From Candidatus Sulfotelmatobacter sp. (GTDB lineage Bacteria > Acidobacteriota > Terriglobia > Terriglobales > Acidobacteriaceae), in NCBI GenBank assembly GCA_030041415.1, contig JASHNX010000176.1, forward strand, positions 1 to 64,000: a DNA stretch of 64,000 nucleotides, read 5' to 3'. How positions within the stretch are numbered: the stretch's first letter is position 1; each line of letters opens with the position of its first letter. The notes under the pieces were generated by a model. It was not told the origin of the DNA. It made no database searches and saw only the letters and a list, made by a program, of their open reading frames with translations. The position numbers and the translations under genes were made by a program. Below, piece after piece: positions 1 through 64,000 of this stretch.

Positions 1-1585
1 TCCATGCGGAATCCCACACGGACTTGAATTCGCGGAAGGCTTGCATTAATTCGGGGCCGAACATTTTGGGAAGAAGCTCGCCGCGGGCTTGGCCGTCGCC
101 GTGCTCGCCGGAAATCGAGCCGCCGTAGCCGACGACGAGATCGGCGGCTTCCTCCATAAATTTGCGAAATTTGGCGATGCCGTCTCTCGATTGCAGATCG
201 AAGTTGATGCGGGTGTGAACGCAACCGTGGCCGAAATGTCCATAGAGAGAGCCTTTGTAGCCGTATGCCGCGAACATCTTGCGCAGATCGCGGAGATAAC
301 CGCCGAGTTTTTCAGGCGCGACGGCTGCGTCCTCCCAACCTTCCCAGTTGATGGGCTCTCCGACAACGTGCGAGGTTGCGCCGAGCGCGGATTCACGAAC
401 CTCCCAAATGCGCTTCTGCTTTGCTTTTTCAACATAAAGGTGCATTTGCGGCGCCGTTGAAGTTCGTCCCAGCGATTCCATCAAGTGACGCGCTTGAGAT
501 TCGGCTTCCGGCGCTGTTTGCGCACCAAACTCGACCATCAGCCATCCGCCGCCTTCGGGAAGGAGCGCGAGGCCCTCGGAGTTGATTTTTTTGAGCCGCG
601 TGTAGTGGACAAGAAGATCGTCGAAGCCTTCGAGACCGATCGGCTTGTGCTGCATGATTTTGGGCACGTGGTCGGCACACTGGTAGATATCGGGATATCC
701 GAGCACGAGCAAGACGCGTTCCGGCGGGCTCTCGACTAGGCGGCAGGTAGCTTCCAGAATCGTGACGCAGGTACCCTCGGAGCCTACAAGAGCGCGGGCG
801 ACGTGGAAGCCGTTTTCGGGGAGAAGCCAATTCAGGTTATAGCCCGACACGCGGCGAGGAATGCTGGGAAATTTCTGGCGGACGATGTCGCCGTAGCGGT
901 GAGCAATTTGCTGGAGGGAGGTTTGAATTTGGCCCACTCGAGGACGGTTGCCCCCACATGGTTCGATGAGGTTTTGGCCAACACGCAGGCGTAGGCCGTC
1001 ATAGGTCAGAATTTCCAGGGCTTCGATATTGTCGTCGGTCTTGCCTCCCATGACGGAGTGAACTCCGCAGGAGTTGTTGCCGATCATGCCGCCGAGGGTG
1101 CAGCGGTCATGCGTGGCCGGGTCGGGGGCAAACGTCAGGTGATGTTTTTCGGCGGCAGCACGAAGGCTATCAAGCACGACTCCGGGCTGCACGCGAGCGA
1201 TGCGGCGCGCGGGGTCAATCTCGAGAATCTTCGACATGTACTTCGAGAATTCGAGAACCACAGCGACGTTGCAGCACTGTCCGGCAAGCGATGTTCCTGC
1301 GCCACGGCAGAGAAGCGGCGCGCCGAATTCGCGGCAGAGCGCAACGGTGGCAATAACGTCGTCATTGTCGCGCGGAAAAACCACGCCGATGGGAACCTGG
1401 CGGTAGTTCGAGCCGTCGGTAGCGTAGAGGGCGCGGGCAGCGCGGTCGAAGCGAACATCGCCTGATATTTTTCGGCGCAGAGATTCGGAGAGGGCTTGGG
1501 CGCCGGAGAAATCGGGCTCTGCAGTGCGGGCCCGGCTTGCGTCAACCTTTTGCACGTGTACGAGCGGAGGATCTGGGATTGGCAT
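1..1585 (-). CDS. FAD-binding oxidase, GlcD/D-lactate dehydrogenase family (3' end cut by window edge)
   Basis: A minus-strand frame stays open from ATG at 1585 to the left edge: 528 residues and no stop, so the C-terminus is missing. The FAD-binding PP-loop RGAGTSLAGQ lies at about residues 94-103, followed by an asparagine/glycine-rich NNSCG and GGKTDDN region typical of FAD_binding_4 proteins. Near residue 500 is GEHGDGQARGELLPKMFG, the conserved C-terminal signature of GlcD/Dld oxidases. The family oxidises 2-hydroxy acids such as glycolate or D-lactate and passes electrons to quinone or cytochrome. Many relatives of this type carry a C-terminal Fe-S CCG domain, which would lie beyond the edge. 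The start lies only 32 nt after the oxidase subunit IV stop on the same strand, so it may be the distal gene of the respiratory operon. The substrate cannot be told from sequence. Confidence 0.9.
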   Translation of the reverse strand, partial: MPIPDPPLVHVQKVDASRARTAEPDFSGAQALSESLRRKISGDVRFDRAARALYATDGSNYRQVPIGVVFPRDNDDVIATVALCREFGAPLLCRGAGTSLAGQCCNVAVVLEFSKYMSKILEIDPARRIARVQPGVVLDSLRAAAEKHHLTFAPDPATHDRCTLGGMIGNNSCGVHSVMGGKTDDNIEALEILTYDGLRLRVGQNLIEPCGGNRPRVGQIQTSLQQIAHRYGDIVRQKFPSIPRRVSGYNLNWLLPENGFHVARALVGSEGTCVTILEATCRLVESPPERVLLVLGYPDIYQCADHVPKIMQHKPIGLEGFDDLLVHYTRLKKINSEGLALLPEGGGWLMVEFGAQTAPEAESQARHLMESLGRTSTAPQMHLYVEKAKQKRIWEVRESALGATSHVVGEPINWEGWEDAAVAPEKLGGYLRDLRKMFAAYGYKGSLYGHFGHGCVHTRINFDLQSRDGIAKFRKFMEEAADLVVGYGGSISGEHGDGQARGELLPKMFGPELMQAFREFKSVWDSAW

Positions 1586-1617
1586 GGCTGCTCACGCCGT
1601 AGCTTACACGTTCAACC

Positions 1618-1914
1618 TTAGCTCCAGGGGCGCGTCAGGTAGTCAGCCATCGTCAAGGTCAAGAGAAGAAGCAGGAAGAACACCACTCCGCCAACGACCA
1701 CTTTGATGAGCCGTTCGCCGGCATGCCAGACGTGCATGAAGAAAAGCGCCACCAAAGTCGCTTTCAGCGTGGCGATGACCAGAGCAACTACCGCGTTGAA
1801 CGGGCCCAGTTCGATAAAAGCCACTTTGTACGTAATGAACGTAAACATAAGCAATGCCGCCCAAACGGCGAAATACATCTTCAACGGCGATTTGGCGGAT
1901 TCGTGTCCAGTCAT
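1618..1914 (-). CDS. ctaF: Cytochrome c oxidase subunit IV
   Basis: This is a 98-residue protein with three predicted hydrophobic segments and the sequence MYFAVWAALLMFTFITY, matching the prokaryotic COX4 (CoxD-like) family. It would be a small accessory subunit of the caa3 oxidase in the cytoplasmic membrane. An in-frame ATG at 1941 would overlap subunit III. The ATG at 1914 has AGGA about 7 nt upstream and starts 10 nt after the subunit III stop, so I chose it. It is the last of four contiguous oxidase genes in the order II-I-III-IV. Confidence 0.88.
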   Translation of the reverse strand: MTGHESAKSPLKMYFAVWAALLMFTFITYKVAFIELGPFNAVVALVIATLKATLVALFFMHVWHAGERLIKVVVGGVVFFLLLLLTLTMADYLTRPWS

Positions 1915-1924
1915 ACAGTCGTCC

Positions 1925-2617
1925 TCACGGATGCCGGTCAATCAGGTAAAGCAACGGGAACAGGTAAATCCAAACAATATCGACGAAGTGCCAATACAAC
2001 CCGCCAATCTCGACGGGAGTGTGATATTCGGGCGTAAAACGACCCTTCCACGCCATGACCAGCAGCCCGGTGAAGATACCGAGGCCGATGATCATGTGCA
2101 GGGCGTGAAGGCCAGTCATTACGAAGTAGAGTGAGAAAAATATTTCGGCATGGCGCGGGTTGGCATACTCGCCGGGATGGCCCGGAACCGGCACATGATC
2201 GAAATTGAAGGAAGCGCCGGGAACGTGGTGCTCTTCAAATTTGTCGTAGTACTCCTTGCTCTTGATGCCGAGGAAGGCGAGGCCGAAGAGCATGGTAAAT
2301 ACGAGCATGCCGATTAGCAAAGCGCGGCGCGCGGTCTGCGCCGCCCAAACCGCTAGAACCACCGTCAAGCTGCTGCAGATGAGCACCGCGGTATTGGTCG
2401 CGCCGAGCGTGGCATCGATCGACTTGCTGGCTGCGCCAAAATCGCCGAAGTACCAATGGCGATAAACCAGATAGGCGCAAAACATTCCGCCGAAGAACAT
2501 CACCTCAGTGGCCAGAAAAACCCACATGCCGAGACTGGCGGCATCGCGCTGCTGGCCGGCTTCCGCAAAGTGGTGCAAAAGCTCGGGGTGATGCTCTTCT
2601 TCCTGATGAAGCCCCAT
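1925..2617 (-). CDS. ctaE: Cytochrome c oxidase subunit III
   Basis: This 230-residue protein has the COX3 fold signature, with LGMWVFLATEVMFFGG near the N-terminus and FYFVMTGLHALHMIIGLG-like sequence (SLYFVMTGLHALHMI) in the second half. It ends with a WHFVDIVWIYLFPLLYL segment, also diagnostic. Five to seven membrane helices are visible, so it would be a membrane subunit of the haem-copper oxidase that stabilises subunit I. The start at 2617 (MGLHQEEEHH) gives the family's usual short histidine/glutamate-rich N-terminus. A longer in-frame extension would run into subunit I and is rejected. The gene follows subunit I by 13 nt, so translation is probably coupled. Confidence 0.94.
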   Translation of the reverse strand: MGLHQEEEHHPELLHHFAEAGQQRDAASLGMWVFLATEVMFFGGMFCAYLVYRHWYFGDFGAASKSIDATLGATNTAVLICSSLTVVLAVWAAQTARRALLIGMLVFTMLFGLAFLGIKSKEYYDKFEEHHVPGASFNFDHVPVPGHPGEYANPRHAEIFFSLYFVMTGLHALHMIIGLGIFTGLLVMAWKGRFTPEYHTPVEIGGLYWHFVDIVWIYLFPLLYLIDRHP

Positions 2618-2630
2618 GATTGTGCTGCTA

Positions 2631-4286
2631 TCAGCCAACGGTGACCTCCTGCTTGTGCGGCGGGGCGTCCAACTCTTCATAGTTGTAAGCTTCCCAGGTC
2701 ACGACTGGCTCCTCATCGAAGTTGAAAGTCGGTGGCGGAGAAGCGGTCTTCCATTCCAGCCCGGCAGCATTCCACGGATTGTCGGATGCGGGCTTTCCGT
2801 AGCGCATCGACCAGAGGAAATAAACCATGGGCAACAGATAACCCACTCCCAACACAGTTGAGCCCGCAGTGGAAAGCACGTGCAAAACCTGAAATTCCGG
2901 CATGTGGCTGTAATCGTAGTAGCGGCGAGGCATGCCCATGTAGCCCAGAATGAATTGCGGGAAGAACGTGAGATTGAATCCGATGAAGACGATCAGCGCA
3001 GCCAGGCGCGCCCAGCCCTCGGGGTAAAGCCTGCCGGAAATCTTGGGCCACCAGAAGTGCATGCCGCCGAGATAGCCCATGACCGCGCCTCCGACCATAA
3101 TGTAGTGGAAATGGGCGACGACGAAGTATGTATCGGTTACGTGTACGTCGATGCCGAGCGCGGCGAGAAACAAGCCCGTGAGCCCGCCAATGGTGAACAG
3201 CCCGAGAAAGCCGAAGGCGTAGAGCATCGGCGCATCGTAGCGAATGGAGCCTTTGTATAGTGTCGCGGTCCAGTTGAAGACCTTGATCGCCGACGGCAAG
3301 GCGACGGAGTAGCTCAGGAAAGAGAAGACGAGCGCAGAGTAGACGGAAATTCCCGCCACGAACATGTGGTGCGCCCAGACTAGGAAGCCAAAGACGGCAA
3401 TGGCGATCGACGAAAATGCCACGAAGCTGTAACCGAAGATCCGCTTGCGCGAGAAACAGGCGATGATTTCGGTGACCACGCCCATCGAGGGCAGAATCAT
3501 GATGTAGACGGCGGGATGCGAGTAAAACCAGAACAGGTGTTGGAAGAGAAGCGGATCGCCCCCGAGTTTGGGATCGAAAATGCCGAGATGCAGAGCGCGT
3601 TCGGCCGCGACCAGGACGATCGTGATGGCGATTACCGGCGTGCCGAGAAGCTGAATGATGCTGGTGGCGTAGTGAGCCCAGATAAACAGAGGCAAGCGCG
3701 ACCAGGTCATGCCGGGTGCGCGCATGCGGTGAATGGTCACCACGAAATTCAAGCCCGTGAGGATAGAAGAGAAACCGGCGATGAAAATAGCGATGCCGGC
3801 TTCAACTATTTTTGTATTCGTAAAGTTGGTACTGAACGGAGTGTAGAACGTCCAGCCGGTATCGACGCCCCCGGTCAACATGCAGTGCAGCATGAGTGCG
3901 CCGCCGATGATGTAGAGATACCAGCTCAGCAGGTTGATGCGCGGGAAGGCGAGATCCTTCGCGCCGATCATCATGGGAACGAGAAAGTTGCCCAGCACGG
4001 CGGGGATGGATGGGATGAGGAAGAAAAACACCATGACCATTCCGTGCATGGTGAACAGCTTGTTATAGGTATCGGCCTGCACAAGATCGCCGGCGGGAGT
4101 CAACAATTCGAGACGGATCAGTAGGGCGAAGAAACCACCGATAAAAAAGAAAAAAGTAATCGAAACCAGATAGAGCAGCGCGATGCGCTTGTGGTCGGTG
4201 GTCAGCAGCCACGACAAGGCTCCGTATTCCTTGTTCAAATAATTTTCGCGTTCAACGGGTTGAGGGATCGCGATCTCCATACTCAT
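2631..4286 (-). CDS. ctaD: Cytochrome c oxidase subunit I (A2-type haem-copper oxidase)
   Basis: This is a full-length 551-residue catalytic subunit with about 12 helices. The low-spin haem ligand sits in MHGMVMV (H81). The CuB/crosslink motif reads YSHPAVY (H257, Y261), followed by two histidines at 306-307, and the high-spin and low-spin haem ligands lie in HFHY (H392, H394). The motif reads YSHPAVY rather than GHPEVY, which marks the A2 subclass, the same type found in the Rhodothermus caa3 enzyme that pairs with ACIII. The enzyme reduces O2 to water and pumps protons. The start overlaps the subunit II stop by 4 nt (ATGA), showing tight operon coupling. A second in-frame ATG lies two codons in. 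Confidence 0.97.
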
Positions 4287-5287
4287 TGCACCTGATTTCC
4301 ACTGGGTTGAGCGTTGCCGCTAAGTTGTGAGGCGGCGCGGGTAGTGGTCTTCGCGCCGGATTGATTATCCCCAAGCGACTTGATATAGGCGACCAGTTCG
4401 TTGATTTGTTCATCGGTCACCAATCCCTGAAACGTGGGCATGATGGGCTGGTACCCCTTGACACGCCGAGATCCTGGATCGAGGATGCACTCGCGCAGGT
4501 AATTTTCGTCGGCGGTCACGGTGCGCCCATCTTCAAGCTGCACCGACTTGCCGTAGACGCCTTGCAGGTTCGGCCCGCGGCCCTGCATATCGGGGCGGTG
4601 GCAAGTGCTGCAGCCAAGCTCGGCAAAAGTCTTTTCGCCGGACACGGAGAGAGGACCGCTGGGATTGCCACTCACCCAGGCCTCGTACTGCGCAGGTTCC
4701 ATCACAACGATCGAGCCTACCATGCCGGAGTGTTGCGTGCCGCAATACTCTGCGCAGAATAGGTGATACACGCCCGGCTTCGTAGCATGAAACCACTCAA
4801 CCGTGTAACGGCCGGGAAGCACGTCCTGCTTGATGCGGAATGCCGGAATGTAAAAGCTGTGAATCACATCCTGCGAGGTCATGATGAGCTTGACGTCGCG
4901 GCCGACAGGAACGTGCAGTTCGTTGATTTCGCGCTGGCCCTCGGCGTGTTCCACCTTCCACATCCATTGTTTCGCGACGACATAAACTTCAGTCGAGTCA
5001 GCGGGAGGCGTACGTTCCCTGAAATAAACCACGGCGCCCCAAACAAAAATCGCCATAAAAATGAATAAGGGGATTACGCTCCAGGTGATCTCAAGTGCGT
5101 CCGAGCCTTCGATCTGCTCGGCGCGAACACCAGGACGATGGCGGAAGCGGGCGGCGAAAAAGATCACCAGGGTGCAGACCAGAAGGGCCATCGTTCCAGT
5201 GATGACCAGCAGGAAGATGTAGAGCGCGTCCACGCGATGGGCAAGCGTGGAGGCCTGCTCCGGCCATAATGGAAAATTATTGAGCAT
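4283..5287 (-). CDS. ctaC: Cytochrome c oxidase subunit II with fused cytochrome c domain (caa3 type)
   Basis: This 334-residue protein has two N-terminal helices (about 22-46 and 69-89) and a periplasmic cupredoxin domain. The CuA ligands are H143 plus C178, C182, H186 and M189 in [14 protein letters not shown]-terminal class I cytochrome c domain follows, with CSTCH at 226-230 and a probable Met ligand in QPIMPTF. The fused haem domain makes this a caa3-type oxidase, able to take electrons directly from ActA or ActE of the neighbouring ACIII. The gene overlaps SCO by 11 nt upstream and subunit I by 4 nt downstream. Confidence 0.96.
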
Positions 5288-6155
5288 ACGTAGTTATCTT
5301 GCTTTCTGCCTTCCTCGCCGTGGCGCGGTCCAGCCGCCACAGAACCAGGATCATTCCGCCAATGATCAGAATCGTAACCGCGCCAGCCAGGCGCAGGATG
5401 TTGTTGATGACTGCGCCGTATTTTCCGGTCGCGGGATTGTAGTGGTAGCAGTAGAGCAACACAGCGTCGACCGGGTTGCCGATTTTCTCCTGCGAAGCCT
5501 CAACCAGTCCCAGCCGCAAATCTTTCGGTGGGAAATCGACGCCATAAAGATAGCGCGAGATCCGTCCCTGGGGCGTGAGCACCATGATGGCGGTGGCATG
5601 CGCGTACTGGTTGGTCTTGGGATCGTACTGATATTGAAAGCCGACGGCCTTCGTTAAAGCGTCGATCGCGGTCGGCTGGCCGGTGAGAAAATGCCAGCCC
5701 GCAGCGGCGTTGGCGCGGCCGTAGCGGCCAACATAATCCTTCTTTTTCGTGGCGGCCATGGCCGGCGTTTCGCGGGGATCGAAGCTGACTGTGATCACGT
5801 CGAACTCATTGCCGACATCGAATTTGATAAGGCGCATGGCGCTCGAGAGTCCGGCCAACTCCTCGCCACACAGCATGGTGCAGTTGAAATACACCAGATT
5901 GAGAATCAGCGGCTTACGCCCGAAATAATCGCCGACCTTCACGGGATTGCCGGCATCGTCGACGAAGGCGAGATCCGGAGGAATCTGGGCATCGAGGTGT
6001 TGCTCGATACCGACATTCTGCAAAAGCGGAGGACGCTCGTTGACCGGCGGTGAGGTAATGCCGCTATTGATCTGCGCGGAAGCGCAAAGCGAAAGTATCA
6101 CGACGCCGAAGACGGCCCCTGCAGCGGAAATCGAATTGTGTTTCTTGCGAATCAC
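5277..6155 (-). CDS. SCO1/SenC-family copper chaperone with C-terminal membrane anchor
   Basis: This is a thioredoxin-like protein of 292 residues. It has an N-terminal signal segment (about 11-28), the copper-binding CTMLC (C92, C96) and the distal histidine H186 in QYAHATAI, all three ligands expected of SCO. A hydrophobic helix at about 253-273 followed by basic residues suggests C-terminal anchoring, an extension beyond the SCO fold. The known SCO role is copper delivery to, or redox preparation of, the CuA site of subunit II, whose gene follows immediately and overlaps by 11 nt. It starts with GTG at 6155, overlapping the previous stop in a GTGA arrangement. Confidence 0.92.
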   Translation of the reverse strand: MIRKKHNSISAAGAVFGVVILSLCASAQINSGITSPPVNERPPLLQNVGIEQHLDAQIPPDLAFVDDAGNPVKVGDYFGRKPLILNLVYFNCTMLCGEELAGLSSAMRLIKFDVGNEFDVITVSFDPRETPAMAATKKKDYVGRYGRANAAAGWHFLTGQPTAIDALTKAVGFQYQYDPKTNQYAHATAIMVLTPQGRISRYLYGVDFPPKDLRLGLVEASQEKIGNPVDAVLLYCYHYNPATGKYGAVINNILRLAGAVTILIIGGMILVLWRLDRATARKAESKITTYAQ

Positions 6156-6658
6156 TGCTTTTTGCTTTTGGCACCCTGCGGCGCGTTGGCCGCTAAGCTA
6201 TTTCGCGTCGCGTCGGCGGACTGGCCTGCCTGGGGAAGCACCGGTAATCCACGTTGCACCAGGAGGTCCATCGCGCGCTCGATCGGGATGTGCACAACGC
6301 CCGCTTTCTCATCGACCCAGCCATAGCTGTAAAGAATGTTGTCCTGGTTCAGCAAAAAACTTCCGAGTTGGCCGCGCTCATCCACTTCCAGTCTCGGATT
6401 GGGGAAGGCAGTTTGCGGATAGCCCGGCGCGACGTGGCGCGTATCCTTGGGAACCTGCTTGACCAACGGATTCACGGGTTGCTCGCTCGCCTTCTCGCGG
6501 TAGTCAAGATAAGCGAAAAATCCTTTAAGCAGGAAAATCGAGATCACGACGAAAACGGCAAGACTCAGGAAGAAATAGACGAGCGAAGCCGGACTCAAAT
6601 CCTGGCGCTCGAAGCCGCCGTGGTTTGTGTTCTCGTGTTTCATGTTCTCGTCGCTCAT
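6152..6658 (-). CDS. Single-span membrane protein encoded between ACIII and oxidase genes
   Basis: This 168-residue protein has a hydrophilic N-terminus, one transmembrane helix at about 27-50 (LVYFFLSLAVFVVISIFLL) and a roughly 115-residue periplasmic part ending in a lysine tail. The periplasmic part contains VHIPIERAMDLLVQRGLP, resembling the conserved segment of small proteins next to ACIII and oxidase genes in other acidobacteria. No haem or metal motif is visible. It starts 24 nt after actF and overlaps SCO by 4 nt, so it is made together with both complexes. Its position suggests an accessory or linker subunit of ACIII or of an ACIII-caa3 supercomplex. That role is inferred; I assign no symbol. 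Confidence 0.8.
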   Translation of the reverse strand: MSDENMKHENTNHGGFERQDLSPASLVYFFLSLAVFVVISIFLLKGFFAYLDYREKASEQPVNPLVKQVPKDTRHVAPGYPQTAFPNPRLEVDERGQLGSFLLNQDNILYSYGWVDEKAGVVHIPIERAMDLLVQRGLPVLPQAGQSADATRNSLAANAPQGAKSKKQ

Positions 6659-6682
6659 CTCGCGTTTCCCATCCGGCGCGTC

Positions 6683-7903
6683 TTATCCGGCATGCCCGGC
6701 ATGCTCGGGCTGCAAAACCTCGTGGGCGTCCTGGTCATAGGCCGGCACCAGTGGCAGCGCAGCCAGATTGCGGAAAAAATACCAGAGCCAGATTCCGCCG
6801 ATGGCCACCGGCACAACGACGTCGGCGACAGTCAGCGAAATCGTTTTCGAAAAATTCGGTTCGATGATCCAGAAAAGATCGACGTAGCGCATCAGGATCA
6901 GCCAGACTGCCACCCAAACCAGCTTCCGTATATTGCGCTTAAAGGGGCGGGAAAGCAGGATGGCGAAAGGCACGGCGAAATGGAACAGTACAAGCGACAG
7001 GCCGATCCATCCCCAGCCTCCGCTCAGGCGCTTCAGGTAAAAAGAAATCTCGGAGGGCAGATTTCCCGCCCAGATGATCAACCATTGCGAGAATGAAAAA
7101 TAGGCCCAGACCATGACAAAGGCGAGCATCCACTTGCCGTGGTCATGCACGAAATCGGGCCGGAGCAGTTCCGACATGGGCTTGTAGTTGAACAGAATTC
7201 GCTCGACCACGACCGCGAAGCACATGGCCGACAGAATCTCGCCGATGAGAATGATCAGTCCGAAGATGGTGGAAATCCAGCTCGGGTCGAGCGACATGAT
7301 CCAGTCGATTGCGGCGAATGAAATAGTGAACGCGTAGAGAATCAATCCGGGACCGGCCACCGCCTTAAATCGTTGACTGTTGTTGGGGGCGCTGGCGTCA
7401 TCGGTTTGCGCGGACCATTTTGACAACAGGAACGAGCATACGTTCCAGATGGCGAAATAGATGATCGCCCGCATGACGAAACCGTTGGTCGTGAGATAGC
7501 TCCTGGTAATCTGCTCGAGATGCTCGCGAAGATGCTTGTTCTCGATATTGTTGAGCGGCTGCGCCCAGATATAAAGGTGATGAATGCCGAGAATCACCGG
7601 GATGAACAGGATCGCGAGCAGAGGAAGCGTGCGCATGGCCGCGCCCAGAATGCGGCGAATTATGGTGCCCCACCCGCCGCCGGTAAGATGGCGGATCATC
7701 AGGATCGCCATCGAGCCCAGCGCCACTCCCAGCCAGCACATGAAACCCAGCAGGTAGCCGCGATAAAACTCCTCAGGCCTCAGGAACGCCAGCGCAACTG
7801 CGCCAAGCCCGAACAGAATGCCGACCGCCAGTGAACGCTGGGACATCTTTTTCACGATCGGCGGGGGCGAGAGGTCGAGATGATTAGCCCGTGCGGCGCT
7901 CAT
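6683..7903 (-). CDS. actF: Alternative complex III membrane subunit ActF (NrfD-like)
   Basis: This 406-residue polytopic protein has about ten helices and resembles NrfD/PsrC, like ActC but shorter. Recognisable segments include AIDWIMSLDPSWISTIFG and FVMVWAYFSFSQWLIIWAGN. In ACIII, ActF is the second NrfD-like membrane subunit, proposed to take part in quinol-linked proton movement. The ATG at 7903 overlaps the actE stop (ATGA) and gives a normal length. The frame stays open farther upstream to 8272, but only as a shadow of actE, so that extension is rejected. Confidence 0.9.
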   Translation of the reverse strand: MSAARANHLDLSPPPIVKKMSQRSLAVGILFGLGAVALAFLRPEEFYRGYLLGFMCWLGVALGSMAILMIRHLTGGGWGTIIRRILGAAMRTLPLLAILFIPVILGIHHLYIWAQPLNNIENKHLREHLEQITRSYLTTNGFVMRAIIYFAIWNVCSFLLSKWSAQTDDASAPNNSQRFKAVAGPGLILYAFTISFAAIDWIMSLDPSWISTIFGLIILIGEILSAMCFAVVVERILFNYKPMSELLRPDFVHDHGKWMLAFVMVWAYFSFSQWLIIWAGNLPSEISFYLKRLSGGWGWIGLSLVLFHFAVPFAILLSRPFKRNIRKLVWVAVWLILMRYVDLFWIIEPNFSKTISLTVADVVVPVAIGGIWLWYFFRNLAALPLVPAYDQDAHEVLQPEHAGHAG

Positions 7904-8622
7904 TGACGCTCTCCTTCCGCAGAACTTGAAGCTGGCGCGGCTTCCGCTGGAAGCGTTGCACCGCTGCCGATCGGAGTCACGAACTTCGGCGGCTCCGAAG
8001 GGATGGCTTGTCCCGGAGGAACATCCGCTTTGGTTGCATTCTGGCTGAGTTGAAGCGCGCGAACATAGGCCACGATCTTCCAGCGGTCTTCGGCGGCGAT
8101 CTGAGACCGGTAATCGGGCATGATGCCGTAGCCGTTCGTGATCACGTCGAATAAATAGCCAAGCGGAGCTTTTTCGAGGCGCGGCGTGTGGTAGGAGGGC
8201 GGCATGCGCGAGAAACCGCGCGAAGGCACAAACCCCTTGCCGTCGCCAAGCAAAGAGTGGCAGGGCGAACAATAAATGTTGTACCGCTCGCGGCCGCGCT
8301 CCATCACTTCCTTGGTGAGAGGGAACGGCATATAGTCGCCAAAATTGCCACCGATCCTGCCGGTGTAAGGATAAGTGTCCTCATACAACTGGCTGCGGGC
8401 GACCGTGCCCTCGACCAGCGGGCGTTCGGAGCGCTGGTCGGGAAAGAAGTCGCTGCGCGAGAACGGATTCTGCTTGGGCTGCACGTGCATATCGAGGCGG
8501 CAAGCGGAAGAGAGAGCGATGGTCAGAAGCAACAACACCACCGCGGATAAAGCATCGAGCTTCGCTCGACCGGACAGCCGGGGGCGGCTGTCCCTGCGCG
8601 AATTCTTGCGAAGGCGCGGCAT
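7900..8622 (-). CDS. actE: Alternative complex III monohaem cytochrome c subunit ActE (predicted lipoprotein)
   Basis: This 240-residue protein has one c-type haem site, CSPCH at 118-122, and a plausible Met ligand in GYGIMPDY. A signal peptide with hydrophobic core at about 25-39 ends in LSSAC (Cys41), a lipobox-like site. ActE subunits of characterised ACIII complexes are membrane-anchored cytochromes that pass electrons toward the oxidase. The n-region is unusually long (about 24 residues) because a double palindromic DNA element (8555-8593) is translated there as roughly residues 10-23. The ATG at 8622 overlaps the actD stop by one base (TAATG). Without the insert the signal peptide would be of ordinary length. 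Confidence 0.93.
   Translation of the reverse strand: MPRLRKNSRRDSRPRLSGRAKLDALSAVVLLLLTIALSSACRLDMHVQPKQNPFSRSDFFPDQRSERPLVEGTVARSQLYEDTYPYTGRIGGNFGDYMPFPLTKEVMERGRERYNIYCSPCHSLLGDGKGFVPSRGFSRMPPSYHTPRLEKAPLGYLFDVITNGYGIMPDYRSQIAAEDRWKIVAYVRALQLSQNATKADVPPGQAIPSEPPKFVTPIGSGATLPAEAAPASSSAEGERQ
8555..8593. repeat. Two adjacent perfect palindromes inserted in frame in the actE signal-peptide region
   Basis: The first palindrome is TCGAGC-TTC-GCTCGA (8555-8569) and the second is GGACAGCCG-GGGG-CGGCTGTCC (8572-8593). Both are perfect, separated by 2 nt, and lie inside the actE coding region. They are translated as the arginine/serine-rich stretch before the hydrophobic core. In RNA they form two strong hairpins about 30-70 nt after the start codon. 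The look is that of a small mobile palindromic element similar in concept to Rickettsia palindromic elements, but no second copy is seen in this window. Confidence 0.75.
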
Positions 8623-9158
8623 TAGCTGGGCACCTCCGAAATCGAACGCGGCTGCAGACCTTCAAGGAACCTGCGCGTGGCGGAGGCGTCATATTGTTTG
8701 TCGGACGAGAACACGATCAGGAAAAAGCGGTCTTTCGATGCGGAGGAAAACCGCGGCACGTTGAACACCGGATGATACGGCATGGGCAAGCCATTGAGAG
8801 CCAACATGCCGAGCAGAGCGGAGATGCCGCCGAACAAAATGGTCAATTCGAACGTAATGACGATGAACGACGGCCACGAGTTATAAGGCCGGCCGCCAAT
8901 GTTAAGGGGGTAGGTAACAGCATCGCACCAATACTGCAAAAGATATCCCGTGCATGCGCCGATGATGCCGCAGATCAAAACAACGAGAGCTACGGCATTG
9001 TGTTCGAAACCAATTTCTTCTGCTAGACCTTCGATCGGAAATGGGCTGTAGGCGTCGATCTTTTTATATCCCGCCTGATAGGTGCGGCGCGCAGCCTCGA
9101 GCAGGGCGGTCGGCGTGTCGAATTCCGCCATGATTCCGTAGATGGGGTCGCGTTTCAT
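8622..9158 (-). CDS. actD: Alternative complex III subunit ActD (DUF3341)
   Basis: This 178-residue protein begins MKRDPIYGIMAEFDTPTALL, typical of DUF3341. Two transmembrane helices follow (about 57-78 and 97-119), with the conserved YNSWPSFIVITFELTILFG and PYHPVFNV segments. ActD is a membrane subunit packed between ActC and the periplasmic part of ACIII and has no cofactor. It starts 5 nt after the actC stop and ends overlapping the actE start, which fits the canonical A-B-C-D-E-F order. Its length matches the family, and I am confident of the assignment. Confidence 0.94.
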   Translation of the reverse strand: MKRDPIYGIMAEFDTPTALLEAARRTYQAGYKKIDAYSPFPIEGLAEEIGFEHNAVALVVLICGIIGACTGYLLQYWCDAVTYPLNIGGRPYNSWPSFIVITFELTILFGGISALLGMLALNGLPMPYHPVFNVPRFSSASKDRFFLIVFSSDKQYDASATRRFLEGLQPRSISEVPS

Positions 9159-9163
9159 TACTG

Positions 9164-10549
9164 TTACTCCGCCGCCTCCGCAGCTTTGCCTTCCGCCTGC
9201 GGCAGAAGGGTACGCATTTCAAAGATCGAAATCATGGGCAGCAAGCGGCAGAACAGGAACATAGCTGCGAGGAACATTCCGATCGTGCCGAAATACGTCA
9301 TCCAGTCCCAGCGCGTGGGGTAGTACTGTCCCCAGGAGGAGTTGAGGAAATCGCGACTGAGGCTGACGACGACGATGATGAAGCGCTCCAGCCACATCCC
9401 GATGAGAATCACGAAAGAAATAAGGAACAAAGCCAGCGGACTCGTGCGCAGCTTGCGGATCCAAAGCAACTGCGGAATAAAAATATTGCAGGCCAGCAGC
9501 GACCAATACCACGGGGCATATGGGCCGTGTAGCCTGTTCCACAGCAGAAAAGCGTCATAGCTCTCGCCGCTGTACCATCCCATGAAAGCTTCTATGCCGT
9601 AGCCGTAGGCGACAATTAATCCCGTGGCAAGCATGACCTTGGCCGAATTTTGCAGGTGGCGCGAAGTGATGAAATCTTCGAGGCCGTAGATTTTGCGGAT
9701 GGGGATGGCAAGCATCAGCACCATAGCAAAGCCGGAATAAATGGCGCCGGCGACGAAGTACGGCGGAAAGATGGTGGTGTGCCAGCCGGGAACGATGCCG
9801 ACGGCAAAGTCAAAGCTCACAACGGTGTGAACGGAAAGCACCAGCGGAGTGGCGAGACCGGCGAGAAGCAAGTAGGCGGTCTCGTAGCGATGCCAGTGCC
9901 GTGCCGATCCTCGCCAGCCCATAGCAAGCATGCCGTAGACCAGGCGAATCCATGGGTTCGTTGCGCGGTCTCGGAGCGTGCCGAAATCGGGAATCAGGCC
10001 CATGAACCAGAAGAGCAGAGAAATCGTCGCGTAGGTCGAGACGGCGAAAACGTCCCACATGAGCGGACTGCGGAATTGCGGCCAAACGCCCATGGTGCTG
10101 GGATATGGAAAGAGCCAGTAGGCGAGCCAAGGACGGCCGACGTGAAGCAAGGGGAACAGTCCGGCGCAGGAAACGGCAAATAGCGTCATGGCTTCAGCGA
10201 AGCGATTGATGGAATTGCGCCAGGACTGACGAAGCAACAGAAGAATGGCGGAGATCAGCGTGCCGGCGTGGCCGATTCCGATCCACCAAACGAAGTTGAC
10301 GATGGCGAAGCCCCAGCCGATGGGAATCGTGATACCCCATATGCCTACGCCACGGATGAAAAGATAGCCGATGGCATAGAGCAACATCATGGTCGCGAGG
10401 AAGGCGATGCCGAAGCCCAGGAACCATCCGTTCGACGCAGGCCGGGTAAGAACGATCGAGCTGATCTTATCGGTGACCGAGGCAAATGTGTGGCCGGGCT
10501 CGATGACCGGAGCGGTCGTGGTCGCCGTCATTTTGTATTCGTCGCTCAT
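9164..10549 (-). CDS. actC: Alternative complex III quinol-binding membrane subunit ActC (NrfD-like)
   Basis: This 461-residue protein has about ten helices in the NrfD/polysulfide reductase membrane-anchor family. Recognisable features are WGFAIVNFVWWIGIGHAGT, the HVGRPWLAYWLFPYP loop and LERFIIVVVSLSRDFL. ActC is the subunit thought to bind quinol near the Fe-S clusters of ActB and to have a proton path. ATG at 10549 gives MSDEYKMTA. A second ATG six codons in is possible, and neither has a clear Shine-Dalgarno. A 71-nt gap to actB holds a small imperfect hairpin. Confidence 0.95.
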   Translation of the reverse strand: MSDEYKMTATTTAPVIEPGHTFASVTDKISSIVLTRPASNGWFLGFGIAFLATMMLLYAIGYLFIRGVGIWGITIPIGWGFAIVNFVWWIGIGHAGTLISAILLLLRQSWRNSINRFAEAMTLFAVSCAGLFPLLHVGRPWLAYWLFPYPSTMGVWPQFRSPLMWDVFAVSTYATISLLFWFMGLIPDFGTLRDRATNPWIRLVYGMLAMGWRGSARHWHRYETAYLLLAGLATPLVLSVHTVVSFDFAVGIVPGWHTTIFPPYFVAGAIYSGFAMVLMLAIPIRKIYGLEDFITSRHLQNSAKVMLATGLIVAYGYGIEAFMGWYSGESYDAFLLWNRLHGPYAPWYWSLLACNIFIPQLLWIRKLRTSPLALFLISFVILIGMWLERFIIVVVSLSRDFLNSSWGQYYPTRWDWMTYFGTIGMFLAAMFLFCRLLPMISIFEMRTLLPQAEGKAAEAAE

Positions 10550-10620
10550 GCTATGCCAGGGCCAAAGCCCCAGATTCCATTGACACTCTTTCGGTACGGC
10601 TGAAACCGTGCCCTTTCAAA
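10550..10620 (-). other. Short actB-actC intercistronic spacer with imperfect hairpin
   Basis: This 71-nt spacer contains GGTACGG-CTGAAA-CCGTGCC (about 10594-10613), a seven-pair stem with one mismatch in the transcript. It is too weak and lacks a U-run to be a terminator. It may affect mRNA processing between actB and actC. No ORF fits here. Confidence 0.3.
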
Positions 10621-13600
10621 TCAGCTCTCCAACTCCGGGTTCGGATTGCGAACCTCGGCCAGATACGTAGTGCGCGGGCGCGTCCCCAGATCGCCCAGCA
10701 GGCTGTAATTCAGCGACTTTGCTTTCAGCTTTGAGACCTGGCTTTCCGGATCGTTAATGTTGCCGAACACGATCGCGTTTGCCGGGCACGACTGCTGGCA
10801 GGCGGTTTGCAACTCGCCATCTTTGATCTTGATTTCCTTGCGCACGGAAGCGGTTTCGGCGTCGATGCGGTGCTCGGTAATGCGCTGGATGCAATACGTG
10901 CACTTTTCCATGACCCCGCGGCTGCGCACACTTACATCGGGGTTGCGCATCATCTTGTATTGCGGGGTGGTCCAATCCTGGAACAGGAAGAAATTGAACC
11001 GCCGCACCTTGTAAGGACAGTTGTTCGAGCAATAGCGCGTGCCGACGCAACGGTTGTAAACCATGTCGTTCAAGCCTTCGCTCGAATGATTGGTCGCGCC
11101 CACCGGGCAGACCAGCTCGCAGGGCGCATCTTCGCACTGCATACAAGGCACCGGCTGGAAAAACGCTTTGGGATTGTCGCGGTCGCCCTGGTAGTAAGCA
11201 TCGACACGAATCCAGTGCATGTGACGCCCAATTTCGGTTTGTTCTTTGCCAACCACGGCGATGTTATTTTCCGACTGGCAGGCCAGCATGCAGTTGTTGC
11301 AGCCGACGCACTTATTGAGATCGATGGCCATGCCCCAGGCATAGGCTTCGTCTTTGTAGTCGTACGGTTTGTAGAGTGAGAGGCCGGGCGTGGGGCTGGC
11401 TTCTTCGTCGAAGGCGAAGTTCGGATCTTTGCGGTATTCGGTCAGTGTGGTCTCGCGGACGAGCGGGCGATGCCCGCCATCGGGCGTATCCATGCTTTGC
11501 ATGCCCTGCACGGAGGCGAGGTTGTACGTGTCGCCGGTTTTACGAATCTGCACACCGGTTGCTCCCCAAAGGGCGGCGCTGGTGCGAAGCTGATAGGCGT
11601 TGAAACCATAGCCGGTGCCGACGCGGCCGGCGCGAGTGCGGCCGTAGCCGAGCGTCACGGTGATGGAATTATCAGGAAGCCCGGCCTGAATCCACGCTGC
11701 GCCTTTTACTGTTTTGCCGTTGAATTCGAGCTCAAGAACATCTTTGGAAGCGATCTGCAGGCGCTCGGCCATCTTCGGGCCGAGCTGGATGGCATTGTCC
11801 CAGGTGAGCTTGTTCATCGGCTTGGGCAATTCCTGCAGCCAGCCGTTGTTGGAGAATTGTCCGTCATAGATCGTGGGATCGCGGCGGATGTTGATCTCGA
11901 TGGCGCTGGGATCGGCAGTCGGAGCGGGCGAAAAGTTCTCCGACTTAGCTTGCAGAGACTTTGGGGCAAAGGCCGTTCCCTCGATCCAGCCATCGTGCAG
12001 GGAATTGCGCCAGAACTGTTCGAAATCCGCTCCGCTGTGCTGCTTCTGCCAATAATCGCGCACGAGATCGTGGCCGGATGCATTCTCTTGCGCGGCAAGC
12101 AGCGACACAAATTCCAGCGCGCTCTTGCCGTTATATAGAGGCGCGATCAGCGGCTGGATGATGCTGACGGTGCCATCGTAAGCGCGAGCGTCACCCCAGG
12201 TTTCGAGTTCATGCGCCTGATTCACATGCCATTGGCAAAGCTCGGCGGTTTCGTTGTTGTAGAGGCCGACGTGCACGCGGAGCGGAACTTTGTCACTCTT
12301 GAGAACATTGGCGAAGTCGAGATCGGCTGGCGCGTCGTAAGCCGGATTGCCGCCAAGAATGATGAGCAGGTCGACTTTTCCGGAGTTGATGTCGGCGGTG
12401 AGCTCTTTGATCGATTCGGTCTGATTGACGGGATTCGCGTCGACCGGGTCGGTGTAGAAAACGGTCTTACCGACGTTGCCGAGAGCCGCATTGATCTTGT
12501 GCACCAAGGCATGCACGACAGGCGACTGGTGATCGCCCGCTACAACGACACTGGAACCACGATGCGAGTTGAGATCGAGAACGATCGGACCGGCGATGCC
12601 TGGAATATCGCCGATTATCCCCTTGGCGCCCACTGGCGGATTCAGGAACTGGTTCTCCGCCAATTGCCGCGCTAGGGCTTGGATCTCGCTCGCCCGCTTC
12701 CCCCACCGATGATCCGCCTTCGCGCCCGTGCTCGACATCCCGCTCTCGATCACATACAGCCGGTTCATGTTGCCATCGGGGTTGCGGCGGGCGGCGAAGT
12801 CGCGGATGTAGCGGATATTTCCCGGAAAACCCGCATACAGGAAATCGGCGTCGAGCGAAACGATGACATCGGCCATCGAAAAATCGTAGCGGGTTTCGAC
12901 GGGCTGGCCAAAGGCGAGCTTTGCGCCTTCAAGCACGTTATCGCGATTGACCGGTTCCCAAACGTGCCACTTCGCCTGCGGATACGCCTTTAAGAAAGCC
13001 CGCATCTGGTCGGCGAGCGCAGGCGAAGAGATTGTCGGTGTGAGAATGCGAATGCCCGCACCTTGCAAGGCTTTCTGCACATTCAGCGGGCCGCGCATGG
13101 CGCTGACAAAGCTCTGCCAAGACCGCAGGTCACCCATTTCCGTAACGCTCTGCGAGCGGTCGGGATCGTACATGGTGAGCAGCGACGCCTGCGCAAAAAT
13201 ATCGGTTCCGCCAAGCGACGCGGGATGCTGGGGATTGCCTTCAATTTTTGTCGGGCGCCCGAGATGGCTTTCCACGATCACCGGGCTCGCGTAGCCCCCG
13301 AGAGTCAGTGCGCTGGCGTAGAACATGGGGCGGCCGGGAATGACATCCTCCGGCTGGCGAACGTAAGGAATGATCGGCTCCAGCGGCAGCTTGACGCAAC
13401 CGGTCATGCCAGCGAGGGCCATGGACGCGCCCATCACTTTGAGGAATCCTCGGCGAGAGACCGACTCGACCCATTCGGAAGCACCCTTGGGAAATTCGCG
13501 ATGCAGCGCTTCCTGAAATTCGGGATTGCCGGCGAGTTCTTCGAGGCTGCGCCAGTATTCGGGGCCGTTCGCCTTGTCAATTTCCGCGCGGACGGAATCG

Positions 13601-13659
13601 AGATTCAGCTTGCCCCGCTTTGAGGGGCAAACGTCGCCGCTTTGTTTATGGTCGTTCAT
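10621..13659 (-). CDS. actB: Alternative complex III Fe-S subunit ActB (molybdopterin-oxidoreductase-like fused to ferredoxin domain)
   Basis: At 1012 residues this is the large periplasmic subunit. A twin-arginine motif SRRGFLK at about 68-74 is followed by a hydrophobic run ending in MTGC (Cys88), suggesting Tat export and possible lipidation. The central part resembles the molybdopterin oxidoreductase fold, which in ACIII carries no Mo cofactor. The C-terminal part is a DMSO-reductase-B-like ferredoxin domain with CVGCNNCMLAC, CMQCEDAPCELVC, CVGTRYCSNNCPYK and CTYC...CQQSCPANA, enough for four clusters. These clusters would conduct electrons from the ActC quinol site to the haems. The gene is separated from actA by 124 nt containing a REP-like repeat, and no strong Shine-Dalgarno is seen. 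Confidence 0.96.
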   Translation of the reverse strand: MNDHKQSGDVCPSKRGKLNLDSVRAEIDKANGPEYWRSLEELAGNPEFQEALHREFPKGASEWVESVSRRGFLKVMGASMALAGMTGCVKLPLEPIIPYVRQPEDVIPGRPMFYASALTLGGYASPVIVESHLGRPTKIEGNPQHPASLGGTDIFAQASLLTMYDPDRSQSVTEMGDLRSWQSFVSAMRGPLNVQKALQGAGIRILTPTISSPALADQMRAFLKAYPQAKWHVWEPVNRDNVLEGAKLAFGQPVETRYDFSMADVIVSLDADFLYAGFPGNIRYIRDFAARRNPDGNMNRLYVIESGMSSTGAKADHRWGKRASEIQALARQLAENQFLNPPVGAKGIIGDIPGIAGPIVLDLNSHRGSSVVVAGDHQSPVVHALVHKINAALGNVGKTVFYTDPVDANPVNQTESIKELTADINSGKVDLLIILGGNPAYDAPADLDFANVLKSDKVPLRVHVGLYNNETAELCQWHVNQAHELETWGDARAYDGTVSIIQPLIAPLYNGKSALEFVSLLAAQENASGHDLVRDYWQKQHSGADFEQFWRNSLHDGWIEGTAFAPKSLQAKSENFSPAPTADPSAIEINIRRDPTIYDGQFSNNGWLQELPKPMNKLTWDNAIQLGPKMAERLQIASKDVLELEFNGKTVKGAAWIQAGLPDNSITVTLGYGRTRAGRVGTGYGFNAYQLRTSAALWGATGVQIRKTGDTYNLASVQGMQSMDTPDGGHRPLVRETTLTEYRKDPNFAFDEEASPTPGLSLYKPYDYKDEAYAWGMAIDLNKCVGCNNCMLACQSENNIAVVGKEQTEIGRHMHWIRVDAYYQGDRDNPKAFFQPVPCMQCEDAPCELVCPVGATNHSSEGLNDMVYNRCVGTRYCSNNCPYKVRRFNFFLFQDWTTPQYKMMRNPDVSVRSRGVMEKCTYCIQRITEHRIDAETASVRKEIKIKDGELQTACQQSCPANAIVFGNINDPESQVSKLKAKSLNYSLLGDLGTRPRTTYLAEVRNPNPELES

Positions 13660-13755
13660 TTCAGAAACTCAGCATTTCAGAAACTCAAGATCTTTCGACT
13701 GCGCGTTGGTTTCGCTTCGCGAGTCCAACTTTGCGCTCAGGATGACAAAAAGCTA
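13660..13755. repeat. REP-like interspersed repeat plus short tandem repeat in actA-actB spacer
   Basis: A 16-17 nt tandem repeat, ATTTCAGAAACTCA twice (about 13658-13690), is followed by a palindromic element. The minus strand of that element reads GTCATCCTGAGCGCAAAG and then runs through TTGG..TCGC-TTC-GCGA..CCAA to CGAAAGATCTTGAG. The GTCATYCYGA head and GCGC core match the class of short interspersed repeats common in acidobacterial genomes, and a second variant lies at 24614-24674. It sits inside an operon and could act as an mRNA stabiliser or processing site. That function is inferred. Confidence 0.6.
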
Positions 13756-13783
13756 AAACCCTAATACCGGCGTCAACAACTCA

Positions 13784-14482
13784 TCATCGATGGCACGTGT
13801 TGCAACTGGTAATGTCGTGAACGCTGCGAACTTCATACTTCTTGAGCAGCGCCGATCCCAGGGTTTCCTGATCCGTGAAACTTGTCCCATCCACTACAAC
13901 CGGCTTCGTGGTGGAGGGCTCCTCGTAACGCATGTTGAATACCTGATCGCGCGGACGCAGATATTTTTCCGGAGCGCGATGGCAATTTAGACACCACTCC
14001 ATCTGTAGCGATTCCTGCTGGTACATCAGCGGCATCTGATCGACCGGGCCGTGGCAGGTATTGCAGCCGACTCCTTTGGTGACGTGAATGCTGTGATTGA
14101 AAAAGACAAAATCGGGCAATGTGTTGACCCGCGTCCACTGCAAAGACTCGCCAGAGCGATAGCTGGCGCGAACCGGCTCGAGCATGTCGGCATTGGTCCA
14201 GATCTGCGAGTGGCAGTTCATGCAGGTCTTGGTGGGAGGGATTCCGGCAAAACTGGAAACTTCCACCGAGGTATGACAGTAGCGGCAATCGATGCCGAGG
14301 CCGGAAACGTGATGCTGATGGCTGAACGGCACGGGCTGGGGCTTGCGCACGCCCGCGTACGTAAGGTAAGGCGAGCCCTGAACCTCATAACCGACCCAGC
14401 CGAGCGCGGCCACGAGAAATACTGCGCCGAAAATTGTGACCCGCGAGAGGGTATTCGTGCTGCGGTGAAAAATTTGCGGCAT
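13784..14482 (-). CDS. actA: Alternative complex III pentahaem cytochrome c subunit ActA
   Basis: This 232-residue protein has an N-terminal membrane segment (about 13-31) and exactly five CxxCH haem sites: CRYCH, CMNCH, CNTCH, CLNCH and CNTCH near the very C-terminus. That is the ActA pattern (cytochrome c3/c7-like multihaem). ActA carries electrons from ActB to the terminal acceptor and is the first gene of the ACIII cluster, as here. The ATG at 14482 has no strong Shine-Dalgarno. A good promoter (TATAAT at 14600-14605) lies about 110 nt upstream, so actA is probably the first gene of the long operon. Confidence 0.95.
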   Translation of the reverse strand: MPQIFHRSTNTLSRVTIFGAVFLVAALGWVGYEVQGSPYLTYAGVRKPQPVPFSHQHHVSGLGIDCRYCHTSVEVSSFAGIPPTKTCMNCHSQIWTNADMLEPVRASYRSGESLQWTRVNTLPDFVFFNHSIHVTKGVGCNTCHGPVDQMPLMYQQESLQMEWCLNCHRAPEKYLRPRDQVFNMRYEEPSTTKPVVVDGTSFTDQETLGSALLKKYEVRSVHDITSCNTCHR

Positions 14483-14599
14483 GACTTCGTACGAGTTTCA
14501 GATGTTGCGGATACGACCTAGTTGCGTTGTTATTTGTCTATGAAAAGCGAGAAAGAAAATACCCACACATTTTCCAGTCGCTATTTAAGGAAACACGTG

Positions 14600-14628
14600 A
14601 TTATAAATACTTTGAGGCTGGTTGTCGC
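14600..14628 (-). promoter_or_regulatory. Sigma70-type promoter for the act-cta operon
   Basis: On the minus strand GCGACA (14623-14628) is separated by 17 nt from a perfect TATAAT (14600-14605). The start would be near 14593, giving a leader of roughly 110 nt before actA. It is the best promoter match in the 250-nt gap between the aldehyde dehydrogenase and actA. Confidence 0.55.
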
Positions 14629-14659
14629 GTTCCGTTGACATTTTTGAGCGAGAAATTTT

Positions 14660-14687
14660 AAAAAAATTCAGAAACAGGAGACTGAAT
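14660..14687 (-). terminator. Rho-independent terminator after the aldehyde dehydrogenase
   Basis: Read on the minus strand, ATTCAG-10 nt-CTGAAT is followed at once by a run of seven T (14660-14666), about 48 nt after the dehydrogenase stop. A second GC-rich hairpin, CGGGAG-ACAC-CTCCCG (14713-14728), lies directly after the stop. The stem of the U-tract hairpin is short and AT-rich, hence moderate confidence. Confidence 0.5.
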
Positions 14688-14734
14688 GCAAAACGGCGGC
14701 GGAATCCCGCCCCGGGAGACACCTCCCGCCGATT

Positions 14735-16180
14735 TCAGCGCAGGTTCATCACCAGTAATTTTGGTTCGGTCATTTCTTCGATGGCGTAGCGCAAGCCCTC
14801 GCGGCCAATGCCGGAATCCTTCACGCCGCCGTAGGGCATTTGATCGATGCGGAAGGACGGAATGTCGCCGGCAATCAATGCACCGACTTCCAATTCGTCG
14901 TATGCCTGGAAGAGCAGTTTAGCGTCGCGGGTAAAGATCCCGGCTTGCAAACCATAATTGGAATTGTTGATGCGACGAAGCGCTTCGTCGAAATTCTGAT
15001 AAGGCTCGACCGTCACGACTGGGCCAAAAATTTCCTGGCAGTTCACTTTCATCTCCGGCTTTGTAGCCGTGAGCACGGTTGGCTCGACGATCGAGCCGTG
15101 GCGGCGGCCGCCGCACAGCAGGCGAGCCCCAGCGCGAACCGCTTCGTCGATCCACTGCGTGACGCGGACCGCATCGCTCTCGCGGATCAGCGGGCCAAGA
15201 TCGGTTGATTCCTCCATAGGATCGCCGGTTTTCAGTTTTTCGACACCCTTCACCAGAAGATCGGTAAATTTGCCGTAGACGGAATGCTCAACCAGAATGC
15301 GCTGGACCGAGATGCAGGTCTGTCCGGCGTAGCCGAAACTGCCGGCGATGCAACGCTCGGCGGCGTAATCGAGATCGGCGTCGCTGTGGATGATTGCGCC
15401 GGCATTGCCCCCCAACTCGAGCGCGACTTTCTTTTTTCCAGCGCGGCGCTTGATGTCCCAGCCGACAGGCACGCTACCGGTAAAGCTGATCAGCTTGATG
15501 CGATCGTCGGTGACGAGGAGGCTGGCGTCGTCATTGGAAAGCGGCAGAACATTGAGGCCGCCATCCGGCCAGCCCGCCTGCTGCACACACTCTGCCAGAA
15601 GCAGCGCGCAGAGCGGAGTTTGCGGCGCAGGCTTCAGAACCATGGAACACCCGGCAGCAATCGCTGGCGCGACTTTGTGGGCGACCAGATTCAAGGGAAA
15701 ATTAAATGGCGTGATCCCGGCGATAGGACCAAGCGGGTAGCGCTTTACGATGCCCCAGCGTCCGGCGGTGAACTCCTGCCAATCGAGCGGAAGATATTCG
15801 CCATAAATGCGCGTGGCTTCTTCGGCGGCAACATTGAAGATGAAAATGGCACGGTCGACTTCGATGCGTGCCAATCGGATCGGCTTGCCGGCCTCCTGCG
15901 CCAGCGTGCGGGAGAACTCGTCGCGGCGCTCAACCAGTTGCTGCGAGATGCGGCGCAAGACGCGCTGACGCTCGAACGCGGGCAAACGCTTGGTTGTGCC
16001 AAAAGCTTTGACAGAAGCGGCAATGGCTGCCTCGGCGTGTTCGCGGCGCGCCTGCGTAACTCGCCCCACGAGGCTGCCGTCGTAAGGAGCGCGGACCTCG
16101 ACGACGTCGCCATCGTCGAACCATCGGCCGTCCATAAAAAATCCATGGGTTGCCACCGGCGCGATCGTCATCTCCGCCAT
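14735..16180 (-). CDS. NAD(P)-dependent aldehyde dehydrogenase
   Basis: This is a 481-residue ALDH-superfamily enzyme. The catalytic cysteine lies in YAGQTCISVQR (about residue 285), the general-base glutamate in LELGGNAG, and the cofactor and substrate motifs ITPFNFPLN and FTGSVPVG are present. The family oxidises aldehydes to acids. Sequence style is nearest to lactaldehyde/succinate-semialdehyde/phosphonoacetaldehyde-type dehydrogenases, but the substrate cannot be assigned. It is divergently arranged from the amidase at 16327, sharing a 146-nt promoter region, and stands alone with its own terminator. Its start at 16180 (MAEMTIAPVATHGFF) has a GGGAGG-like sequence just upstream (TCTGGGGAGGGAAAA). 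Confidence 0.92.
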   Translation of the reverse strand: MAEMTIAPVATHGFFMDGRWFDDGDVVEVRAPYDGSLVGRVTQARREHAEAAIAASVKAFGTTKRLPAFERQRVLRRISQQLVERRDEFSRTLAQEAGKPIRLARIEVDRAIFIFNVAAEEATRIYGEYLPLDWQEFTAGRWGIVKRYPLGPIAGITPFNFPLNLVAHKVAPAIAAGCSMVLKPAPQTPLCALLLAECVQQAGWPDGGLNVLPLSNDDASLLVTDDRIKLISFTGSVPVGWDIKRRAGKKKVALELGGNAGAIIHSDADLDYAAERCIAGSFGYAGQTCISVQRILVEHSVYGKFTDLLVKGVEKLKTGDPMEESTDLGPLIRESDAVRVTQWIDEAVRAGARLLCGGRRHGSIVEPTVLTATKPEMKVNCQEIFGPVVTVEPYQNFDEALRRINNSNYGLQAGIFTRDAKLLFQAYDELEVGALIAGDIPSFRIDQMPYGGVKDSGIGREGLRYAIEEMTEPKLLVMNLR

Positions 16181-16326
16181 TTTTCCCTCCCCAGACGTGA
16201 ACGGACCCTTTTCGATTATAGGCCGAAGAGCGAGGTTGCTTTGCAGAAGGTTTCGCGAAAAACGACTCCTTGCGCAAGTACGTCGGAAGCGGAGTCGAAT
16301 CGCCGCTACAATGAACCGTCACGACC

Positions 16327-17685
16327 ATGCCAGACCTGGAAACAATTTCAGCGCTAGCGCCGCGACTTCGGAAAAAGGAAATCTCTCCAGTCGAGCTGAC
16401 GCTCGGGTGCCTGGGTCGGATTGAAGAACTCAATCCAACGCTGAACGCATTTATTAGCGTAACCGCCGATTCGGCAATGGCCGAGGCGCGGAAAGCAGAG
16501 ACTGAGATTGTGCGCGGAGAATGGCGCGGTCCGCTACATGGAATTCCGATCGCATTGAAAGATCTGATCGATACCGCAGGAGTGCGAACGACGGCGGCGA
16601 GCAGGCTGTGCGAAAATCGCGTGCCGGAAAAAGATGCGGATGTGGTGCGTCGGCTGCGGCAGGCTGGCGCGGTGATTGTGGGCAAGAACAATTTGCATGA
16701 GTTCGCTTATGGCGGGAGCTCTCTGGTGAGTTTTTTCGGCGAGATTCACAATCCCCGGAACGCGGAACACATTGCCGGAGGATCTTCCGGAGGATCGGCG
16801 GCGGCGGTTGCCGCCGGCTTATGTTATGCGGCGATTGGCACAGACACGGCGGGATCGATCCGCGAGCCGGCGGCGCTATGCGGATGCGTGGGTTTGAAAC
16901 CGACTTATGGAAGGGTTTCCGCGCGCGGCGTCATTCCACTCTCGTGGTCACTCGACCATGTTGGGCCTATCGCGGCGAGCGTTGGCGATGCAGCGCTTGT
17001 TCTACAGGCAATTGCCGGCTACGATGCGCTGGATACATGCAGCGCGAATGTTCCGCTGAGCGATTCCGCTTCGGCGTGCAATGAGAGCGCGAAAAATCTC
17101 CGGGTGGGGATTCCGCGCAAGTTTTTTTATGACGATCTCGATGACGAAGTCCAGGCGGCAGTTGAACACGCGATTGCGACGATTCGAACGGTGGTCGCGG
17201 AAGTGCGGGAGGTGAAGCTCGATCCGCCGACTGATCGATCGGTCCAGCTGGCGGAGTCGTTTGCCTATCACGCCGAAAACGTCGCACGGACACCAGAGCT
17301 TTATCAGCCGGAGACGCTGCGGAGGATTCGCTCGGGTGAGAAGATTTCGGCGACGGAATATATTGAGCGGCGGCGCGAGCTGGATGAAGAACGGCGACGG
17401 GCCGGCGAAATTTTTGCCGAAGTCGATTTGCTCGTGACACCAACGACGCCAATTCCCGCGCCGAAGATTGCCGATCTGAAGAAAGATCCAGCGGCTCTGC
17501 GGCCGGCGGAGCTGATTCTGCTGCGCAATACGCGGCCGTTTAATGTCTGGGGATTGCCGGCGATCTCGGTGCCGTGCGGTACTTCGAATGCCGGGTTGCC
17601 GATAGGGCTGCAGATTGCGGGGCCGCCTTGGGGAGAAGAGTTGGTGTTGAGGTTGGCGGGAGCGTATGCGCGAAGTACAACGTGA
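16327..17685 (+). CDS. Amidase-signature family hydrolase (GatA-like)
   Basis: This 452-residue protein has the full amidase signature. The catalytic lysine lies in PIALKDLIDT, the Gly/Ser loop is GGSSGGSAAAV, and the nucleophile serine is in GTDTAGSIREPAALCG. These form the Ser-cisSer-Lys triad. The closest family members are GatA of Glu-tRNA(Gln) amidotransferase and stand-alone amidases. No gatB or gatC lies nearby and the protein is slightly short for GatA, so a free amidase acting on small amides is likely, though a true GatA cannot be excluded. TACAAT at 16307-16312 suggests a promoter with a very short leader. Confidence 0.88.
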   Translation: MPDLETISALAPRLRKKEISPVELTLGCLGRIEELNPTLNAFISVTADSAMAEARKAETEIVRGEWRGPLHGIPIALKDLIDTAGVRTTAASRLCENRVPEKDADVVRRLRQAGAVIVGKNNLHEFAYGGSSLVSFFGEIHNPRNAEHIAGGSSGGSAAAVAAGLCYAAIGTDTAGSIREPAALCGCVGLKPTYGRVSARGVIPLSWSLDHVGPIAASVGDAALVLQAIAGYDALDTCSANVPLSDSASACNESAKNLRVGIPRKFFYDDLDDEVQAAVEHAIATIRTVVAEVREVKLDPPTDRSVQLAESFAYHAENVARTPELYQPETLRRIRSGEKISATEYIERRRELDEERRRAGEIFAEVDLLVTPTTPIPAPKIADLKKDPAALRPAELILLRNTRPFNVWGLPAISVPCGTSNAGLPIGLQIAGPPWGEELVLRLAGAYARSTT

Positions 17686-17777
17686 AAAGCCCCTTGCAAC
17701 GAGCCCTTAATAAAAACCTTCGTGAATACAACTCGTCTTGTTGGAGAGCAGTTTTTCATCCTCATTCCGGTCTCACC

Positions 17778-19232
17778 TCACGGCAACACCTGGAACGGAA
17801 CGTTGCTGCTGAGCGTTTCATTCGAAGTCACGACTTGGACTGTGCCGGTGGTTGCGCCGGTCGGCACGGTGACCTCGATTTCGTTCGCTGCTGCTGTGAA
17901 TGAGCTTGCCGCGGTGCCATTGAAGGTCACGCTGGTTGCGCCCGCCAGACTATTCCCCAGAATCGTAATCCTTGCACCCACTTTGCCAGAGGTGGGAATC
18001 GTTTCGACAAATGGGGCCAGACCCGTCGACCAGCGGTAGATTGTCCCCACGCCGCTGGTCCCGCCCCCGTCCGTCGTTCCGTAGAGGTCGCCGTTGGTGG
18101 CTTGCATCGGCGCACCAATTGCAGAGTCCCCATCGGCGCAATTGGCTTCGGAGCAGAAGCTATGCAGCACTTTTAGGTTTCCGGATGGCGTGATTCGAAA
18201 AAGGGTGCCCGAACCGTTGCTGCCGAAACTCGAGGTGACCCCGTAAAAATTACCGTCGGTGGCTTGCACCAGCCCTGCCTGCGGAATACCCCCATCGGCG
18301 CAATTGGTTTGAGAGCAGAAGCTGTAGAGTGTGGTCAGTTTTCCGGCGAGATTGATTTCAAAAACGGTGCCATCGCCGTTCGCGCCGCCGTATGCGGTGG
18401 TGCCGTAGAACTTGCCGTTGCTGGCTTGTATCACGCCACCGATCGGTTCTTGACCATCGCCACAGTTCGACAGGGTACAGAAACTGTAAAGCGTGGTTAC
18501 GTTAAGAGCCGGAGTCGCCTGAAAAACGGCGCCATAGAAGTTGGTCCCGCCGCCTTCAGTGGTCCCATAGAAGTCGCCATTGCTGGCTTGCACCAGCGCA
18601 CCGGAAGGAGCGCCGCCATCGCCAGCGTAGATATCGAAGTTGAAGACTCCTTCGATCGTGCCGGCGCCTGTGATTTCGTAGATCGCACCGTCGTTGTATG
18701 TATCATTGCTGGTTCCTTGAAAAGTCGTCCCATAGAAGTTGCCGTTGCTTCCCTGCGTGACGCCTGCGTGGGGGTTATAGCCAGGGGAATCGCAAGTGGA
18801 ACTTGTGTAGCAGAAACTGTAGATCGTCGTAAGCTTGCCGGCCGGAGTGATTTCGAAGACGTTGCCGAATCCAGTGCTTCCGCCCGATACGGTGGTTCCA
18901 TAAAAGTTTCCGTTCGTGGCCAGCGCCACCCCCGCATAGGGTTCATAACCATCGGCACACTCGGCTTGAGCGCAAAAGTTGTACAGCGTGGTGATCCTAC
19001 CCGCGGGACTGACTTCAAAGACCGTACCACCATCATTGGCGCCGTCCCCATATGTTGTGCCGAAAAAATTCCCGTTCGCACCTTGAACGAGTGTTACGTA
19101 GAAAGGGCCGCCGCCATCGGTTCCGTCGAAGCTCGCCAGGGTTTTGAAAGTTTGCCCTGATGATGCGACTGCGGTCGCAATGAAAAGGGCAAGCAGGCTG
19201 CAGGCTATTCTTGTTGCTCTGAGTTCTTCCAT
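17778..19232 (-). CDS. Secreted GloVer-repeat protein with C-terminal IPT/TIG domain
   Basis: This 484-residue protein has a signal peptide (LLALFIATAVASSGQ). Seven tandem repeats of about 50 residues follow, each centred on NGxFYGTT and continuing GTVFEITPAGKLTTLYSFC. They match the GloVer/Gloverin tandem-repeat family common in acidobacteria. Five repeats carry a Cys pair in FCxxxxCxDG, suggesting one disulfide per repeat. Seven such repeats could close a beta-propeller; that is inference. The last 80 residues form an IPT/TIG immunoglobulin-like domain (GARITILGNSLAGATSVTFNG). Function is unknown, but extracellular binding is plausible. AGAGGAG lies 6 nt before the ATG. It is convergent with the amidase. 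Confidence 0.88.
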   Translation of the reverse strand: MEELRATRIACSLLALFIATAVASSGQTFKTLASFDGTDGGGPFYVTLVQGANGNFFGTTYGDGANDGGTVFEVSPAGRITTLYNFCAQAECADGYEPYAGVALATNGNFYGTTVSGGSTGFGNVFEITPAGKLTTIYSFCYTSSTCDSPGYNPHAGVTQGSNGNFYGTTFQGTSNDTYNDGAIYEITGAGTIEGVFNFDIYAGDGGAPSGALVQASNGDFYGTTEGGGTNFYGAVFQATPALNVTTLYSFCTLSNCGDGQEPIGGVIQASNGKFYGTTAYGGANGDGTVFEINLAGKLTTLYSFCSQTNCADGGIPQAGLVQATDGNFYGVTSSFGSNGSGTLFRITPSGNLKVLHSFCSEANCADGDSAIGAPMQATNGDLYGTTDGGGTSGVGTIYRWSTGLAPFVETIPTSGKVGARITILGNSLAGATSVTFNGTAASSFTAAANEIEVTVPTGATTGTVQVVTSNETLSSNVPFQVLP

Positions 19233-19261
19233 GATGTCTCCTCTGCAGGACCGCCTTGTTC

Positions 19262-19280
19262 CGGGCTACCGCATAGCCCG
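19262..19280 (-). other. Perfect hairpin in the leader of the GloVer gene
   Basis: CGGGCTA-CCGCA-TAGCCCG forms a 7-bp stem with a 5-nt loop, about 30 nt upstream of the GloVer ATG. No U-run follows on the minus strand, so it is not a standard terminator. It could be a regulatory leader structure or a protective 5' stem. Farther upstream GCCTTTGGC occurs twice (19348-19370), once followed by CCTA and once by TCGT. Otherwise the 270-nt spacer holds no recognisable gene. Confidence 0.45.
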
Positions 19281-19502
19281 AGGCCACACCAGTCACGGCA
19301 AAAGGAAGGCTCGAAACTGGGCTGGGAGGGGAGGTTCCAATTGCCACGAGCCAAAGGCTAGGGCCAAAGGCAAGGGATTGTCCCTCGATTTGAATTCACC
19401 CGTCAAGATGCAATATTTTGCGGTAGAGGGCCACTTTCAGCAAACCGTCCACTACCTATTTGCAGTGCCTCTCGATCTTGATAGGTAAGGGCCGAGGCCG
19501 CG

Positions 19503-22500
19503 TCAGTCGGCCGTTCTCACGTCGTCGGGCAGCACCAAGGTAAAGGAGCAGTTTCCGGTTGCACTTGAGCAGGAAAGAACTCCGCGGCGCAGAATCTTAG
19601 CCGGCGTGTTGTCAGGGAAAATGAGGCTGTATTGCGCGGTACGGAGAGGATCGGAGAAGATTTTCAGTTTTTCGTCGCCGCTGATAAATTTCACGCCTTC
19701 CGCTCTTGCCAGAGTTCCGGCGCCACCACTGAGGAGGACGAAGAAATCGGCAGTGCCGGTAAGCTTGGCCTTTTCGGAAGCACTGCTCAGATCGATCGTG
19801 CGCAGCGACTGCAACTCCTCTTTCGCGCTCTGTCCGTTTGGCTTGAGCTTATGATCGCTCTTGAGAATAGCGTCGATACGGCCTTGCGTCTCCGGAATCG
19901 GACGCAATCCGCCGAGCGCGAGTTCGTAGGTTGCAAGCGCGCGATCTTTCTTGCCCTCCTTCTCATAAATCTGACCGAGATGGTCGCCGACTTCGCCGTG
20001 CTGGCCCAATTCCCATGCGGCGGCAACATATCTTTCTGCCTCGCCGTATTCGCCTTTGCTGAAATAGACCCATCCGAGAGTGTCCCAATAAGCGACGAGC
20101 GACGGCACAAGTGTCAAATCCTGTTGCGTAAGCCGGTCGAGGGATAGATTGCGCAATGCAGCGGTGGTGGCCGAGACCGCCGATTCCGCGTATTGCTGGG
20201 CTCGATCGAGATGCGTGCCCTTCAGCGACAATTGGTACGCGATGTTATTCCACACGAGCGGCGTGGCTGAGATTTCGATGGCATGGTCGAAGGTGGCAAG
20301 GGCCTTGTCGTCCTGACCAAGATTCAAATAGGCGTCGCCGAGGGTGACTTGTAGCTCTGCGTTGTCGGGCGTAAGTGAAGCGGCTTTTTCGAGTTCCGGC
20401 GCGGCGAGGTCATACTTGCGCCACTCGGAGTACATCGAGCCGAGTCCGGCGTGAGCGAATTTGTCCAGGGGGTTGATTTCGATCTGCTTGTTGAATGCGG
20501 TCGCGGCCTGATCGTACTTGCGTTCCTGCCAATAGGCTCGGCCGAGCGCATTGTAGGCGTACTCGTCGTAGGGATTGATTTCGATCTGTTTGTTGAGCGC
20601 GGCGATGGCGTCATCGTTCTGGCGCATGCCGAGATAAGCCGCGGCCAGAGTATTCCAAACGTATTTGTTCTTGGGATCGACATCGGCTGCGCGTTTGAGA
20701 ACCGCGACAGCCAACGGCAAATTCCCACTAGCGATGGCAGCTCGCCCACTTTCGATCAGATCGTCGGCTTTCATATTTGCCGGGGGAGTGGGTGTCCCTG
20801 CGATGGTGTTTTCGACGGACAAAACCTGGCCGAGATCGGACATCACCGCGTGGCGAAAAGCGGTATAGTCTTCCACGCGAGCAAGGGGAATCTCATCCTG
20901 GCGCATATCGAGCGTGCGCGTGGCGGTGAATACAGTTCCGTCGAGTTTATACGTCGCCTGATAGTCGGCGTAGTCGCGCTTCAGTGAAAACGGCAAAGGT
21001 GCATGCGCCGTGTATTGGGCGGAAAGCTCGAGCGTGATTTTGTAAACGTACTCGGCCTTGGGACCGAGCTTTAGCGGATCCACGGCCGGATCGAGATCAT
21101 CGCCGTTGCCGAAATCCTGCAGATTGAACTGGCAGAGCGGCAGCAAGAGATCGGATTTTCTCTTCGACCAATCCAGATAATTCGGCTTCGCAATGTCATA
21201 CGACATGGTAAACGGCTCGCGGGTCGCGGCCGGATCGCTGATTTTCACATTGGAGACTTCCCCTCCCATGCCGGCATTCACGTTCTCGATGACACGTTGC
21301 CACTGTGCCTCCGGCACGCGGCGGAAGATGGAGCGAAGCATCAGTTCTTCATCGCCGCGGAAGGTGTAGTGCACATGGGCTTCGAGCTTGCCGATCTGGT
21401 TGATTCTTGCATCGACCTCGGAAATTTCCGTGTCGGGCATGGGGGTATCGGCGGGAGTATTTTCGAGATGAGGCGTGCCGTTGGCAGGAATGACGAGGGC
21501 AAGCTTGTCGCGTAATGGATAGGCAAGCAGGCGGAAGGGGGCGACCTCGGCGGTCGTATCCATCCAGATTTCCTGTTGGTTTTTGCCCGATCCTAACGGC
21601 AGCATCGTGATCACATGATCGAATTGCGAGGGCGAAGGAGTGTCTGGATCGAGCTTGCGGCTCGAGTTGATCAGCACAGATGACGCGTGAAAGCCTTCGG
21701 CCTCAAGCAGCGAAGCAAGCAACGTGTGCTTGTCTTTGCAGTCGCCGTACTGATTATGGAGAACGTCGGCTGAGGCGTGCGGCTGATAGCGGCCGAGGCC
21801 GAGCGACAAGCTGACGTAGCGGAAATTCCTGGCCACGTAATCGTAAAGAGCCTCGATCTTGTCCATGTCGCTAGTCAGGCCTTTAGTCAGCTCTTCGGCC
21901 TTGGCGCGGACCTCGGGAGCTGGGGCACGCCGGTCTTTTTCGAGCGTCGCGTACCAGCGGCCGATCTGTTCCCAACTCATGAAGCTCGTGAGCTGAACGT
22001 CGGGACGATCGTCGTCAGGATTTTTCCATTTTTTCTTCTTGTCTTTTGCCTCGTCATCACGCTGAAGATGAGAATTAGTCCAGTGGTAGACACGGCGGCC
22101 GTTGGCGTCGGTGATCTTCGGATCCATGCCGGACTTGTTTTTCAGCTTGACCGGGCGGTCGGCGGACACATCGATGTCGAGCTCTTCATCGAGCATGATG
22201 TTGGTTTTGTCGAAATCGTAGTCGGTCCAGAACTGGTTGGGTGCAAGGGGAGTGTGAATCACGGTAACGATGTCGTATTCGAGCAGCTCCCCGGGCCGCA
22301 GACCGGGAACTGTGACGTGTTTCTGCCGATAATCGGTGTAGACGGGAGCTTCACGCTCGACGGGCATGCTGAGGTCCTGAAGGGCATCCTCGCCTGCCGT
22401 GATGATGCTTCCATCAGCTTTGACCACCCGAACATAGCCGATCTCGACGCGCTCATTGGCTGAGTTGTAGCCGAACTGAATCTGTCCCCACTGCTGCACT

Positions 22501-22787
22501 CCAGCTTCGCTCTGCACGCGGATGCGCATTACAGTTTCCTTGCGGCCCGTGCCATCGCTTTCGAAGCGCAGCGTGGTGCGATATTGCTCGACGACGAAGG
22601 CTTCCTGTGAGTAGTCGTGTTTAGCTTCAGTAGACGCGGTGGCCGATACGGTCCCAGAATTGGGCTTTTGGTCGCCATTGGCTTGGGCTGGAATGGCAGG
22701 ACCGGAAGCGGAGTCGGTTTGGCCCAGGGCAAAGGGGAGTAGGGTTGGCGCGCAAGCGAGAAGAATCAGCAAGAGGAAACGACGCAT
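19503..22787 (-). CDS. Secreted DUF3857-transglutaminase-TPR protein
   Basis: This 1094-residue protein has a signal peptide (FLLLILLACAPTLLPFALG). A DUF3857 domain (about 60-240) is followed by a transglutaminase-like domain with Cys in YGDCKDK (~349), His in FDHVI (~391) and Asp in DTTAEV (~410), a complete papain-like triad. A beta-rich linker comes next, then five to seven TPR units (about 680-960, including three very similar KQIEINPxDxxAYN repeats) and a C-terminal domain. Such proteins are periplasmic or surface-exposed in Acidobacteriota and Bacteroidota. Peptide crosslinking or protease activity is possible but unproven. The promoter is unusually close to the ATG (22795-22823). No operon partner is obvious. 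Confidence 0.9.
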   Translation of the reverse strand: MRRFLLLILLACAPTLLPFALGQTDSASGPAIPAQANGDQKPNSGTVSATASTEAKHDYSQEAFVVEQYRTTLRFESDGTGRKETVMRIRVQSEAGVQQWGQIQFGYNSANERVEIGYVRVVKADGSIITAGEDALQDLSMPVEREAPVYTDYRQKHVTVPGLRPGELLEYDIVTVIHTPLAPNQFWTDYDFDKTNIMLDEELDIDVSADRPVKLKNKSGMDPKITDANGRRVYHWTNSHLQRDDEAKDKKKKWKNPDDDRPDVQLTSFMSWEQIGRWYATLEKDRRAPAPEVRAKAEELTKGLTSDMDKIEALYDYVARNFRYVSLSLGLGRYQPHASADVLHNQYGDCKDKHTLLASLLEAEGFHASSVLINSSRKLDPDTPSPSQFDHVITMLPLGSGKNQQEIWMDTTAEVAPFRLLAYPLRDKLALVIPANGTPHLENTPADTPMPDTEISEVDARINQIGKLEAHVHYTFRGDEELMLRSIFRRVPEAQWQRVIENVNAGMGGEVSNVKISDPAATREPFTMSYDIAKPNYLDWSKRKSDLLLPLCQFNLQDFGNGDDLDPAVDPLKLGPKAEYVYKITLELSAQYTAHAPLPFSLKRDYADYQATYKLDGTVFTATRTLDMRQDEIPLARVEDYTAFRHAVMSDLGQVLSVENTIAGTPTPPANMKADDLIESGRAAIASGNLPLAVAVLKRAADVDPKNKYVWNTLAAAYLGMRQNDDAIAALNKQIEINPYDEYAYNALGRAYWQERKYDQAATAFNKQIEINPLDKFAHAGLGSMYSEWRKYDLAAPELEKAASLTPDNAELQVTLGDAYLNLGQDDKALATFDHAIEISATPLVWNNIAYQLSLKGTHLDRAQQYAESAVSATTAALRNLSLDRLTQQDLTLVPSLVAYWDTLGWVYFSKGEYGEAERYVAAAWELGQHGEVGDHLGQIYEKEGKKDRALATYELALGGLRPIPETQGRIDAILKSDHKLKPNGQSAKEELQSLRTIDLSSASEKAKLTGTADFFVLLSGGAGTLARAEGVKFISGDEKLKIFSDPLRTAQYSLIFPDNTPAKILRRGVLSCSSATGNCSFTLVLPDDVRTAD

Positions 22788-22794
22788 AATTTAC

Positions 22795-22823
22795 ATAGTA
22801 AATCCTAAGGCGACCCTTCCCAA
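22795..22823 (-). promoter_or_regulatory. Promoter abutting the DUF3857 start codon (possible leaderless mRNA)
   Basis: On the minus strand TTGGGA (22818-22823), a 17-nt spacer and TACTAT (22795-22800) are followed after only 7 nt by the ATG at 22787. No Shine-Dalgarno fits. Transcription starting about 7 nt after the -10 would begin at or beside the start codon. Confidence 0.45.
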
Positions 22824-22959
22824 GACGGGCGTTTTAGGAAAAACTCCGCCGTGATCAAGCTGCTGATGATTATGACCTCGGAGCTATGTTCCGGTTGATT
22901 TGGGGGCAACGAGAGTTACCCGACCATTGGCTCGTGATAAACCTCACATTTTTTCGCTT

Positions 22960-22972
22960 TTTGGCCGCCAAA
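22960..22972. promoter_or_regulatory. Palindrome TTTGGC-C-GCCAAA in divergent spacer
   Basis: A perfect 6+1+6 inverted repeat lies in the 291-nt gap between the divergent DUF3857 gene and the small membrane-protein gene. It could be an operator. No regulator is linked to it, so this is only a candidate site. Confidence 0.3.
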
Positions 22973-23078
22973 CAGTAGTAAAATCTGCGGTCAGATAGTC
23001 CTGCCTGGCGCTCTTGCCGGGCAGACGTGACGCAAACCATAATTGCGCCACGATCTTTCCGTCGGAGGTTTTTCTGGT

Positions 23079-23249
23079 ATGGAAGATCGGGCCCCGGGCA
23101 GTACCTCGGCAGTTCCCACTCAGATACAACCCTCAATCAAAAAGCATTTTGCTGGACGCGGTGCGTGGGTTCTGACCGCGTATGGCATCTCCGGACTGGC
23201 TCTGTTCGGAGTGCTCGCCTACTTCTTCTCGGACTATATCGCCCGCTAA
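23079..23249 (+). CDS. Small single-pass membrane protein
   Basis: This is a 56-residue ORF starting MEDRAPGSTSAV, with one hydrophobic helix near the C-terminus (VLTAYGISGLALFGVLAYFF) and a short tail SDYIAR. GGAGG lies 10 nt before the ATG. An in-frame start at 23043 would add 12 unconvincing residues. The charged N-terminus and C-terminal helix suggest a tail-anchored or N-in topology. I do not recognise a family. It is divergent from the DUF3857 gene and convergent with the downstream FAD oxidase, so the context gives no function. Confidence 0.55.
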   Translation: MEDRAPGSTSAVPTQIQPSIKKHFAGRGAWVLTAYGISGLALFGVLAYFFSDYIAR

Positions 23250-23305
23250 GAGGATGCCGCAGACGCGAAGGGAGAAGTGTGTCCTAAGGTTGCCTGTTTC
23301 CAGGG

Positions 23306-24601
23306 TCAGCTCACCCAATCGAGAAACTTGTACCATGCTCCGGCGAATGGCAAAAACCAGGGATTGCCGTTATACATTCCCAGCGGCGCGCCGGGAAATG
23401 GAATACCAATGAAGGGGTTTCCCGGCTTTTCTCCGGCGATCAGCTCGGCCATTTTTTGCCCCTGCCATGTCGCCATTGCAACGCCGTGACCAGCATAGCC
23501 GAGCGCGTAGTAGATACCATCGACCTGACCCGCGTGCGGCATGATGTCAAAAGCAAAATCAAGCGTGCCCCCCCAGACGTAGTCGATCTTCGCGTCAGCC
23601 AGTTGCGGATAAACATCAATCATGCCGCGGCGAAGAATCTCGGCGCTGCGGCGAATGGTCTGATCAGTCTCAGGGAAAAATGCAGCACGGCCTCCAAATA
23701 ATATCCGTCGATCCGGCGTCAGCCGGTAGTAGTAAAGGTAATTTTTCGAGTCATAGATCATGCGGTTGCGCGGGCTGAGTTCGTGGGCGAGTCCTTCCGG
23801 CAGGATTTCGGTTGTGATAATGAACGATCCAATGGGGATGATTTTCATTCGCAAGGCGGGGGTTGCTTCGCCGGTGTAGCCGCTGGTGCCGACAAAGACA
23901 TCACGGGCCCAGAGCTCTCCGCGCGATGTAATAAGCTTCCATCCCGCATCACCTTGATGCGATCCGTGCTGGAGCGATTCGACGCGAGTGTGCTCGAAGA
24001 TTTCGGCTCCGGCTTTGATAGCGGCGCGGCCGAGACCCGCCACGTAACGCGCAGGGTTCAGCCCCGCGCTCATTTCATCGACCATTCCACCGTAATAAAT
24101 CCCGGAGCCAATTTCGGCGCACAAGTCATTTTTCTGCACGACGCGGAGTTGATGGTCGAACTCGCGGCTGATCACTTCCGCCTGGCGTGCGTAATCGTCG
24201 AAATGCTTCTGCTTGCAGGCGACTTCGAGGTGGCCACAGCGCGAGAAATCGCAGTCGATGGTTTCTTCGCGAATAATTCGTTCGACGCAATCGATGGTTT
24301 CTAAAGAAGCCGCGTACATGCGGCGCGTGAGCTCTCGGCCATACATAGAAATCAGCTTATTGACCCCCAGCTTCATGCCCGTGAGCACCATGCCGCCGTT
24401 GCGCGAACTGGCGCCCCAGCCGATCGTTTCGCTTTCGAGAACAGCGACTTTTGCGCCGCGCTTCGCGAGCGTGCGCGCAGCGGAAAGCCCGGTAAATCCT
24501 GCGCCGATGACGGCGACATCCATGCGGCTTGGGAGCGGACGGGCTTGTGGTTTGGGGAATTCTGCGGTGGTGAGCCAGTAGTTGTGTTCGAATAGTTCCA
24601 T
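23306..24601 (-). CDS. FAD-dependent amine/amino-acid oxidase (DadA/PuuB-like)
   Basis: This 431-residue flavoprotein of the DAO family has the Rossmann FAD motif VIGAGFTGLSAA (GxGxxG at about 32-37), ESETIGWGASSRNGGM (the conserved G-A-S-x-R-N-G-G loop) and a C-terminal GYAGHGVAMA segment. It would oxidise a secondary or primary amine or D-amino acid, with closest resemblance to gamma-glutamylputrescine oxidase-type enzymes. The frame extends upstream to a GTG at 24661, but that extension is encoded by a REP-like repeat. The ATG at 24601 gives the family's usual HNYWL opening. It follows a second DAO-family gene on the same strand by about 110 nt. Confidence 0.87.
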   Translation of the reverse strand: MELFEHNYWLTTAEFPKPQARPLPSRMDVAVIGAGFTGLSAARTLAKRGAKVAVLESETIGWGASSRNGGMVLTGMKLGVNKLISMYGRELTRRMYAASLETIDCVERIIREETIDCDFSRCGHLEVACKQKHFDDYARQAEVISREFDHQLRVVQKNDLCAEIGSGIYYGGMVDEMSAGLNPARYVAGLGRAAIKAGAEIFEHTRVESLQHGSHQGDAGWKLITSRGELWARDVFVGTSGYTGEATPALRMKIIPIGSFIITTEILPEGLAHELSPRNRMIYDSKNYLYYYRLTPDRRILFGGRAAFFPETDQTIRRSAEILRRGMIDVYPQLADAKIDYVWGGTLDFAFDIMPHAGQVDGIYYALGYAGHGVAMATWQGQKMAELIAGEKPGNPFIGIPFPGAPLGMYNGNPWFLPFAGAWYKFLDWVS

Positions 24602-24613
24602 TCGACGTGGCAC

Positions 24614-24674
24614 AGTTTTAGGATCTCTGGAAAGAAGGTTCCTCACCTGCGCTTTGCGCACATTCGGAATGACA
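24614..24674. repeat. REP-like interspersed repeat, second copy
   Basis: The minus strand reads GATGTCATTCCGAATGTGCG, then GCGCAAAGCGC (a GCGC-TTT-GCGC hairpin on the plus strand), then GTGAGGAACCTTCTTTCC. It shares the GTCATYCYGA head, GCGC-rich palindromic core and GGAACCTTCTTT-like tail with the copy at 13690-13755. It fills the gap between the two FAD oxidase genes and creates a spurious N-terminal extension on the downstream one. Confidence 0.6.
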
Positions 24675-24712
24675 TCAACTTATCAACATTTAACGTGTCA
24701 CAACTTGCCGTG

Positions 24713-25870
24713 TCACAGCACTGCCGTTTCGTGAATCAGCCGGTTCTCGGCGAACCGCGACAGACTTAATAACGACACATCGATCAGGTCCGTTTTGCCG
24801 GTGAGAATCAGATCGCTGAGAATCTTTCCGGTGGCCGGAGCGTGCATCACGCCATGTCCGCTGAAACCGTTGGCCAGGAAGAAGCCTGGCACACCCGGTG
24901 CTTCGCCGAGAATCGGATGGTGATCGGGCGTCATTTCGTAGAGGCCAGCCCAGGCACGTTTTGGATTCACCGGAAGATTGGCAAAACACGGCACTCGGTC
25001 GGCCGCGCGCGTCAGAATCTTCTCGATAAAGCCCGGATCGAAATCGGTTTTGAATCCCGGCGTTTCTTCTGGATCGTTCCAGGCGAGAAGAAATCCGCGC
25101 GCCTCGGGACGGAAGTGAAAGCCGTTTGACATGTCGATGATCATGGGCGCGGTGTGGGGAAATTCGTCAAAGGGCTCGCTCGGCACCAGCATGCGGCGAA
25201 GAGGTTCCACCGGAAGGTCGATTCCGACGAATCCGGCTACTTCCGCTGCCCATGCCCCAGCACAATTCACCAATCTGCGGGTCGAGATTGTTCCCCGCGC
25301 CGTCTCGATAGAAGTGATTCCAGCGGCATCTCGCTTGATGCCCGTCACAGGGGTGTGCTTCCACAGCGTGGCGCCGCGATCGGTTGCGGCTGCTGTGAAT
25401 CCATTCATAGCGCTGTAGGGATCGACGAAGCCGTCGGTTGAGCAGAAACTTCCGCCGATGATGTCATCGCCGCGCAACTGCGGAAACATGCGAGCGATCT
25501 CATCCCCAGCAAGTAACCCGACATTTTTCAGACCAAGCCGTACTTGCTCCGCATAGTTTGTCTGCAAATATGCCAACTGCTTCTCATTCGTCGCACAAAA
25601 CAGATAGCCTTGCGGGCGATAATCGCAAGGGCTACCAAGCCGTTCTTCGAAGCTGGCATAGAACGGAATTGAATACAGCGACATCTGGATGCTGACGGGG
25701 GTCGAAAACTGGGCGCGCACGCCACCCATGCTTTTGCCCGTAGAACCCTTGCCCTGAGCTGACTCGCGTTCGATAACCAGCACGTTGCGGCAGCCCTGCG
25801 CCGTCAGATGATAGGCAATGCTGGAGCCGACGATTCCTGCGCCGATGATCACAACATCCGCGGTTTGCAT
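24713..25870 (-). CDS. FAD-dependent amine oxidase (sarcosine oxidase/proline dehydrogenase-like)
   Basis: This 385-residue DAO-family flavoprotein has VVIIGAGIVGSSIAYHL at the N-terminus for FAD binding, GSTGKSMGGVRAQFS as the second flavin loop, and ANGFSGHGVMHAPATG near the C-terminus, typical of SoxB, glycine oxidase and L-proline dehydrogenase subunits. It would convert an N-alkyl or cyclic amino acid to an imine. No partner alpha/gamma subunits are nearby, so it may act alone. It is the first gene of a tandem pair with the oxidase at 23306, which is diverged and not a recent duplicate. A 215-nt divergent region separates it from the TonB fusion gene. Confidence 0.88.
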   Translation of the reverse strand: MQTADVVIIGAGIVGSSIAYHLTAQGCRNVLVIERESAQGKGSTGKSMGGVRAQFSTPVSIQMSLYSIPFYASFEERLGSPCDYRPQGYLFCATNEKQLAYLQTNYAEQVRLGLKNVGLLAGDEIARMFPQLRGDDIIGGSFCSTDGFVDPYSAMNGFTAAATDRGATLWKHTPVTGIKRDAAGITSIETARGTISTRRLVNCAGAWAAEVAGFVGIDLPVEPLRRMLVPSEPFDEFPHTAPMIIDMSNGFHFRPEARGFLLAWNDPEETPGFKTDFDPGFIEKILTRAADRVPCFANLPVNPKRAWAGLYEMTPDHHPILGEAPGVPGFFLANGFSGHGVMHAPATGKILSDLILTGKTDLIDVSLLSLSRFAENRLIHETAVL

Positions 25871-26085
25871 AGCGTGAGACGATCCGGTTGAGCCGATTCA
25901 GAATGAAATCAGCATTCTAGCGCAGCCGGCGGGAAGAATTTTCCCGGCTGTGTCTCTCGAAACTTGCCCGCGCCAGCGTCGCTCGAAGTACATGTACCGT
26001 TGATTTATTGGACTGTTCCAAGACCCGATCCGGCCTCAACCTCAGTAACTTGCCGGGGTTACTGTACCTGCCTAGTCTGAGCAGT
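25871..26085. promoter_or_regulatory. Divergent control region with palindromes
   Basis: The spacer holds GTACATGTAC (25988-25997, a perfect 10-bp palindrome), TTGGA-CTGT-TCCAA (about 26009-26022) and a GC-rich hairpin GCCGGCGGGAA...TTCCCGGC (about 25927-25950). These are candidate operators between the FAD oxidase and the receiver-TonB gene. No clear -35/-10 pair was found. Confidence 0.3.
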
Positions 26086-28134
26086 ATGTCTTTGCGTTGT
26101 CTTTTATTCTCGTCCGACGAGGCGACGGCTGCGCCGATAAGACAAGTCCTGACTGAATTGGACGTTGAAGCGGAACACTGCTCGAATCCGGTCGATGCAG
26201 TTGAGCGGGTTACTACACAATCATTTCAGATTGTTATCACCGACTGGAAAGACCAGCCGGAAGCGGCATTCCTGCTCAAGACCGCCCGCGATCTGAAGGC
26301 TGCAGCACGGCCGTTAACGCTGGCGATCGTCAACGAAGAAAGTCGGGCTCATGCTCTGCAGGCGGGAGCCAATTCGGTCCTGCTGAAACCGATCCGTCCC
26401 GAACAGGTTCGGGACACGATGAGCACGGCCCGCCAGCTCTTGCAGTCGAAATCTCAGACTGCTGCGCCCGCCGCGACGCGGATGACATGGCAGAGCGGAA
26501 GTCCGGACTCCGTCGGAGCGAGCGCCGCGGCGGCTGCACCTGCCCCCGCTTTCACCGCTCCGGCTTCGGAAAAACTTCGCGCGGGGGAATTTTTGCAGTC
26601 GACCGGTCCTGCGCCTGGATCGCAATTTGATACCGAGAGCGAAGTGCGGGATGCGATGGAAGCTTCTTACTCACCCGTCGACTCGCTAACCGAACTAGAG
26701 CCCATGGCAGCTGCCGTGCAGGAAGCTCCCGAACCAAAACCCGAGCCCAAGGAAGCCCTGACCGGATGGGCGGCGTTGCAAGCTCGGCTCACGAAATCGG
26801 CTCCGGCGCCCCTCAAAGAAACCCCGGCGAAAAGCGACTTGGTCTCGTATGACGATTCATCGTCTCCTACGCAAACGGGAGCAGGGAGCGAATTTGAAAG
26901 TTTTCCGGCTCAGCCGAGGAGGCAGCCGGACATCGCTACAGTTGTACCAAGAGAAGAACCAGCGGTGTCGCAACCATCAGGCGACGTGGAAGTGGAAGAT
27001 GATGAAGAGGCCGAGATAACGGCGCCGCGGCCAGCACCGAAGTACGGCAAGGTTTTCGTTTTAGGGCTTGCTTTCGTGGTCGTGTTGGTAGCGGCCTTGC
27101 CACAAACGCGAGAAAAGCTGAGGGGAGTGTCTCGGACTGGCGCCCGCGCGGCGCTGAGATGGCTGAATCCGCCGCCTGCGCCCATGCCGCAGACGGTGAC
27201 GCAACACGACAGCTTCGGGCAACCCGACGATGAGTACAAGCTGCCGGCTGCTGCAAATATTCCGGATTCGACAACCGACCCTTCGAAGATAGAAGTGGTA
27301 CCGGTGGTTGATCCGACTGCGAAGCAGGATAAGTCCGCAGCTGCCAGCGCGGGACAGTCGCAAGGACTGGCGGGAGGAAATGCAACGCAGCCGACATCTG
27401 GCGACCAACCGGCTGCCCCGACTGGACAACCCTCTTCTCCCGATCAAAATGCAGCAACAACAAGCGCAGCAAACCCGCAGAATCCGCCAGTTGCCGCTCC
27501 TGGCAACAACGTAGTAACCGGCGCAATGGGGAATACTGCGACTAGTTCAGGAGCGACGACTCCGGCCAACGTGAGCAGCGGAGCGCCACCTCAGACTGCC
27601 TCAGGCCCATCAGCCTCACCTCAGGTGGCTTCGCCGCCGCCCGTGGCGGCAACGCAACCGCCGCCGGTGGACCCCGTTCAAGTTCAAGTCCACCCAGGCT
27701 CCCCGGCCATCCATAACAGTCCCACGCCACAGGTTTCTGCATCGCAATTGGCCGGCATTCCCTCCAGCCTGAAGTCTCAAGTGGGGTCAACAACACCAGA
27801 GATGAGCGGCGTGAAACGCGATGACTCAGCTACGTCTTCGATTGAGCCAGTAACTTTGCCTGAGTCGGGCGTGCGTGCGCTGCTGGCTCAAGGGCCTGAT
27901 CCGGAATATCCTGAGACAGCAAAGGCGAGCGGGCAGCAAGGGAGCGTGGTTTTACAGGTGCTCATCGGAGCCGATGGTACGGTAGAGGATGCGAAGTTTA
28001 TGCAGGGATCGTTCGTTTTTGCGCGTGCCGCGATCGATGCGGTAAAACAGTGGCGATTCAAGCCTTATTCCATTAACGGGCGAGCGGTCTCGGTGCAAAG
28101 CACGATTACGCTGAATTTCAAACCCCCGGCCTAA
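26086..28134 (+). CDS. Receiver domain-transmembrane-TonB fusion protein
   Basis: This is a 682-residue protein of unusual architecture. Residues 1-122 resemble a response-regulator receiver: acidic pair D11/E12, phospho-acceptor D53 (VITDWK) and lysine K101 (LLKPI). The conserved Ser/Thr of strand 4 is replaced (AIVNE). A low-complexity cytoplasmic linker (about 123-318) leads to one helix at 321-340, then a long Pro/Ala/Gln/Ser-rich periplasmic linker. Residues about 600-682 form a TonB C-terminal domain (YPETAKASGQQGSVVLQVLI, WRFKPY). TonB couples the proton-motive force to outer-membrane receptors through ExbB/ExbD, which are absent here. The N-terminal domain suggests cytoplasmic control of TonB. 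ATG 26086 is chosen; a TTG 78 nt upstream is possible but adds non-receiver sequence. Confidence 0.88.
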   Translation: MSLRCLLFSSDEATAAPIRQVLTELDVEAEHCSNPVDAVERVTTQSFQIVITDWKDQPEAAFLLKTARDLKAAARPLTLAIVNEESRAHALQAGANSVLLKPIRPEQVRDTMSTARQLLQSKSQTAAPAATRMTWQSGSPDSVGASAAAAAPAPAFTAPASEKLRAGEFLQSTGPAPGSQFDTESEVRDAMEASYSPVDSLTELEPMAAAVQEAPEPKPEPKEALTGWAALQARLTKSAPAPLKETPAKSDLVSYDDSSSPTQTGAGSEFESFPAQPRRQPDIATVVPREEPAVSQPSGDVEVEDDEEAEITAPRPAPKYGKVFVLGLAFVVVLVAALPQTREKLRGVSRTGARAALRWLNPPPAPMPQTVTQHDSFGQPDDEYKLPAAANIPDSTTDPSKIEVVPVVDPTAKQDKSAAASAGQSQGLAGGNATQPTSGDQPAAPTGQPSSPDQNAATTSAANPQNPPVAAPGNNVVTGAMGNTATSSGATTPANVSSGAPPQTASGPSASPQVASPPPVAATQPPPVDPVQVQVHPGSPAIHNSPTPQVSASQLAGIPSSLKSQVGSTTPEMSGVKRDDSATSSIEPVTLPESGVRALLAQGPDPEYPETAKASGQQGSVVLQVLIGADGTVEDAKFMQGSFVFARAAIDAVKQWRFKPYSINGRAVSVQSTITLNFKPPA

Positions 28135-28254
28135 AAAGGGCAGACGGACCGTTCCGGCCGCCGTCCTAATTCTCGGGAGACTGCGGCTTTCCACAGGTTA
28201 CCTGCGAGGCTCGAATTAGGAGCATCGTGGGCAGAAAAACGCGCATCTACTGGT

Positions 28255-28260
28255 TATAAT
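28255..28260 (+). promoter_or_regulatory. -10 box TATAAT upstream of the S41 homologue
   Basis: A perfect TATAAT sits about 39 nt before the ATG at 28299. The -35 region is weak (CAGAAA at 17-nt spacing), so an activator may be needed. AGAAGAAG just before the start may serve as ribosome binding site. Confidence 0.4.
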
Positions 28261-28298
28261 GGAAGTAGTTTGTCAGTCCTTTCCAGAAGAAGAATTGA

Positions 28299-29519
28299 AT
28301 GTCCATGAAAATTAAAGCTGCGGTTCTGGTTTCGTCATTCGCTGTGCTGTTATTCGTCGTGGTTGGATCACTAGGCGGGGTTCACGCCTCTTCGAGTGAT
28401 GGCGCCTACCAGCAGATGCAGGTCTATAGCGAAGTACTGTCGCGCGTACAAAACGAGTACGTAGTCGATCCCGATATCCCCAAGGTTACAAACGGAGCAT
28501 TGCACGGGCTGCTCGAGTCGCTGGACCCGAACTCAAGCTATATGACGCCTGACGCGTACAAGGAATATAAGGCGCACAAGGCGGAAGGCCGGGGCGAGAT
28601 CGGAGCGACCATCTCCAAGCGCTTTGGATATGCCGACGTAGTCTCTGTATTGCCGGGCTCTCCCGCCGATAAGGCGGGCATCGAAGATACGGACATCTTC
28701 GAATCGATCGAGGGCAAAAGCACGCGCGACATGTCGCTTCCCGAGATTCGCGACCTGCTGGCTGGACCTGTTGGATCGACTGTGAACCTGTCGGTTGTGC
28801 GGGCGCGCCGGGCCGAGCCGGAAAAGATGTCGATCGCGCGGGCGGTTGTTAGTATTCCGGCGGTTTCGGACAAGATGTTGGAGGATGGCGTGGGTTATAT
28901 CAAAGCCGACGCACTGGACAAGGGCAAGGCTGACGAGATCGCGGCCAAGATCAAATCGCTCGAAAAACAAGGCGCGAAGAGGCTGGTTCTCGATCTGCGG
29001 AACACTTCTGACGGAGAGGAAAGTGAAGGCATCGCTGTAGCTAATCTTTTTCTAAATCATGGCACGATTACCTATCTTCAGGGCCAGAAGTATCCACGCG
29101 AGGCTCATAATGCCGACCCGGCCAAGGCCGTTACATCGCTTCCGGTAGCGGTGCTGGTTAACAAGGGAACGGCGGGACCGGCGGAGATTGTGGCGGCGGC
29201 GCTACTGGAAAATGCCCGCGGAGATGTGGTGGGCGATAAGACTTTCGGAGCGGGATCGGTACAGAAGACGATCGATCTGCCGGATGGTGGGGCGCTGATT
29301 TTGTCGGTCGCAAAATACTATTCGCCCAGCGGTAAAGCCATCCAGGACGTTGCCGTGACTCCTAATGTCATGGTGGCGGACGTCACGGATAACATCATCA
29401 CTGACGACGACGATGACGCTACACCATCGGCCACTGAAGAACCAGAAAGCAAGCCCAAGAATACTCCTGACGATCAGTTGCAGAAGGCGATCGAGGTATT
29501 GAAAAGTCGGGCAAGCTAA
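28299..29519 (+). CDS. S41/C-terminal processing peptidase homologue lacking the catalytic Ser-Lys dyad
   Basis: This 406-residue protein has an N-terminal signal anchor (VLVSSFAVLLFVVVGSLGG), a CtpA-like N-terminal helical domain (YVVDPDIPKVTNGALHGLLESLDPNSSY), a PDZ domain (about 95-180) and a tail-specific protease domain. Where active S41 enzymes read GTASASE, this protein reads KGTAGPAE: Gly293 replaces the nucleophile Ser. Where they read TFGKG, it reads TFGAG: Ala318 replaces the general-base Lys. The 25-residue spacing between the two sites is retained. It is therefore predicted to be a catalytically dead binding or scaffold protein in the periplasm. It lies just upstream of a class A PBP, with a strong terminator between. 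Confidence 0.9.
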   Translation: MSMKIKAAVLVSSFAVLLFVVVGSLGGVHASSSDGAYQQMQVYSEVLSRVQNEYVVDPDIPKVTNGALHGLLESLDPNSSYMTPDAYKEYKAHKAEGRGEIGATISKRFGYADVVSVLPGSPADKAGIEDTDIFESIEGKSTRDMSLPEIRDLLAGPVGSTVNLSVVRARRAEPEKMSIARAVVSIPAVSDKMLEDGVGYIKADALDKGKADEIAAKIKSLEKQGAKRLVLDLRNTSDGEESEGIAVANLFLNHGTITYLQGQKYPREAHNADPAKAVTSLPVAVLVNKGTAGPAEIVAAALLENARGDVVGDKTFGAGSVQKTIDLPDGGALILSVAKYYSPSGKAIQDVAVTPNVMVADVTDNIITDDDDDATPSATEEPESKPKNTPDDQLQKAIEVLKSRAS

Positions 29520-29541
29520 GTCGCAAAGTCGACGATCCAGG

Positions 29542-29572
29542 TCGCGCACCGCAAGGTGCGCGATTTCTTTTT
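29542..29572 (+). terminator. Strong rho-independent terminator
   Basis: TCGCGCACC-GCAA-GGTGCGCGA (29542-29563) is a perfect 9-bp stem with a GNRA-type loop, followed by TTTCTTTTT. It lies 22 nt after the S41 homologue stop and should end that transcript before the PBP gene. Confidence 0.9.
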
Positions 29573-29665
29573 GCGCAAGTGTTCGACTTCGCAGCTATTA
29601 AACTGCGGGCTTCGGGAACGACTACCGAAGCTCCAATTGCCCTGCTATTCTGAACCCATCTCGCC

Positions 29666-31894
29666 ATGAAGTCGGTTGCTGAGGACCTTCCACCGATCGA
29701 TATTGCCGGAGGAAAGCTTGTGGGCCGTTTGCTTGTGGGCCTGCTGCTGTTCATCTCCGCGCTGGTTGGAGCAACGGCCGGACTTTTGCTGGTCTACACC
29801 ACAGACCTGCCGCAAGTGGAGGCTCTCGAAGCATACCGCCCGAGTTCGATCACCGAGTTATACGACGATCATGGGCGGGTGATTGGTTCCTTCGCGCTGC
29901 AACGGCGTGTAGTCGCCGGCTACGATGATTTTCCTCCGGTTCTGCGCGATGCGTTGATTTCGATTGAAGACAAGGATTTCTATCGCCATTCAGGCATCAA
30001 TTTCTGGCGAATCGCCGGCGCGGCTTACAGGGACATCAGATCCGGCGGCAGGGTTCAGGGTGCGTCGACGCTCACCATGCAACTAGCAAGAAACCTGTTT
30101 CTGTCGCCTGATCGCTCGTTTCATCGCAAAGTGGAAGAGGCGCTGCTTGCGATCCAGATTGAGCGCCGTTTCACCAAACCGCAGATTTTCACGCTTTATG
30201 CCAATCAGATTTTCCTGGGCCACGGAGTATACGGTTTCGAGTCGGCTTCGGAGTTTTATTTCAGCAAGGTGGCACGCCAGTTGACGCTGCCGGAAGCTGC
30301 ACTGCTTGCGGGTTTGCCGAAGGGTCCGGGCGTATATTCGCCGATTAACCATCCAGAGCGGGCGCTGAAGCGACGGAATCTGGTGATCGATGCAATGCTT
30401 GAGGACGGAAAAATCACTTCGGCTCAGGCCGAAACTGCCCGTTCTACGCCGCTCGTGCTGAATCTGCAGCACGACCCGAATTCGCTAGCCCCCTACTTCG
30501 TAGAGGAAATACGGCGATATCTGGAGACGAAGTACGGGGCGGATCAGGTGCACGAGGGCGGCCTGAAGGTCTATACGTCGCTGGACATGGATCTGCAAAA
30601 GGCTGCGAACCGGGCCGTGTTGGACGGACTGGCCACATATGAACGCAGACACGGATGGAAAGGACATCTTGAGAACATCACCACGGAAGGAATTCTAATC
30701 GATAAATATCAGCATCCGGATTGGGAGAATCAGCCAGAAGTCAACGAATATGTTCACGCCGTGGTCACTTCTGCAGGCGTGGGAATTGCAACGGTGAAGT
30801 TCGGACAATATCTTGCGGCGATTGGCCAGGCGGACGTAGCCTGGACGCAAAAGAAGATTCCCGAACTCCTGCGACCGGGCGATATCTGCTATGTCAAGAT
30901 TCTGGCCCTGAATGCGAACGGCGCCGCACGTGTGACCCTCGAGCAGGATTCTGGAACGCAAGGCTCCCTGGTTGCCATCGACAATGCGACCGGCGCAATC
31001 AAAGCTTTGGTTGGAGGTAGAGATTTCAGCGAATCGAAATTCGATCGGGCAACACAGGCGTTGCGACAGGTTGGATCCTCCTTCAAGCCGTATGTGTACA
31101 CGGCCGTGATTGACCGCGGGGCAAGTCCGGACGATACCATCCTCGATGAGCCGGTGACTTTCGAAACCGAGTCGGGGCCGTATTCGCCGCACAATTACGA
31201 TGAAAAATATGAAGGCGTGATTTCTCTGCGCCGGGCTCTGGCGCAATCTCGCAATATTCCTGCTCTCAAACTCGCCGACAAGGTTGGCATCAAGACGGTC
31301 ATCGACTACGCTGAACGCTTCGGAATTACCTCGCGCATGCCACCCTATTTGCCGGTTGCGCTGGGTTCGGCGGAAATCACGCTGGTGGAGCAGACTTCCG
31401 CTTACAGCGTTTTTCCCAACGATGGTGTGCGGGTGACTCCCCGTTACATCACCAAGGTCACAGATTATGAGGGGCGCGTTCTGGAGGAGGATTATCCGGA
31501 AGTGAAGGACGTGGTCAGCGAGCGTACGGCCCGAATCATGACCGCGATGTTGCGCGAAGTAGTACTGCATGGAACCGGAATTGCGGCGTCGAAGCTGGCC
31601 TTCCCGGTCGCGGGGAAAACCGGCACGACCAACGATTTCACAGACGCGTGGTTTGTGGGATTTTCGCCCACTATGACTTGCGGCGTGTGGATCGGATTCG
31701 ACGAGAAAAAATCCTTGGGGGATAAGGAAACCGGTGCCCGCGCCGCTCTGCCGATCTGGATGAATTTTATGACTGTAGCCATGGCGGGCAAAGATCCGGG
31801 GCAGTTCCAAGCAGCGCCGATTGTTCCCAGCACGAACTTCGCGCAAAAACTGGACACACCCGATGCGGCTACTGGAGGCGATGAAACACAGTAG
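29666..31894 (+). CDS. Class A penicillin-binding protein (PBP1A family)
   Basis: This 742-residue bifunctional peptidoglycan synthase has an N-terminal helix (about 22-42). The GT51 glycosyltransferase domain has catalytic glutamate in IEDKDFYRH, plus QGASTLTMQLARN and the RKVEEALLAIQIE motif. The transpeptidase domain has SSFK (active Ser about 471), SRN (about 527) and KTGTTNDF (about 650). It polymerises and crosslinks glycan in the periplasm. It follows a terminator, so it has its own promoter somewhere in 29573-29665, where none is obvious. The PASTA gene follows on the same strand after about 60 nt. Confidence 0.95.
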   Translation: MKSVAEDLPPIDIAGGKLVGRLLVGLLLFISALVGATAGLLLVYTTDLPQVEALEAYRPSSITELYDDHGRVIGSFALQRRVVAGYDDFPPVLRDALISIEDKDFYRHSGINFWRIAGAAYRDIRSGGRVQGASTLTMQLARNLFLSPDRSFHRKVEEALLAIQIERRFTKPQIFTLYANQIFLGHGVYGFESASEFYFSKVARQLTLPEAALLAGLPKGPGVYSPINHPERALKRRNLVIDAMLEDGKITSAQAETARSTPLVLNLQHDPNSLAPYFVEEIRRYLETKYGADQVHEGGLKVYTSLDMDLQKAANRAVLDGLATYERRHGWKGHLENITTEGILIDKYQHPDWENQPEVNEYVHAVVTSAGVGIATVKFGQYLAAIGQADVAWTQKKIPELLRPGDICYVKILALNANGAARVTLEQDSGTQGSLVAIDNATGAIKALVGGRDFSESKFDRATQALRQVGSSFKPYVYTAVIDRGASPDDTILDEPVTFETESGPYSPHNYDEKYEGVISLRRALAQSRNIPALKLADKVGIKTVIDYAERFGITSRMPPYLPVALGSAEITLVEQTSAYSVFPNDGVRVTPRYITKVTDYEGRVLEEDYPEVKDVVSERTARIMTAMLREVVLHGTGIAASKLAFPVAGKTGTTNDFTDAWFVGFSPTMTCGVWIGFDEKKSLGDKETGARAALPIWMNFMTVAMAGKDPGQFQAAPIVPSTNFAQKLDTPDAATGGDETQ

Positions 31895-31956
31895 GTCGGT
31901 TCGCGGGGTTGGCTTGCGGCCGGGATAGCGCGTTTAGGATTGAACTCTAACCAACC

Positions 31957-32745
31957 ATGAAGCCTTTGTTTCGAGTCGTGTTTCTTGCGCTGGCGATGCT
32001 GCTGGTGGCCATGGTCTCGGGTCTCATGGCGATGCGCTTTGCCATTCATGGACAGGAGGTGCAGGTTCCGGGCATCGTGGGCATGACGCCTGGCGAGGCC
32101 GAGCGCACGCTGGCCGGAGTTGGGCTGGAAATGAATGTCGAGCGGCAGTATTACAGTCCGCAGATTCCTGAGGGGAGAATTATGATGCAACTCCCGATGC
32201 CGGGGATCAAGGTTCGGCGGGGGTGGGAAGTGCGCGTCGCCCAAAGTATGGGGCCGCAGCGAGTTTCAATTCCAGATGTAACCGGCGAGAGTGAGCGCGC
32301 GGCGGAAATGAACATCCGGAGGCGCGGCCTGGAGCTGTCGTCGACGGCTGAAATCCAGATGGCTGGAACGCCGCCGGATCAAGTGGTGGCGCAAAGTCCG
32401 CCGGCAAATGCGAGTCAGGTAGCGGCGCCAAGAACGAGTCTTCTGATCAGCGAAGCGGCTACGCCCACAGCGTTCGTGATGCCGAACTTTGTGGGCCAAT
32501 CCCTCGGCGCAGCGACGCGGGCCTTACAGGATGCAGGATTTAAACTTGGAAACGTCACCGTAGCGCCGCCGGTGATTACGGAAGCGCCGGCAGCGACTAC
32601 CCCCGGAACAAACCCCTCACCTCTTGCTGTGCCGGCACCTGTGCCGTCGTCGCAGCCGCTGCCCGCGAGCACCATTGTGGCGCAGACTCCGCCGGCTGGG
32701 CAGAAGATTCTGGCCGGGGCCGTGGTGAACCTCGAGGTGCGATGA
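31957..32745 (+). CDS. Membrane-anchored PASTA-domain protein without kinase
   Basis: This 262-residue protein has an N-terminal helix (FRVVFLALAMLLVAMVSGL) and three PASTA repeats: VQVPGIVGMTPGEAERTLAG (about 36), VSIPDVTGESERAAEMN (about 105) and FVMPNFVGQSLGAATRALQ (about 174). A Pro/Ala/Thr-rich insert interrupts the third. PASTA domains bind muropeptides or beta-lactams and normally sit on PknB-type kinases or PBPs, but here they stand alone. The position directly after a class A PBP suggests a role in localising or regulating that enzyme. It is convergent with rsmB, with only 9 nt between the stops. Confidence 0.9.
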   Translation: MKPLFRVVFLALAMLLVAMVSGLMAMRFAIHGQEVQVPGIVGMTPGEAERTLAGVGLEMNVERQYYSPQIPEGRIMMQLPMPGIKVRRGWEVRVAQSMGPQRVSIPDVTGESERAAEMNIRRRGLELSSTAEIQMAGTPPDQVVAQSPPANASQVAAPRTSLLISEAATPTAFVMPNFVGQSLGAATRALQDAGFKLGNVTVAPPVITEAPAATTPGTNPSPLAVPAPVPSSQPLPASTIVAQTPPAGQKILAGAVVNLEVR

Positions 32746-32754
32746 GGAGTAGGA

Positions 32755-34152
32755 TCACGCTTTCTGCAGGATGGCTGCGAAGAACCCGTCGCATGAGTGA
32801 ATCCCAGGCATCGTGCGCAGAAATGGGCCGCGAGTAAGAGAAGCGGAGCAAGGCCGAATCAACTCGCCTTCTCGGCAGAGGCGCTCGATCTCGGTTGCGC
32901 ATTCCACCACGCCAAACGAAGAGTCTTCCGCCAGGGCGCGCTCGATCACATCTTCGTTTTCTTCCCTCTCCAAAGAACAGGTCGAATAAATCAGACGACC
33001 TCCCGTGGCAACGCGCCGCATGGCCGAACGAATAATGGCGATCTGCCGTCCCTGCAGGTCGGCAAGGTCTTCGGGCTTGAGCCTCCATTTAATTTCCGGA
33101 TTGCGCGCTAGAGTGCCAGTTCCCGAGCAAGGAACGTCGGCAAGTACTCGTTCGAATCTCGCGGAGATGGGCAGAGTTCGCGCATCGCCCGCGATGACAT
33201 GAACATTGCCGGATCCGCTCGCGGACGCTGGAGCGGCATTGAGCAATTTCTTCAAGACTCGCGCGCGGTAAGGGTGCAATTCCAAGGCAACAATGTTTGC
33301 ATTCGGATCATGATCGGCTATCGCAAGCGTTTTTCCTCCCGGAGCCGCGCAACAATCGAGAATGCTTTCGCCATGGCCTACGAACGCAGCGACGAGCTGC
33401 GAGGCTTCGTCCTGAATGACGCATCGGCCTTGTCCGAAAGCAGTGGACTTGGTGATCTCGCCGTGCCGAACAATTCGCGCGCCCGCAAGAATGGATCCGG
33501 GAGCAAGGTTAATGTTATCGGCTGTTAACTGTGGTTCGGCCTGAGAATCACGAAGCCGAATGGTGGTCTTCGGAATCGATTGGTCGTAACGACAGATCTC
33601 GAAGGTGGTTTCAATCCCGTAGATCTGCTGCCACCGTTCGACGAGCCATAGTGGATGCGCCAGGGTTGCGGTGATATTTGCCGCAGACAGAGAATTGATT
33701 CCCGGTGCAGGCTCCTTAGTCCGCGCAGTATTTTCTGCTGCCAACTTCCGCAATACGGCATTGACGAGTGAAGCGGCCGAACGTTTGTTGGCGTGCTTGA
33801 CCAGTTCGACGCTCTCATTGATCGCCGCGCGCGATGGAATCCGGTCGAGCCAGCGCAGTTGGTAAAGGCCCAGGCGCAGCGCGGTCAGGACTTCAGGATC
33901 GAGTTTTCGAACCGATTGGGAGGATGTGGCAGCGATCTCAGAATCCAACAACGATTGCCAGCGCAGCACGCCCATAACAATCTCGGTTGCCAGAGAATGA
34001 TCGACCACACTTAGGCCCTGGTGCCGCCGCGAGTGTAAGAGTTCGGAGGCGTACGAACCCTCGCGATCGACGCGAAGGAGAATATCGAACGCCGCCGCGC
34101 GCGCGGGGGAGATGGCAAGGCGCGAGTCTGTGGTATTAAACTTCACTCGCAC
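32755..34152 (-). CDS. rsmB: 16S rRNA (cytosine-967-C5)-methyltransferase RsmB
   Basis: This 465-residue protein has an N-terminal NusB-like domain (AAFDILLRVDREGSYASELL) and a C-terminal SAM-dependent RNA m5C methyltransferase domain. The SAM motif is CCAAPGGKTLAIAD. The two cysteines lie in DVPCSGTGTLARNPE and YSTCSLEREENE, the expected nucleophile and release residues. It methylates C967 of 16S rRNA using S-adenosylmethionine. GTG at 34152 or 34146 must be the start, since no ATG fits. It is 69 nt after fmt on the same strand, the common fmt-rsmB order. Confidence 0.93.
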   Translation of the reverse strand: MRVKFNTTDSRLAISPARAAAFDILLRVDREGSYASELLHSRRHQGLSVVDHSLATEIVMGVLRWQSLLDSEIAATSSQSVRKLDPEVLTALRLGLYQLRWLDRIPSRAAINESVELVKHANKRSAASLVNAVLRKLAAENTARTKEPAPGINSLSAANITATLAHPLWLVERWQQIYGIETTFEICRYDQSIPKTTIRLRDSQAEPQLTADNINLAPGSILAGARIVRHGEITKSTAFGQGRCVIQDEASQLVAAFVGHGESILDCCAAPGGKTLAIADHDPNANIVALELHPYRARVLKKLLNAAPASASGSGNVHVIAGDARTLPISARFERVLADVPCSGTGTLARNPEIKWRLKPEDLADLQGRQIAIIRSAMRRVATGGRLIYSTCSLEREENEDVIERALAEDSSFGVVECATEIERLCREGELIRPCSASLTRGPFLRTMPGIHSCDGFFAAILQKA

Positions 34153-34221
34153 CAGTATGAAGGAAGAATCGGACCGATAGAAAAAACTGACCGAAAAATA
34201 GGGGCCTTGCCGTCTTCGAGT

Positions 34222-35163
34222 TCAAGAGCCCAGTTTTTCGGCGCTGCGCGGCCGATAGCCACGAATGAACTCAGCTGCGGAAGTTCGCTTCTTGCCCTCC
34301 ACTTGCACTTCGAGCATTTCGATTCCCGTGTTTAGACCGCAACCGACGAGCAGGCGATCGTGCTCGACTTGTAATTCAGCCGGTGCCAAGGAACGGTCGA
34401 CCTTCTCGGCTTTCCAAATCTGAAAATTCTTTCCGCGGAACCGCGTGTACGCTCCGGGCCACGGCTGGAAGCCGCGCAAACGGTTAAGTATTTCAGCTGC
34501 CGACCGCGTAAAGTCGATCAGGCCATCTTCTTTCTTGAGAATGGGGGCGAGAGTCGCCTGGAAATTGTCTTGCGGACGCGGGCGAATCGTACCTGACTGC
34601 AATCCACGCAACGTCTCGACCGCAAGGTCTGCTCCAGTTGCGGCCAGCCTGGGTGCAAGAGTTTCGGACGTTTCGTCGGCCGCGATTGAAACTTCGCGCT
34701 GTAGAAGAATGTCACCCGTATCAAGACCGGCGTCAAGCTTCATGGTCGTCACGCCAGTAACTGTCTCTCCGAGCGCGATTGCCCACTGAATCGGTGCCGC
34801 CCCTCGGTATTTTGGAAGCAGCGAGGCGTGCAAGTTGACATTGCCTAATGGCGGAAGATTGAGCATCCATTGCGGAACGATGCGCCCATAGCCGACCACC
34901 ACAATCGCGTCCGGTTTTGAGTCGCTGAGCTGATTGCGAAATTCTTCGTTGTTCTTAATACGTTCCGGTTGCGTGATCGGCAGTCCCAGCTCCAGCGCTC
35001 GTTGCTTTACCGGAGATGAAACAAGTTCAAGGCCACGGCCTTTCGGCCGATCGGGCTGGGTGACCACGAGCTGAATATGAAACCCGTCTGCAACTAATTT
35101 GTTCAGGATTGGAACCGCGAATTGTGGAGTGCCGCAGAAAATCACATTGAGCGTTGGCGCCAT
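34222..35163 (-). CDS. fmt: Methionyl-tRNA formyltransferase
   Basis: This 313-residue protein has the formyltransferase N-domain (NVIFCGTPQFAVPIL), the 10-formyl-THF/catalytic region NLHASLLPKYRGAAPIQWAI (Asn-His) and TGVTTMKLDAGLDTGDIL, with the C-terminal tRNA-binding domain (FQPWPGAYTRFRGK). It formylates Met-tRNA(fMet) for initiation. ATG 35163 gives MAPTLNVIFCG; an in-frame TTG four codons upstream lies within a palindrome. No Shine-Dalgarno is visible. It is followed by rsmB and preceded by def at 78 nt, so it is part of aroC-def-fmt-rsmB. Confidence 0.95.
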   Translation of the reverse strand: MAPTLNVIFCGTPQFAVPILNKLVADGFHIQLVVTQPDRPKGRGLELVSSPVKQRALELGLPITQPERIKNNEEFRNQLSDSKPDAIVVVGYGRIVPQWMLNLPPLGNVNLHASLLPKYRGAAPIQWAIALGETVTGVTTMKLDAGLDTGDILLQREVSIAADETSETLAPRLAATGADLAVETLRGLQSGTIRPRPQDNFQATLAPILKKEDGLIDFTRSAAEILNRLRGFQPWPGAYTRFRGKNFQIWKAEKVDRSLAPAELQVEHDRLLVGCGLNTGIEMLEVQVEGKKRTSAAEFIRGYRPRSAEKLGS

Positions 35164-35169
35164 GATGAA

Positions 35170-35184
35170 ATTCAATCATTGAAT
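35170..35184. promoter_or_regulatory. Palindrome ATTCAAT-C-ATTGAAT immediately upstream of fmt
   Basis: A perfect 7+1+7 inverted repeat starts 6 nt upstream of the fmt ATG, in an AT-rich 78-nt spacer that also repeats related words (GATTCAATG, AATCATTTG). It would overlap the translation-initiation region, so it could be an operator or an RNA hairpin that governs fmt separately from def. Confidence 0.4.
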
Positions 35185-35241
35185 CATTTGGAAATTTAAT
35201 CAATGGCTCAACCCGATGATTCAATGTCAATCAGCGAATTC

Positions 35242-35751
35242 CTACCATTCCCCGGCCTTGATCAATTTGCGTATTTTTCGTTTGATAAGGTCACGCTTGA
35301 TCGCGCTGATGTGGCTAATGTAGAGCTTGCCATTGAGGTGATCGGTTTCGTGCTGAAAGGCACGCGCCAGCAGATCATCACCCGTCTTTTCAAACCAGTT
35401 GCCGCGCAGATCCTGAGCGCGAACCGTTACTACTTGCGCTCGCGAAACATTTTCGCGGAAATCGGGAATGCTGAGGCAGCCCTCGGTCTGCGAGTGTCGG
35501 CCCTGTTTCTGAGTAATCTCCGGGTTAATGAGAATAATCTTGGCGTTCGGATCTTCTTTGAAGGTGACATCGACCACCGCGATGCGGCGTGAAATTCCAA
35601 TCTGCGGTGCCGCGAGCCCAACACCGCGAGCCGCGTACATCGACTCAAACATATCCTCGACCAGCTTTTTCAGCTCTTCGTCGAAGACCGTGACCTTCTC
35701 CGCCGGTTTCTCAAGAACTGGATCGCCGAATTTTACGATCGGATAGATCAT
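35242..35751 (-). CDS. def: Peptide deformylase
   Basis: This 169-residue metalloenzyme has all three deformylase motifs: GVGLAAPQIG, EGCLSIP (Cys metal ligand) and QHETDHLNG (the two His ligands and catalytic Glu). It removes the formyl group from nascent N-termini, the partner activity to Fmt encoded next. The start overlaps the aroC stop by one base (TGATG), which implies coupled translation. Length is typical of type I enzymes. Confidence 0.97.
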   Translation of the reverse strand: MIYPIVKFGDPVLEKPAEKVTVFDEELKKLVEDMFESMYAARGVGLAAPQIGISRRIAVVDVTFKEDPNAKIILINPEITQKQGRHSQTEGCLSIPDFRENVSRAQVVTVRAQDLRGNWFEKTGDDLLARAFQHETDHLNGKLYISHISAIKRDLIKRKIRKLIKAGEW

Positions 35752-36923
35752 CAGTAACTTTGCAGCTGCGCGCGATAACCCTGGAAATTGCGAACCGTTT
35801 CTCCCATGGAATCACCGCCGAATTTTTCGAGTGCGCAGCGGGACAACGTTAGAGCGACCATGGCTTCAGCTGCGACTCCGGCCGCCGGGACTACACAAAC
35901 GTCGGAGCGCTCGTAGGCGGCGCTAACCGGCTGCCTGGTCTCGAAGTCGACCGACTGCAGCGGCCGGCGCAGGGTGGAAATCGGCTTCAGGTAACCACGA
36001 ACGCGAATCTCTTCGCCGTTCGAAACGCCGCCCTCAATGCCGCCCGCATTGTTGCGCGTGCGTGTGAAATCAGTAAAGTTTCCATCGACGCTGTAGCCGA
36101 TTTCATCATGCACCGCAGAACCAGGCGCAGCCGCAGCTGCAATGCCAGAGCCGATCTCGACTGCCTTCACCGCCTGGAGAGACATGATTGCCGACGCGAG
36201 TTGCGCGTCGAGCCTCTCATCCCATTGAGCGTAAGTGCCAAGGCCCGGAGGAACGCCGTGGGCCACTACTTCGAAAACTCCTCCGACGGAATCACCTGTC
36301 TTTAAGACCTTATCGACTTCATCCTTCATGAGTTGCTCGATCTCAGCATCGACACAGTTGAGCAGAATCTCCTCGCGCTTGAAAAGATTCTGAATCTGCT
36401 CCCAAGATGCTTGCGGGTTGAGCGAAACAGCGCCAACCCCCACAACGTGGCTGAGAACCTCGATACCAAGTTCACGAAGAAAAGACTTCGCCAACGCCCC
36501 CACTGCCACGCGCGCCGCTGACTCGCGGGCTGAGGCGCGCTCCAAGACATAACGAGCCTCGGGAAAATTGTATTTCAGGGCGCCGGCCAGATCGGCATGC
36601 CCAGGACGCGGCGATGCGACACGTTTGTGACGCGCGGGATCACCTTCACCAACGGGCAGAGCTTCCTGCCAGTTCTTCCAGTCTCGATTCTCCAATTGCA
36701 CTGAGACCGGTGAGCCGATGGTCATGCCGTGCCGCACGCCCGAAAGAATGTGGGCCGTATCGCGCTCGATCTTCATCCGCCCCCCGCGTCCGTATCCCTG
36801 CTGGCGCCTCCAGAGTTCGCGATCAATGAAGCTCTGATCCACTTTCAGACCTGCGGGAAGGCCCGAAATAAATGCAACCAGTGCTTCGCCGTGAGACTCT
36901 CCGGCTGTGAAATAGCGCAGCAT
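35751..36923 (-). CDS. aroC: Chorismate synthase
   Basis: This 390-residue protein begins MLRYFTAGESHGEALVAFISGLPAG and contains GRGGRMKIE, RPGHADLAGALKY and RNNAGGIEGGVSNGE, the family signatures for FMN and EPSP binding. It converts EPSP to chorismate, the last common step in aromatic amino-acid synthesis. It is first in aroC-def-fmt-rsmB. On the minus strand TAGAAT lies 10 nt before the ATG with no Shine-Dalgarno, so this transcript may also have a very short leader. Confidence 0.97.
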   Translation of the reverse strand: MLRYFTAGESHGEALVAFISGLPAGLKVDQSFIDRELWRRQQGYGRGGRMKIERDTAHILSGVRHGMTIGSPVSVQLENRDWKNWQEALPVGEGDPARHKRVASPRPGHADLAGALKYNFPEARYVLERASARESAARVAVGALAKSFLRELGIEVLSHVVGVGAVSLNPQASWEQIQNLFKREEILLNCVDAEIEQLMKDEVDKVLKTGDSVGGVFEVVAHGVPPGLGTYAQWDERLDAQLASAIMSLQAVKAVEIGSGIAAAAAPGSAVHDEIGYSVDGNFTDFTRTRNNAGGIEGGVSNGEEIRVRGYLKPISTLRRPLQSVDFETRQPVSAAYERSDVCVVPAAGVAAEAMVALTLSRCALEKFGGDSMGETVRNFQGYRAQLQSY

Positions 36924-37050
36924 AAGTTGCTAGATTCTACCTGATGAGTCTGGCGCGGGGAATTTAGAAAGTACAAACCAGGGTCCAAAATCAGGGCTGA
37001 AATATTTGTCTCGGTGATCGATTTTCACAATGCCGTTGCGGGCGAATCAT

Positions 37051-37059
37051 TGCTACAAT
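37051..37059 (+). promoter_or_regulatory. Extended -10 promoter of the LuxR-type regulator
   Basis: TGCTACAAT (37051-37059) fits the extended -10 pattern TGnTATAAT with one mismatch. No good -35 is present. The leader to the GTG start would be about 65 nt. The region 36924-37130 is otherwise a divergent spacer with aroC. Confidence 0.4.
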
Positions 37060-37130
37060 GTCGGTACACCCGTTGTGGTTTTGAGTTCCGCCTCGTCACT
37101 TCGCGTCAATTTTGCCAAGGGAGAAGTTCT

Positions 37131-37814
37131 GTGTCCCCGCACACAAATCCAACGAAATTTGTTTTCACGGGCGCAAAGATTCGCTGCGTTCTGGCGCACG
37201 AGCATGTGCTGCTGCGCCAGGGGCTTCGGCGTTTGCTCGAAGACGAACCTGACATCGAGGTTGTCGGTGAGGCTGGCGACGCAGCCGAATGCCGACAGCA
37301 GGTTTATCAGTTTCATCCGGATGTGGTAGTTGCCGATGCGCGAACGTTTCCGTCCTCTGACGCACGGTTTCGCGTCTCGCAGGAAGTTTCACGCACAAAA
37401 TTTGTGTTGCTGAGCACGCAGGAAGAGTTGCGCTTTGCAAATCGCGCCGTAACTGGGGCGAAAGGATGCGATGTACGCGAGGCCTCCGCAGCGGAGTTGG
37501 TGCAAATAGTCCGTAAAGCTTGTGGTGGAGATCTGGCTCAACCACAAAACAATCGCACCGAAGCCGATTCACTGCATCGCAATCTGAATGTTGCCCCGTC
37601 GGAACGAAGTCTCACGGCGCGCGAAGAAGAGGTTCTGAAATTGCTCGCGGAGGGCAAGACGGTCCGCAAGGCCGCCACGGTTCTGGGACTGAGCAGCAAG
37701 ACGGTTGATTCGCACAAATTCAACCTGATGCGTAAACTCGGTATCCACAACAAAGCCGAGCTTGTAATGTGGGCTGTGCAGAGAAAACTGGTGAAGATTC
37801 CGGCGAACCTGTAA
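37131..37814 (+). CDS. LuxR/NarL-family response regulator with degenerate receiver
   Basis: This 227-residue protein has an N-terminal receiver (about 16-125) and a C-terminal LuxR helix-turn-helix (LTAREEEVLKLLAEGKTVRKAATVLGLSSKTVDSHKFNLMRKL, read at about 160-205). In the receiver D69 (VVADAR) is in the phospho-acceptor position, but the acidic pair is His23-Glu24 instead of Asp-Asp. The lysine position near 114-117 reads DVRE, so phosphorylation may be weak or absent. I chose the GTG at 37131 because AGGGAGA lies about 8 nt upstream; the longer ATG form from 37014 adds 39 unlikely residues. No sensor kinase is adjacent. Target genes are unknown. Confidence 0.88.
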   Translation: MSPHTNPTKFVFTGAKIRCVLAHEHVLLRQGLRRLLEDEPDIEVVGEAGDAAECRQQVYQFHPDVVVADARTFPSSDARFRVSQEVSRTKFVLLSTQEELRFANRAVTGAKGCDVREASAAELVQIVRKACGGDLAQPQNNRTEADSLHRNLNVAPSERSLTAREEEVLKLLAEGKTVRKAATVLGLSSKTVDSHKFNLMRKLGIHNKAELVMWAVQRKLVKIPANL

Positions 37815-37817
37815 GGA

Positions 37818-41161
<3,344 letters not shown>

Positions 41162-41240
41162 TCCGGGACGGGCGAAGAGTAGCCGAATCGCCACATGCTG
41201 AATCGACTTCTTCAAAGTACAATCCAACTTCGGTCCGAGC

Positions 41241-42203
41241 ATGCGAAAAGCGGCTTTGCTTTACAACCCGGATTCCGGCGGTAGGAGCAAGCAACGCAAA
41301 ACCGAGTTGGAATCCGTGCTGGCCCTGCTGCGGTCGGCGGGCATTGAAACGGAACTCATGCTTCCTCACTCTGCGGCAGAAGCACAGGAGCAGACCAGAG
41401 ATGCGGTTCTGCGGGGCTGTGACGCGGTGTTTGCGGGCGGCGGAGATGGAACTATTCACAACATCATTCAGGTGCTGGCTAATACCCCTGTCGCCCTAGC
41501 CATTCTTCCGCTCGGCACGGCTAACGCCTTGGCGCATGATTTAGGCCTGCCAAGGAGTGTTCTGCGAGCGGCTCAGGCGGTGCTGCAGCCGGTGCGCCGC
41601 CGCGTTGCGCTGGGGCGTGTTCGTTATCACGATCTTGCGGGCAATTCCTCTGGGCGCTTTTTTGTTGTCGCAGCCGGCATAGGTGTCGATGCGCATCTTT
41701 TTTACAAACTCCACACTGGCACCAAGCAGCGGATGGGGATGGCCGCGTACTATGCCAAGGCGTGGCAGATGTGGTTTATGCATCCGATGACTCGATTCAA
41801 AGTTGAGTTTTCGGAGACGGATTCGAGTAAGCGTCGCAGTGCCAGTGTTACCGAGCTTCTGGCGGTGCGCATTCGAAATTTCGGCGGAGTAGTGAAGGAA
41901 CTTGCTCCGGGAGCTTCGCTGGAGCGCAATGACATTCGGCTGGTCCTTTGCCACACCGCCAGCCGAATGACTTACCTTCAGTACGTCACCCGCGGATTTC
42001 TGCGGCTCAGTTGGAGCATTCCGGGGGTAGAGTTGTCGTACGCCAATCGCGTTTCGTGCAGGTATTTGGAGGAATCCGATTCTGTTGCAGACAATTCGCT
42101 TGCGAACGTCTACGTCGAGGCCGACGGCGAACTTGTGGGCATGCTGCCCGCTGAAATCACCATGATCCCCGATGCGCTGACATTGCTGACCCCGCCGCGA
42201 TAA
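41241..42203 (+). CDS. Diacylglycerol kinase-family lipid kinase (YegS/DgkB-like)
   Basis: This 320-residue soluble kinase has ALLYNPDSGG at the N-terminus, the nucleotide-binding VFAGGGDGTIHNI (GGGDGT) and LPLGTANALAHDLGLP, all characteristic of the DAGK catalytic domain. The C-terminal domain has VEADGELVGMLPAEI. It would phosphorylate diacylglycerol, sphingoid base or a related lipid at the membrane. Start ATG 41241 follows the acetyltransferase by 79 nt. The next gene, a membrane hydrolase, begins 14 nt after its stop, so these may be co-transcribed. Confidence 0.93.
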   Translation: MRKAALLYNPDSGGRSKQRKTELESVLALLRSAGIETELMLPHSAAEAQEQTRDAVLRGCDAVFAGGGDGTIHNIIQVLANTPVALAILPLGTANALAHDLGLPRSVLRAAQAVLQPVRRRVALGRVRYHDLAGNSSGRFFVVAAGIGVDAHLFYKLHTGTKQRMGMAAYYAKAWQMWFMHPMTRFKVEFSETDSSKRRSASVTELLAVRIRNFGGVVKELAPGASLERNDIRLVLCHTASRMTYLQYVTRGFLRLSWSIPGVELSYANRVSCRYLEESDSVADNSLANVYVEADGELVGMLPAEITMIPDALTLLTPPR

Positions 42204-42217
42204 AATCCTGATACCGC

Positions 42218-43288
42218 TTGGAACCTGTCACTCACTTTCTCACTGGCGCCTGCATGGGCCGCGCCGGACTGAACCGCAAGACTGCGCTCGCCACGGCCAC
42301 GTTGACTCTCGCCGCGGAGGCGCCTGACCTTGACGTGCTGGGCCGACTGAAAGGTCCGGCATTCGGCTTTGCTCACCATCGAGGATTCACCCACTCGTTT
42401 CTCGGAATTCCCATCGATGCCATCTTCGTTGTGGGCTTCGTTTACCTCATCTGGCGCCTGCGTGGGCGAAAAATAAAAGACCCGAACCTTCCGCCGCGAT
42501 GGGGATTGCTGTATCTCTTTGCATGCCTCGCAGGCCTCAGCCACATCCTGCTTGACTTCACCAACAACTATGGCGTGCGGCCTTTCTGGCCTTTTTCCGA
42601 GAAGTGGTATTCGTGGGATATCGTTTTTATCTTCGAGCCGATCATGTTTACGATGCTCCTGCTCGGGCTGATTTTGCCGCGCCTGTTTTCGTTAATCGAT
42701 CGCGAGGTCGGCGCATCCACGCGCCAGCCCCGTGGCCGGGTCGCAGCCTCGCTGGCGCTCGTTGGGGTGGTTCTGATGTGGGGCGTGCGTGACTTCGAGC
42801 ATCGTCGCGCTGTAGCCGCGCTTGACGCACGCACATACGAAGGCGCCGAACCGCTGCGGGTCTCGGCATTCCCAGCGCTCACCGATCCGTTCCAGTGGTA
42901 CGGAGTGGTGGAGACGCGGAATTTCTTTGCACTAGCTCCTGTAAACTCACTGGGGCCGGAGGTCGATCCGGAAGATGATCTCAAGATTCTTTACAAGCCG
43001 GAGGAGACCCCGATTACTCTGGCTGCGCAGAAATCCTATCTGGGCCGGGTATACCTCGACTGGGCGCAGTATCCTATCACGGAAACGGAAACTCTATCGC
43101 CACCTGATAGCGGATACGTTGTTAACTTTCAGGATTTGCGTTTTGTGCAGCTGCCCAGATTGTTCGGTCCGCGAAGTGAAACTCGCCATGCTCTGGGCGC
43201 TGGGGTGCAGTTAACTCAGTATCTGCACGTGATTGGCGATCTTTACGGTACGGGAGAGAACCGAAAGCTGTATCCCGAACCGAAGTAA
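42218..43288 (+). CDS. Membrane-bound metal-dependent hydrolase (YdjM/DUF457 type)
   Basis: This 356-residue membrane protein begins with TTG. The N-terminal MEPVTHFLTGACMGRAGL motif starts exactly at that codon, so conservation supports the TTG. Metal-ligand candidates are the histidine in PVTHFL, EAPDLDVLG and HHRGFTHSFLG, followed by LSHILLDFTNNYG. Three to four helices follow, then an approximately 150-residue C-terminal domain without a recognised family. YdjM proteins are predicted metal-dependent hydrolases of unknown substrate; a lipid substrate would fit the preceding lipid kinase, but that is inference. Confidence 0.88.
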   Translation: MEPVTHFLTGACMGRAGLNRKTALATATLTLAAEAPDLDVLGRLKGPAFGFAHHRGFTHSFLGIPIDAIFVVGFVYLIWRLRGRKIKDPNLPPRWGLLYLFACLAGLSHILLDFTNNYGVRPFWPFSEKWYSWDIVFIFEPIMFTMLLLGLILPRLFSLIDREVGASTRQPRGRVAASLALVGVVLMWGVRDFEHRRAVAALDARTYEGAEPLRVSAFPALTDPFQWYGVVETRNFFALAPVNSLGPEVDPEDDLKILYKPEETPITLAAQKSYLGRVYLDWAQYPITETETLSPPDSGYVVNFQDLRFVQLPRLFGPRSETRHALGAGVQLTQYLHVIGDLYGTGENRKLYPEPK

Positions 43289-43377
43289 ATCGGTGTGGCG
43301 AATACAATGCAGGCCTTAAAGCTTGACGTTAGTTGCCTTCCCGCTGAGAATAAGACTGTCTCTCGATCGAGGTTTCC

Positions 43378-43941
43378 ATGTTGCCTTACGTGTTCATTCT
43401 GTTGGCGATCGCCGTCCGTTTCCTGCCGTTTGCCGGTGCTCTGAACTTCCTGCCTCACGCCTGGCATTTCACGCCAGTAGCTGCGTCGCTCTTGTTTTTT
43501 GGAGCCCGCGGCTCACGCCGGCAAATGTGGGTGCCGGTCGTGCTGTTTGGGGCGACGGACGTGATCCTGACCAAGTTCGTGTATTCGTACACTTTGTCAT
43601 GGGATCATCTGGTCACATTTGCGTGGTATGCGGCTATTCTCTGGCTGGGCACGAATCTTCGGGAAAAATCCGGTCCGGTGCGGGTGGTTGGAGCGGCGCT
43701 CGCCAGCTCGGTTTCTTTCTTCCTGATCAGTAATTTTGCGGTTTGGGCTGCGTGGCCGCAGATGTACCCGCGCGGCCTCAACGGCCTGATGATGTCTTAT
43801 GCGGCAGGCCTGCCGTTTTTCCGCGGCACGGTCGAGAGCGATCTTTTCTTTTCCGTCGCGTTCTTCAGCACGCCGGTGTTTCTGATGGCACTTTCCCGCT
43901 GGATGCACAAGTCGGTGGGAGATCGCATCGCCGCGGCTTAG
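43378..43941 (+). CDS. DUF6580-family membrane protein (putative ECF-like transporter subunit)
   Basis: This 187-residue protein has about five to six helices and matches the DUF6580 pattern: AVRFLPFAGALNFLPHAWHFTPVAASLLFFGA, then a loop and FFLISNFAVWAAWPQMYPRGLNGLM with AGLPFFRGTVESDLFFS. Families of this shape are thought to be substrate-binding subunits of transporters, but the substrate is unknown. It stands alone, convergent with the VTT gene at 43975 and 89 nt after the hydrolase, and could be the last gene of that unit. Confidence 0.82.
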   Translation: MLPYVFILLAIAVRFLPFAGALNFLPHAWHFTPVAASLLFFGARGSRRQMWVPVVLFGATDVILTKFVYSYTLSWDHLVTFAWYAAILWLGTNLREKSGPVRVVGAALASSVSFFLISNFAVWAAWPQMYPRGLNGLMMSYAAGLPFFRGTVESDLFFSVAFFSTPVFLMALSRWMHKSVGDRIAAA

Positions 43942-43974
43942 TAAATACATGTGAGCAATTCCGTCTTTGCGGGA

Positions 43975-44622
43975 TCATCCGCGGTCCTCCGTCTTAACTT
44001 GTCTCTCAGCTGCGCCCTTGCGCCTCCGATGACGCGACACGAGTAACCATCCCAGAAGGCCTATGGCGACAGCCAAGAGCAGCGCAGCAAGGTGCCGCCG
44101 GACCAAGGTCGCCATCAGACTCACAATCTCCGGACCAAAAAACAGAACCAGCATCGACAAAACCAGGAAGCGCACAAAACGTCCGGCAAAGATAGCGGCA
44201 AAGAAGTCACGAAACTTCATTTCAAAGACAGCCGCTGCCAGAACGAAAATCTTGAAAGGCGTAGGCGGCGGCAGCATGCCGGGGAACATCAGTGCCCAGA
44301 ATTCATGCTGCTCGAACGATCGGTGAATTTTCTGGAAGCGCTCTTCGGGGATGCGCTTGCGCAGCAGCGCTTCGCCTCCGGCGTAGCCGATGAGGTAAAG
44401 AGGGACGCTGCCCAGCGCCGAACCGAGTGACGCCGTGATCACATAGAACAGAAGCCGCTTGCGATCGTGATAGACATAGGTCGCAACGATCGCATCTACC
44501 GGCATGCCGAGCAACGCGGAGTCGGAGAAGGCAATGACCAAAACGCCCCAGATTCCCAGATGCTGCAGCAGGCCCCAGATCCATGCGGTGTAGCGCACCA
44601 GAATATGTCCGATGGTTTTCAA
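43975..44622 (-). CDS. VTT/DedA-family membrane protein YqaA-like
   Basis: This 215-residue membrane protein has the VTT (SNARE-associated) core: GIWGVLVIAFSDSALLGMPVDAI, GSALGSVPLYLIGYAGGEALLRK and MLPPPTPFKIFVLAAAVFEM. DedA-superfamily members act as phospholipid scramblases or undecaprenyl phosphate flippases. The YqaA branch is less well studied. A basic C-terminal tail (RHRRRKGAAERQ) follows the last helix. It is divergent from the LpxH-like gene with a 182-nt AT-rich spacer. Confidence 0.88.
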   Translation of the reverse strand: MKTIGHILVRYTAWIWGLLQHLGIWGVLVIAFSDSALLGMPVDAIVATYVYHDRKRLLFYVITASLGSALGSVPLYLIGYAGGEALLRKRIPEERFQKIHRSFEQHEFWALMFPGMLPPPTPFKIFVLAAAVFEMKFRDFFAAIFAGRFVRFLVLSMLVLFFGPEIVSLMATLVRRHLAALLLAVAIGLLGWLLVSRHRRRKGAAERQVKTEDRG

Positions 44623-44688
44623 GGGAAATTCAGTCTACGCGAAAAACGGGGCGCTATTCACACGGTTGAAACATAAGGTCCGCTGGAA

Positions 44689-44702
44689 AAGTTTAAAAAC
44701 TT
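44689..44702. promoter_or_regulatory. Palindrome AAGTTT-AA-AAACTT in AT-rich divergent spacer
   Basis: A perfect 6+2+6 inverted repeat lies in the 182-nt spacer between the divergent VTT and LpxH-like genes. The spacer is clearly more AT-rich than its flanks and includes GTTAC repeated at 44728-44745. It is a candidate operator with no assigned regulator. Confidence 0.3.
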
Positions 44703-44804
44703 GCTATTTATCGCCTGATTACTCAGGTTACTTTGGTAGTTACTATGCACTAATTTTGATGCAATGTTCATCACCGCTTAACATTCGCCTGCTACAAACA
44801 GGGT

Positions 44805-45674
44805 ATGGATCTGCATGTCTACAACACGCTGATCCTCTCCGACCTGCACCTGGGTGCAGAGATGAGCCATGCGCGCGAAGCCACGCAAGTGCTTAAGGGA
44901 AGCCGCTTCCGGCGCCTGATCCTGCTCGGCGACATTTTTGCCGATCTCAATTTTGCACGTCTCACCAAAGAACACTGGAAGTTTCTCGGCTATATCCGCA
45001 AGCTTTCCAATCCCAAACGCAATATTGAGGTCATCTGGGTGGAAGGCAATCACGATCACGGACTAGTCAACATTATGTCGCACCTGGTCGGGGTCCGGGT
45101 TTACCAGCATTACAAATGGATGTGTGGAGGCCTCCGGCATCTCGCGATTCATGGCCATCAGTTCGATGGTTTCCAGGTCAACAACGTGCGCCTGAGCACG
45201 CTGGGAACGTCACTCTATCTCAAATTGCAGAAGCTCGATTTCAAAAGTAAGCCGATCGCACGCCTCATCGACCGGCTGAACACTCGCTGGCTGCGGATGT
45301 CACCGAAGGTAGCGTCGGGAGCACTGCAATTCGCGCGGCAACACGGCGCCGAGCGGATTTTTTGCGGCCATACGCACGAGGCGATCCATGTGAAGCAGGA
45401 CGGAATTGATTATTACAACGCGGGCGGCTGGGTCGATTCCCGCATGACGTATTTGACGGTCGATGCACAGGAGGTTCGCATCCATGAGTTCAACAAGCAT
45501 CAATTCGATGAACACGAGGTTAGCGAGCGCGAATTTGACGAACACGAATACACGGCCCGAACTGACGATCGTGATTCCAGCGAAGAACGAGGCGAAGCTG
45601 ATTCCGCGTTTGCTGACCTCGCTGACGAATCAGGACTACTCGAAGATGTCGAGTACGAGAGTGTTAGTCGCTGA
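44805..45674 (+). CDS. LpxH-like metallophosphoesterase with overprinted acidic tail
   Basis: This 289-residue protein carries the metal-binding motifs SDLHLG (D13, H15), GDIFAD (D43), GNHDH (N82, H83), HGHQ (about 115) and GHTHE (about 189), the pattern of UDP-2,3-diacylglucosamine pyrophosphatase-like enzymes. That enzyme makes lipid X in lipid A synthesis, but related proteins have other substrates, so the name is by family. The fold ends near residue 226. Residues 227-289 are a Glu/Asp/His-rich tail with FDEHE twice. This tail is encoded by exactly the stretch that also encodes the N-terminus of the next gene in another frame. Confidence 0.88.
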   Translation: MDLHVYNTLILSDLHLGAEMSHAREATQVLKGSRFRRLILLGDIFADLNFARLTKEHWKFLGYIRKLSNPKRNIEVIWVEGNHDHGLVNIMSHLVGVRVYQHYKWMCGGLRHLAIHGHQFDGFQVNNVRLSTLGTSLYLKLQKLDFKSKPIARLIDRLNTRWLRMSPKVASGALQFARQHGAERIFCGHTHEAIHVKQDGIDYYNAGGWVDSRMTYLTVDAQEVRIHEFNKHQFDEHEVSEREFDEHEYTARTDDRDSSEERGEADSAFADLADESGLLEDVEYESVSR

Positions 45675-46263
45675 CGCGAATTCGACCGACGGCACACCGG
45701 AAATCGTCATGAGCTTCCGCGATCGGTTGAACGTGAGCGTAATTCGAGGCGGGATGCCTTCGGTGGGACGCAACCTGGGCGCAGCCCAGGCTGACAGTGA
45801 CTACGTTCTTTTTCTCGACGCCGATATCGAACTGGCCTCTCGGTCTCTAATTCGACGTGCTGTAGAAGCGGCGCAACGGAAGCAACTGCACTGCGTGACT
45901 ACATGCATCGAGTGCCGCGAAGGCAACTGGATCGACAAATTGATTTACGCAGGCAACGATGTTTTTCAGTATCTTTCCTGCCTTCACCGTCCGTTTGCGA
46001 CGGGAATGTTTATGCTGTTTGACCTGAAGAAATTCCGTGAGCTCGGCGGTTTTCACGAGCAGGTTTTGTTCGGGGAGGATTATTTGCTGACCCAGCAGGT
46101 CGCACGCAAGCGCTTTGCGATTGTCCGCGGCGGCGTTTATACCACTAACCGGCGCTTCAAGAAGATGGGTCACCTGCGCGTGGGCTGGCTGTTTCTGAAA
46201 ACTGCAATGAATTTTTGGAATGAGGACTATTTTCTGCGCGATCACAAGTATTGGCAGACATAG
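45484..46263 (+). CDS. Family 2 glycosyltransferase overlapping the phosphoesterase gene
   Basis: This 259-residue GT-A enzyme has ELTIVIPAKNEAKLIPRLL (nucleotide-binding start, about 26-44), VADANSTDGT, VGRNLGAA and LDADIE (the metal-binding DxD at about 112-114), then GEDYLL. It has no membrane span, only basic and aromatic C-terminal residues. AGGAGG (45469-45474) stands 9 nt before the ATG at 45484, an excellent ribosome site inside the previous gene; the in-frame ATG at 45463 lies upstream of it and is rejected. Residues 1-64 overlap the phosphoesterase gene by 191 nt in a different frame. The donor and acceptor are unknown; an envelope glycan or lipid is plausible. Confidence 0.9.
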   Translation: MSSTSINSMNTRLASANLTNTNTRPELTIVIPAKNEAKLIPRLLTSLTNQDYSKMSSTRVLVADANSTDGTPEIVMSFRDRLNVSVIRGGMPSVGRNLGAAQADSDYVLFLDADIELASRSLIRRAVEAAQRKQLHCVTTCIECREGNWIDKLIYAGNDVFQYLSCLHRPFATGMFMLFDLKKFRELGGFHEQVLFGEDYLLTQQVARKRFAIVRGGVYTTNRRFKKMGHLRVGWLFLKTAMNFWNEDYFLRDHKYWQT

Positions 46264-46314
46264 TTCATGCTTGACTCCGCCGGCAGATCGCTTGAATCCG
46301 CCCAATTTTGACTT

Positions 46315-46357
46315 TTGTGGCCACAATAACAGGATTCCGGCCAACCAGCCGGATCCT
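46315..46357. terminator. Hairpin pair between convergent genes (probable bidirectional terminator)
   Basis: AGGATTCCGGC-CAACCA-GCCGGATCCT (46331-46357) forms a 10-bp stem with one bulged base, followed by GCTTTCGCTT on the plus strand. Just before it TTGTGGCCACAA (46315-46326) is a perfect 12-bp palindrome. They lie between the glycosyltransferase (plus) and a barrel gene (minus), where a shared terminator is expected. U-tracts are weak on both strands. Confidence 0.5.
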
Positions 46358-46384
46358 GCTTTCGCTTGTGGGTGAGCCTGCTGC

Positions 46385-46933
46385 CTAGAAGCGCACCACG
46401 ATGCCCGTGGAGATGCGCGCGTTGTTCTGGGTAGCACCTAACAGGTGGGTCCTGACGTAATCGCCCTGCAACCGCCAGGCCAGGAAGCGCATGAATTTGT
46501 AGTCGACGCCCCCACCAAACGCGTCGGCAAATGAGGTGTCAGAGCCAAATCCATTGTTGACGTTCACATGTCCGGCGCCAACCAGGACCTCAGCAAACGG
46601 GCGGATCTTGGAAACAGAAATGGAAACGCGAGGTCCAAACAAGTAGTTATACAGGGAGAAATTTCCTGAGACCGAGCAAACCCCGCCGAATGCGCAGACC
46701 GTAGCAAAGTTCTGCGAGCCGTAATGTCCATCGAAGTCGGCCACCACACCGACGAAGGGAACGATCTTGCCTTCGACCGAAGCCTCCCAGCCGTTAGCGC
46801 TGGTGCGATTTACGTTCGAAGAGAGATCGGTGTTGTAGTAGGAATAACCGAAAAAGACGTTCCCGCTCGGAATCTGGGCGTTGGCCACGCCCGCGAAAAG
46901 AATCAGCGACAGCAAAAGTCCGGTTTTCTTCAT
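46385..46933 (-). CDS. Outer-membrane beta-barrel protein (OmpA/OmpW-like porin family)
   Basis: This 182-residue protein has a signal peptide MKKTGLLLSLILFAGVANAQ. Alternating beta strands follow and it ends in RISTGIVVRF, with the terminal Phe required for BAM insertion. It resembles an eight-stranded small barrel. The nearby gene at 47028 is a paralogue, sharing the C-terminal pattern AWRLQxDYVxxxLLxAxQNxxRxSTG. A pore or structural role in the outer membrane is likely; no ligand can be named. Confidence 0.85.
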   Translation of the reverse strand: MKKTGLLLSLILFAGVANAQIPSGNVFFGYSYYNTDLSSNVNRTSANGWEASVEGKIVPFVGVVADFDGHYGSQNFATVCAFGGVCSVSGNFSLYNYLFGPRVSISVSKIRPFAEVLVGAGHVNVNNGFGSDTSFADAFGGGVDYKFMRFLAWRLQGDYVRTHLLGATQNNARISTGIVVRF

Positions 46934-47027
46934 AAAAAGTCTTACCTTTCAGGCCTGAGTTAGCGGATTACGGTTTTCGGGTTAGATGCAGGAGAGCTAC
47001 GAACCGTTTAACCGCGCTGCGAAAGAT

Positions 47028-47540
47028 TCAGAAGCGCCACACGAGGCCGGTCGAGACTCGGAAATCGTTCTGGTTAGCATGAAGCAAATTGCTGTGCACG
47101 TAGTCCGCTTGCAGACGCCAGGCAAACCGCCTGATTGGCAGTCTGCGATCCACGCCTGCTCCGCCATCTTCCAGAAGAGGATTGAAGGCTTCGCCGCTGG
47201 TCACGGTTTGCTGAATTCCAACACCCACATGAGCGAAGACACGCCACAAACCGTAGTTTTTCGAAATTCGCGGTCCCAGCACGGCGTTGTACTGCTCGAC
47301 CCCGGTGCGATAAACGCCGCTCAGATCGAGCATGAATCCCAAGTGAGGATGACTGATGAACGGCTTGACCTCCACGCCGCCATCCCAGCCGCGGAACGAA
47401 AGGCGGTTGATGACATCGACCGAGTTGGCGTAGGCCACTCCGGCATAGACGTTGCCACTCTGGATGAGTTGAGCCTTTGCTGCAGTCGTAAACCATGTCA
47501 AGCTCAGAAACGCCAGAACCACGGCTGCGGTTTTTGACAC
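47028..47540 (-). CDS. Outer-membrane beta-barrel protein, paralogue of the 46385 gene
   Basis: From GTG 47540 this is a 170-residue protein with signal peptide VVLAFLSLTWFTTAAKAQ, beta-strand repeats and a C-terminal RVSTGLVWRF. GGAGGA lies about 9 nt before the GTG, which decides the start; the frame otherwise reaches 47660 without a Shine-Dalgarno. It lies directly upstream of its paralogue on the same strand (94-nt gap). It is probably a small OmpA/OmpW-type porin, function unknown. The two have diverged in the central strands, so the duplication is not recent. Confidence 0.83.
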   Translation of the reverse strand: MSKTAAVVLAFLSLTWFTTAAKAQLIQSGNVYAGVAYANSVDVINRLSFRGWDGGVEVKPFISHPHLGFMLDLSGVYRTGVEQYNAVLGPRISKNYGLWRVFAHVGVGIQQTVTSGEAFNPLLEDGGAGVDRRLPIRRFAWRLQADYVHSNLLHANQNDFRVSTGLVWRF

Positions 47541-47836
47541 GAAAATGAATCCTCCCCGGCAATTATGCCAGCAGCAAATTCTACCTGAATGCGTGAAGTC
47601 CGTTAGATGAAGTCGGTTAGATGCAGTGTACCGTAAGCTCAGGATGTCCCGCCGGTCCAAATTTGCAAGGGTACAAAACCGGCACTTTCGAATAGCTAAA
47701 TTACCTGATTTTCATGCTTCCAAAGCCCATCCACAAGCGTCTATCTACTAGCATGCAATCCACCGAAACGTACTGGCAACTGTGGGCGCGGCTGGGGTGT
47801 TTGGCCGCGTTCGAAGAACCGCAGAAGGAGTCGAAG

Positions 47837-48202
47837 TTGAAACTCAGTTTGGAAGTTCGGAATTGCGGCGACGTTATTGTGGTGCACTGCCAGGGCCGGA
47901 TTGTCTTCCGCGACGAGGCTCTGTCCCTTAGCCAAATGGCAAGCGAATTTCTGCACGACGGCAGTAAAGTTGTGCTCGATCTTAGCGGAGTGAATTTCAT
48001 CGACAGCGCCGGCCTCGGCGAGCTGGTCTTGCTGCATACCCGCGCCCATTGTGAGAAGGCGGAAATGAAATATGCCAGCCCAAGCCCGCTGGTGCGGCAG
48101 GTGCTTGGGCTTACCAACCTGGATTCAGTACTGGAGATTCATCCCAGCCTCGGCGATGCGCTGGCGGCGTTCCAGCCGGCTGAGGCGTGCGCGGATTGCT
48201 GA
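47837..48202 (+). CDS. STAS-domain protein (anti-sigma factor antagonist type)
   Basis: This 121-residue protein starts with TTG, with AAGGAG 6 nt upstream (47825-47830). It matches SpoIIAA-type STAS: LSLEVRNCGDVIVVHCQGRIVF at the start, and NFIDSAGLGELVLLH, where Ser in DSAGLG would be the residue phosphorylated by an anti-sigma kinase. A longer in-frame ATG at 47714 would add 41 non-STAS residues and is less likely. No partner kinase or sigma factor is adjacent. It is convergent with dnaN with 7 nt between stops. Confidence 0.83.
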   Translation: MKLSLEVRNCGDVIVVHCQGRIVFRDEALSLSQMASEFLHDGSKVVLDLSGVNFIDSAGLGELVLLHTRAHCEKAEMKYASPSPLVRQVLGLTNLDSVLEIHPSLGDALAAFQPAEACADC

Positions 48203-48209
48203 GGTTCCT

Positions 48210-49325
48210 TCAGATCCTCATCGGCATGACGATGTAGCGGTACTTGTAATCGTCGCTGTCGGAGGGGCGCAACTGGCCGGCGGACTGTGAATCCTTCAAT
48301 TCCAACCGTACCTCATCTGAGCTGGCGGCTTTCAGGAAGTCGACGAGATAACTCGCGTTGAAGCCGATGGTGAGAGTCTCGCCGTCGTAGGGAGCTTCGA
48401 TCGAATCTTCGGACTCGCCCGCTTCAGTCGACGAGGCGGAAATCTTGACTTCGCCCTTTTCCAGTTTCAACCACACCGCGCGCGAGCGTTCGTCGGCGAA
48501 CTGGGCAACCCGCTGAATGGCCGCATTCAGGTCGTCGTTGTTCAGGGCGATGCTCTTGTTGTTGTCCTTCGGCAGAACCGCTTCGAAGTTCGGGAATTGT
48601 CCGGTGAGCTGTCGGGAAGTCAACAGCCGCGAACCGATCCGGAAAAAGAGTGTCGAGTCATCCTTGGCAAACTCGACCGTTTCTGAGTCGGTGGCATCGA
48701 GCAGCGATCTCAGTTCATCCATTGCTTTTTTGGGAACCAGAGTTTTCATCTCGCCGGAAACGCCTTCAAACTTCTCCGCTGCGCGTTCACAGTGCGCTAG
48801 CCGATGGCCGTCGGTTGCGACCATGGTGATCGATTCCGGTTTGAGCAGCATCAGGGCGCCGTTGAGCGTGTATCGAGATTCTTCGTTCGAAATGGCGAAA
48901 GCCGTTCGTGCAATCAACCCTCGCAAAACACCGCCAGGAATCTTCACCACGCCTGAAGTGGGAAAAGCCGGCAGGCTTGGAAAATTCGACTTCGCCATGC
49001 CAACCATTTTTGTATTGGAGCGTCCGCAGCGAATGCTGACCCAATGATTTTCGAGCAGTTTAATTGTGATATCGGCATCAGGAAGCAGTTTTACGTAGTC
49101 ATGAAGCTTGCGGGCAGGGATCGTGCAGGAGCCTTCTTTTTTTACTTTTGCATCACAGGAGGTCCGCAAGCTCAGATCGAGGTCGGTCGCCGTAAGAGAA
49201 AGCTTGCCGTCGGCAGCCTCGAATAAATAATTCGAAAGAATCGGAATTGTGGTCTTGCGTTCGACCACTCCCTGGGTGGCCGTCAACTCGCGCAGCAACT
49301 CAGCCTTGCTGACTGTGATTTCCAT
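48210..49325 (-). CDS. dnaN: DNA polymerase III beta sliding clamp
   Basis: This 371-residue clamp has three similar domains, starting MEITVSKAELLRELTATQGVVERKTTIPILSNYL and ending RYIVMPMRI. The start at 49325 matches the usual DnaN N-terminus with GGTGGGAA before it; an in-frame ATG at 49358 adds MPVEAAVAVGT and is rejected. It encircles DNA and tethers polymerase III. It lies next to dnaA, the usual dnaA-dnaN order, both on the minus strand. The 337-nt gap between them may hold origin-related sequence. Confidence 0.96.
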   Translation of the reverse strand: MEITVSKAELLRELTATQGVVERKTTIPILSNYLFEAADGKLSLTATDLDLSLRTSCDAKVKKEGSCTIPARKLHDYVKLLPDADITIKLLENHWVSIRCGRSNTKMVGMAKSNFPSLPAFPTSGVVKIPGGVLRGLIARTAFAISNEESRYTLNGALMLLKPESITMVATDGHRLAHCERAAEKFEGVSGEMKTLVPKKAMDELRSLLDATDSETVEFAKDDSTLFFRIGSRLLTSRQLTGQFPNFEAVLPKDNNKSIALNNDDLNAAIQRVAQFADERSRAVWLKLEKGEVKISASSTEAGESEDSIEAPYDGETLTIGFNASYLVDFLKAASSDEVRLELKDSQSAGQLRPSDSDDYKYRYIVMPMRI

Positions 49326-49662
49326 TGTTCCCACCGCAACCGCTGCTTCCACCGGCATAGACGTCGTCTCCCCCGCTGCGCCGCTACTTCTTATTGCTCT
49401 TTATATCAAATACAAAACCCATAAAACCAGCAGTAGCAGTAGGCGCTGAGCAGAAGTGGAAAAGTGTATCAAACTTCCTGTTCTCACCGTCTTGCGCCCG
49501 ATACCTTCGTGTGAGAAATCGCTCCCAATTTGGAAGCGCAGCTCGGAGAAAAGTCCATGCTGCTCCGATTCTGCTTTCTCTTACACAGCTTCCACATGCG
49601 ATTCACAATCTTGTGCGAGGAAGACTATGGCACTTCGTGCAAAACGCCGAAAGAAGCGCAAT
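49326..49662. other. dnaA-dnaN intergenic region, possible replication-origin segment
   Basis: This 337-nt gap has no gene. Weak DnaA-box-like words are AGTGGAAAA (about 49455), TTCCACA (about 49588) and TTATCCGCC at the dnaA end (about 49663), each with two or more differences from TTATCCACA or its complement. There is an AT-rich patch (TTATTGCTCTTTATATCAAA, 49390-49410). These suggest, but do not establish, an origin. Confidence 0.25.
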
Positions 49663-51045
49663 TTATCCGCCCAATTGCTCAGTCAATTTGTTGAGCAGCC
49701 TGTTTAAATCCTTGTCGTTCTTGCGGACCTCTTCGATCTTCTCTACTGAGTGCAAAACCGTGGTGTGGTGCTTTCCGCCAAACTGCCGGCCAATCTCAGG
49801 CAGAGACGCTTCCGTCATCTGCTTGGCCAGGTACATGGCGATCTGCCGCGGATAAACGATCGCTCGTGAATTGTCTTTGGCCTTGATCTCAACCAAGCGC
49901 AATCCGAACTGCTCGGCAACCATTTTCTGGATCGATTCAATGGTCACCTTGCGCGCTTGTGAGTCGATAAAATTCTTCAAAACCTGCTGCGCGTAGGGCA
50001 GAGTGATCTCGGCTCCGATCAAAGATGAGTGCGCGACCAACCGGATGAGTGCGCCTTCCAGTTCGCGAACGTTGGAGCGAATGTTCTGCGCCACGTAGAG
50101 GGCAACGTCGGTCGGCAACGTAACTTTTTCCTGTTCCGCTTTCTTCTGCAGGATCGCAACTTTCGTTTCCAGATCGGGAGGCTGAATATCGGCAATCAAT
50201 CCCCACTCGAAACGGCTACGCAAGCGGTCTTCAATCTCAGCCAGTTCTTTTGGGGAGCGATCGCTGGCAATCACGATCTGCTTCATGGTGTCGTGCAGCG
50301 CGTTAAATGTATGGAAGAACTCTTCCTGGGTTCGCTCCTTGCCGGTCAGAAACTGGATGTCGTCAATGAGCAGCACGTCCACGTTGCGGAACTTATCGCG
50401 GAAGGTGGTCATTTTCTCGTAGCGCAGCGAGTTGATCATGTCGTTGGTAAATTTCTCGCTGGATACGTAGCAGATCGCTGCCAGCGGCTGCCTCCGCTTC
50501 ACTTCGTGACCGATGGCCTGCATCAAATGCGTCTTGCCCATCCCGACGCCGCCATAGAGGAACAACGGGTTGTAGGCCTTCGATGGACGTTCGGCGACCG
50601 CCTGACATGCCGCATGGGCAAACTGATTTCCCGATCCGATGACGAAGGCATCGAAGGTGTAGCGCGGATTCAACTGCGCCGCGCCATCCCAGTCGAAGCG
50701 GGCTTGCGACGGAGCGGGCCCAGCTATTGCCGGAGCGGGAGCGGAAAGTCCGCCATCATGGCGCATCGAGGTCGCCGCCGGATCGTCATCTGGCGTCACG
50801 AACTTAACGTCGTTGAAATCCAAGCCGAGGTTGTCGATGGCTTCCTGAATCAGATCGGCATACTTATCGCCGGCATGCCGGAACTCCGCGGTGGGAACGC
50901 GCACGAATAAAATTCCGCCACTCGAGTGGCTGTAGCGCGTGGGCTTCAGCCACGTGTCGTACGAATGCCGATTGATCTTTTTCTCGAGCGCATCGAGAAT
51001 GCGCATCCACGGATTAGGGGAGAGAGTTGTACCTTGTGCTGACAT
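49663..51045 (-). CDS. dnaA: Chromosomal replication initiator DnaA
   Basis: This 460-residue protein has an N-terminal interaction domain (ILDALEKKINRHSYDTWLKPT), a short low-complexity linker, and an AAA+ domain with Walker A GGVGMGKTH (about 164-172) and Walker B VLLIDDIQFL. The C-terminal DNA-binding domain carries QFGGKHHTTVLHSVEKIEE, the DnaA signature. It binds DnaA boxes and opens the origin. The ATG at 51045 has no Shine-Dalgarno. The upstream neighbour is DUF481 rather than rpmH, which differs from the classical layout. Confidence 0.97.
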   Translation of the reverse strand: MSAQGTTLSPNPWMRILDALEKKINRHSYDTWLKPTRYSHSSGGILFVRVPTAEFRHAGDKYADLIQEAIDNLGLDFNDVKFVTPDDDPAATSMRHDGGLSAPAPAIAGPAPSQARFDWDGAAQLNPRYTFDAFVIGSGNQFAHAACQAVAERPSKAYNPLFLYGGVGMGKTHLMQAIGHEVKRRQPLAAICYVSSEKFTNDMINSLRYEKMTTFRDKFRNVDVLLIDDIQFLTGKERTQEEFFHTFNALHDTMKQIVIASDRSPKELAEIEDRLRSRFEWGLIADIQPPDLETKVAILQKKAEQEKVTLPTDVALYVAQNIRSNVRELEGALIRLVAHSSLIGAEITLPYAQQVLKNFIDSQARKVTIESIQKMVAEQFGLRLVEIKAKDNSRAIVYPRQIAMYLAKQMTEASLPEIGRQFGGKHHTTVLHSVEKIEEVRKNDKDLNRLLNKLTEQLGG

Positions 51046-51440
51046 AAATTATGAAATATCCGCCGTGGCGTCCGGGCGGCTGGCTTGAGGGCGCCTGTTC
51101 AAACTGCGGTTTACTTTCTTGCTGATGGAACTCTCAGTGTACTGCGGAATGCGCCGATTCCAGGCGGCGCAGTTGCCATTGTTGAGTGAGATTTCAAAGT
51201 CGACCGTGCGGCATAGTAGCATAAAAATTTTTTCGCGGCGCAGAAATCTTCATGCGAAAAATTTGCCGAGCACATATTCGGAACCCGCGGCGGCGCGCCT
51301 GTCAAGTGCCGAGGATGTAACTGCCGCGCGAATGATGCAAACGCGCACAACGCATGCAGTGCGAAGCAAAAGCCAAGTGAGAGATTTCGGACGCTGAAAT
51401 CTTCGGACACAGCGGCGGAGCCAAAATCTCTCGCGAAAGA
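51046..51440. other. 395-nt gap upstream of dnaA with inverted repeats
   Basis: No gene is visible. A perfect 9-bp inverted repeat, GAGAGATTT...AAATCTCTC (51379-51387 and 51424-51432, 36 nt apart), encloses GATTTC-7 nt-GAAATC. An AT tract, ATAAAAATTTTTT, lies at 51221-51233. This could hold the dnaA promoter or an origin element, but no consensus DnaA box was found. Confidence 0.3.
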
Positions 51441-52547
51441 CTAGTGTTGGTTGAATGTCAAGTTCAAGCCGGTGGTGACGATCACGTCGTTCGTCTTCGT
51501 GCCGGTCGGCGGGTTCGAAACGTAAATATCGCTGAACTGGTTTTGCCATCCCAGCCACTTGTTGATTTTCGTAACCGTGCCCAACAGCAGCGCCACTTGA
51601 TACTGCCCCCGTTGCGAATCGGTCAGCCCGGGATAGATATCCAGTTTTTCCGTGACAACCGTAGTCTTGCCGAGCTTGTGCATGAAATCGTCTTCGATGG
51701 TGGCGGCCATGAAACGATTGGTCATGCCGTAAGAAGTGAGGGTTGGGGGCACGGTGGCCGGAACAACGGGCATTCCATCGGAATAAGTTTCATGCGTGTA
51801 GTTGAGGCCACCAATCAGATCGAGCGTCGTCGAACTCGATTTGATGGCATGGACGCCGAGGCCTCCGCCGTAGATTGAACGCAGATCGAGGTCCTGCAAG
51901 GCATTGCTAATGAAAGTTGCGGACGCGTTTGCGAACAGGCGCGGGCCCAGGTTGTAGTCGTACTCCAGTCCGGACTGGACCAGATTCGCAACTAGACTGG
52001 GGCTCGCGAGCGCGTTGTTGGTGTAAACGGAGCTGACGTAGACCGTGATTTTGTCTTTTTCGGTTGGATGAACGAGGTTTAACGCCAGCGCCAGGTTTTC
52101 CGTTTCACTGTTGCCTCGAGCGAGCGAAAATCCAGCATTGGCACCGCCGGTCCATCCATGAAGCAGACCGGGATGCAGTGTCTTCTGGTAAGCTGCCTCC
52201 TCAGCGTCACTCCGGATAGTCACAATATCCGCCGCAGGAACTTCGACGGAGCCGGTCTTGGTGGACACATCGAATTTTCCCTCGGCTGCAGTTACGGTAC
52301 CTACCACCGTTTTCTTCTCTTTCGTGGTGACGTGCAAAGTTTGATCCGTCGTGATATGGGTGATCTTGGCCATGTCGATGGTTAGATCACCTGCAAAATC
52401 CGTGTGGAGCACCAGCGTCTTTCCATCCGACTTCACGATCTTGCCATTGATGCGGTCGCCGTTCTTAACCGTAACTTCATCGGCGAATGCGGCGGATGCA
52501 AAAGAAAAAAACAAAACAAGGGTACTGCACAAAACTTTACGTAACAC
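51441..52547 (-). CDS. DUF481-family outer-membrane protein (YdiY-like)
   Basis: This 368-residue protein has a signal peptide (LCSTLVLFFSFASAAFAD). An N-terminal beta-sandwich region (DRINGKIVKSDGKTLVLHTDF) comes before a DUF481 barrel from about residue 125 (GWTGGANAGFSLARGNSETENL). DUF481 proteins include the salt-induced YdiY of E. coli. The start is GTG with GGAGG 8 nt upstream. A role in the outer membrane is likely but unproven. It lies between dnaA and tatA on the same strand. Confidence 0.88.
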   Translation of the reverse strand: MLRKVLCSTLVLFFSFASAAFADEVTVKNGDRINGKIVKSDGKTLVLHTDFAGDLTIDMAKITHITTDQTLHVTTKEKKTVVGTVTAAEGKFDVSTKTGSVEVPAADIVTIRSDAEEAAYQKTLHPGLLHGWTGGANAGFSLARGNSETENLALALNLVHPTEKDKITVYVSSVYTNNALASPSLVANLVQSGLEYDYNLGPRLFANASATFISNALQDLDLRSIYGGGLGVHAIKSSSTTLDLIGGLNYTHETYSDGMPVVPATVPPTLTSYGMTNRFMAATIEDDFMHKLGKTTVVTEKLDIYPGLTDSQRGQYQVALLLGTVTKINKWLGWQNQFSDIYVSNPPTGTKTNDVIVTTGLNLTFNQH

Positions 52548-52675
52548 TGCGTACCTCCAGCTTTCTAGAGAGATTTCAAAACGAAGGCGCTAAACAGGGA
52601 TCCGGGACTGATGAATGGAACTTACAACGCACACAAAGCTGCAGTTCAATCAAAGACGCAGGTGAAGGCGGCGCG

Positions 52676-52876
52676 TTAGCTCTTAACGTCTTTGGAATCG
52701 GTGGTCTTGGTCTGCTCGGCCGAAGCCGGAGGATTGTCCTTCATGCCTTCCTTCAGCGCACGAATTCCCTCGCCCAGCCCTTTGCCGAGTTCAGGCAACT
52801 TTTTTGGGCCGAAAACCAGCAAAGCAATAGCAAAAATGATGATCAGGTGCATTGGTTGAAATAGACCCTCAAGCAT
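52676..52876 (-). CDS. tatA: Sec-independent protein translocase subunit TatA/TatE
   Basis: This 66-residue protein has one helix (HLIIIFAIALLVFGPKKLPELG) with the FGPKKLPELGKGLG hinge and an amphipathic helix, then a hydrophilic tail, all typical of TatA/E. It forms the translocation pore for folded proteins such as Tat-signal ActB in this window. GGAGG lies 5-6 nt before the ATG. No tatB or tatC is adjacent. Confidence 0.95.
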   Translation of the reverse strand: MLEGLFQPMHLIIIFAIALLVFGPKKLPELGKGLGEGIRALKEGMKDNPPASAEQTKTTDSKDVKS

Positions 52877-53066
52877 GGGAACCTCCGAAAGACACCACAG
52901 CTACCTATACGGTAACGAAGCTCAGTAAGGAAGTCAAACAAGTTACTTCTGTGATCTTACGTTAGGTTTGCCCCACCCGCTAATGTGGCACATCGGGTTC
53001 GTGTCGACTGCTCGAACCTGCTATCAAGACAATCCAGCACGACAAATTATCGCCCGGAGACTGTGT

Positions 53067-54542
53067 GTGAAGCGCAAGGGCCTGTCACTTTTCTTTTTCG
53101 TTTTCGGGCTGATTCTCGCAGCCCATTCCAGCGATACCGCGCCGGTAAATTCAGTCCAGCTCTTCGCGTGGCTTACTGCGGGAGTACCGTCCAGTCGGCT
53201 GATTCGTCTTATTCAGGAGCGAGGAATCGCAAATACTCCGGACAAAGACCTGATTCGTCAGTTTGAAGAAGCTGGAGCCGACACTAGCCTGATTCGCGCG
53301 TTGAAAAGCGCTCGGCGCTCAAGCGATAACGGTTCGAAATCGGTCGAAAATAATTGTGAGATTCCAAAAACCTTGCTTCGGGCTGCCGCCGATGCTCGTG
53401 CGGGTCACTTTCACGAAGCCGAGCTCGATTTGCGCAAAACAATGGACGACGACCCGCAAAATGCTGCGCTGCATTTCGCGCTTGGCGCGATGTTGCGCCA
53501 GCAGGAGCAGTGGGACGATGCCTTTAATGAGGTAACTGCTTCCGCGAAGCTCATGCCCGACTTTCCGGAGAATCACAGCGCTTTCGCTTACATTTTCTAC
53601 CGGCTCGACGATGGTCCCAACGCGATTGCCGAGGCGCGAACCGCGCTCAGCATGGATCCACAGAATGCCGAGGCCTATCAGTTCCTGGCGCTTGGCCTGT
53701 ATCAGAACCAGCAATATGGCGCTGCAGTGAACGCGTTTTTTGAATCACTCAATCGCGACCCCGACAACGCCGATACCTATTACGATCTGGGCATCACCCT
53801 GCACGCGGCTGGAAGTCTCGCCGATGCGATGGACGCTTACCGGCATGCCATTCGCCTCAAACCGGCGTTCTGGCAAGCTCACGCGAACCTGGCTTTGATT
53901 CTGCATGAACAGAATAATTTCGACGAAGCCATCGCCGAATATCGCGAGGCCAAGCGGCTGGCGCCCCAAGATGCCTCCGTTCGCAACAATCTGGGCAACA
54001 CCTATTGCGATAAGGGCGACTTCGATGCAGCGATCGCGGAGATGCGAGGCCTTTACAGCGACCATCCGGAATGGACGCAGGGCCACACCTGCATGGCGCG
54101 AGCCTTCATGGCCAAGAAAGATTACTCCAGCGCCATTGTGCAGCTTGAGTTGGCGGTTCAACAAAATCCAACCGGTTCGGCCGAACACCGGATCCTCGGC
54201 GAAGCCATGCTGATCGATGACAGAGTGGAAGACGGAGTCCGCGAGTTGAGGCTGGCGGTGGAACTCGATCCGGATTCTGACACCGCCCATCGCGCACTGG
54301 GAACTGCGTTCTTCCGGCAACGACAGCTTGCCGAGGCGGAAAAAGAATTTCGCGAGGCCCTTCGCCTGGATCCATCTTCTGACAACCATTACTCCCTGGC
54401 CGCTTGCCTCATGACGATGGATCGCTACGAAGAGGCTCTGGTAGAGCTCGACGCAGCAACGCGCCTCGATCCCGGCCGCACCCTATACCGTGCCCGCCGT
54501 GAGGAGCTCTTGAGATTAATGAAGGAAATGAATTCACGCTAA
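53067..54542 (+). CDS. Secreted/membrane TPR-repeat protein
   Basis: From GTG 53067 this is a 491-residue protein with a signal or anchor segment (LSLFFFVFGLILAAHSSD). A short N-terminal domain found in acidobacterial proteins (FAWLTAGVPSSRLIRLIQERG) follows, then about eleven TPR units from about residue 105 on (for example ALHFALGAMLRQQEQWDDAF, AEAYQFLALGLYQNQQYGAA). GGAGA lies 8 nt before the GTG; a longer frame from 52968 lacks one. It would be a scaffold in the periplasm or envelope. Its partner is unknown. A short gene for a zinc-ribbon protein follows by about 90 nt. Confidence 0.85.
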   Translation: MKRKGLSLFFFVFGLILAAHSSDTAPVNSVQLFAWLTAGVPSSRLIRLIQERGIANTPDKDLIRQFEEAGADTSLIRALKSARRSSDNGSKSVENNCEIPKTLLRAAADARAGHFHEAELDLRKTMDDDPQNAALHFALGAMLRQQEQWDDAFNEVTASAKLMPDFPENHSAFAYIFYRLDDGPNAIAEARTALSMDPQNAEAYQFLALGLYQNQQYGAAVNAFFESLNRDPDNADTYYDLGITLHAAGSLADAMDAYRHAIRLKPAFWQAHANLALILHEQNNFDEAIAEYREAKRLAPQDASVRNNLGNTYCDKGDFDAAIAEMRGLYSDHPEWTQGHTCMARAFMAKKDYSSAIVQLELAVQQNPTGSAEHRILGEAMLIDDRVEDGVRELRLAVELDPDSDTAHRALGTAFFRQRQLAEAEKEFREALRLDPSSDNHYSLAACLMTMDRYEEALVELDAATRLDPGRTLYRARREELLRLMKEMNSR

Positions 54543-54631
54543 CAATTATTCCGGTCGGACATAGTTGGCCTTGTACTGGCGTGATGTTTCGTGTTGGGAA
54601 TGTGCGCTTAGACTGGAAGTTGGATTCATAT

Positions 54632-55213
54632 ATGGACCTGACGCATTCCAAGGCGGCTGGATCTCCGAAGGGAGAACCAGGCTCCAGCCGGGAATCGGTT
54701 TCATACGGCCTGCCCTGCGCCAGGTGCCATCTTTACTATCCGGCCAGCCTGGATGCGTGTCCCTGGTGCCATGGCAGGGAGCGGGTTTCGGCCGCTGTTC
54801 CCGTAACCCGCGAAAAATCGATTGCCCCCGCCGAGGCCAGCGCCGATGACGCCGCTTTGGAGCACGAGCGGGAAACGTTTTTGCAGCAGTTTGAATCACA
54901 GTCTCAAAGTGTTACGGACGATTCAAAAACGCCAGCGGAGTGTACACTTTCGCGGTTGCATCCGGAAAATTCCGAACCGGCATCGATCTGCCGGTCGTGC
55001 TATGAACGGCTGCAACATCGCGTGGACGTGCTCGAAGCCGCGATGCACGTTGATCTCAAAGAAGCCGCGCAGATTGTCTACCATGCAGTGTGGGCTGATC
55101 CGTCGGATCCAGCCAAGACCTACGCGAACGCCGCAGCCGCTCTGCTCACCGAGTTGCGCAAGCGTGCCGGGGTCTCAAGCGTGCTTGGTCCTTTTCAACA
55201 CCGCGGGAACTGA
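54632..55213 (+). CDS. Hypothetical zinc-ribbon-like protein
   Basis: From ATG 54632 this is a 193-residue protein (an ATG at 54581 adds 17 residues). CARCHLYYPASLDACPWCHG near residues 30-49 forms a CxxC...CxxC zinc ribbon. A glutamate-rich stretch follows, then CRSCYERLQHRVDVLEAAM with another CxxC. The C-terminal half is helical (EAAQIVYHAVWADPSDPAKTYANAAAALL). No family is recognised. It may bind metal and be regulatory. It follows the TPR gene on the same strand and precedes ada. Confidence 0.6.
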   Translation: MDLTHSKAAGSPKGEPGSSRESVSYGLPCARCHLYYPASLDACPWCHGRERVSAAVPVTREKSIAPAEASADDAALEHERETFLQQFESQSQSVTDDSKTPAECTLSRLHPENSEPASICRSCYERLQHRVDVLEAAMHVDLKEAAQIVYHAVWADPSDPAKTYANAAAALLTELRKRAGVSSVLGPFQHRGN

Positions 55214-55366
55214 TTCGCAGCAAAACCTGCCAAACCCCGTAAATTCAGTTTGCCCGCAAGATCCGGATAGTCCACTCGCATCGGCACGCCGTACTCTGGC
55301 ATCACTATGACATCGACAAACATGGCTTTGATAACCTCTAATTTCGCAGACGAGCCGGAGTTTGGG

Positions 55367-56452
55367 ATGAGAACCGTCACATCAGCAGGCGAACGGCCAG
55401 GTCAGACGGAGGAAACCCTGTGGAACACCGTTATGGCTCGCGATTCGAGCCACGATGGCGAATTTGTCTTTGCCGTTTCGACGACCGGCGTTTACTGCCG
55501 GCCGTCGTGCCCGGCGAAGCGTCCGCGGCGAACCAACGTAAAATTCTTCTCGCGCCCGGAGCAGGCAGAGAAGGCCGGGTTTCGCGCCTGCCTGCGGTGC
55601 CGCCCAAGATCGATCAGCGGAAATCCGCAACTGGACCTGGCAAAGGAAATCTGCCGTTTCATCGAGCGGCATCTGGATGAGCCGCTAACGCTGGGGCGGT
55701 TAGCTAAAGTTTTCCGGCAAAGCCAGTTTCATCTGCAGCGGCGTTTCAAGGCTGCGCTGGGAGTGACGCCTCGCGAATATGCAGAGTCCTGCCGCTTGCA
55801 GATGCTAAAACGCAATCTGCAGGCAGGCGACAACGTCACGCGCGCCATGTACGACGCGGGCTATGGATCGAGCAGCCGGCTCTATGAAAAAACTGCGTCC
55901 CAGCTCGGCATGACGCCAGATAAATATCGCCGAGGCGCTATTGCGGCATCCATTCGCTATGCCTGCGCCGACTCGCCGCTCGGGCGCATGCTGATTGCCG
56001 CCACTGACCGCGGCGTGTGTGCGATTCAGTTTGGGCGTTCAGATGGCGAGTTGATCGAGGGGTTGAAGCGCGAATTCCCCTTTGCCGCCCGCCGATCGGA
56101 CGATGTCGGATTGCAGGGATGCGTCGAAGCCATACTTTCGAAGATGAACGGTACAAGCCTGGATGTTGCTCTCCCGCTCGATATCCGCGCCACCGCATTT
56201 CAGCGCCGGGTGTGGACTTATCTGCAATCGATTCCCTTCGGTTCGACAAAATCCTATCAGGACGTGGCCAAAGCAATTGGGAATCCTAGCGCTACCCGCG
56301 CCGTGGCACGCGCCTGCGCGACCAATCCGGTTGCAGTCGCGATACCGTGTCATCGTGTGGTTCGCCAGGACGGTAAAGAAAGCGGATACCGCTGGGGCCT
56401 AGAACGAAAGAAGAAACTGCTGCAAATGGAGCACATAGCCGCCCGTGCCTGA
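55367..56452 (+). CDS. ada: Bifunctional Ada methyltransferase/transcriptional regulator
   Basis: This 361-residue protein has three parts. The N-terminal Ada zinc domain has C44, C48, C75 and C78 (GVYCRPSC...ACLRCRP), where C44 would accept methyl from phosphotriesters. An AraC-type helix-turn-helix follows (about 90-190, ITLGRL-like LTLGRLAKVFRQSQFHLQRR). The C-terminal O6-methylguanine-DNA methyltransferase has IPCHRV, the active Cys about 330. It repairs alkylated bases and activates its own regulon. The ATG at 55367 has GGAG 6 nt upstream and matches the E. coli Ada N-terminus; the earlier ATG at 55307 would add 20 residues. Convergent with the DUF5684 gene. Confidence 0.93.
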   Translation: MRTVTSAGERPGQTEETLWNTVMARDSSHDGEFVFAVSTTGVYCRPSCPAKRPRRTNVKFFSRPEQAEKAGFRACLRCRPRSISGNPQLDLAKEICRFIERHLDEPLTLGRLAKVFRQSQFHLQRRFKAALGVTPREYAESCRLQMLKRNLQAGDNVTRAMYDAGYGSSSRLYEKTASQLGMTPDKYRRGAIAASIRYACADSPLGRMLIAATDRGVCAIQFGRSDGELIEGLKREFPFAARRSDDVGLQGCVEAILSKMNGTSLDVALPLDIRATAFQRRVWTYLQSIPFGSTKSYQDVAKAIGNPSATRAVARACATNPVAVAIPCHRVVRQDGKESGYRWGLERKKKLLQMEHIAARA

Positions 56453-56493
56453 GCGTCAAAAGTCAGCAGTAGTTCTCTCAGACAGAGCACTGG

Positions 56494-56904
56494 CTACGCA
56501 GTCGCGCCTGCACGCCCTCCCTGATAGTGGTAATCACCGAAGCCCAGGATAAGATAGCCGATCCCGCAAAAGAGAAAGACCAGGAAAAAACCGAATACGG
56601 CACTCTGTCCAAACGCTTTGGCGATGTCGATGGCGACAACGATCATGATGATGAGATTCACCAGCGGGATCAGGTAGAGAATCAGCCACCATCCGGGCCG
56701 GCCGGCAACCTTTAGCATGATGTAAAGATTGTAAAACGGGATCAGGATGGCCCAACCCGGCTGGCCAGCCTTTTCAAAGACCTTCCAACCTCCCAGGATG
56801 ACGACTATTCCCATCGCCAACCAGAACAGGAGAGCCATTCCGCCTGAGAAGGCGGCGAACACGTTGTCGGAATTTAGCAGAAACACAGCCGATAGTGACG
56901 CCAT
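56494..56904 (-). CDS. DUF5684-family small membrane protein
   Basis: This 136-residue protein has four hydrophobic segments. The motif GWKVFEKAGQPGWAILIPFYNLYIMLKVAGRPGWWLILYLIPLVN is typical of DUF5684 (short excerpts KAGQPGW and IPFYN). AGGAGG lies 6 nt before ATG 56904, which decides the start over the longer in-frame ATG at 56934. Function is unknown. The gene is isolated, convergent with ada. Confidence 0.85.
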   Translation of the reverse strand: MASLSAVFLLNSDNVFAAFSGGMALLFWLAMGIVVILGGWKVFEKAGQPGWAILIPFYNLYIMLKVAGRPGWWLILYLIPLVNLIIMIVVAIDIAKAFGQSAVFGFFLVFLFCGIGYLILGFGDYHYQGGRAGATA

Positions 56905-57138
56905 CGTCAGCCTCCTTGTCAGGGGCCGATTCACCGGGATCGCTCGTCGGGCTATGAAGAGAAGTTAGAGACTAACGGAAGCCAGCGTTCACTTGCCCCA
57001 CGCCTGATCGTTGCATCAGTCACGCTCCGCGTATCGGCCCTTGATTGCCCACACTATATACCCGCAGCACAAGGATGGCGCATTATCTACAGCGTTACCC
57101 TCATGTTGTTTTAGCCGGAAGAATCACGAGACTGCGGC

Positions 57139-58446
57139 TCAATTCAGCTGCGGCCGCCGGGCAACCAGCGCCCAATTGAGCAAAGCTAGCAGGATGGTTG
57201 CCGCTACGATCAGGGATTGCCCGAAATCCACGCGAGTGACCAGGATCAAGCAAATGATGATGCCAACCGTCGCCAGCAAATCCCCGCCCGGCAAGCGGAA
57301 CATCGCGCCCTCCGGTTGCTTTCGTCGAAGGACTGGCAACGCCGCGCACCCCACGCCATAGTAAAGAAGCCGTGCTACGGCCGAGAGCGTCACGTTCCAT
57401 TTGAACTCGCCGATCAGCGAGAAAATCCAAACCAGCCCTGCAAAGGCCAGAATCGAGAGGTAGGGAGTCTGAAAGCGAGCATGCACGGCGGCGAACGACG
57501 CAGGAAAGTCTCCCTCTTCAGCGAGCGCGAACAAAACGCGCGGCATAGCGAGAATCTTGGCGCTAAGGTATCCGTAGAAAGAGATCAGTGCTCCAACAGC
57601 CACCAAGGCCGCGCCCACCGGCCCGAGCGCAATCCTTGCCACATCGGCTAGCGGACGTGCGCTGTGGGCTGCATCCGGCAGAACCCCAACCACGACCCAC
57701 TGAATCAGCGCATAGATCGATGTGCAGAGGATCACCGCAGCGAAAAGCGCGAAAGGCGCGTCGCGGCGAGGGTCTTTCGCTTCGCTCATGGGAGCCAGAG
57801 CCGTTTCGAAGCCTCCGTAGGAAAAAACCAGGAGCAGCACGGCCTTCATCCACTGACTGTCGCCAGCGGTGACCGGAGCCATTACCATTTGCCAATGCTG
57901 ACGAGCAAGAACCAGCACCCCCAGAACAATGACGGCAGAAAGTGGAATGAGCTTCGCTGCGGTAAACAGGTTACTGACCTGCGCTCCGGCGCGTACGCCA
58001 CGCACGTTGATGAACGCCAGAATGCCGATCAGCGCAGTAAGGATGACCGCCCGCGGCAGAGGATCTCTGGCATGGGGAAAGAATTCGCCGAGATAAATCA
58101 CAAACAGGTTCGCATTTGCAGCCGGCGCAGCCACCTGGCCCAGCCACAACATCCACGCCGTTTGAATTCCCATGAAACGCCCGAAGGCAACGCGGGCATA
58201 GAGGTATGGACCGCCCGCTTTCTGAAAGCGCGACGCAACCTCGGCAAAGCAGCCCATGATGATGCTCATGGCCGCCCCGGCAGCCAAAACCGCCCAGATG
58301 CTAGCTCTTCCGATCAGCGCTGCCACAACGGACGGCAGGCCGAAGACTCCGCTACCGATGATCGAATTCACCACCAGCGCGACCAGGCTCCAGCGGCCGA
58401 TGGCGCGAACCAGTTCGCGGGGTGACTTGGCAACGGACGTTTCCAT
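57139..58446 (-). CDS. Amino acid/polyamine/organocation (APC) family permease
   Basis: This 435-residue protein has about 12 helices. It begins with VALVVNSIIGSGVFGLPSVVAAL (APC signature GSGxFG), then FAEVASRFQKAGGPYLYARVAFG and a GAALVAVGALISFYGYLSAKILAMPRVLFALAEEGDFP segment. It would import amino acids or related amines with protons. The substrate cannot be assigned. No linked enzyme gene is adjacent. The 296-nt gap upstream of its start contains no recognisable gene. Confidence 0.9.
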   Translation of the reverse strand: METSVAKSPRELVRAIGRWSLVALVVNSIIGSGVFGLPSVVAALIGRASIWAVLAAGAAMSIIMGCFAEVASRFQKAGGPYLYARVAFGRFMGIQTAWMLWLGQVAAPAANANLFVIYLGEFFPHARDPLPRAVILTALIGILAFINVRGVRAGAQVSNLFTAAKLIPLSAVIVLGVLVLARQHWQMVMAPVTAGDSQWMKAVLLLVFSYGGFETALAPMSEAKDPRRDAPFALFAAVILCTSIYALIQWVVVGVLPDAAHSARPLADVARIALGPVGAALVAVGALISFYGYLSAKILAMPRVLFALAEEGDFPASFAAVHARFQTPYLSILAFAGLVWIFSLIGEFKWNVTLSAVARLLYYGVGCAALPVLRRKQPEGAMFRLPGGDLLATVGIIICLILVTRVDFGQSLIVAATILLALLNWALVARRPQLN

Positions 58447-58742
58447 TACGGCGCGTTTGTATCACAAATCCCAGCTTGAGAGAAATTCGAGCCCGAAAAC
58501 AAAGTCTGTTTGGTTCTGAAGGTTTGAGACATTTGCTTTTGACTTTGCGATCCGAAACGAAAGTTCACTGCATTAATGACCCGCCGTGTGGATCGCGGCG
58601 ACCATGCAAAACCCTTGCTGCGAGCCATGTTCAGACCCATCTAACGAGACGGTTACTATGCAGACCAAGGTAATTGCCAGAATTACGAAAGCGCATGGTC
58701 GTGGGACATCTATTCGCTTCCGGCTGCCGATGAGATGTTGTC
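58447..58742. other. 296-nt intergenic region, no recognised feature
   Basis: The gap lies between the divergent permease gene and the small hypothetical gene. The plus strand has several short open frames but none with a Shine-Dalgarno or recognisable sequence. No terminator or repeat was seen. Confidence 0.3.
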
Positions 58743-58787
58743 ATGGCACGCAGACTACCGCACCGGAGCATGGGGAACAGCACAGAG

Positions 58788-59156
58788 ATGGATGACCTTC
58801 ACACGCGAATGATGCGGGTAACCGAAGACCTCCGCGTGATCCAGCGCGAACTGAACTGCGCGGCCATGCAAGCCCCCAGCGATCCTGAACTCATGGAAGC
58901 GCTGAGTGCGCTGCCGGAAACTGAAGCCATCCAGACATTGTGCAAATCGCTCGACCAGATGCGGCACTTCCTCTGGTTCTATACCCAGGTGATGAGCAAC
59001 GATCCGGAGCTGGGCGACAAGCTGCGCCAAGCCGGCGGCTCGGCAAAATCAGACAATAGCAAGCCCGATACTTCTTTTTTGGATCAGCTTAATCGATCAG
59101 ATGAAGCTCTGCTCTTGCGATACCTGGTGGAAACGAAAGAGCGCAAGCCGAACTAG
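58788..59156 (+). CDS. Hypothetical small helical protein
   Basis: From ATG 58788 this is a 122-residue protein (in-frame ATGs at 58743 and 58770 are possible). It is largely helical and acidic, including VIQRELNCAAM, LPETEAIQTLCKSLDQMRHFLWFYTQVM and SDEALLLRYLVET. GGGGAA lies about 10 nt before the chosen ATG. No family is recognised. The length and lack of signal peptide suggest a cytoplasmic protein. It is convergent with nagA. Confidence 0.5.
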   Translation: MDDLHTRMMRVTEDLRVIQRELNCAAMQAPSDPELMEALSALPETEAIQTLCKSLDQMRHFLWFYTQVMSNDPELGDKLRQAGGSAKSDNSKPDTSFLDQLNRSDEALLLRYLVETKERKPN

Positions 59157-59231
59157 ATCGCGTCAAGGTTTTTCCCGTCATCTTCGCTCGACTCATCAAA
59201 CCCAAGCCGGAACGCGCTGCGTAACCACACC

Positions 59232-60410
59232 TCACAGGCCACGACCACCCGTTATCGTTTTCTTCACTTCGCCATCCGGGCTGAGGACAATAACGTTGGC
59301 TTCCGCGCCCGGCGCCAATTGACCATGCTGCCGAAGACCGGCGGCTTGAGCCGCGTTGAACGTCGCAGCCCGCACTGCATCCCGCAAATTCCATCGCGCG
59401 AAACGTGTGATGTTTCGAACTGCCCGGTCCATCGTCAGCACGCTGCCGGCAAGGTTCCCGTTGCTGGTGCACTTTCCGTCCTTTACCTCGACCTCGATTG
59501 GGCCGAGCCGATATTTTCCGTCCGGCATGCCTGCCGCCGCCGTGGCATCGGTGATAAGCACTGAATTTCCAAACCCTTTCGCTTGTAGAAATATCTCTAT
59601 CACTTCGTGAGCCACGTGTATTCCGTCCGCGATGATGTCTGCACTGACTTTGTTGTCGGTGAGCACTTCGCCCAGAATGCCAGGCTCGCGATGATCGAGC
59701 GGACGCATCGCGTTGAAGGTATGCGTGGCATGACGTGCCCCCGCGTGAACTCCTGCTTTCGCCGCCTCAAGCGATGCGTCCGAATGGCCGATGCTGACGC
59801 AAACCTTGCGCCGCGCCGCTTCCACGATCACTTCGAGCGCACCCGGAAGTTCAGGCGCGATAGTCATCATGCGCACATGTCCGCGTGCAGCCTGCCACAG
59901 GCGGTCAAAGATTGGGACCGTCGGCTCGACTAAATATTCGGGAGGATGCACTCCGCGCCGGAGGTGACTTAAAAATGGGCCTTCCAAATGAATTCCCAGA
60001 GGGGTCGCTTGCGCGCCGCCCTGGTTTTTGTGCGAGATCGCAGCTTCTTCAATCGCACCCGCGAGCCGCTCCAGCGCGCGGCAGGTTTCGTCGATCGGCG
60101 CCGCGACTGTGGTTGCAAAATAGCCGGTCACGCCGTGCGCCGCATGAAACGTATTCAGCCGCTCAAAATCGGAAGGCTCCGCCCGCATCAAATCGACGCC
60201 ATTGCCGCCATGCACGTGAATATCAACATAGCCAGGCGCGAGAATGGAGCCTGGGAAATCGCGCGCGAGGTCGACAAGAGTGGCGTTCGCCGGAACCTCC
60301 CGCTGTGCGCGCGAGGAGACTTCCGCGATTCGCCCGTCCTCGATAAACAAAAGAGGTTCTATGATTTCTTCCTGCGGCGTGTACAGCCGGTTAGCCGAAA
60401 GTACGATCAT
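59232..60410 (-). CDS. nagA: N-acetylglucosamine-6-phosphate deacetylase
   Basis: This 392-residue amidohydrolase has the metal-binding DIHVHGGNGVD near residue 65, HLEGPFLSHLRRGVH (Glu metal ligand), VSIGHSDASLEAAKAGVHAGARHATHTFNAM (His ligands) and the catalytic Asp in LITDATAAAGMPDG. It removes acetyl from GlcNAc-6-P, a step in amino-sugar recycling for peptidoglycan. No nagB or nagE is adjacent. It starts with ATG at 60410 and ends convergent with the small hypothetical gene. Confidence 0.94.
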   Translation of the reverse strand: MIVLSANRLYTPQEEIIEPLLFIEDGRIAEVSSRAQREVPANATLVDLARDFPGSILAPGYVDIHVHGGNGVDLMRAEPSDFERLNTFHAAHGVTGYFATTVAAPIDETCRALERLAGAIEEAAISHKNQGGAQATPLGIHLEGPFLSHLRRGVHPPEYLVEPTVPIFDRLWQAARGHVRMMTIAPELPGALEVIVEAARRKVCVSIGHSDASLEAAKAGVHAGARHATHTFNAMRPLDHREPGILGEVLTDNKVSADIIADGIHVAHEVIEIFLQAKGFGNSVLITDATAAAGMPDGKYRLGPIEVEVKDGKCTSNGNLAGSVLTMDRAVRNITRFARWNLRDAVRAATFNAAQAAGLRQHGQLAPGAEANVIVLSPDGEVKKTITGGRGL

Positions 60411-60550
60411 GGAGGCTCAACTCACTGCAGATGATATAAGCGAGCGGTTCTCATGCGCAAAGAGGCGGATTCCGCGATGTTATAATCACTGTGGCTGTCC
60501 GAAGGTAATTGCCCTGCGTAACTGGCTCGAATACGCAGTTGCCGCAGCGT

Positions 60551-60627
<77 letters not shown>

Positions 60628-60756
60628 ATACTTTCCCATTCGATTTGATACACAGGCAGGGATGCCGCCTTCGCTCCTCTTTGGCAAGGGTCGACTAACT
60701 TGCAATCACCCAAGCGATAGCGCCTTGCCCTTGGAATGGGGCATCTGTGCGCCCCG

Positions 60757-60777
60757 AAAAACCTTGCCGCCGGCAAG
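60757..60777 (-). terminator. Rho-independent terminator after the 60845 barrel gene
   Basis: On the minus strand CTTGCC-GGC-GGCAAG (60763-60777) is a perfect 6-bp stem followed by GTTTTT. It lies about 70 nt after the barrel gene stop at 60845. The rest of the tRNA-to-barrel gap (60628-60844) shows nothing else. Confidence 0.6.
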
Positions 60778-60844
60778 CCGGGCCCGACGCGCGCACGAAC
60801 GCCGTATTTGCAAGCTTAGGCATTCTTTTTAGCCCACAGAGGGT

Positions 60845-61666
60845 CTACTTCTCCTCTGCGTGTTCCGGCAAATCGCGCGGGTACGATCTGGGCGGCAACA
60901 GGAATTGCAATCCAAAATAACCAAGAAAATAAGTTTGATTGCTGCTGCTCGGCCTGAGTGAGCGGCCAGCCATAAAAAGCAAAATAATCGGGGAGTGGAT
61001 TTTGTAGCGCCCCCCAAAGTCGATCGTGGGTTGGTTTTGCGCGAGATGAAACGTCCCCTGATTGTAGGCTTCCACATCAAATTCGAGCTTGTGTGTAAAG
61101 TCGCGACCTACGACAAGACCCGAAATCCAGCCGTTCGGTCCCTTGTGGACAAAATCGTAGCCCAGCTCGAAGTCCACATCGACCGGTCCGACCTTGTCGG
61201 AGAACTCAAAGGGCAATTCGAAAGTCTGGCTCGCGGGCGTGATTCCGCGATGCACGGCGTCATTGGGGTTGTTCAGGTAGAACTGCGGAAATATTGATAT
61301 CGAAAGATGATCTTCACCGGCATCGTAGAAGCGCCACTTCACGCCGGGGTTGGATTGGCCAAGGCCAAACTTAGTGTTGTCTGCCGGCGGCTTGACCCGC
61401 AGCCATGCATTTTCGTAGGTAAGCTGGATGCGGCTGCCGACCCCGAAGTTGATATCGACATCGGGAGTGTGCGAAACGGACTGGCCTTGGAAGTAGAAAG
61501 GCATATAGCCCACGTTGATTTCCCAGTTGAAATGGCCGGGCGTACCAGGATCGTTGGTGTAGTAGGGCGGACCGCCCTGGGCGGTCGCGAATGACGCGCA
61601 TAAGACGATCAGGGCCGCCGTCGCCAGTACTCTTGCACACTTGCCAGCAGCCAGGCTATTTGCCAT
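60845..61666 (-). CDS. Outer-membrane beta-barrel transporter-like protein
   Basis: This 273-residue protein has signal peptide LATAALIVLCASFATAQ. It has long alternating beta-strand segments including the PDVDINFGVGSRIQLTYENAWLRV and FFPQFYLNN-like region, then DVDFELGYDFVHKGPNGW, resembling the MetA-pathway/phenol-transport barrel family (COG4313-like). It would be an outer-membrane channel. The true start is uncertain: ATG 61666 gives a normal signal peptide; an in-frame start at 61693 adds nine residues. It is separate from its neighbours, with a terminator downstream. Confidence 0.78.
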   Translation of the reverse strand: MANSLAAGKCARVLATAALIVLCASFATAQGGPPYYTNDPGTPGHFNWEINVGYMPFYFQGQSVSHTPDVDINFGVGSRIQLTYENAWLRVKPPADNTKFGLGQSNPGVKWRFYDAGEDHLSISIFPQFYLNNPNDAVHRGITPASQTFELPFEFSDKVGPVDVDFELGYDFVHKGPNGWISGLVVGRDFTHKLEFDVEAYNQGTFHLAQNQPTIDFGGRYKIHSPIILLFMAGRSLRPSSSNQTYFLGYFGLQFLLPPRSYPRDLPEHAEEK

Positions 61667-61894
61667 AACGCTGTTCACGCCGAAGACCTCCACGAACGGT
61701 AATAGTAAAGAACAGACGATCTGTCACTCTCGAATATGATGCGTTCAACGATCTCAGAATAACCCGCGAGTACAACGGTCCCTGGCACGGGTTTGCAGGC
61801 GATTGGGGCCGAACATGAAACGCCCCCTTTGCAGCAACAGGGAAGCGACTTGTCGGAAACAGAAAAGAAAGCAAATGCAGCTCCGGCACGAGGT

Positions 61895-63133
61895 CTAACT
61901 CGCCGGCCGCAGCGTCTGAACGAGCCACGGAATAATGACCCGCTTGAAAATCACGGGATCCGGCCACACTCCCACCTGCCGGCCGAGATGCCCACCTTGG
62001 GGATTTATCCAGGCGTCTTTTGGAACGTCGCCTTTGCTCAACAGAAGAAATTCATCCTCGATGGGCACTTGCGTATCGAGCACCCCTGCGATCACGAGCA
62101 TCGGCGCCATCGGCTTGCCAAGCAATCCTTGTTGTACTAGCGACATTTTCGGCAGGTATGCGGCCATCTCATCGAGGGAGTTCACTCCTTCGAGAATGTT
62201 CATAAGGGCCGGCACCTGATCGAACAAATATTCGCGATTGCCGAGCAGGGAATTCATCAAGAAATCTTTCTGGAAAAACCTATCGATCGGCGGAGACTGC
62301 GCGCTGCATCCCCGCAATCGCGCCCGCTCGACGATCGCCATCTTCGTCGCCCAGTAAGCGCCCCAGCTCACACCGTGCATGGCGAGGCGGTTCTTATCTA
62401 CTTCCGGCCGAGACTGCACGTAGTCGATGACGCGAGACAGCATGCGGTCTGACGTTGGGCTAACCTTAATGGGATTTTGACCCGTCCCGGGACCATCGAC
62501 GGCGAGATAGCCAACTCCGAAAGGCAAGATGGCGCTGAAACTTTCAGTCAGATCTTCTTTCCGGCTGTCCAATCCATTGACCGCGATGACCAGCGGGACT
62601 GGACCTTCCGCATCCTTCGGCAAGCGAAGATATCCGATGATTTCCTTGCCTTCGAATGGAATGTGGACTATTTCCAGCGGCGGATCGTAAAACTTCGCGT
62701 GATCGAGAAAAGCTTCGAGCGCCTTTTCATAGGAGCGCTGCTTGCCCGGAGACGCGGGAATTGGCCAGCGCCCGAACGAGTAGAGACGCCATGCGCGAAT
62801 GTAAGTGGCATTCGCTTTCTGTGGATCAGTTTTCTCAAGCATCTTCGCGGCATTGAAATAGCGATCCGCCACGCGCATGAAGGCCGCGGCCCATTCGTCT
62901 TTGTCACCGGTGTGAATGCTCTCGAAGGCTTCTTTTACATCGTTCGGATCAAGGCCAATCAACGGATACTGTCCTACCTCCGCCCGATGAATCGCCTCAA
63001 CTTTGATTTCTTCGATGGTGCGTTCGTGCCGCGGCTGATGTTCGACTGAGCCGCTTTGCGCAGAAGCATTGGCAGAAACGAGAGCAAAGAATACGAACAG
63101 CAAACCCGAAAAATAAAATTGCTCCTTGATCAT
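61895..63133 (-). CDS. Secreted alpha/beta hydrolase (FrsA-like/DUF1100 esterase)
   Basis: This 412-residue protein has a signal peptide (SGLLFVFFALVSANASAQ), an N-terminal helical part (about 30-170) and an alpha/beta-hydrolase domain. The nucleophile is Ser in HGVSWGAYW, the acid is probably Asp in VIAGVLDTQVPIED, and the histidine lies in PQGGHLGRQ. FrsA-like esterases hydrolyse ester bonds; the substrate is unknown. RBS AGAGGGG lies about 12 nt before the ATG. It follows the TonB-dependent receptor on the same strand, with a strong terminator between, so it is transcribed separately. Confidence 0.87.
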   Translation of the reverse strand: MIKEQFYFSGLLFVFFALVSANASAQSGSVEHQPRHERTIEEIKVEAIHRAEVGQYPLIGLDPNDVKEAFESIHTGDKDEWAAAFMRVADRYFNAAKMLEKTDPQKANATYIRAWRLYSFGRWPIPASPGKQRSYEKALEAFLDHAKFYDPPLEIVHIPFEGKEIIGYLRLPKDAEGPVPLVIAVNGLDSRKEDLTESFSAILPFGVGYLAVDGPGTGQNPIKVSPTSDRMLSRVIDYVQSRPEVDKNRLAMHGVSWGAYWATKMAIVERARLRGCSAQSPPIDRFFQKDFLMNSLLGNREYLFDQVPALMNILEGVNSLDEMAAYLPKMSLVQQGLLGKPMAPMLVIAGVLDTQVPIEDEFLLLSKGDVPKDAWINPQGGHLGRQVGVWPDPVIFKRVIIPWLVQTLRPAS

Positions 63134-63174
63134 CTAGGCTGGTCCCCTCTTGACTCGGCGCACGATTACCTATG

Positions 63175-63204
63175 AAAAAAGAGCCGGACGGAGCAGCGTC
63201 CGGC
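63175..63204 (-). terminator. Strong rho-independent terminator after the TonB receptor
   Basis: On the minus strand GCCGGACG-CTGCTC-CGTCCGGC (63183-63204) is a perfect 8-bp stem followed by TCTTTTTT. It lies 26 nt after the receptor stop and cleanly ends that transcript before the esterase gene. Confidence 0.9.
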
Positions 63205-63229
63205 CTATGGAGTTGCTTTTAACTGCGAA

Positions 63230-64000
63230 CTAGAACATGAATTTTCCGGCAAGCTGAATGGCTCGGCTGCCGCCCGACCCGATTACCGGGTTGGCTGCGG
63301 CGATATCCGGTGTGGCGCATCCGCAACCGAACGGGCGTACCGATGGATCGTTCAGTCCAAATCCATTTTGCCCTCCATAAGGATTCGCAAAATTCGGATG
63401 ATTGAAAATATTGAAGAACTCGGCCCGGAACTGCAGCCGGTAGCGGTCGCCAAAGTGAAAGTTCTTGGCAAGAGAGAAATCAAGATTTCTGAAACCGTCG
63501 TCGGGGAACATATTCCGGCTCATGTTTCCGAACTGACCGAGGGGTGGTGGAAGCATGATCGAACTCCCGCTCGCGTAGCATCCAAAGTAAGCCAGCGATT
63601 CTGTCGACGCTCCGGGGCTGCCGCCATCCAACGCTAGAGCCTTCGCGTTGCAGGCCGTGTTTGCGCTCGGATCGACTGCCGTGCTGTTGCCGGCGAAATA
63701 AGGAATACCAACTCCCTTTCCTGCCTTGAAGTCGGAAGTATTGCCATAGAAACTCCAGCGAATGGGAGTATTGGCTGGCGGACTGACTGGTAAGGGGCCG
63801 ATACCAGATGCATCGGTGCCTTCATCCATCGGTCCCCAGTATTGTGGAGTCGCAATAGTTGCGATGACATTAACTTCCCATCCCTGCAGAGCTTGCCCAT
63901 AACCGGGCGCTCCGGGAATGGCGTAGGTGAGTGAAAGCGTCAGGCGCTGCCGGATGTCGAAATCGCTGTTCGCATATTCGGCGGCGGGATTGTAAGCGTT
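63230..64000 (-). CDS. TonB-dependent receptor, Oar-like (N-terminus beyond window)
   Basis: This is the C-terminal 256 residues of a large outer-membrane receptor, open at the right edge. The frame runs upstream without a stop, so the internal ATG at 63829 is not the real start. SDFDIRQRLTLSLTYAIPGAPGYG, the FRNLDFSLAKNFHFGDRYRLQFRAEFFNIFNHPNFANP segment and the terminal IQLAGKFMF are hallmarks of acidobacterial Oar-like receptors. It would import a carbohydrate or other large ligand using TonB energy. A TonB fusion gene is found at 26086 but 35 kb away. The gene has a strong terminator. Confidence 0.92.
   Translation of the reverse strand, partial: NAYNPAAEYANSDFDIRQRLTLSLTYAIPGAPGYGQALQGWEVNVIATIATPQYWGPMDEGTDASGIGPLPVSPPANTPIRWSFYGNTSDFKAGKGVGIPYFAGNSTAVDPSANTACNAKALALDGGSPGASTESLAYFGCYASGSSIMLPPPLGQFGNMSRNMFPDDGFRNLDFSLAKNFHFGDRYRLQFRAEFFNIFNHPNFANPYGGQNGFGLNDPSVRPFGCGCATPDIAAANPVIGSGGSRAIQLAGKFMF

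Follow-up and report, generated by a model that had tools for sequence, protein, structure and literature searches.

TonB and TolA arms are usually regarded as driven by the proton-motive force alone. A signaling-type head on such an arm would make regulation of trans-envelope coupling from inside the cell testable, and the question raised here is whether an open reading frame (ORF) of a Candidatus Sulfotelmatobacter genome, lying in a stretch of 64,000 nucleotides (the window), encodes one and how the product may act.

The ORF occupies positions 26086–28134 of the plus strand without interruption and encodes 682 amino acids, in which a pseudo-receiver domain (pREC) is followed by a transmembrane (TM) helix, a long linker and a TonB C-terminal domain (TonB_C). 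Pfam, hydropathy and AlphaFold2 (AF2) confirmed the ORF, coordinates, domain order, helix (placed at residues 321–340 at the time) and TonB C-terminal domain described in a first-pass annotation of this DNA. A longer in-frame TTG start at 26008, 78 bases upstream, was rejected because ortholog alignments start at the ATG. The features of the gene are as follows.

26086..28134, plus strand: pREC-TM-TonB_C protein, 682 amino acids, ATG start; ortholog starts align to the same Met
26086..26451, plus strand: cytoplasmic pseudo-receiver domain, residues 1–122 (Response_reg, AF2, Foldseek, dN/dS)
26110..26115, plus strand: S9-S10, site of the missing acidic pair (D12/D13 of CheY), from the Pfam register and family alignment
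26242..26244, plus strand: D53, phospho-acceptor equivalent, present in 83 of 84 family members
26386..26388, plus strand: K101 of the KP motif, retained in most members
26452..27042, plus strand: cytoplasmic low-complexity linker with the short conserved motifs RAGEFLQ, QFDTES, LTELEPMAAAV and GWAALQARL, disordered in AF2
27043..27099, plus strand: transmembrane helix, residues 320–338, from hydropathy in family A and B members (AF2 helix 321–336)
27100..27321, plus strand: juxtamembrane block on the periplasmic side, conserved within the genus (dN/dS 0.082)
27322..27840, plus strand: Pro/Thr/Ser/Ala-rich periplasmic linker, from the sequence and AF2 model
27898..28122, plus strand: TonB_C domain, residues 605–679 (PF03544, E 6e-20; AF2 high confidence)

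The PF03544 match reaches 71.9 bits against a curated Pfam cut-off of 24.6, and the full-length AF2 model is confident in the receiver and TonB_C domains with disordered linkers between them; a Pfam scan of the protein found no FHA domain. Approximately 319 residues stand ahead of the helix, hence the protein is without the short TonB-type N-terminus. The positive-inside rule is ambiguous for the family of the window gene (family A) because Lys and Arg occur on both sides of the helix, and is clearer for a paralogous family B, which has Lys ahead of it. We infer that the fusion is a single-pass inner-membrane protein with N-in/C-out topology. The juxtamembrane block at 27100–27321 (WLNP..., H.SFGQ..DEYKLP..NIPD.TTDPS.I.V.PV.DPTAK) has no Pfam match; its conservation is strong within the genus and not evident in the kinase-linked relatives described below.

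That an assembly or gene-call error joined two separate genes is refuted: the fusion forms a single frame in dozens of independent MAG contigs, and single-frame copies occur in at least 21 genera. Of 36 same-genus genomes (Candidatus Sulfotelmatobacter type), 35 contain the gene in whole or in part, the remaining one (G005) having the paralog only. In favor of an artefact there are only a few fragmentary copies, which lie at contig ends or have frameshifts. The two halves are thus not separate genes in relatives, a finding that the first-pass annotation had named as a possible refutation, and the fusion stands. Computed against the closest ortholog, dN/dS is 0.043 for the receiver, indicating strong purifying selection, 0.083 for residues 586–682 including TonB_C and 0.17–0.19 for the linkers, the 19-codon helix being too short for such a judgment.

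The receiver assignment was supported by both of the computational checks proposed with the first-pass annotation, a profile search and structure prediction. Response_reg matches the isolated domain with 31.7 bits (E 1.8e-7), above the Pfam cut-off of 30.2, and residues 12–110 of the whole protein with 25.8 bits (E 1.3e-5), just under it. AF2 predicts a complete receiver fold of five strand-helix units with a mean pLDDT of 93.4, and the best Foldseek matches in the PDB are nearly all receivers, among them CheY, 3lte, BqsR and the FrzS pseudo-receiver 2i6f.

The active site is degenerate. In the Pfam register the acidic pair of canonical regulators, the Mg site at the end of strand 1, falls at profile positions 5–6. 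The regulator L217:6640-7320, a canonical one, has its pair at E8-D9, its residue 4 aligning with profile position 1 where the match begins. Since residue 12 of the fusion protein corresponds to profile position 8, the equivalent positions are S9-S10, and D11 is the residue just after the site. The earlier assignment of D11/E12 as the acidic pocket was therefore wrong and is rejected; in a phmmer alignment with CheY, D11 pairs with D13 only through a gap. The site is Cys-Pro in family B and Ser or Cys plus a variable residue in the PilZ-fused relatives. The same annotation was correct that the strand-4 Ser/Thr is replaced (V82; almost every member of each clade has V, A, L or I here). A lack of conservation of D53 and K101 in orthologs, which it had named as a refuting outcome, was not observed: the two residues, at the ends of strands 3 and 5, are conserved at the frequencies listed above, K101 being retained in only four of the eight kinase-linked members of the family alignment. 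The domain is a pseudo-receiver that retains the phospho-Asp and has lost the metal site, and it adds a class of this kind from a phylum with little experimental coverage. Judged from these residues, ordinary Mg-dependent phosphorylation is unlikely because both the acidic pair and the switch Thr are missing, and a receiver without metal-binding residues probably works as a docking switch.

The pseudo-receiver is shared with other proteins. Family B, of the same architecture, occurs in the genus (G000:C333:1499-3271) and combines both halves in a single open frame in 21 of the 79 sampled genera of the host's taxonomic family. In other proteins of the pseudo-receiver family, TonB is replaced by a single PilZ domain or by two of them. 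With a strict-threshold pseudo-receiver profile, matches in a phylum-wide sample were confined to the host's taxonomic family, and a class-wide sample yielded one PilZ protein of another taxonomic family. In the pREC domain tree the TonB-fused copies form one branch (SH-aLRT 93) comprising clades A and B, which adjoins the pREC-PilZ proteins as its nearest relatives; the finer branching order is unsure because the alignment has few columns. The few TonB-less members within this branch resemble contig ends or frameshifted copies. A one-time recruitment of pREC from the PilZ-type family would be the simplest reading of this tree.

The following genes are encoded downstream of the fusion in the window.

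28299..29519, plus strand: PDZ-S41 (CtpA-type) protease, the next gene, order conserved in the genus
29666..31894, plus strand: class A penicillin-binding protein, PBP1A (Transgly and Transpeptidase domains), order usually kept in the genus
31957..32745, plus strand: PASTA protein with a membrane anchor, found in this order in part of the genus

Upstream, a pair of genes resembling FAD-dependent oxidoreductases is encoded on the other strand (23306–25870 of the window) and conserved in much of the genus. No ExbB/ExbD, receptor or kinase gene adjoins the fusion in the host genus, and glt/agl motility genes were not among the conserved neighbors seen. The neighbors of family B genes are MscS and pyruvate dehydrogenase genes, joined in some genomes by a gene for a PEGA-repeat Ser/Thr kinase.

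Relatives in other genera have a different neighborhood. At all eight loci found in five other genera, the clade A gene precedes a membrane histidine kinase gene, and at five of the eight an OmpR-type regulator is called past the kinase. A pREC-PilZ gene lies directly upstream of pREC-TonB in one of these five kinase-linked genera, and a gene for a REC-GGDEF diguanylate cyclase adjoins pREC-TonB in two further genera. A search of the host genome for the relatives' histidine kinase gave matches to the catalytic domain only, none of them full-length. The initial observation that neither ExbB/ExbD nor a kinase lies beside the gene thus holds for this window and fails in the five other genera, where a histidine kinase is adjacent. 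A signaling link of pREC-TonB gains support from these neighbors of relatives, not from the window: the family is phylogenetically close to c-di-GMP effectors and lies beside two-component genes in relatives. The first-pass idea of a TonB protein with a signal input accordingly survives in its cytoplasmic receiver-like domain and signaling neighbors, but not in a phosphorelay acting on a domain whose pocket is lost.

The host genome has 23 TonB_C matches, 18 matches to the Plug domain of TonB-dependent receptors and 28 PilZ matches. A TonB-ExbB-ExbD-ExbD cluster is present at C187, unlinked to the fusion gene (C282). The cluster at C278, considered as a second ExbBD-TonB cluster, was rejected as such; we take it to be a tol-pal cluster of TolQ, TolR, a TolA-like protein, TolB and Pal. 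The ExbB/ExbD, TolQ/TolR and Plug matches indicate that motors and possible receptors are present, unlinked to the fusion gene. A Ser/His pattern is a feature of the TM helix of E. coli TonB. The helix of the fusion is without Ser-x-x-x-His, which is present in TolA and several other TonB_C proteins of the host genome. It is likewise missing from the TM helix of the TonB encoded with ExbB and the two ExbD proteins (G000:C187), and because that exbBD-linked protein does without it, the pattern is not diagnostic of ExbB coupling.

Two further TonB_C fusions were observed in the host genome, a GAF domain-TM-linker-TonB_C protein (L121:2012-3544, minus strand, G000:C147) and a Ser/Thr kinase-TM-TonB_C protein (L130:1473-2801, plus strand, G000:C146; Pkinase E 2.9e-23, TonB_C E 1.6e-8). 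A pREC-PilZ gene lies approximately 9 kb from the GAF-TM-TonB_C gene (L121), an arrangement also suggested in G013:C13.

Among known systems, GltG (PglI) of the Myxococcus xanthus gliding machinery is an FHA-TM-TonB_C protein (PMC3169522) that contacts AglR (PMC3169522, PMC5349195). Like the fusion, it has a cytoplasmic signaling domain, one TM helix, a Pro-rich periplasmic part and a C-terminal PF03544 domain. In contrast, its cytoplasmic domain is FHA rather than a pseudo-receiver, its gene accompanies those of the Glt machinery, and the protein cooperates with the AglRQS motor; no such genes were found next to the fusion. GltJ (AgmX) of M. xanthus, a modular TolA/TonB-like protein, has a single TM helix and a TonBC motif (PMC5349195), as the fusion does, but its cytoplasmic part is different. 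The TonB of ExbB/ExbD systems has the same single TM helix, Pro-rich linker and TonB_C; the fusion differs in its large cytoplasmic domain, which TonB proteins in general do not have (PMC8262864), and in not being beside exbBD. SjdR of Anabaena, a TonB-like protein formerly annotated as TonB, has a cytosolic N-terminus and a structural, non-transport role in septa (PMC8262864). It resembles the fusion in its cytosolic N-terminal extension, TM helix and Pro/Thr/Ser-rich periplasmic part, but its cytosolic part is approximately 65 residues long without a receiver, and its TonB region is truncated.

Atypical receivers (PMC4395418), the FrzS pseudo-receiver (2i6f) among them, combine a receiver fold with a degenerate pocket, as does the fusion, although FrzS lost the phospho-Asp while the fusion family retains Asp53 and lost the acidic pair and Thr. 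Profile and tree both place the acidobacterial pREC-PilZ proteins in the pseudo-receiver family of the fusion, but they are mostly soluble with a PilZ output in place of TM-TonB_C. No receiver-TonB fusion was described in the literature searched, which is weak evidence of absence as subscription papers were mostly outside the search.

By analogy with GltG, we tentatively favor a trans-envelope transducer of the TonB/TolA kind that is steered by protein docking to its pseudo-receiver. The pREC domain would not be phosphorylated by the usual route and would act instead as a docking or dimerization surface, candidate partners being c-di-GMP effectors of the pREC-PilZ type, a histidine kinase, or the regulator of such a kinase. 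Docking would alter where or when the TonB_C head meets an outer-membrane partner, and the arm might move passively or be driven by ExbB/ExbD or TolQ/TolR encoded elsewhere in the genome. The mode of action would be like that of GltG with the pseudo-receiver replacing FHA, and the kinase-linked relatives fit either direction of signal, inside-out or outside-in. In favor of this reading are the receiver fold, the retention of D53 and K101 alongside the lost acidic pair and Thr, the purifying selection on pREC and TonB_C, the near-universal presence in the genus, the single branch next to pREC-PilZ proteins, the signaling neighbors of relatives, the motors, Plug-domain matches and other TonB_C fusions of the host genome, and the GltG precedent. 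Against it speak the host genus neighbors, a CtpA-type protease, PBP1A and a PASTA protein rather than ExbB/ExbD, receptor or kinase genes, and the relatives' kinase having no full-length counterpart in the host genome. It is conceivable, if quite unlikely, that soluble pREC-PilZ proteins pair with membrane pREC-TonB through the shared pseudo-receiver and that c-di-GMP bound by PilZ thereby controls whether, or at which site, the TonB/TolA-type arm engages the outer membrane; if true, this pairing would amount to a switch by which a second messenger controls energy transduction across the envelope. A histidine kinase that phosphorylates D53 and so gates the TonB domain, as first proposed, is highly improbable. 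The conservation of D53 and, mostly, K101 and the linked kinase of relatives are consistent with such a phosphorelay, but the acidic pair has become Ser-Ser or Cys-Pro, nearly every member, the PilZ-fused ones included, has Val or some other residue without a hydroxyl group in place of the Thr, K101 is absent from half of the kinase-linked members, and the linked kinase has a canonical regulator of its own behind it where one is called.

Two other readings were considered. The protein could be an outside-in sensor, following the logic of FecR-type regulation, whose TonB_C head reads an outer-membrane receptor or the wall and whose pREC passes the information on to a cytoplasmic partner, either a histidine kinase or an enzyme of c-di-GMP metabolism. 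The histidine kinase (with the OmpR-type regulator where called) or REC-GGDEF gene adjoining it in relatives agrees with this, as does the conserved juxtamembrane periplasmic block, and the Ser/Thr kinase- and GAF-TM-TonB_C proteins of the host genome suggest that TonB_C can be a periplasmic sensory or anchor module. We consider it rather unlikely, given that no kinase is nearby in the host genus and that pREC has neither an output residue nor an enzyme. A purely structural role is the main non-signaling rival: like SjdR (PMC8262864), the fusion would localize wall or septal enzymes such as PBP1A and the CtpA-type protease, with no part in transport or signaling. Beyond the SjdR precedent, the conserved gene order with the S41 protease and PBP1A argues for such a scaffold; this order, however, is seen only in the host genus, the relatives having signaling genes as neighbors, and family B lies beside other genes (MscS, pyruvate dehydrogenase), making the scaffold an unlikely explanation.

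Family B has two further genes in its company. A shorter second pREC-TonB gene (family C) stands in tandem with the family B gene in several genera (L187, L195-L197, L199). A membrane protein of approximately 220 amino acids with no Pfam match (L058:8292-8957, plus strand) is conserved next to family B, the two genes lying in divergent orientation.
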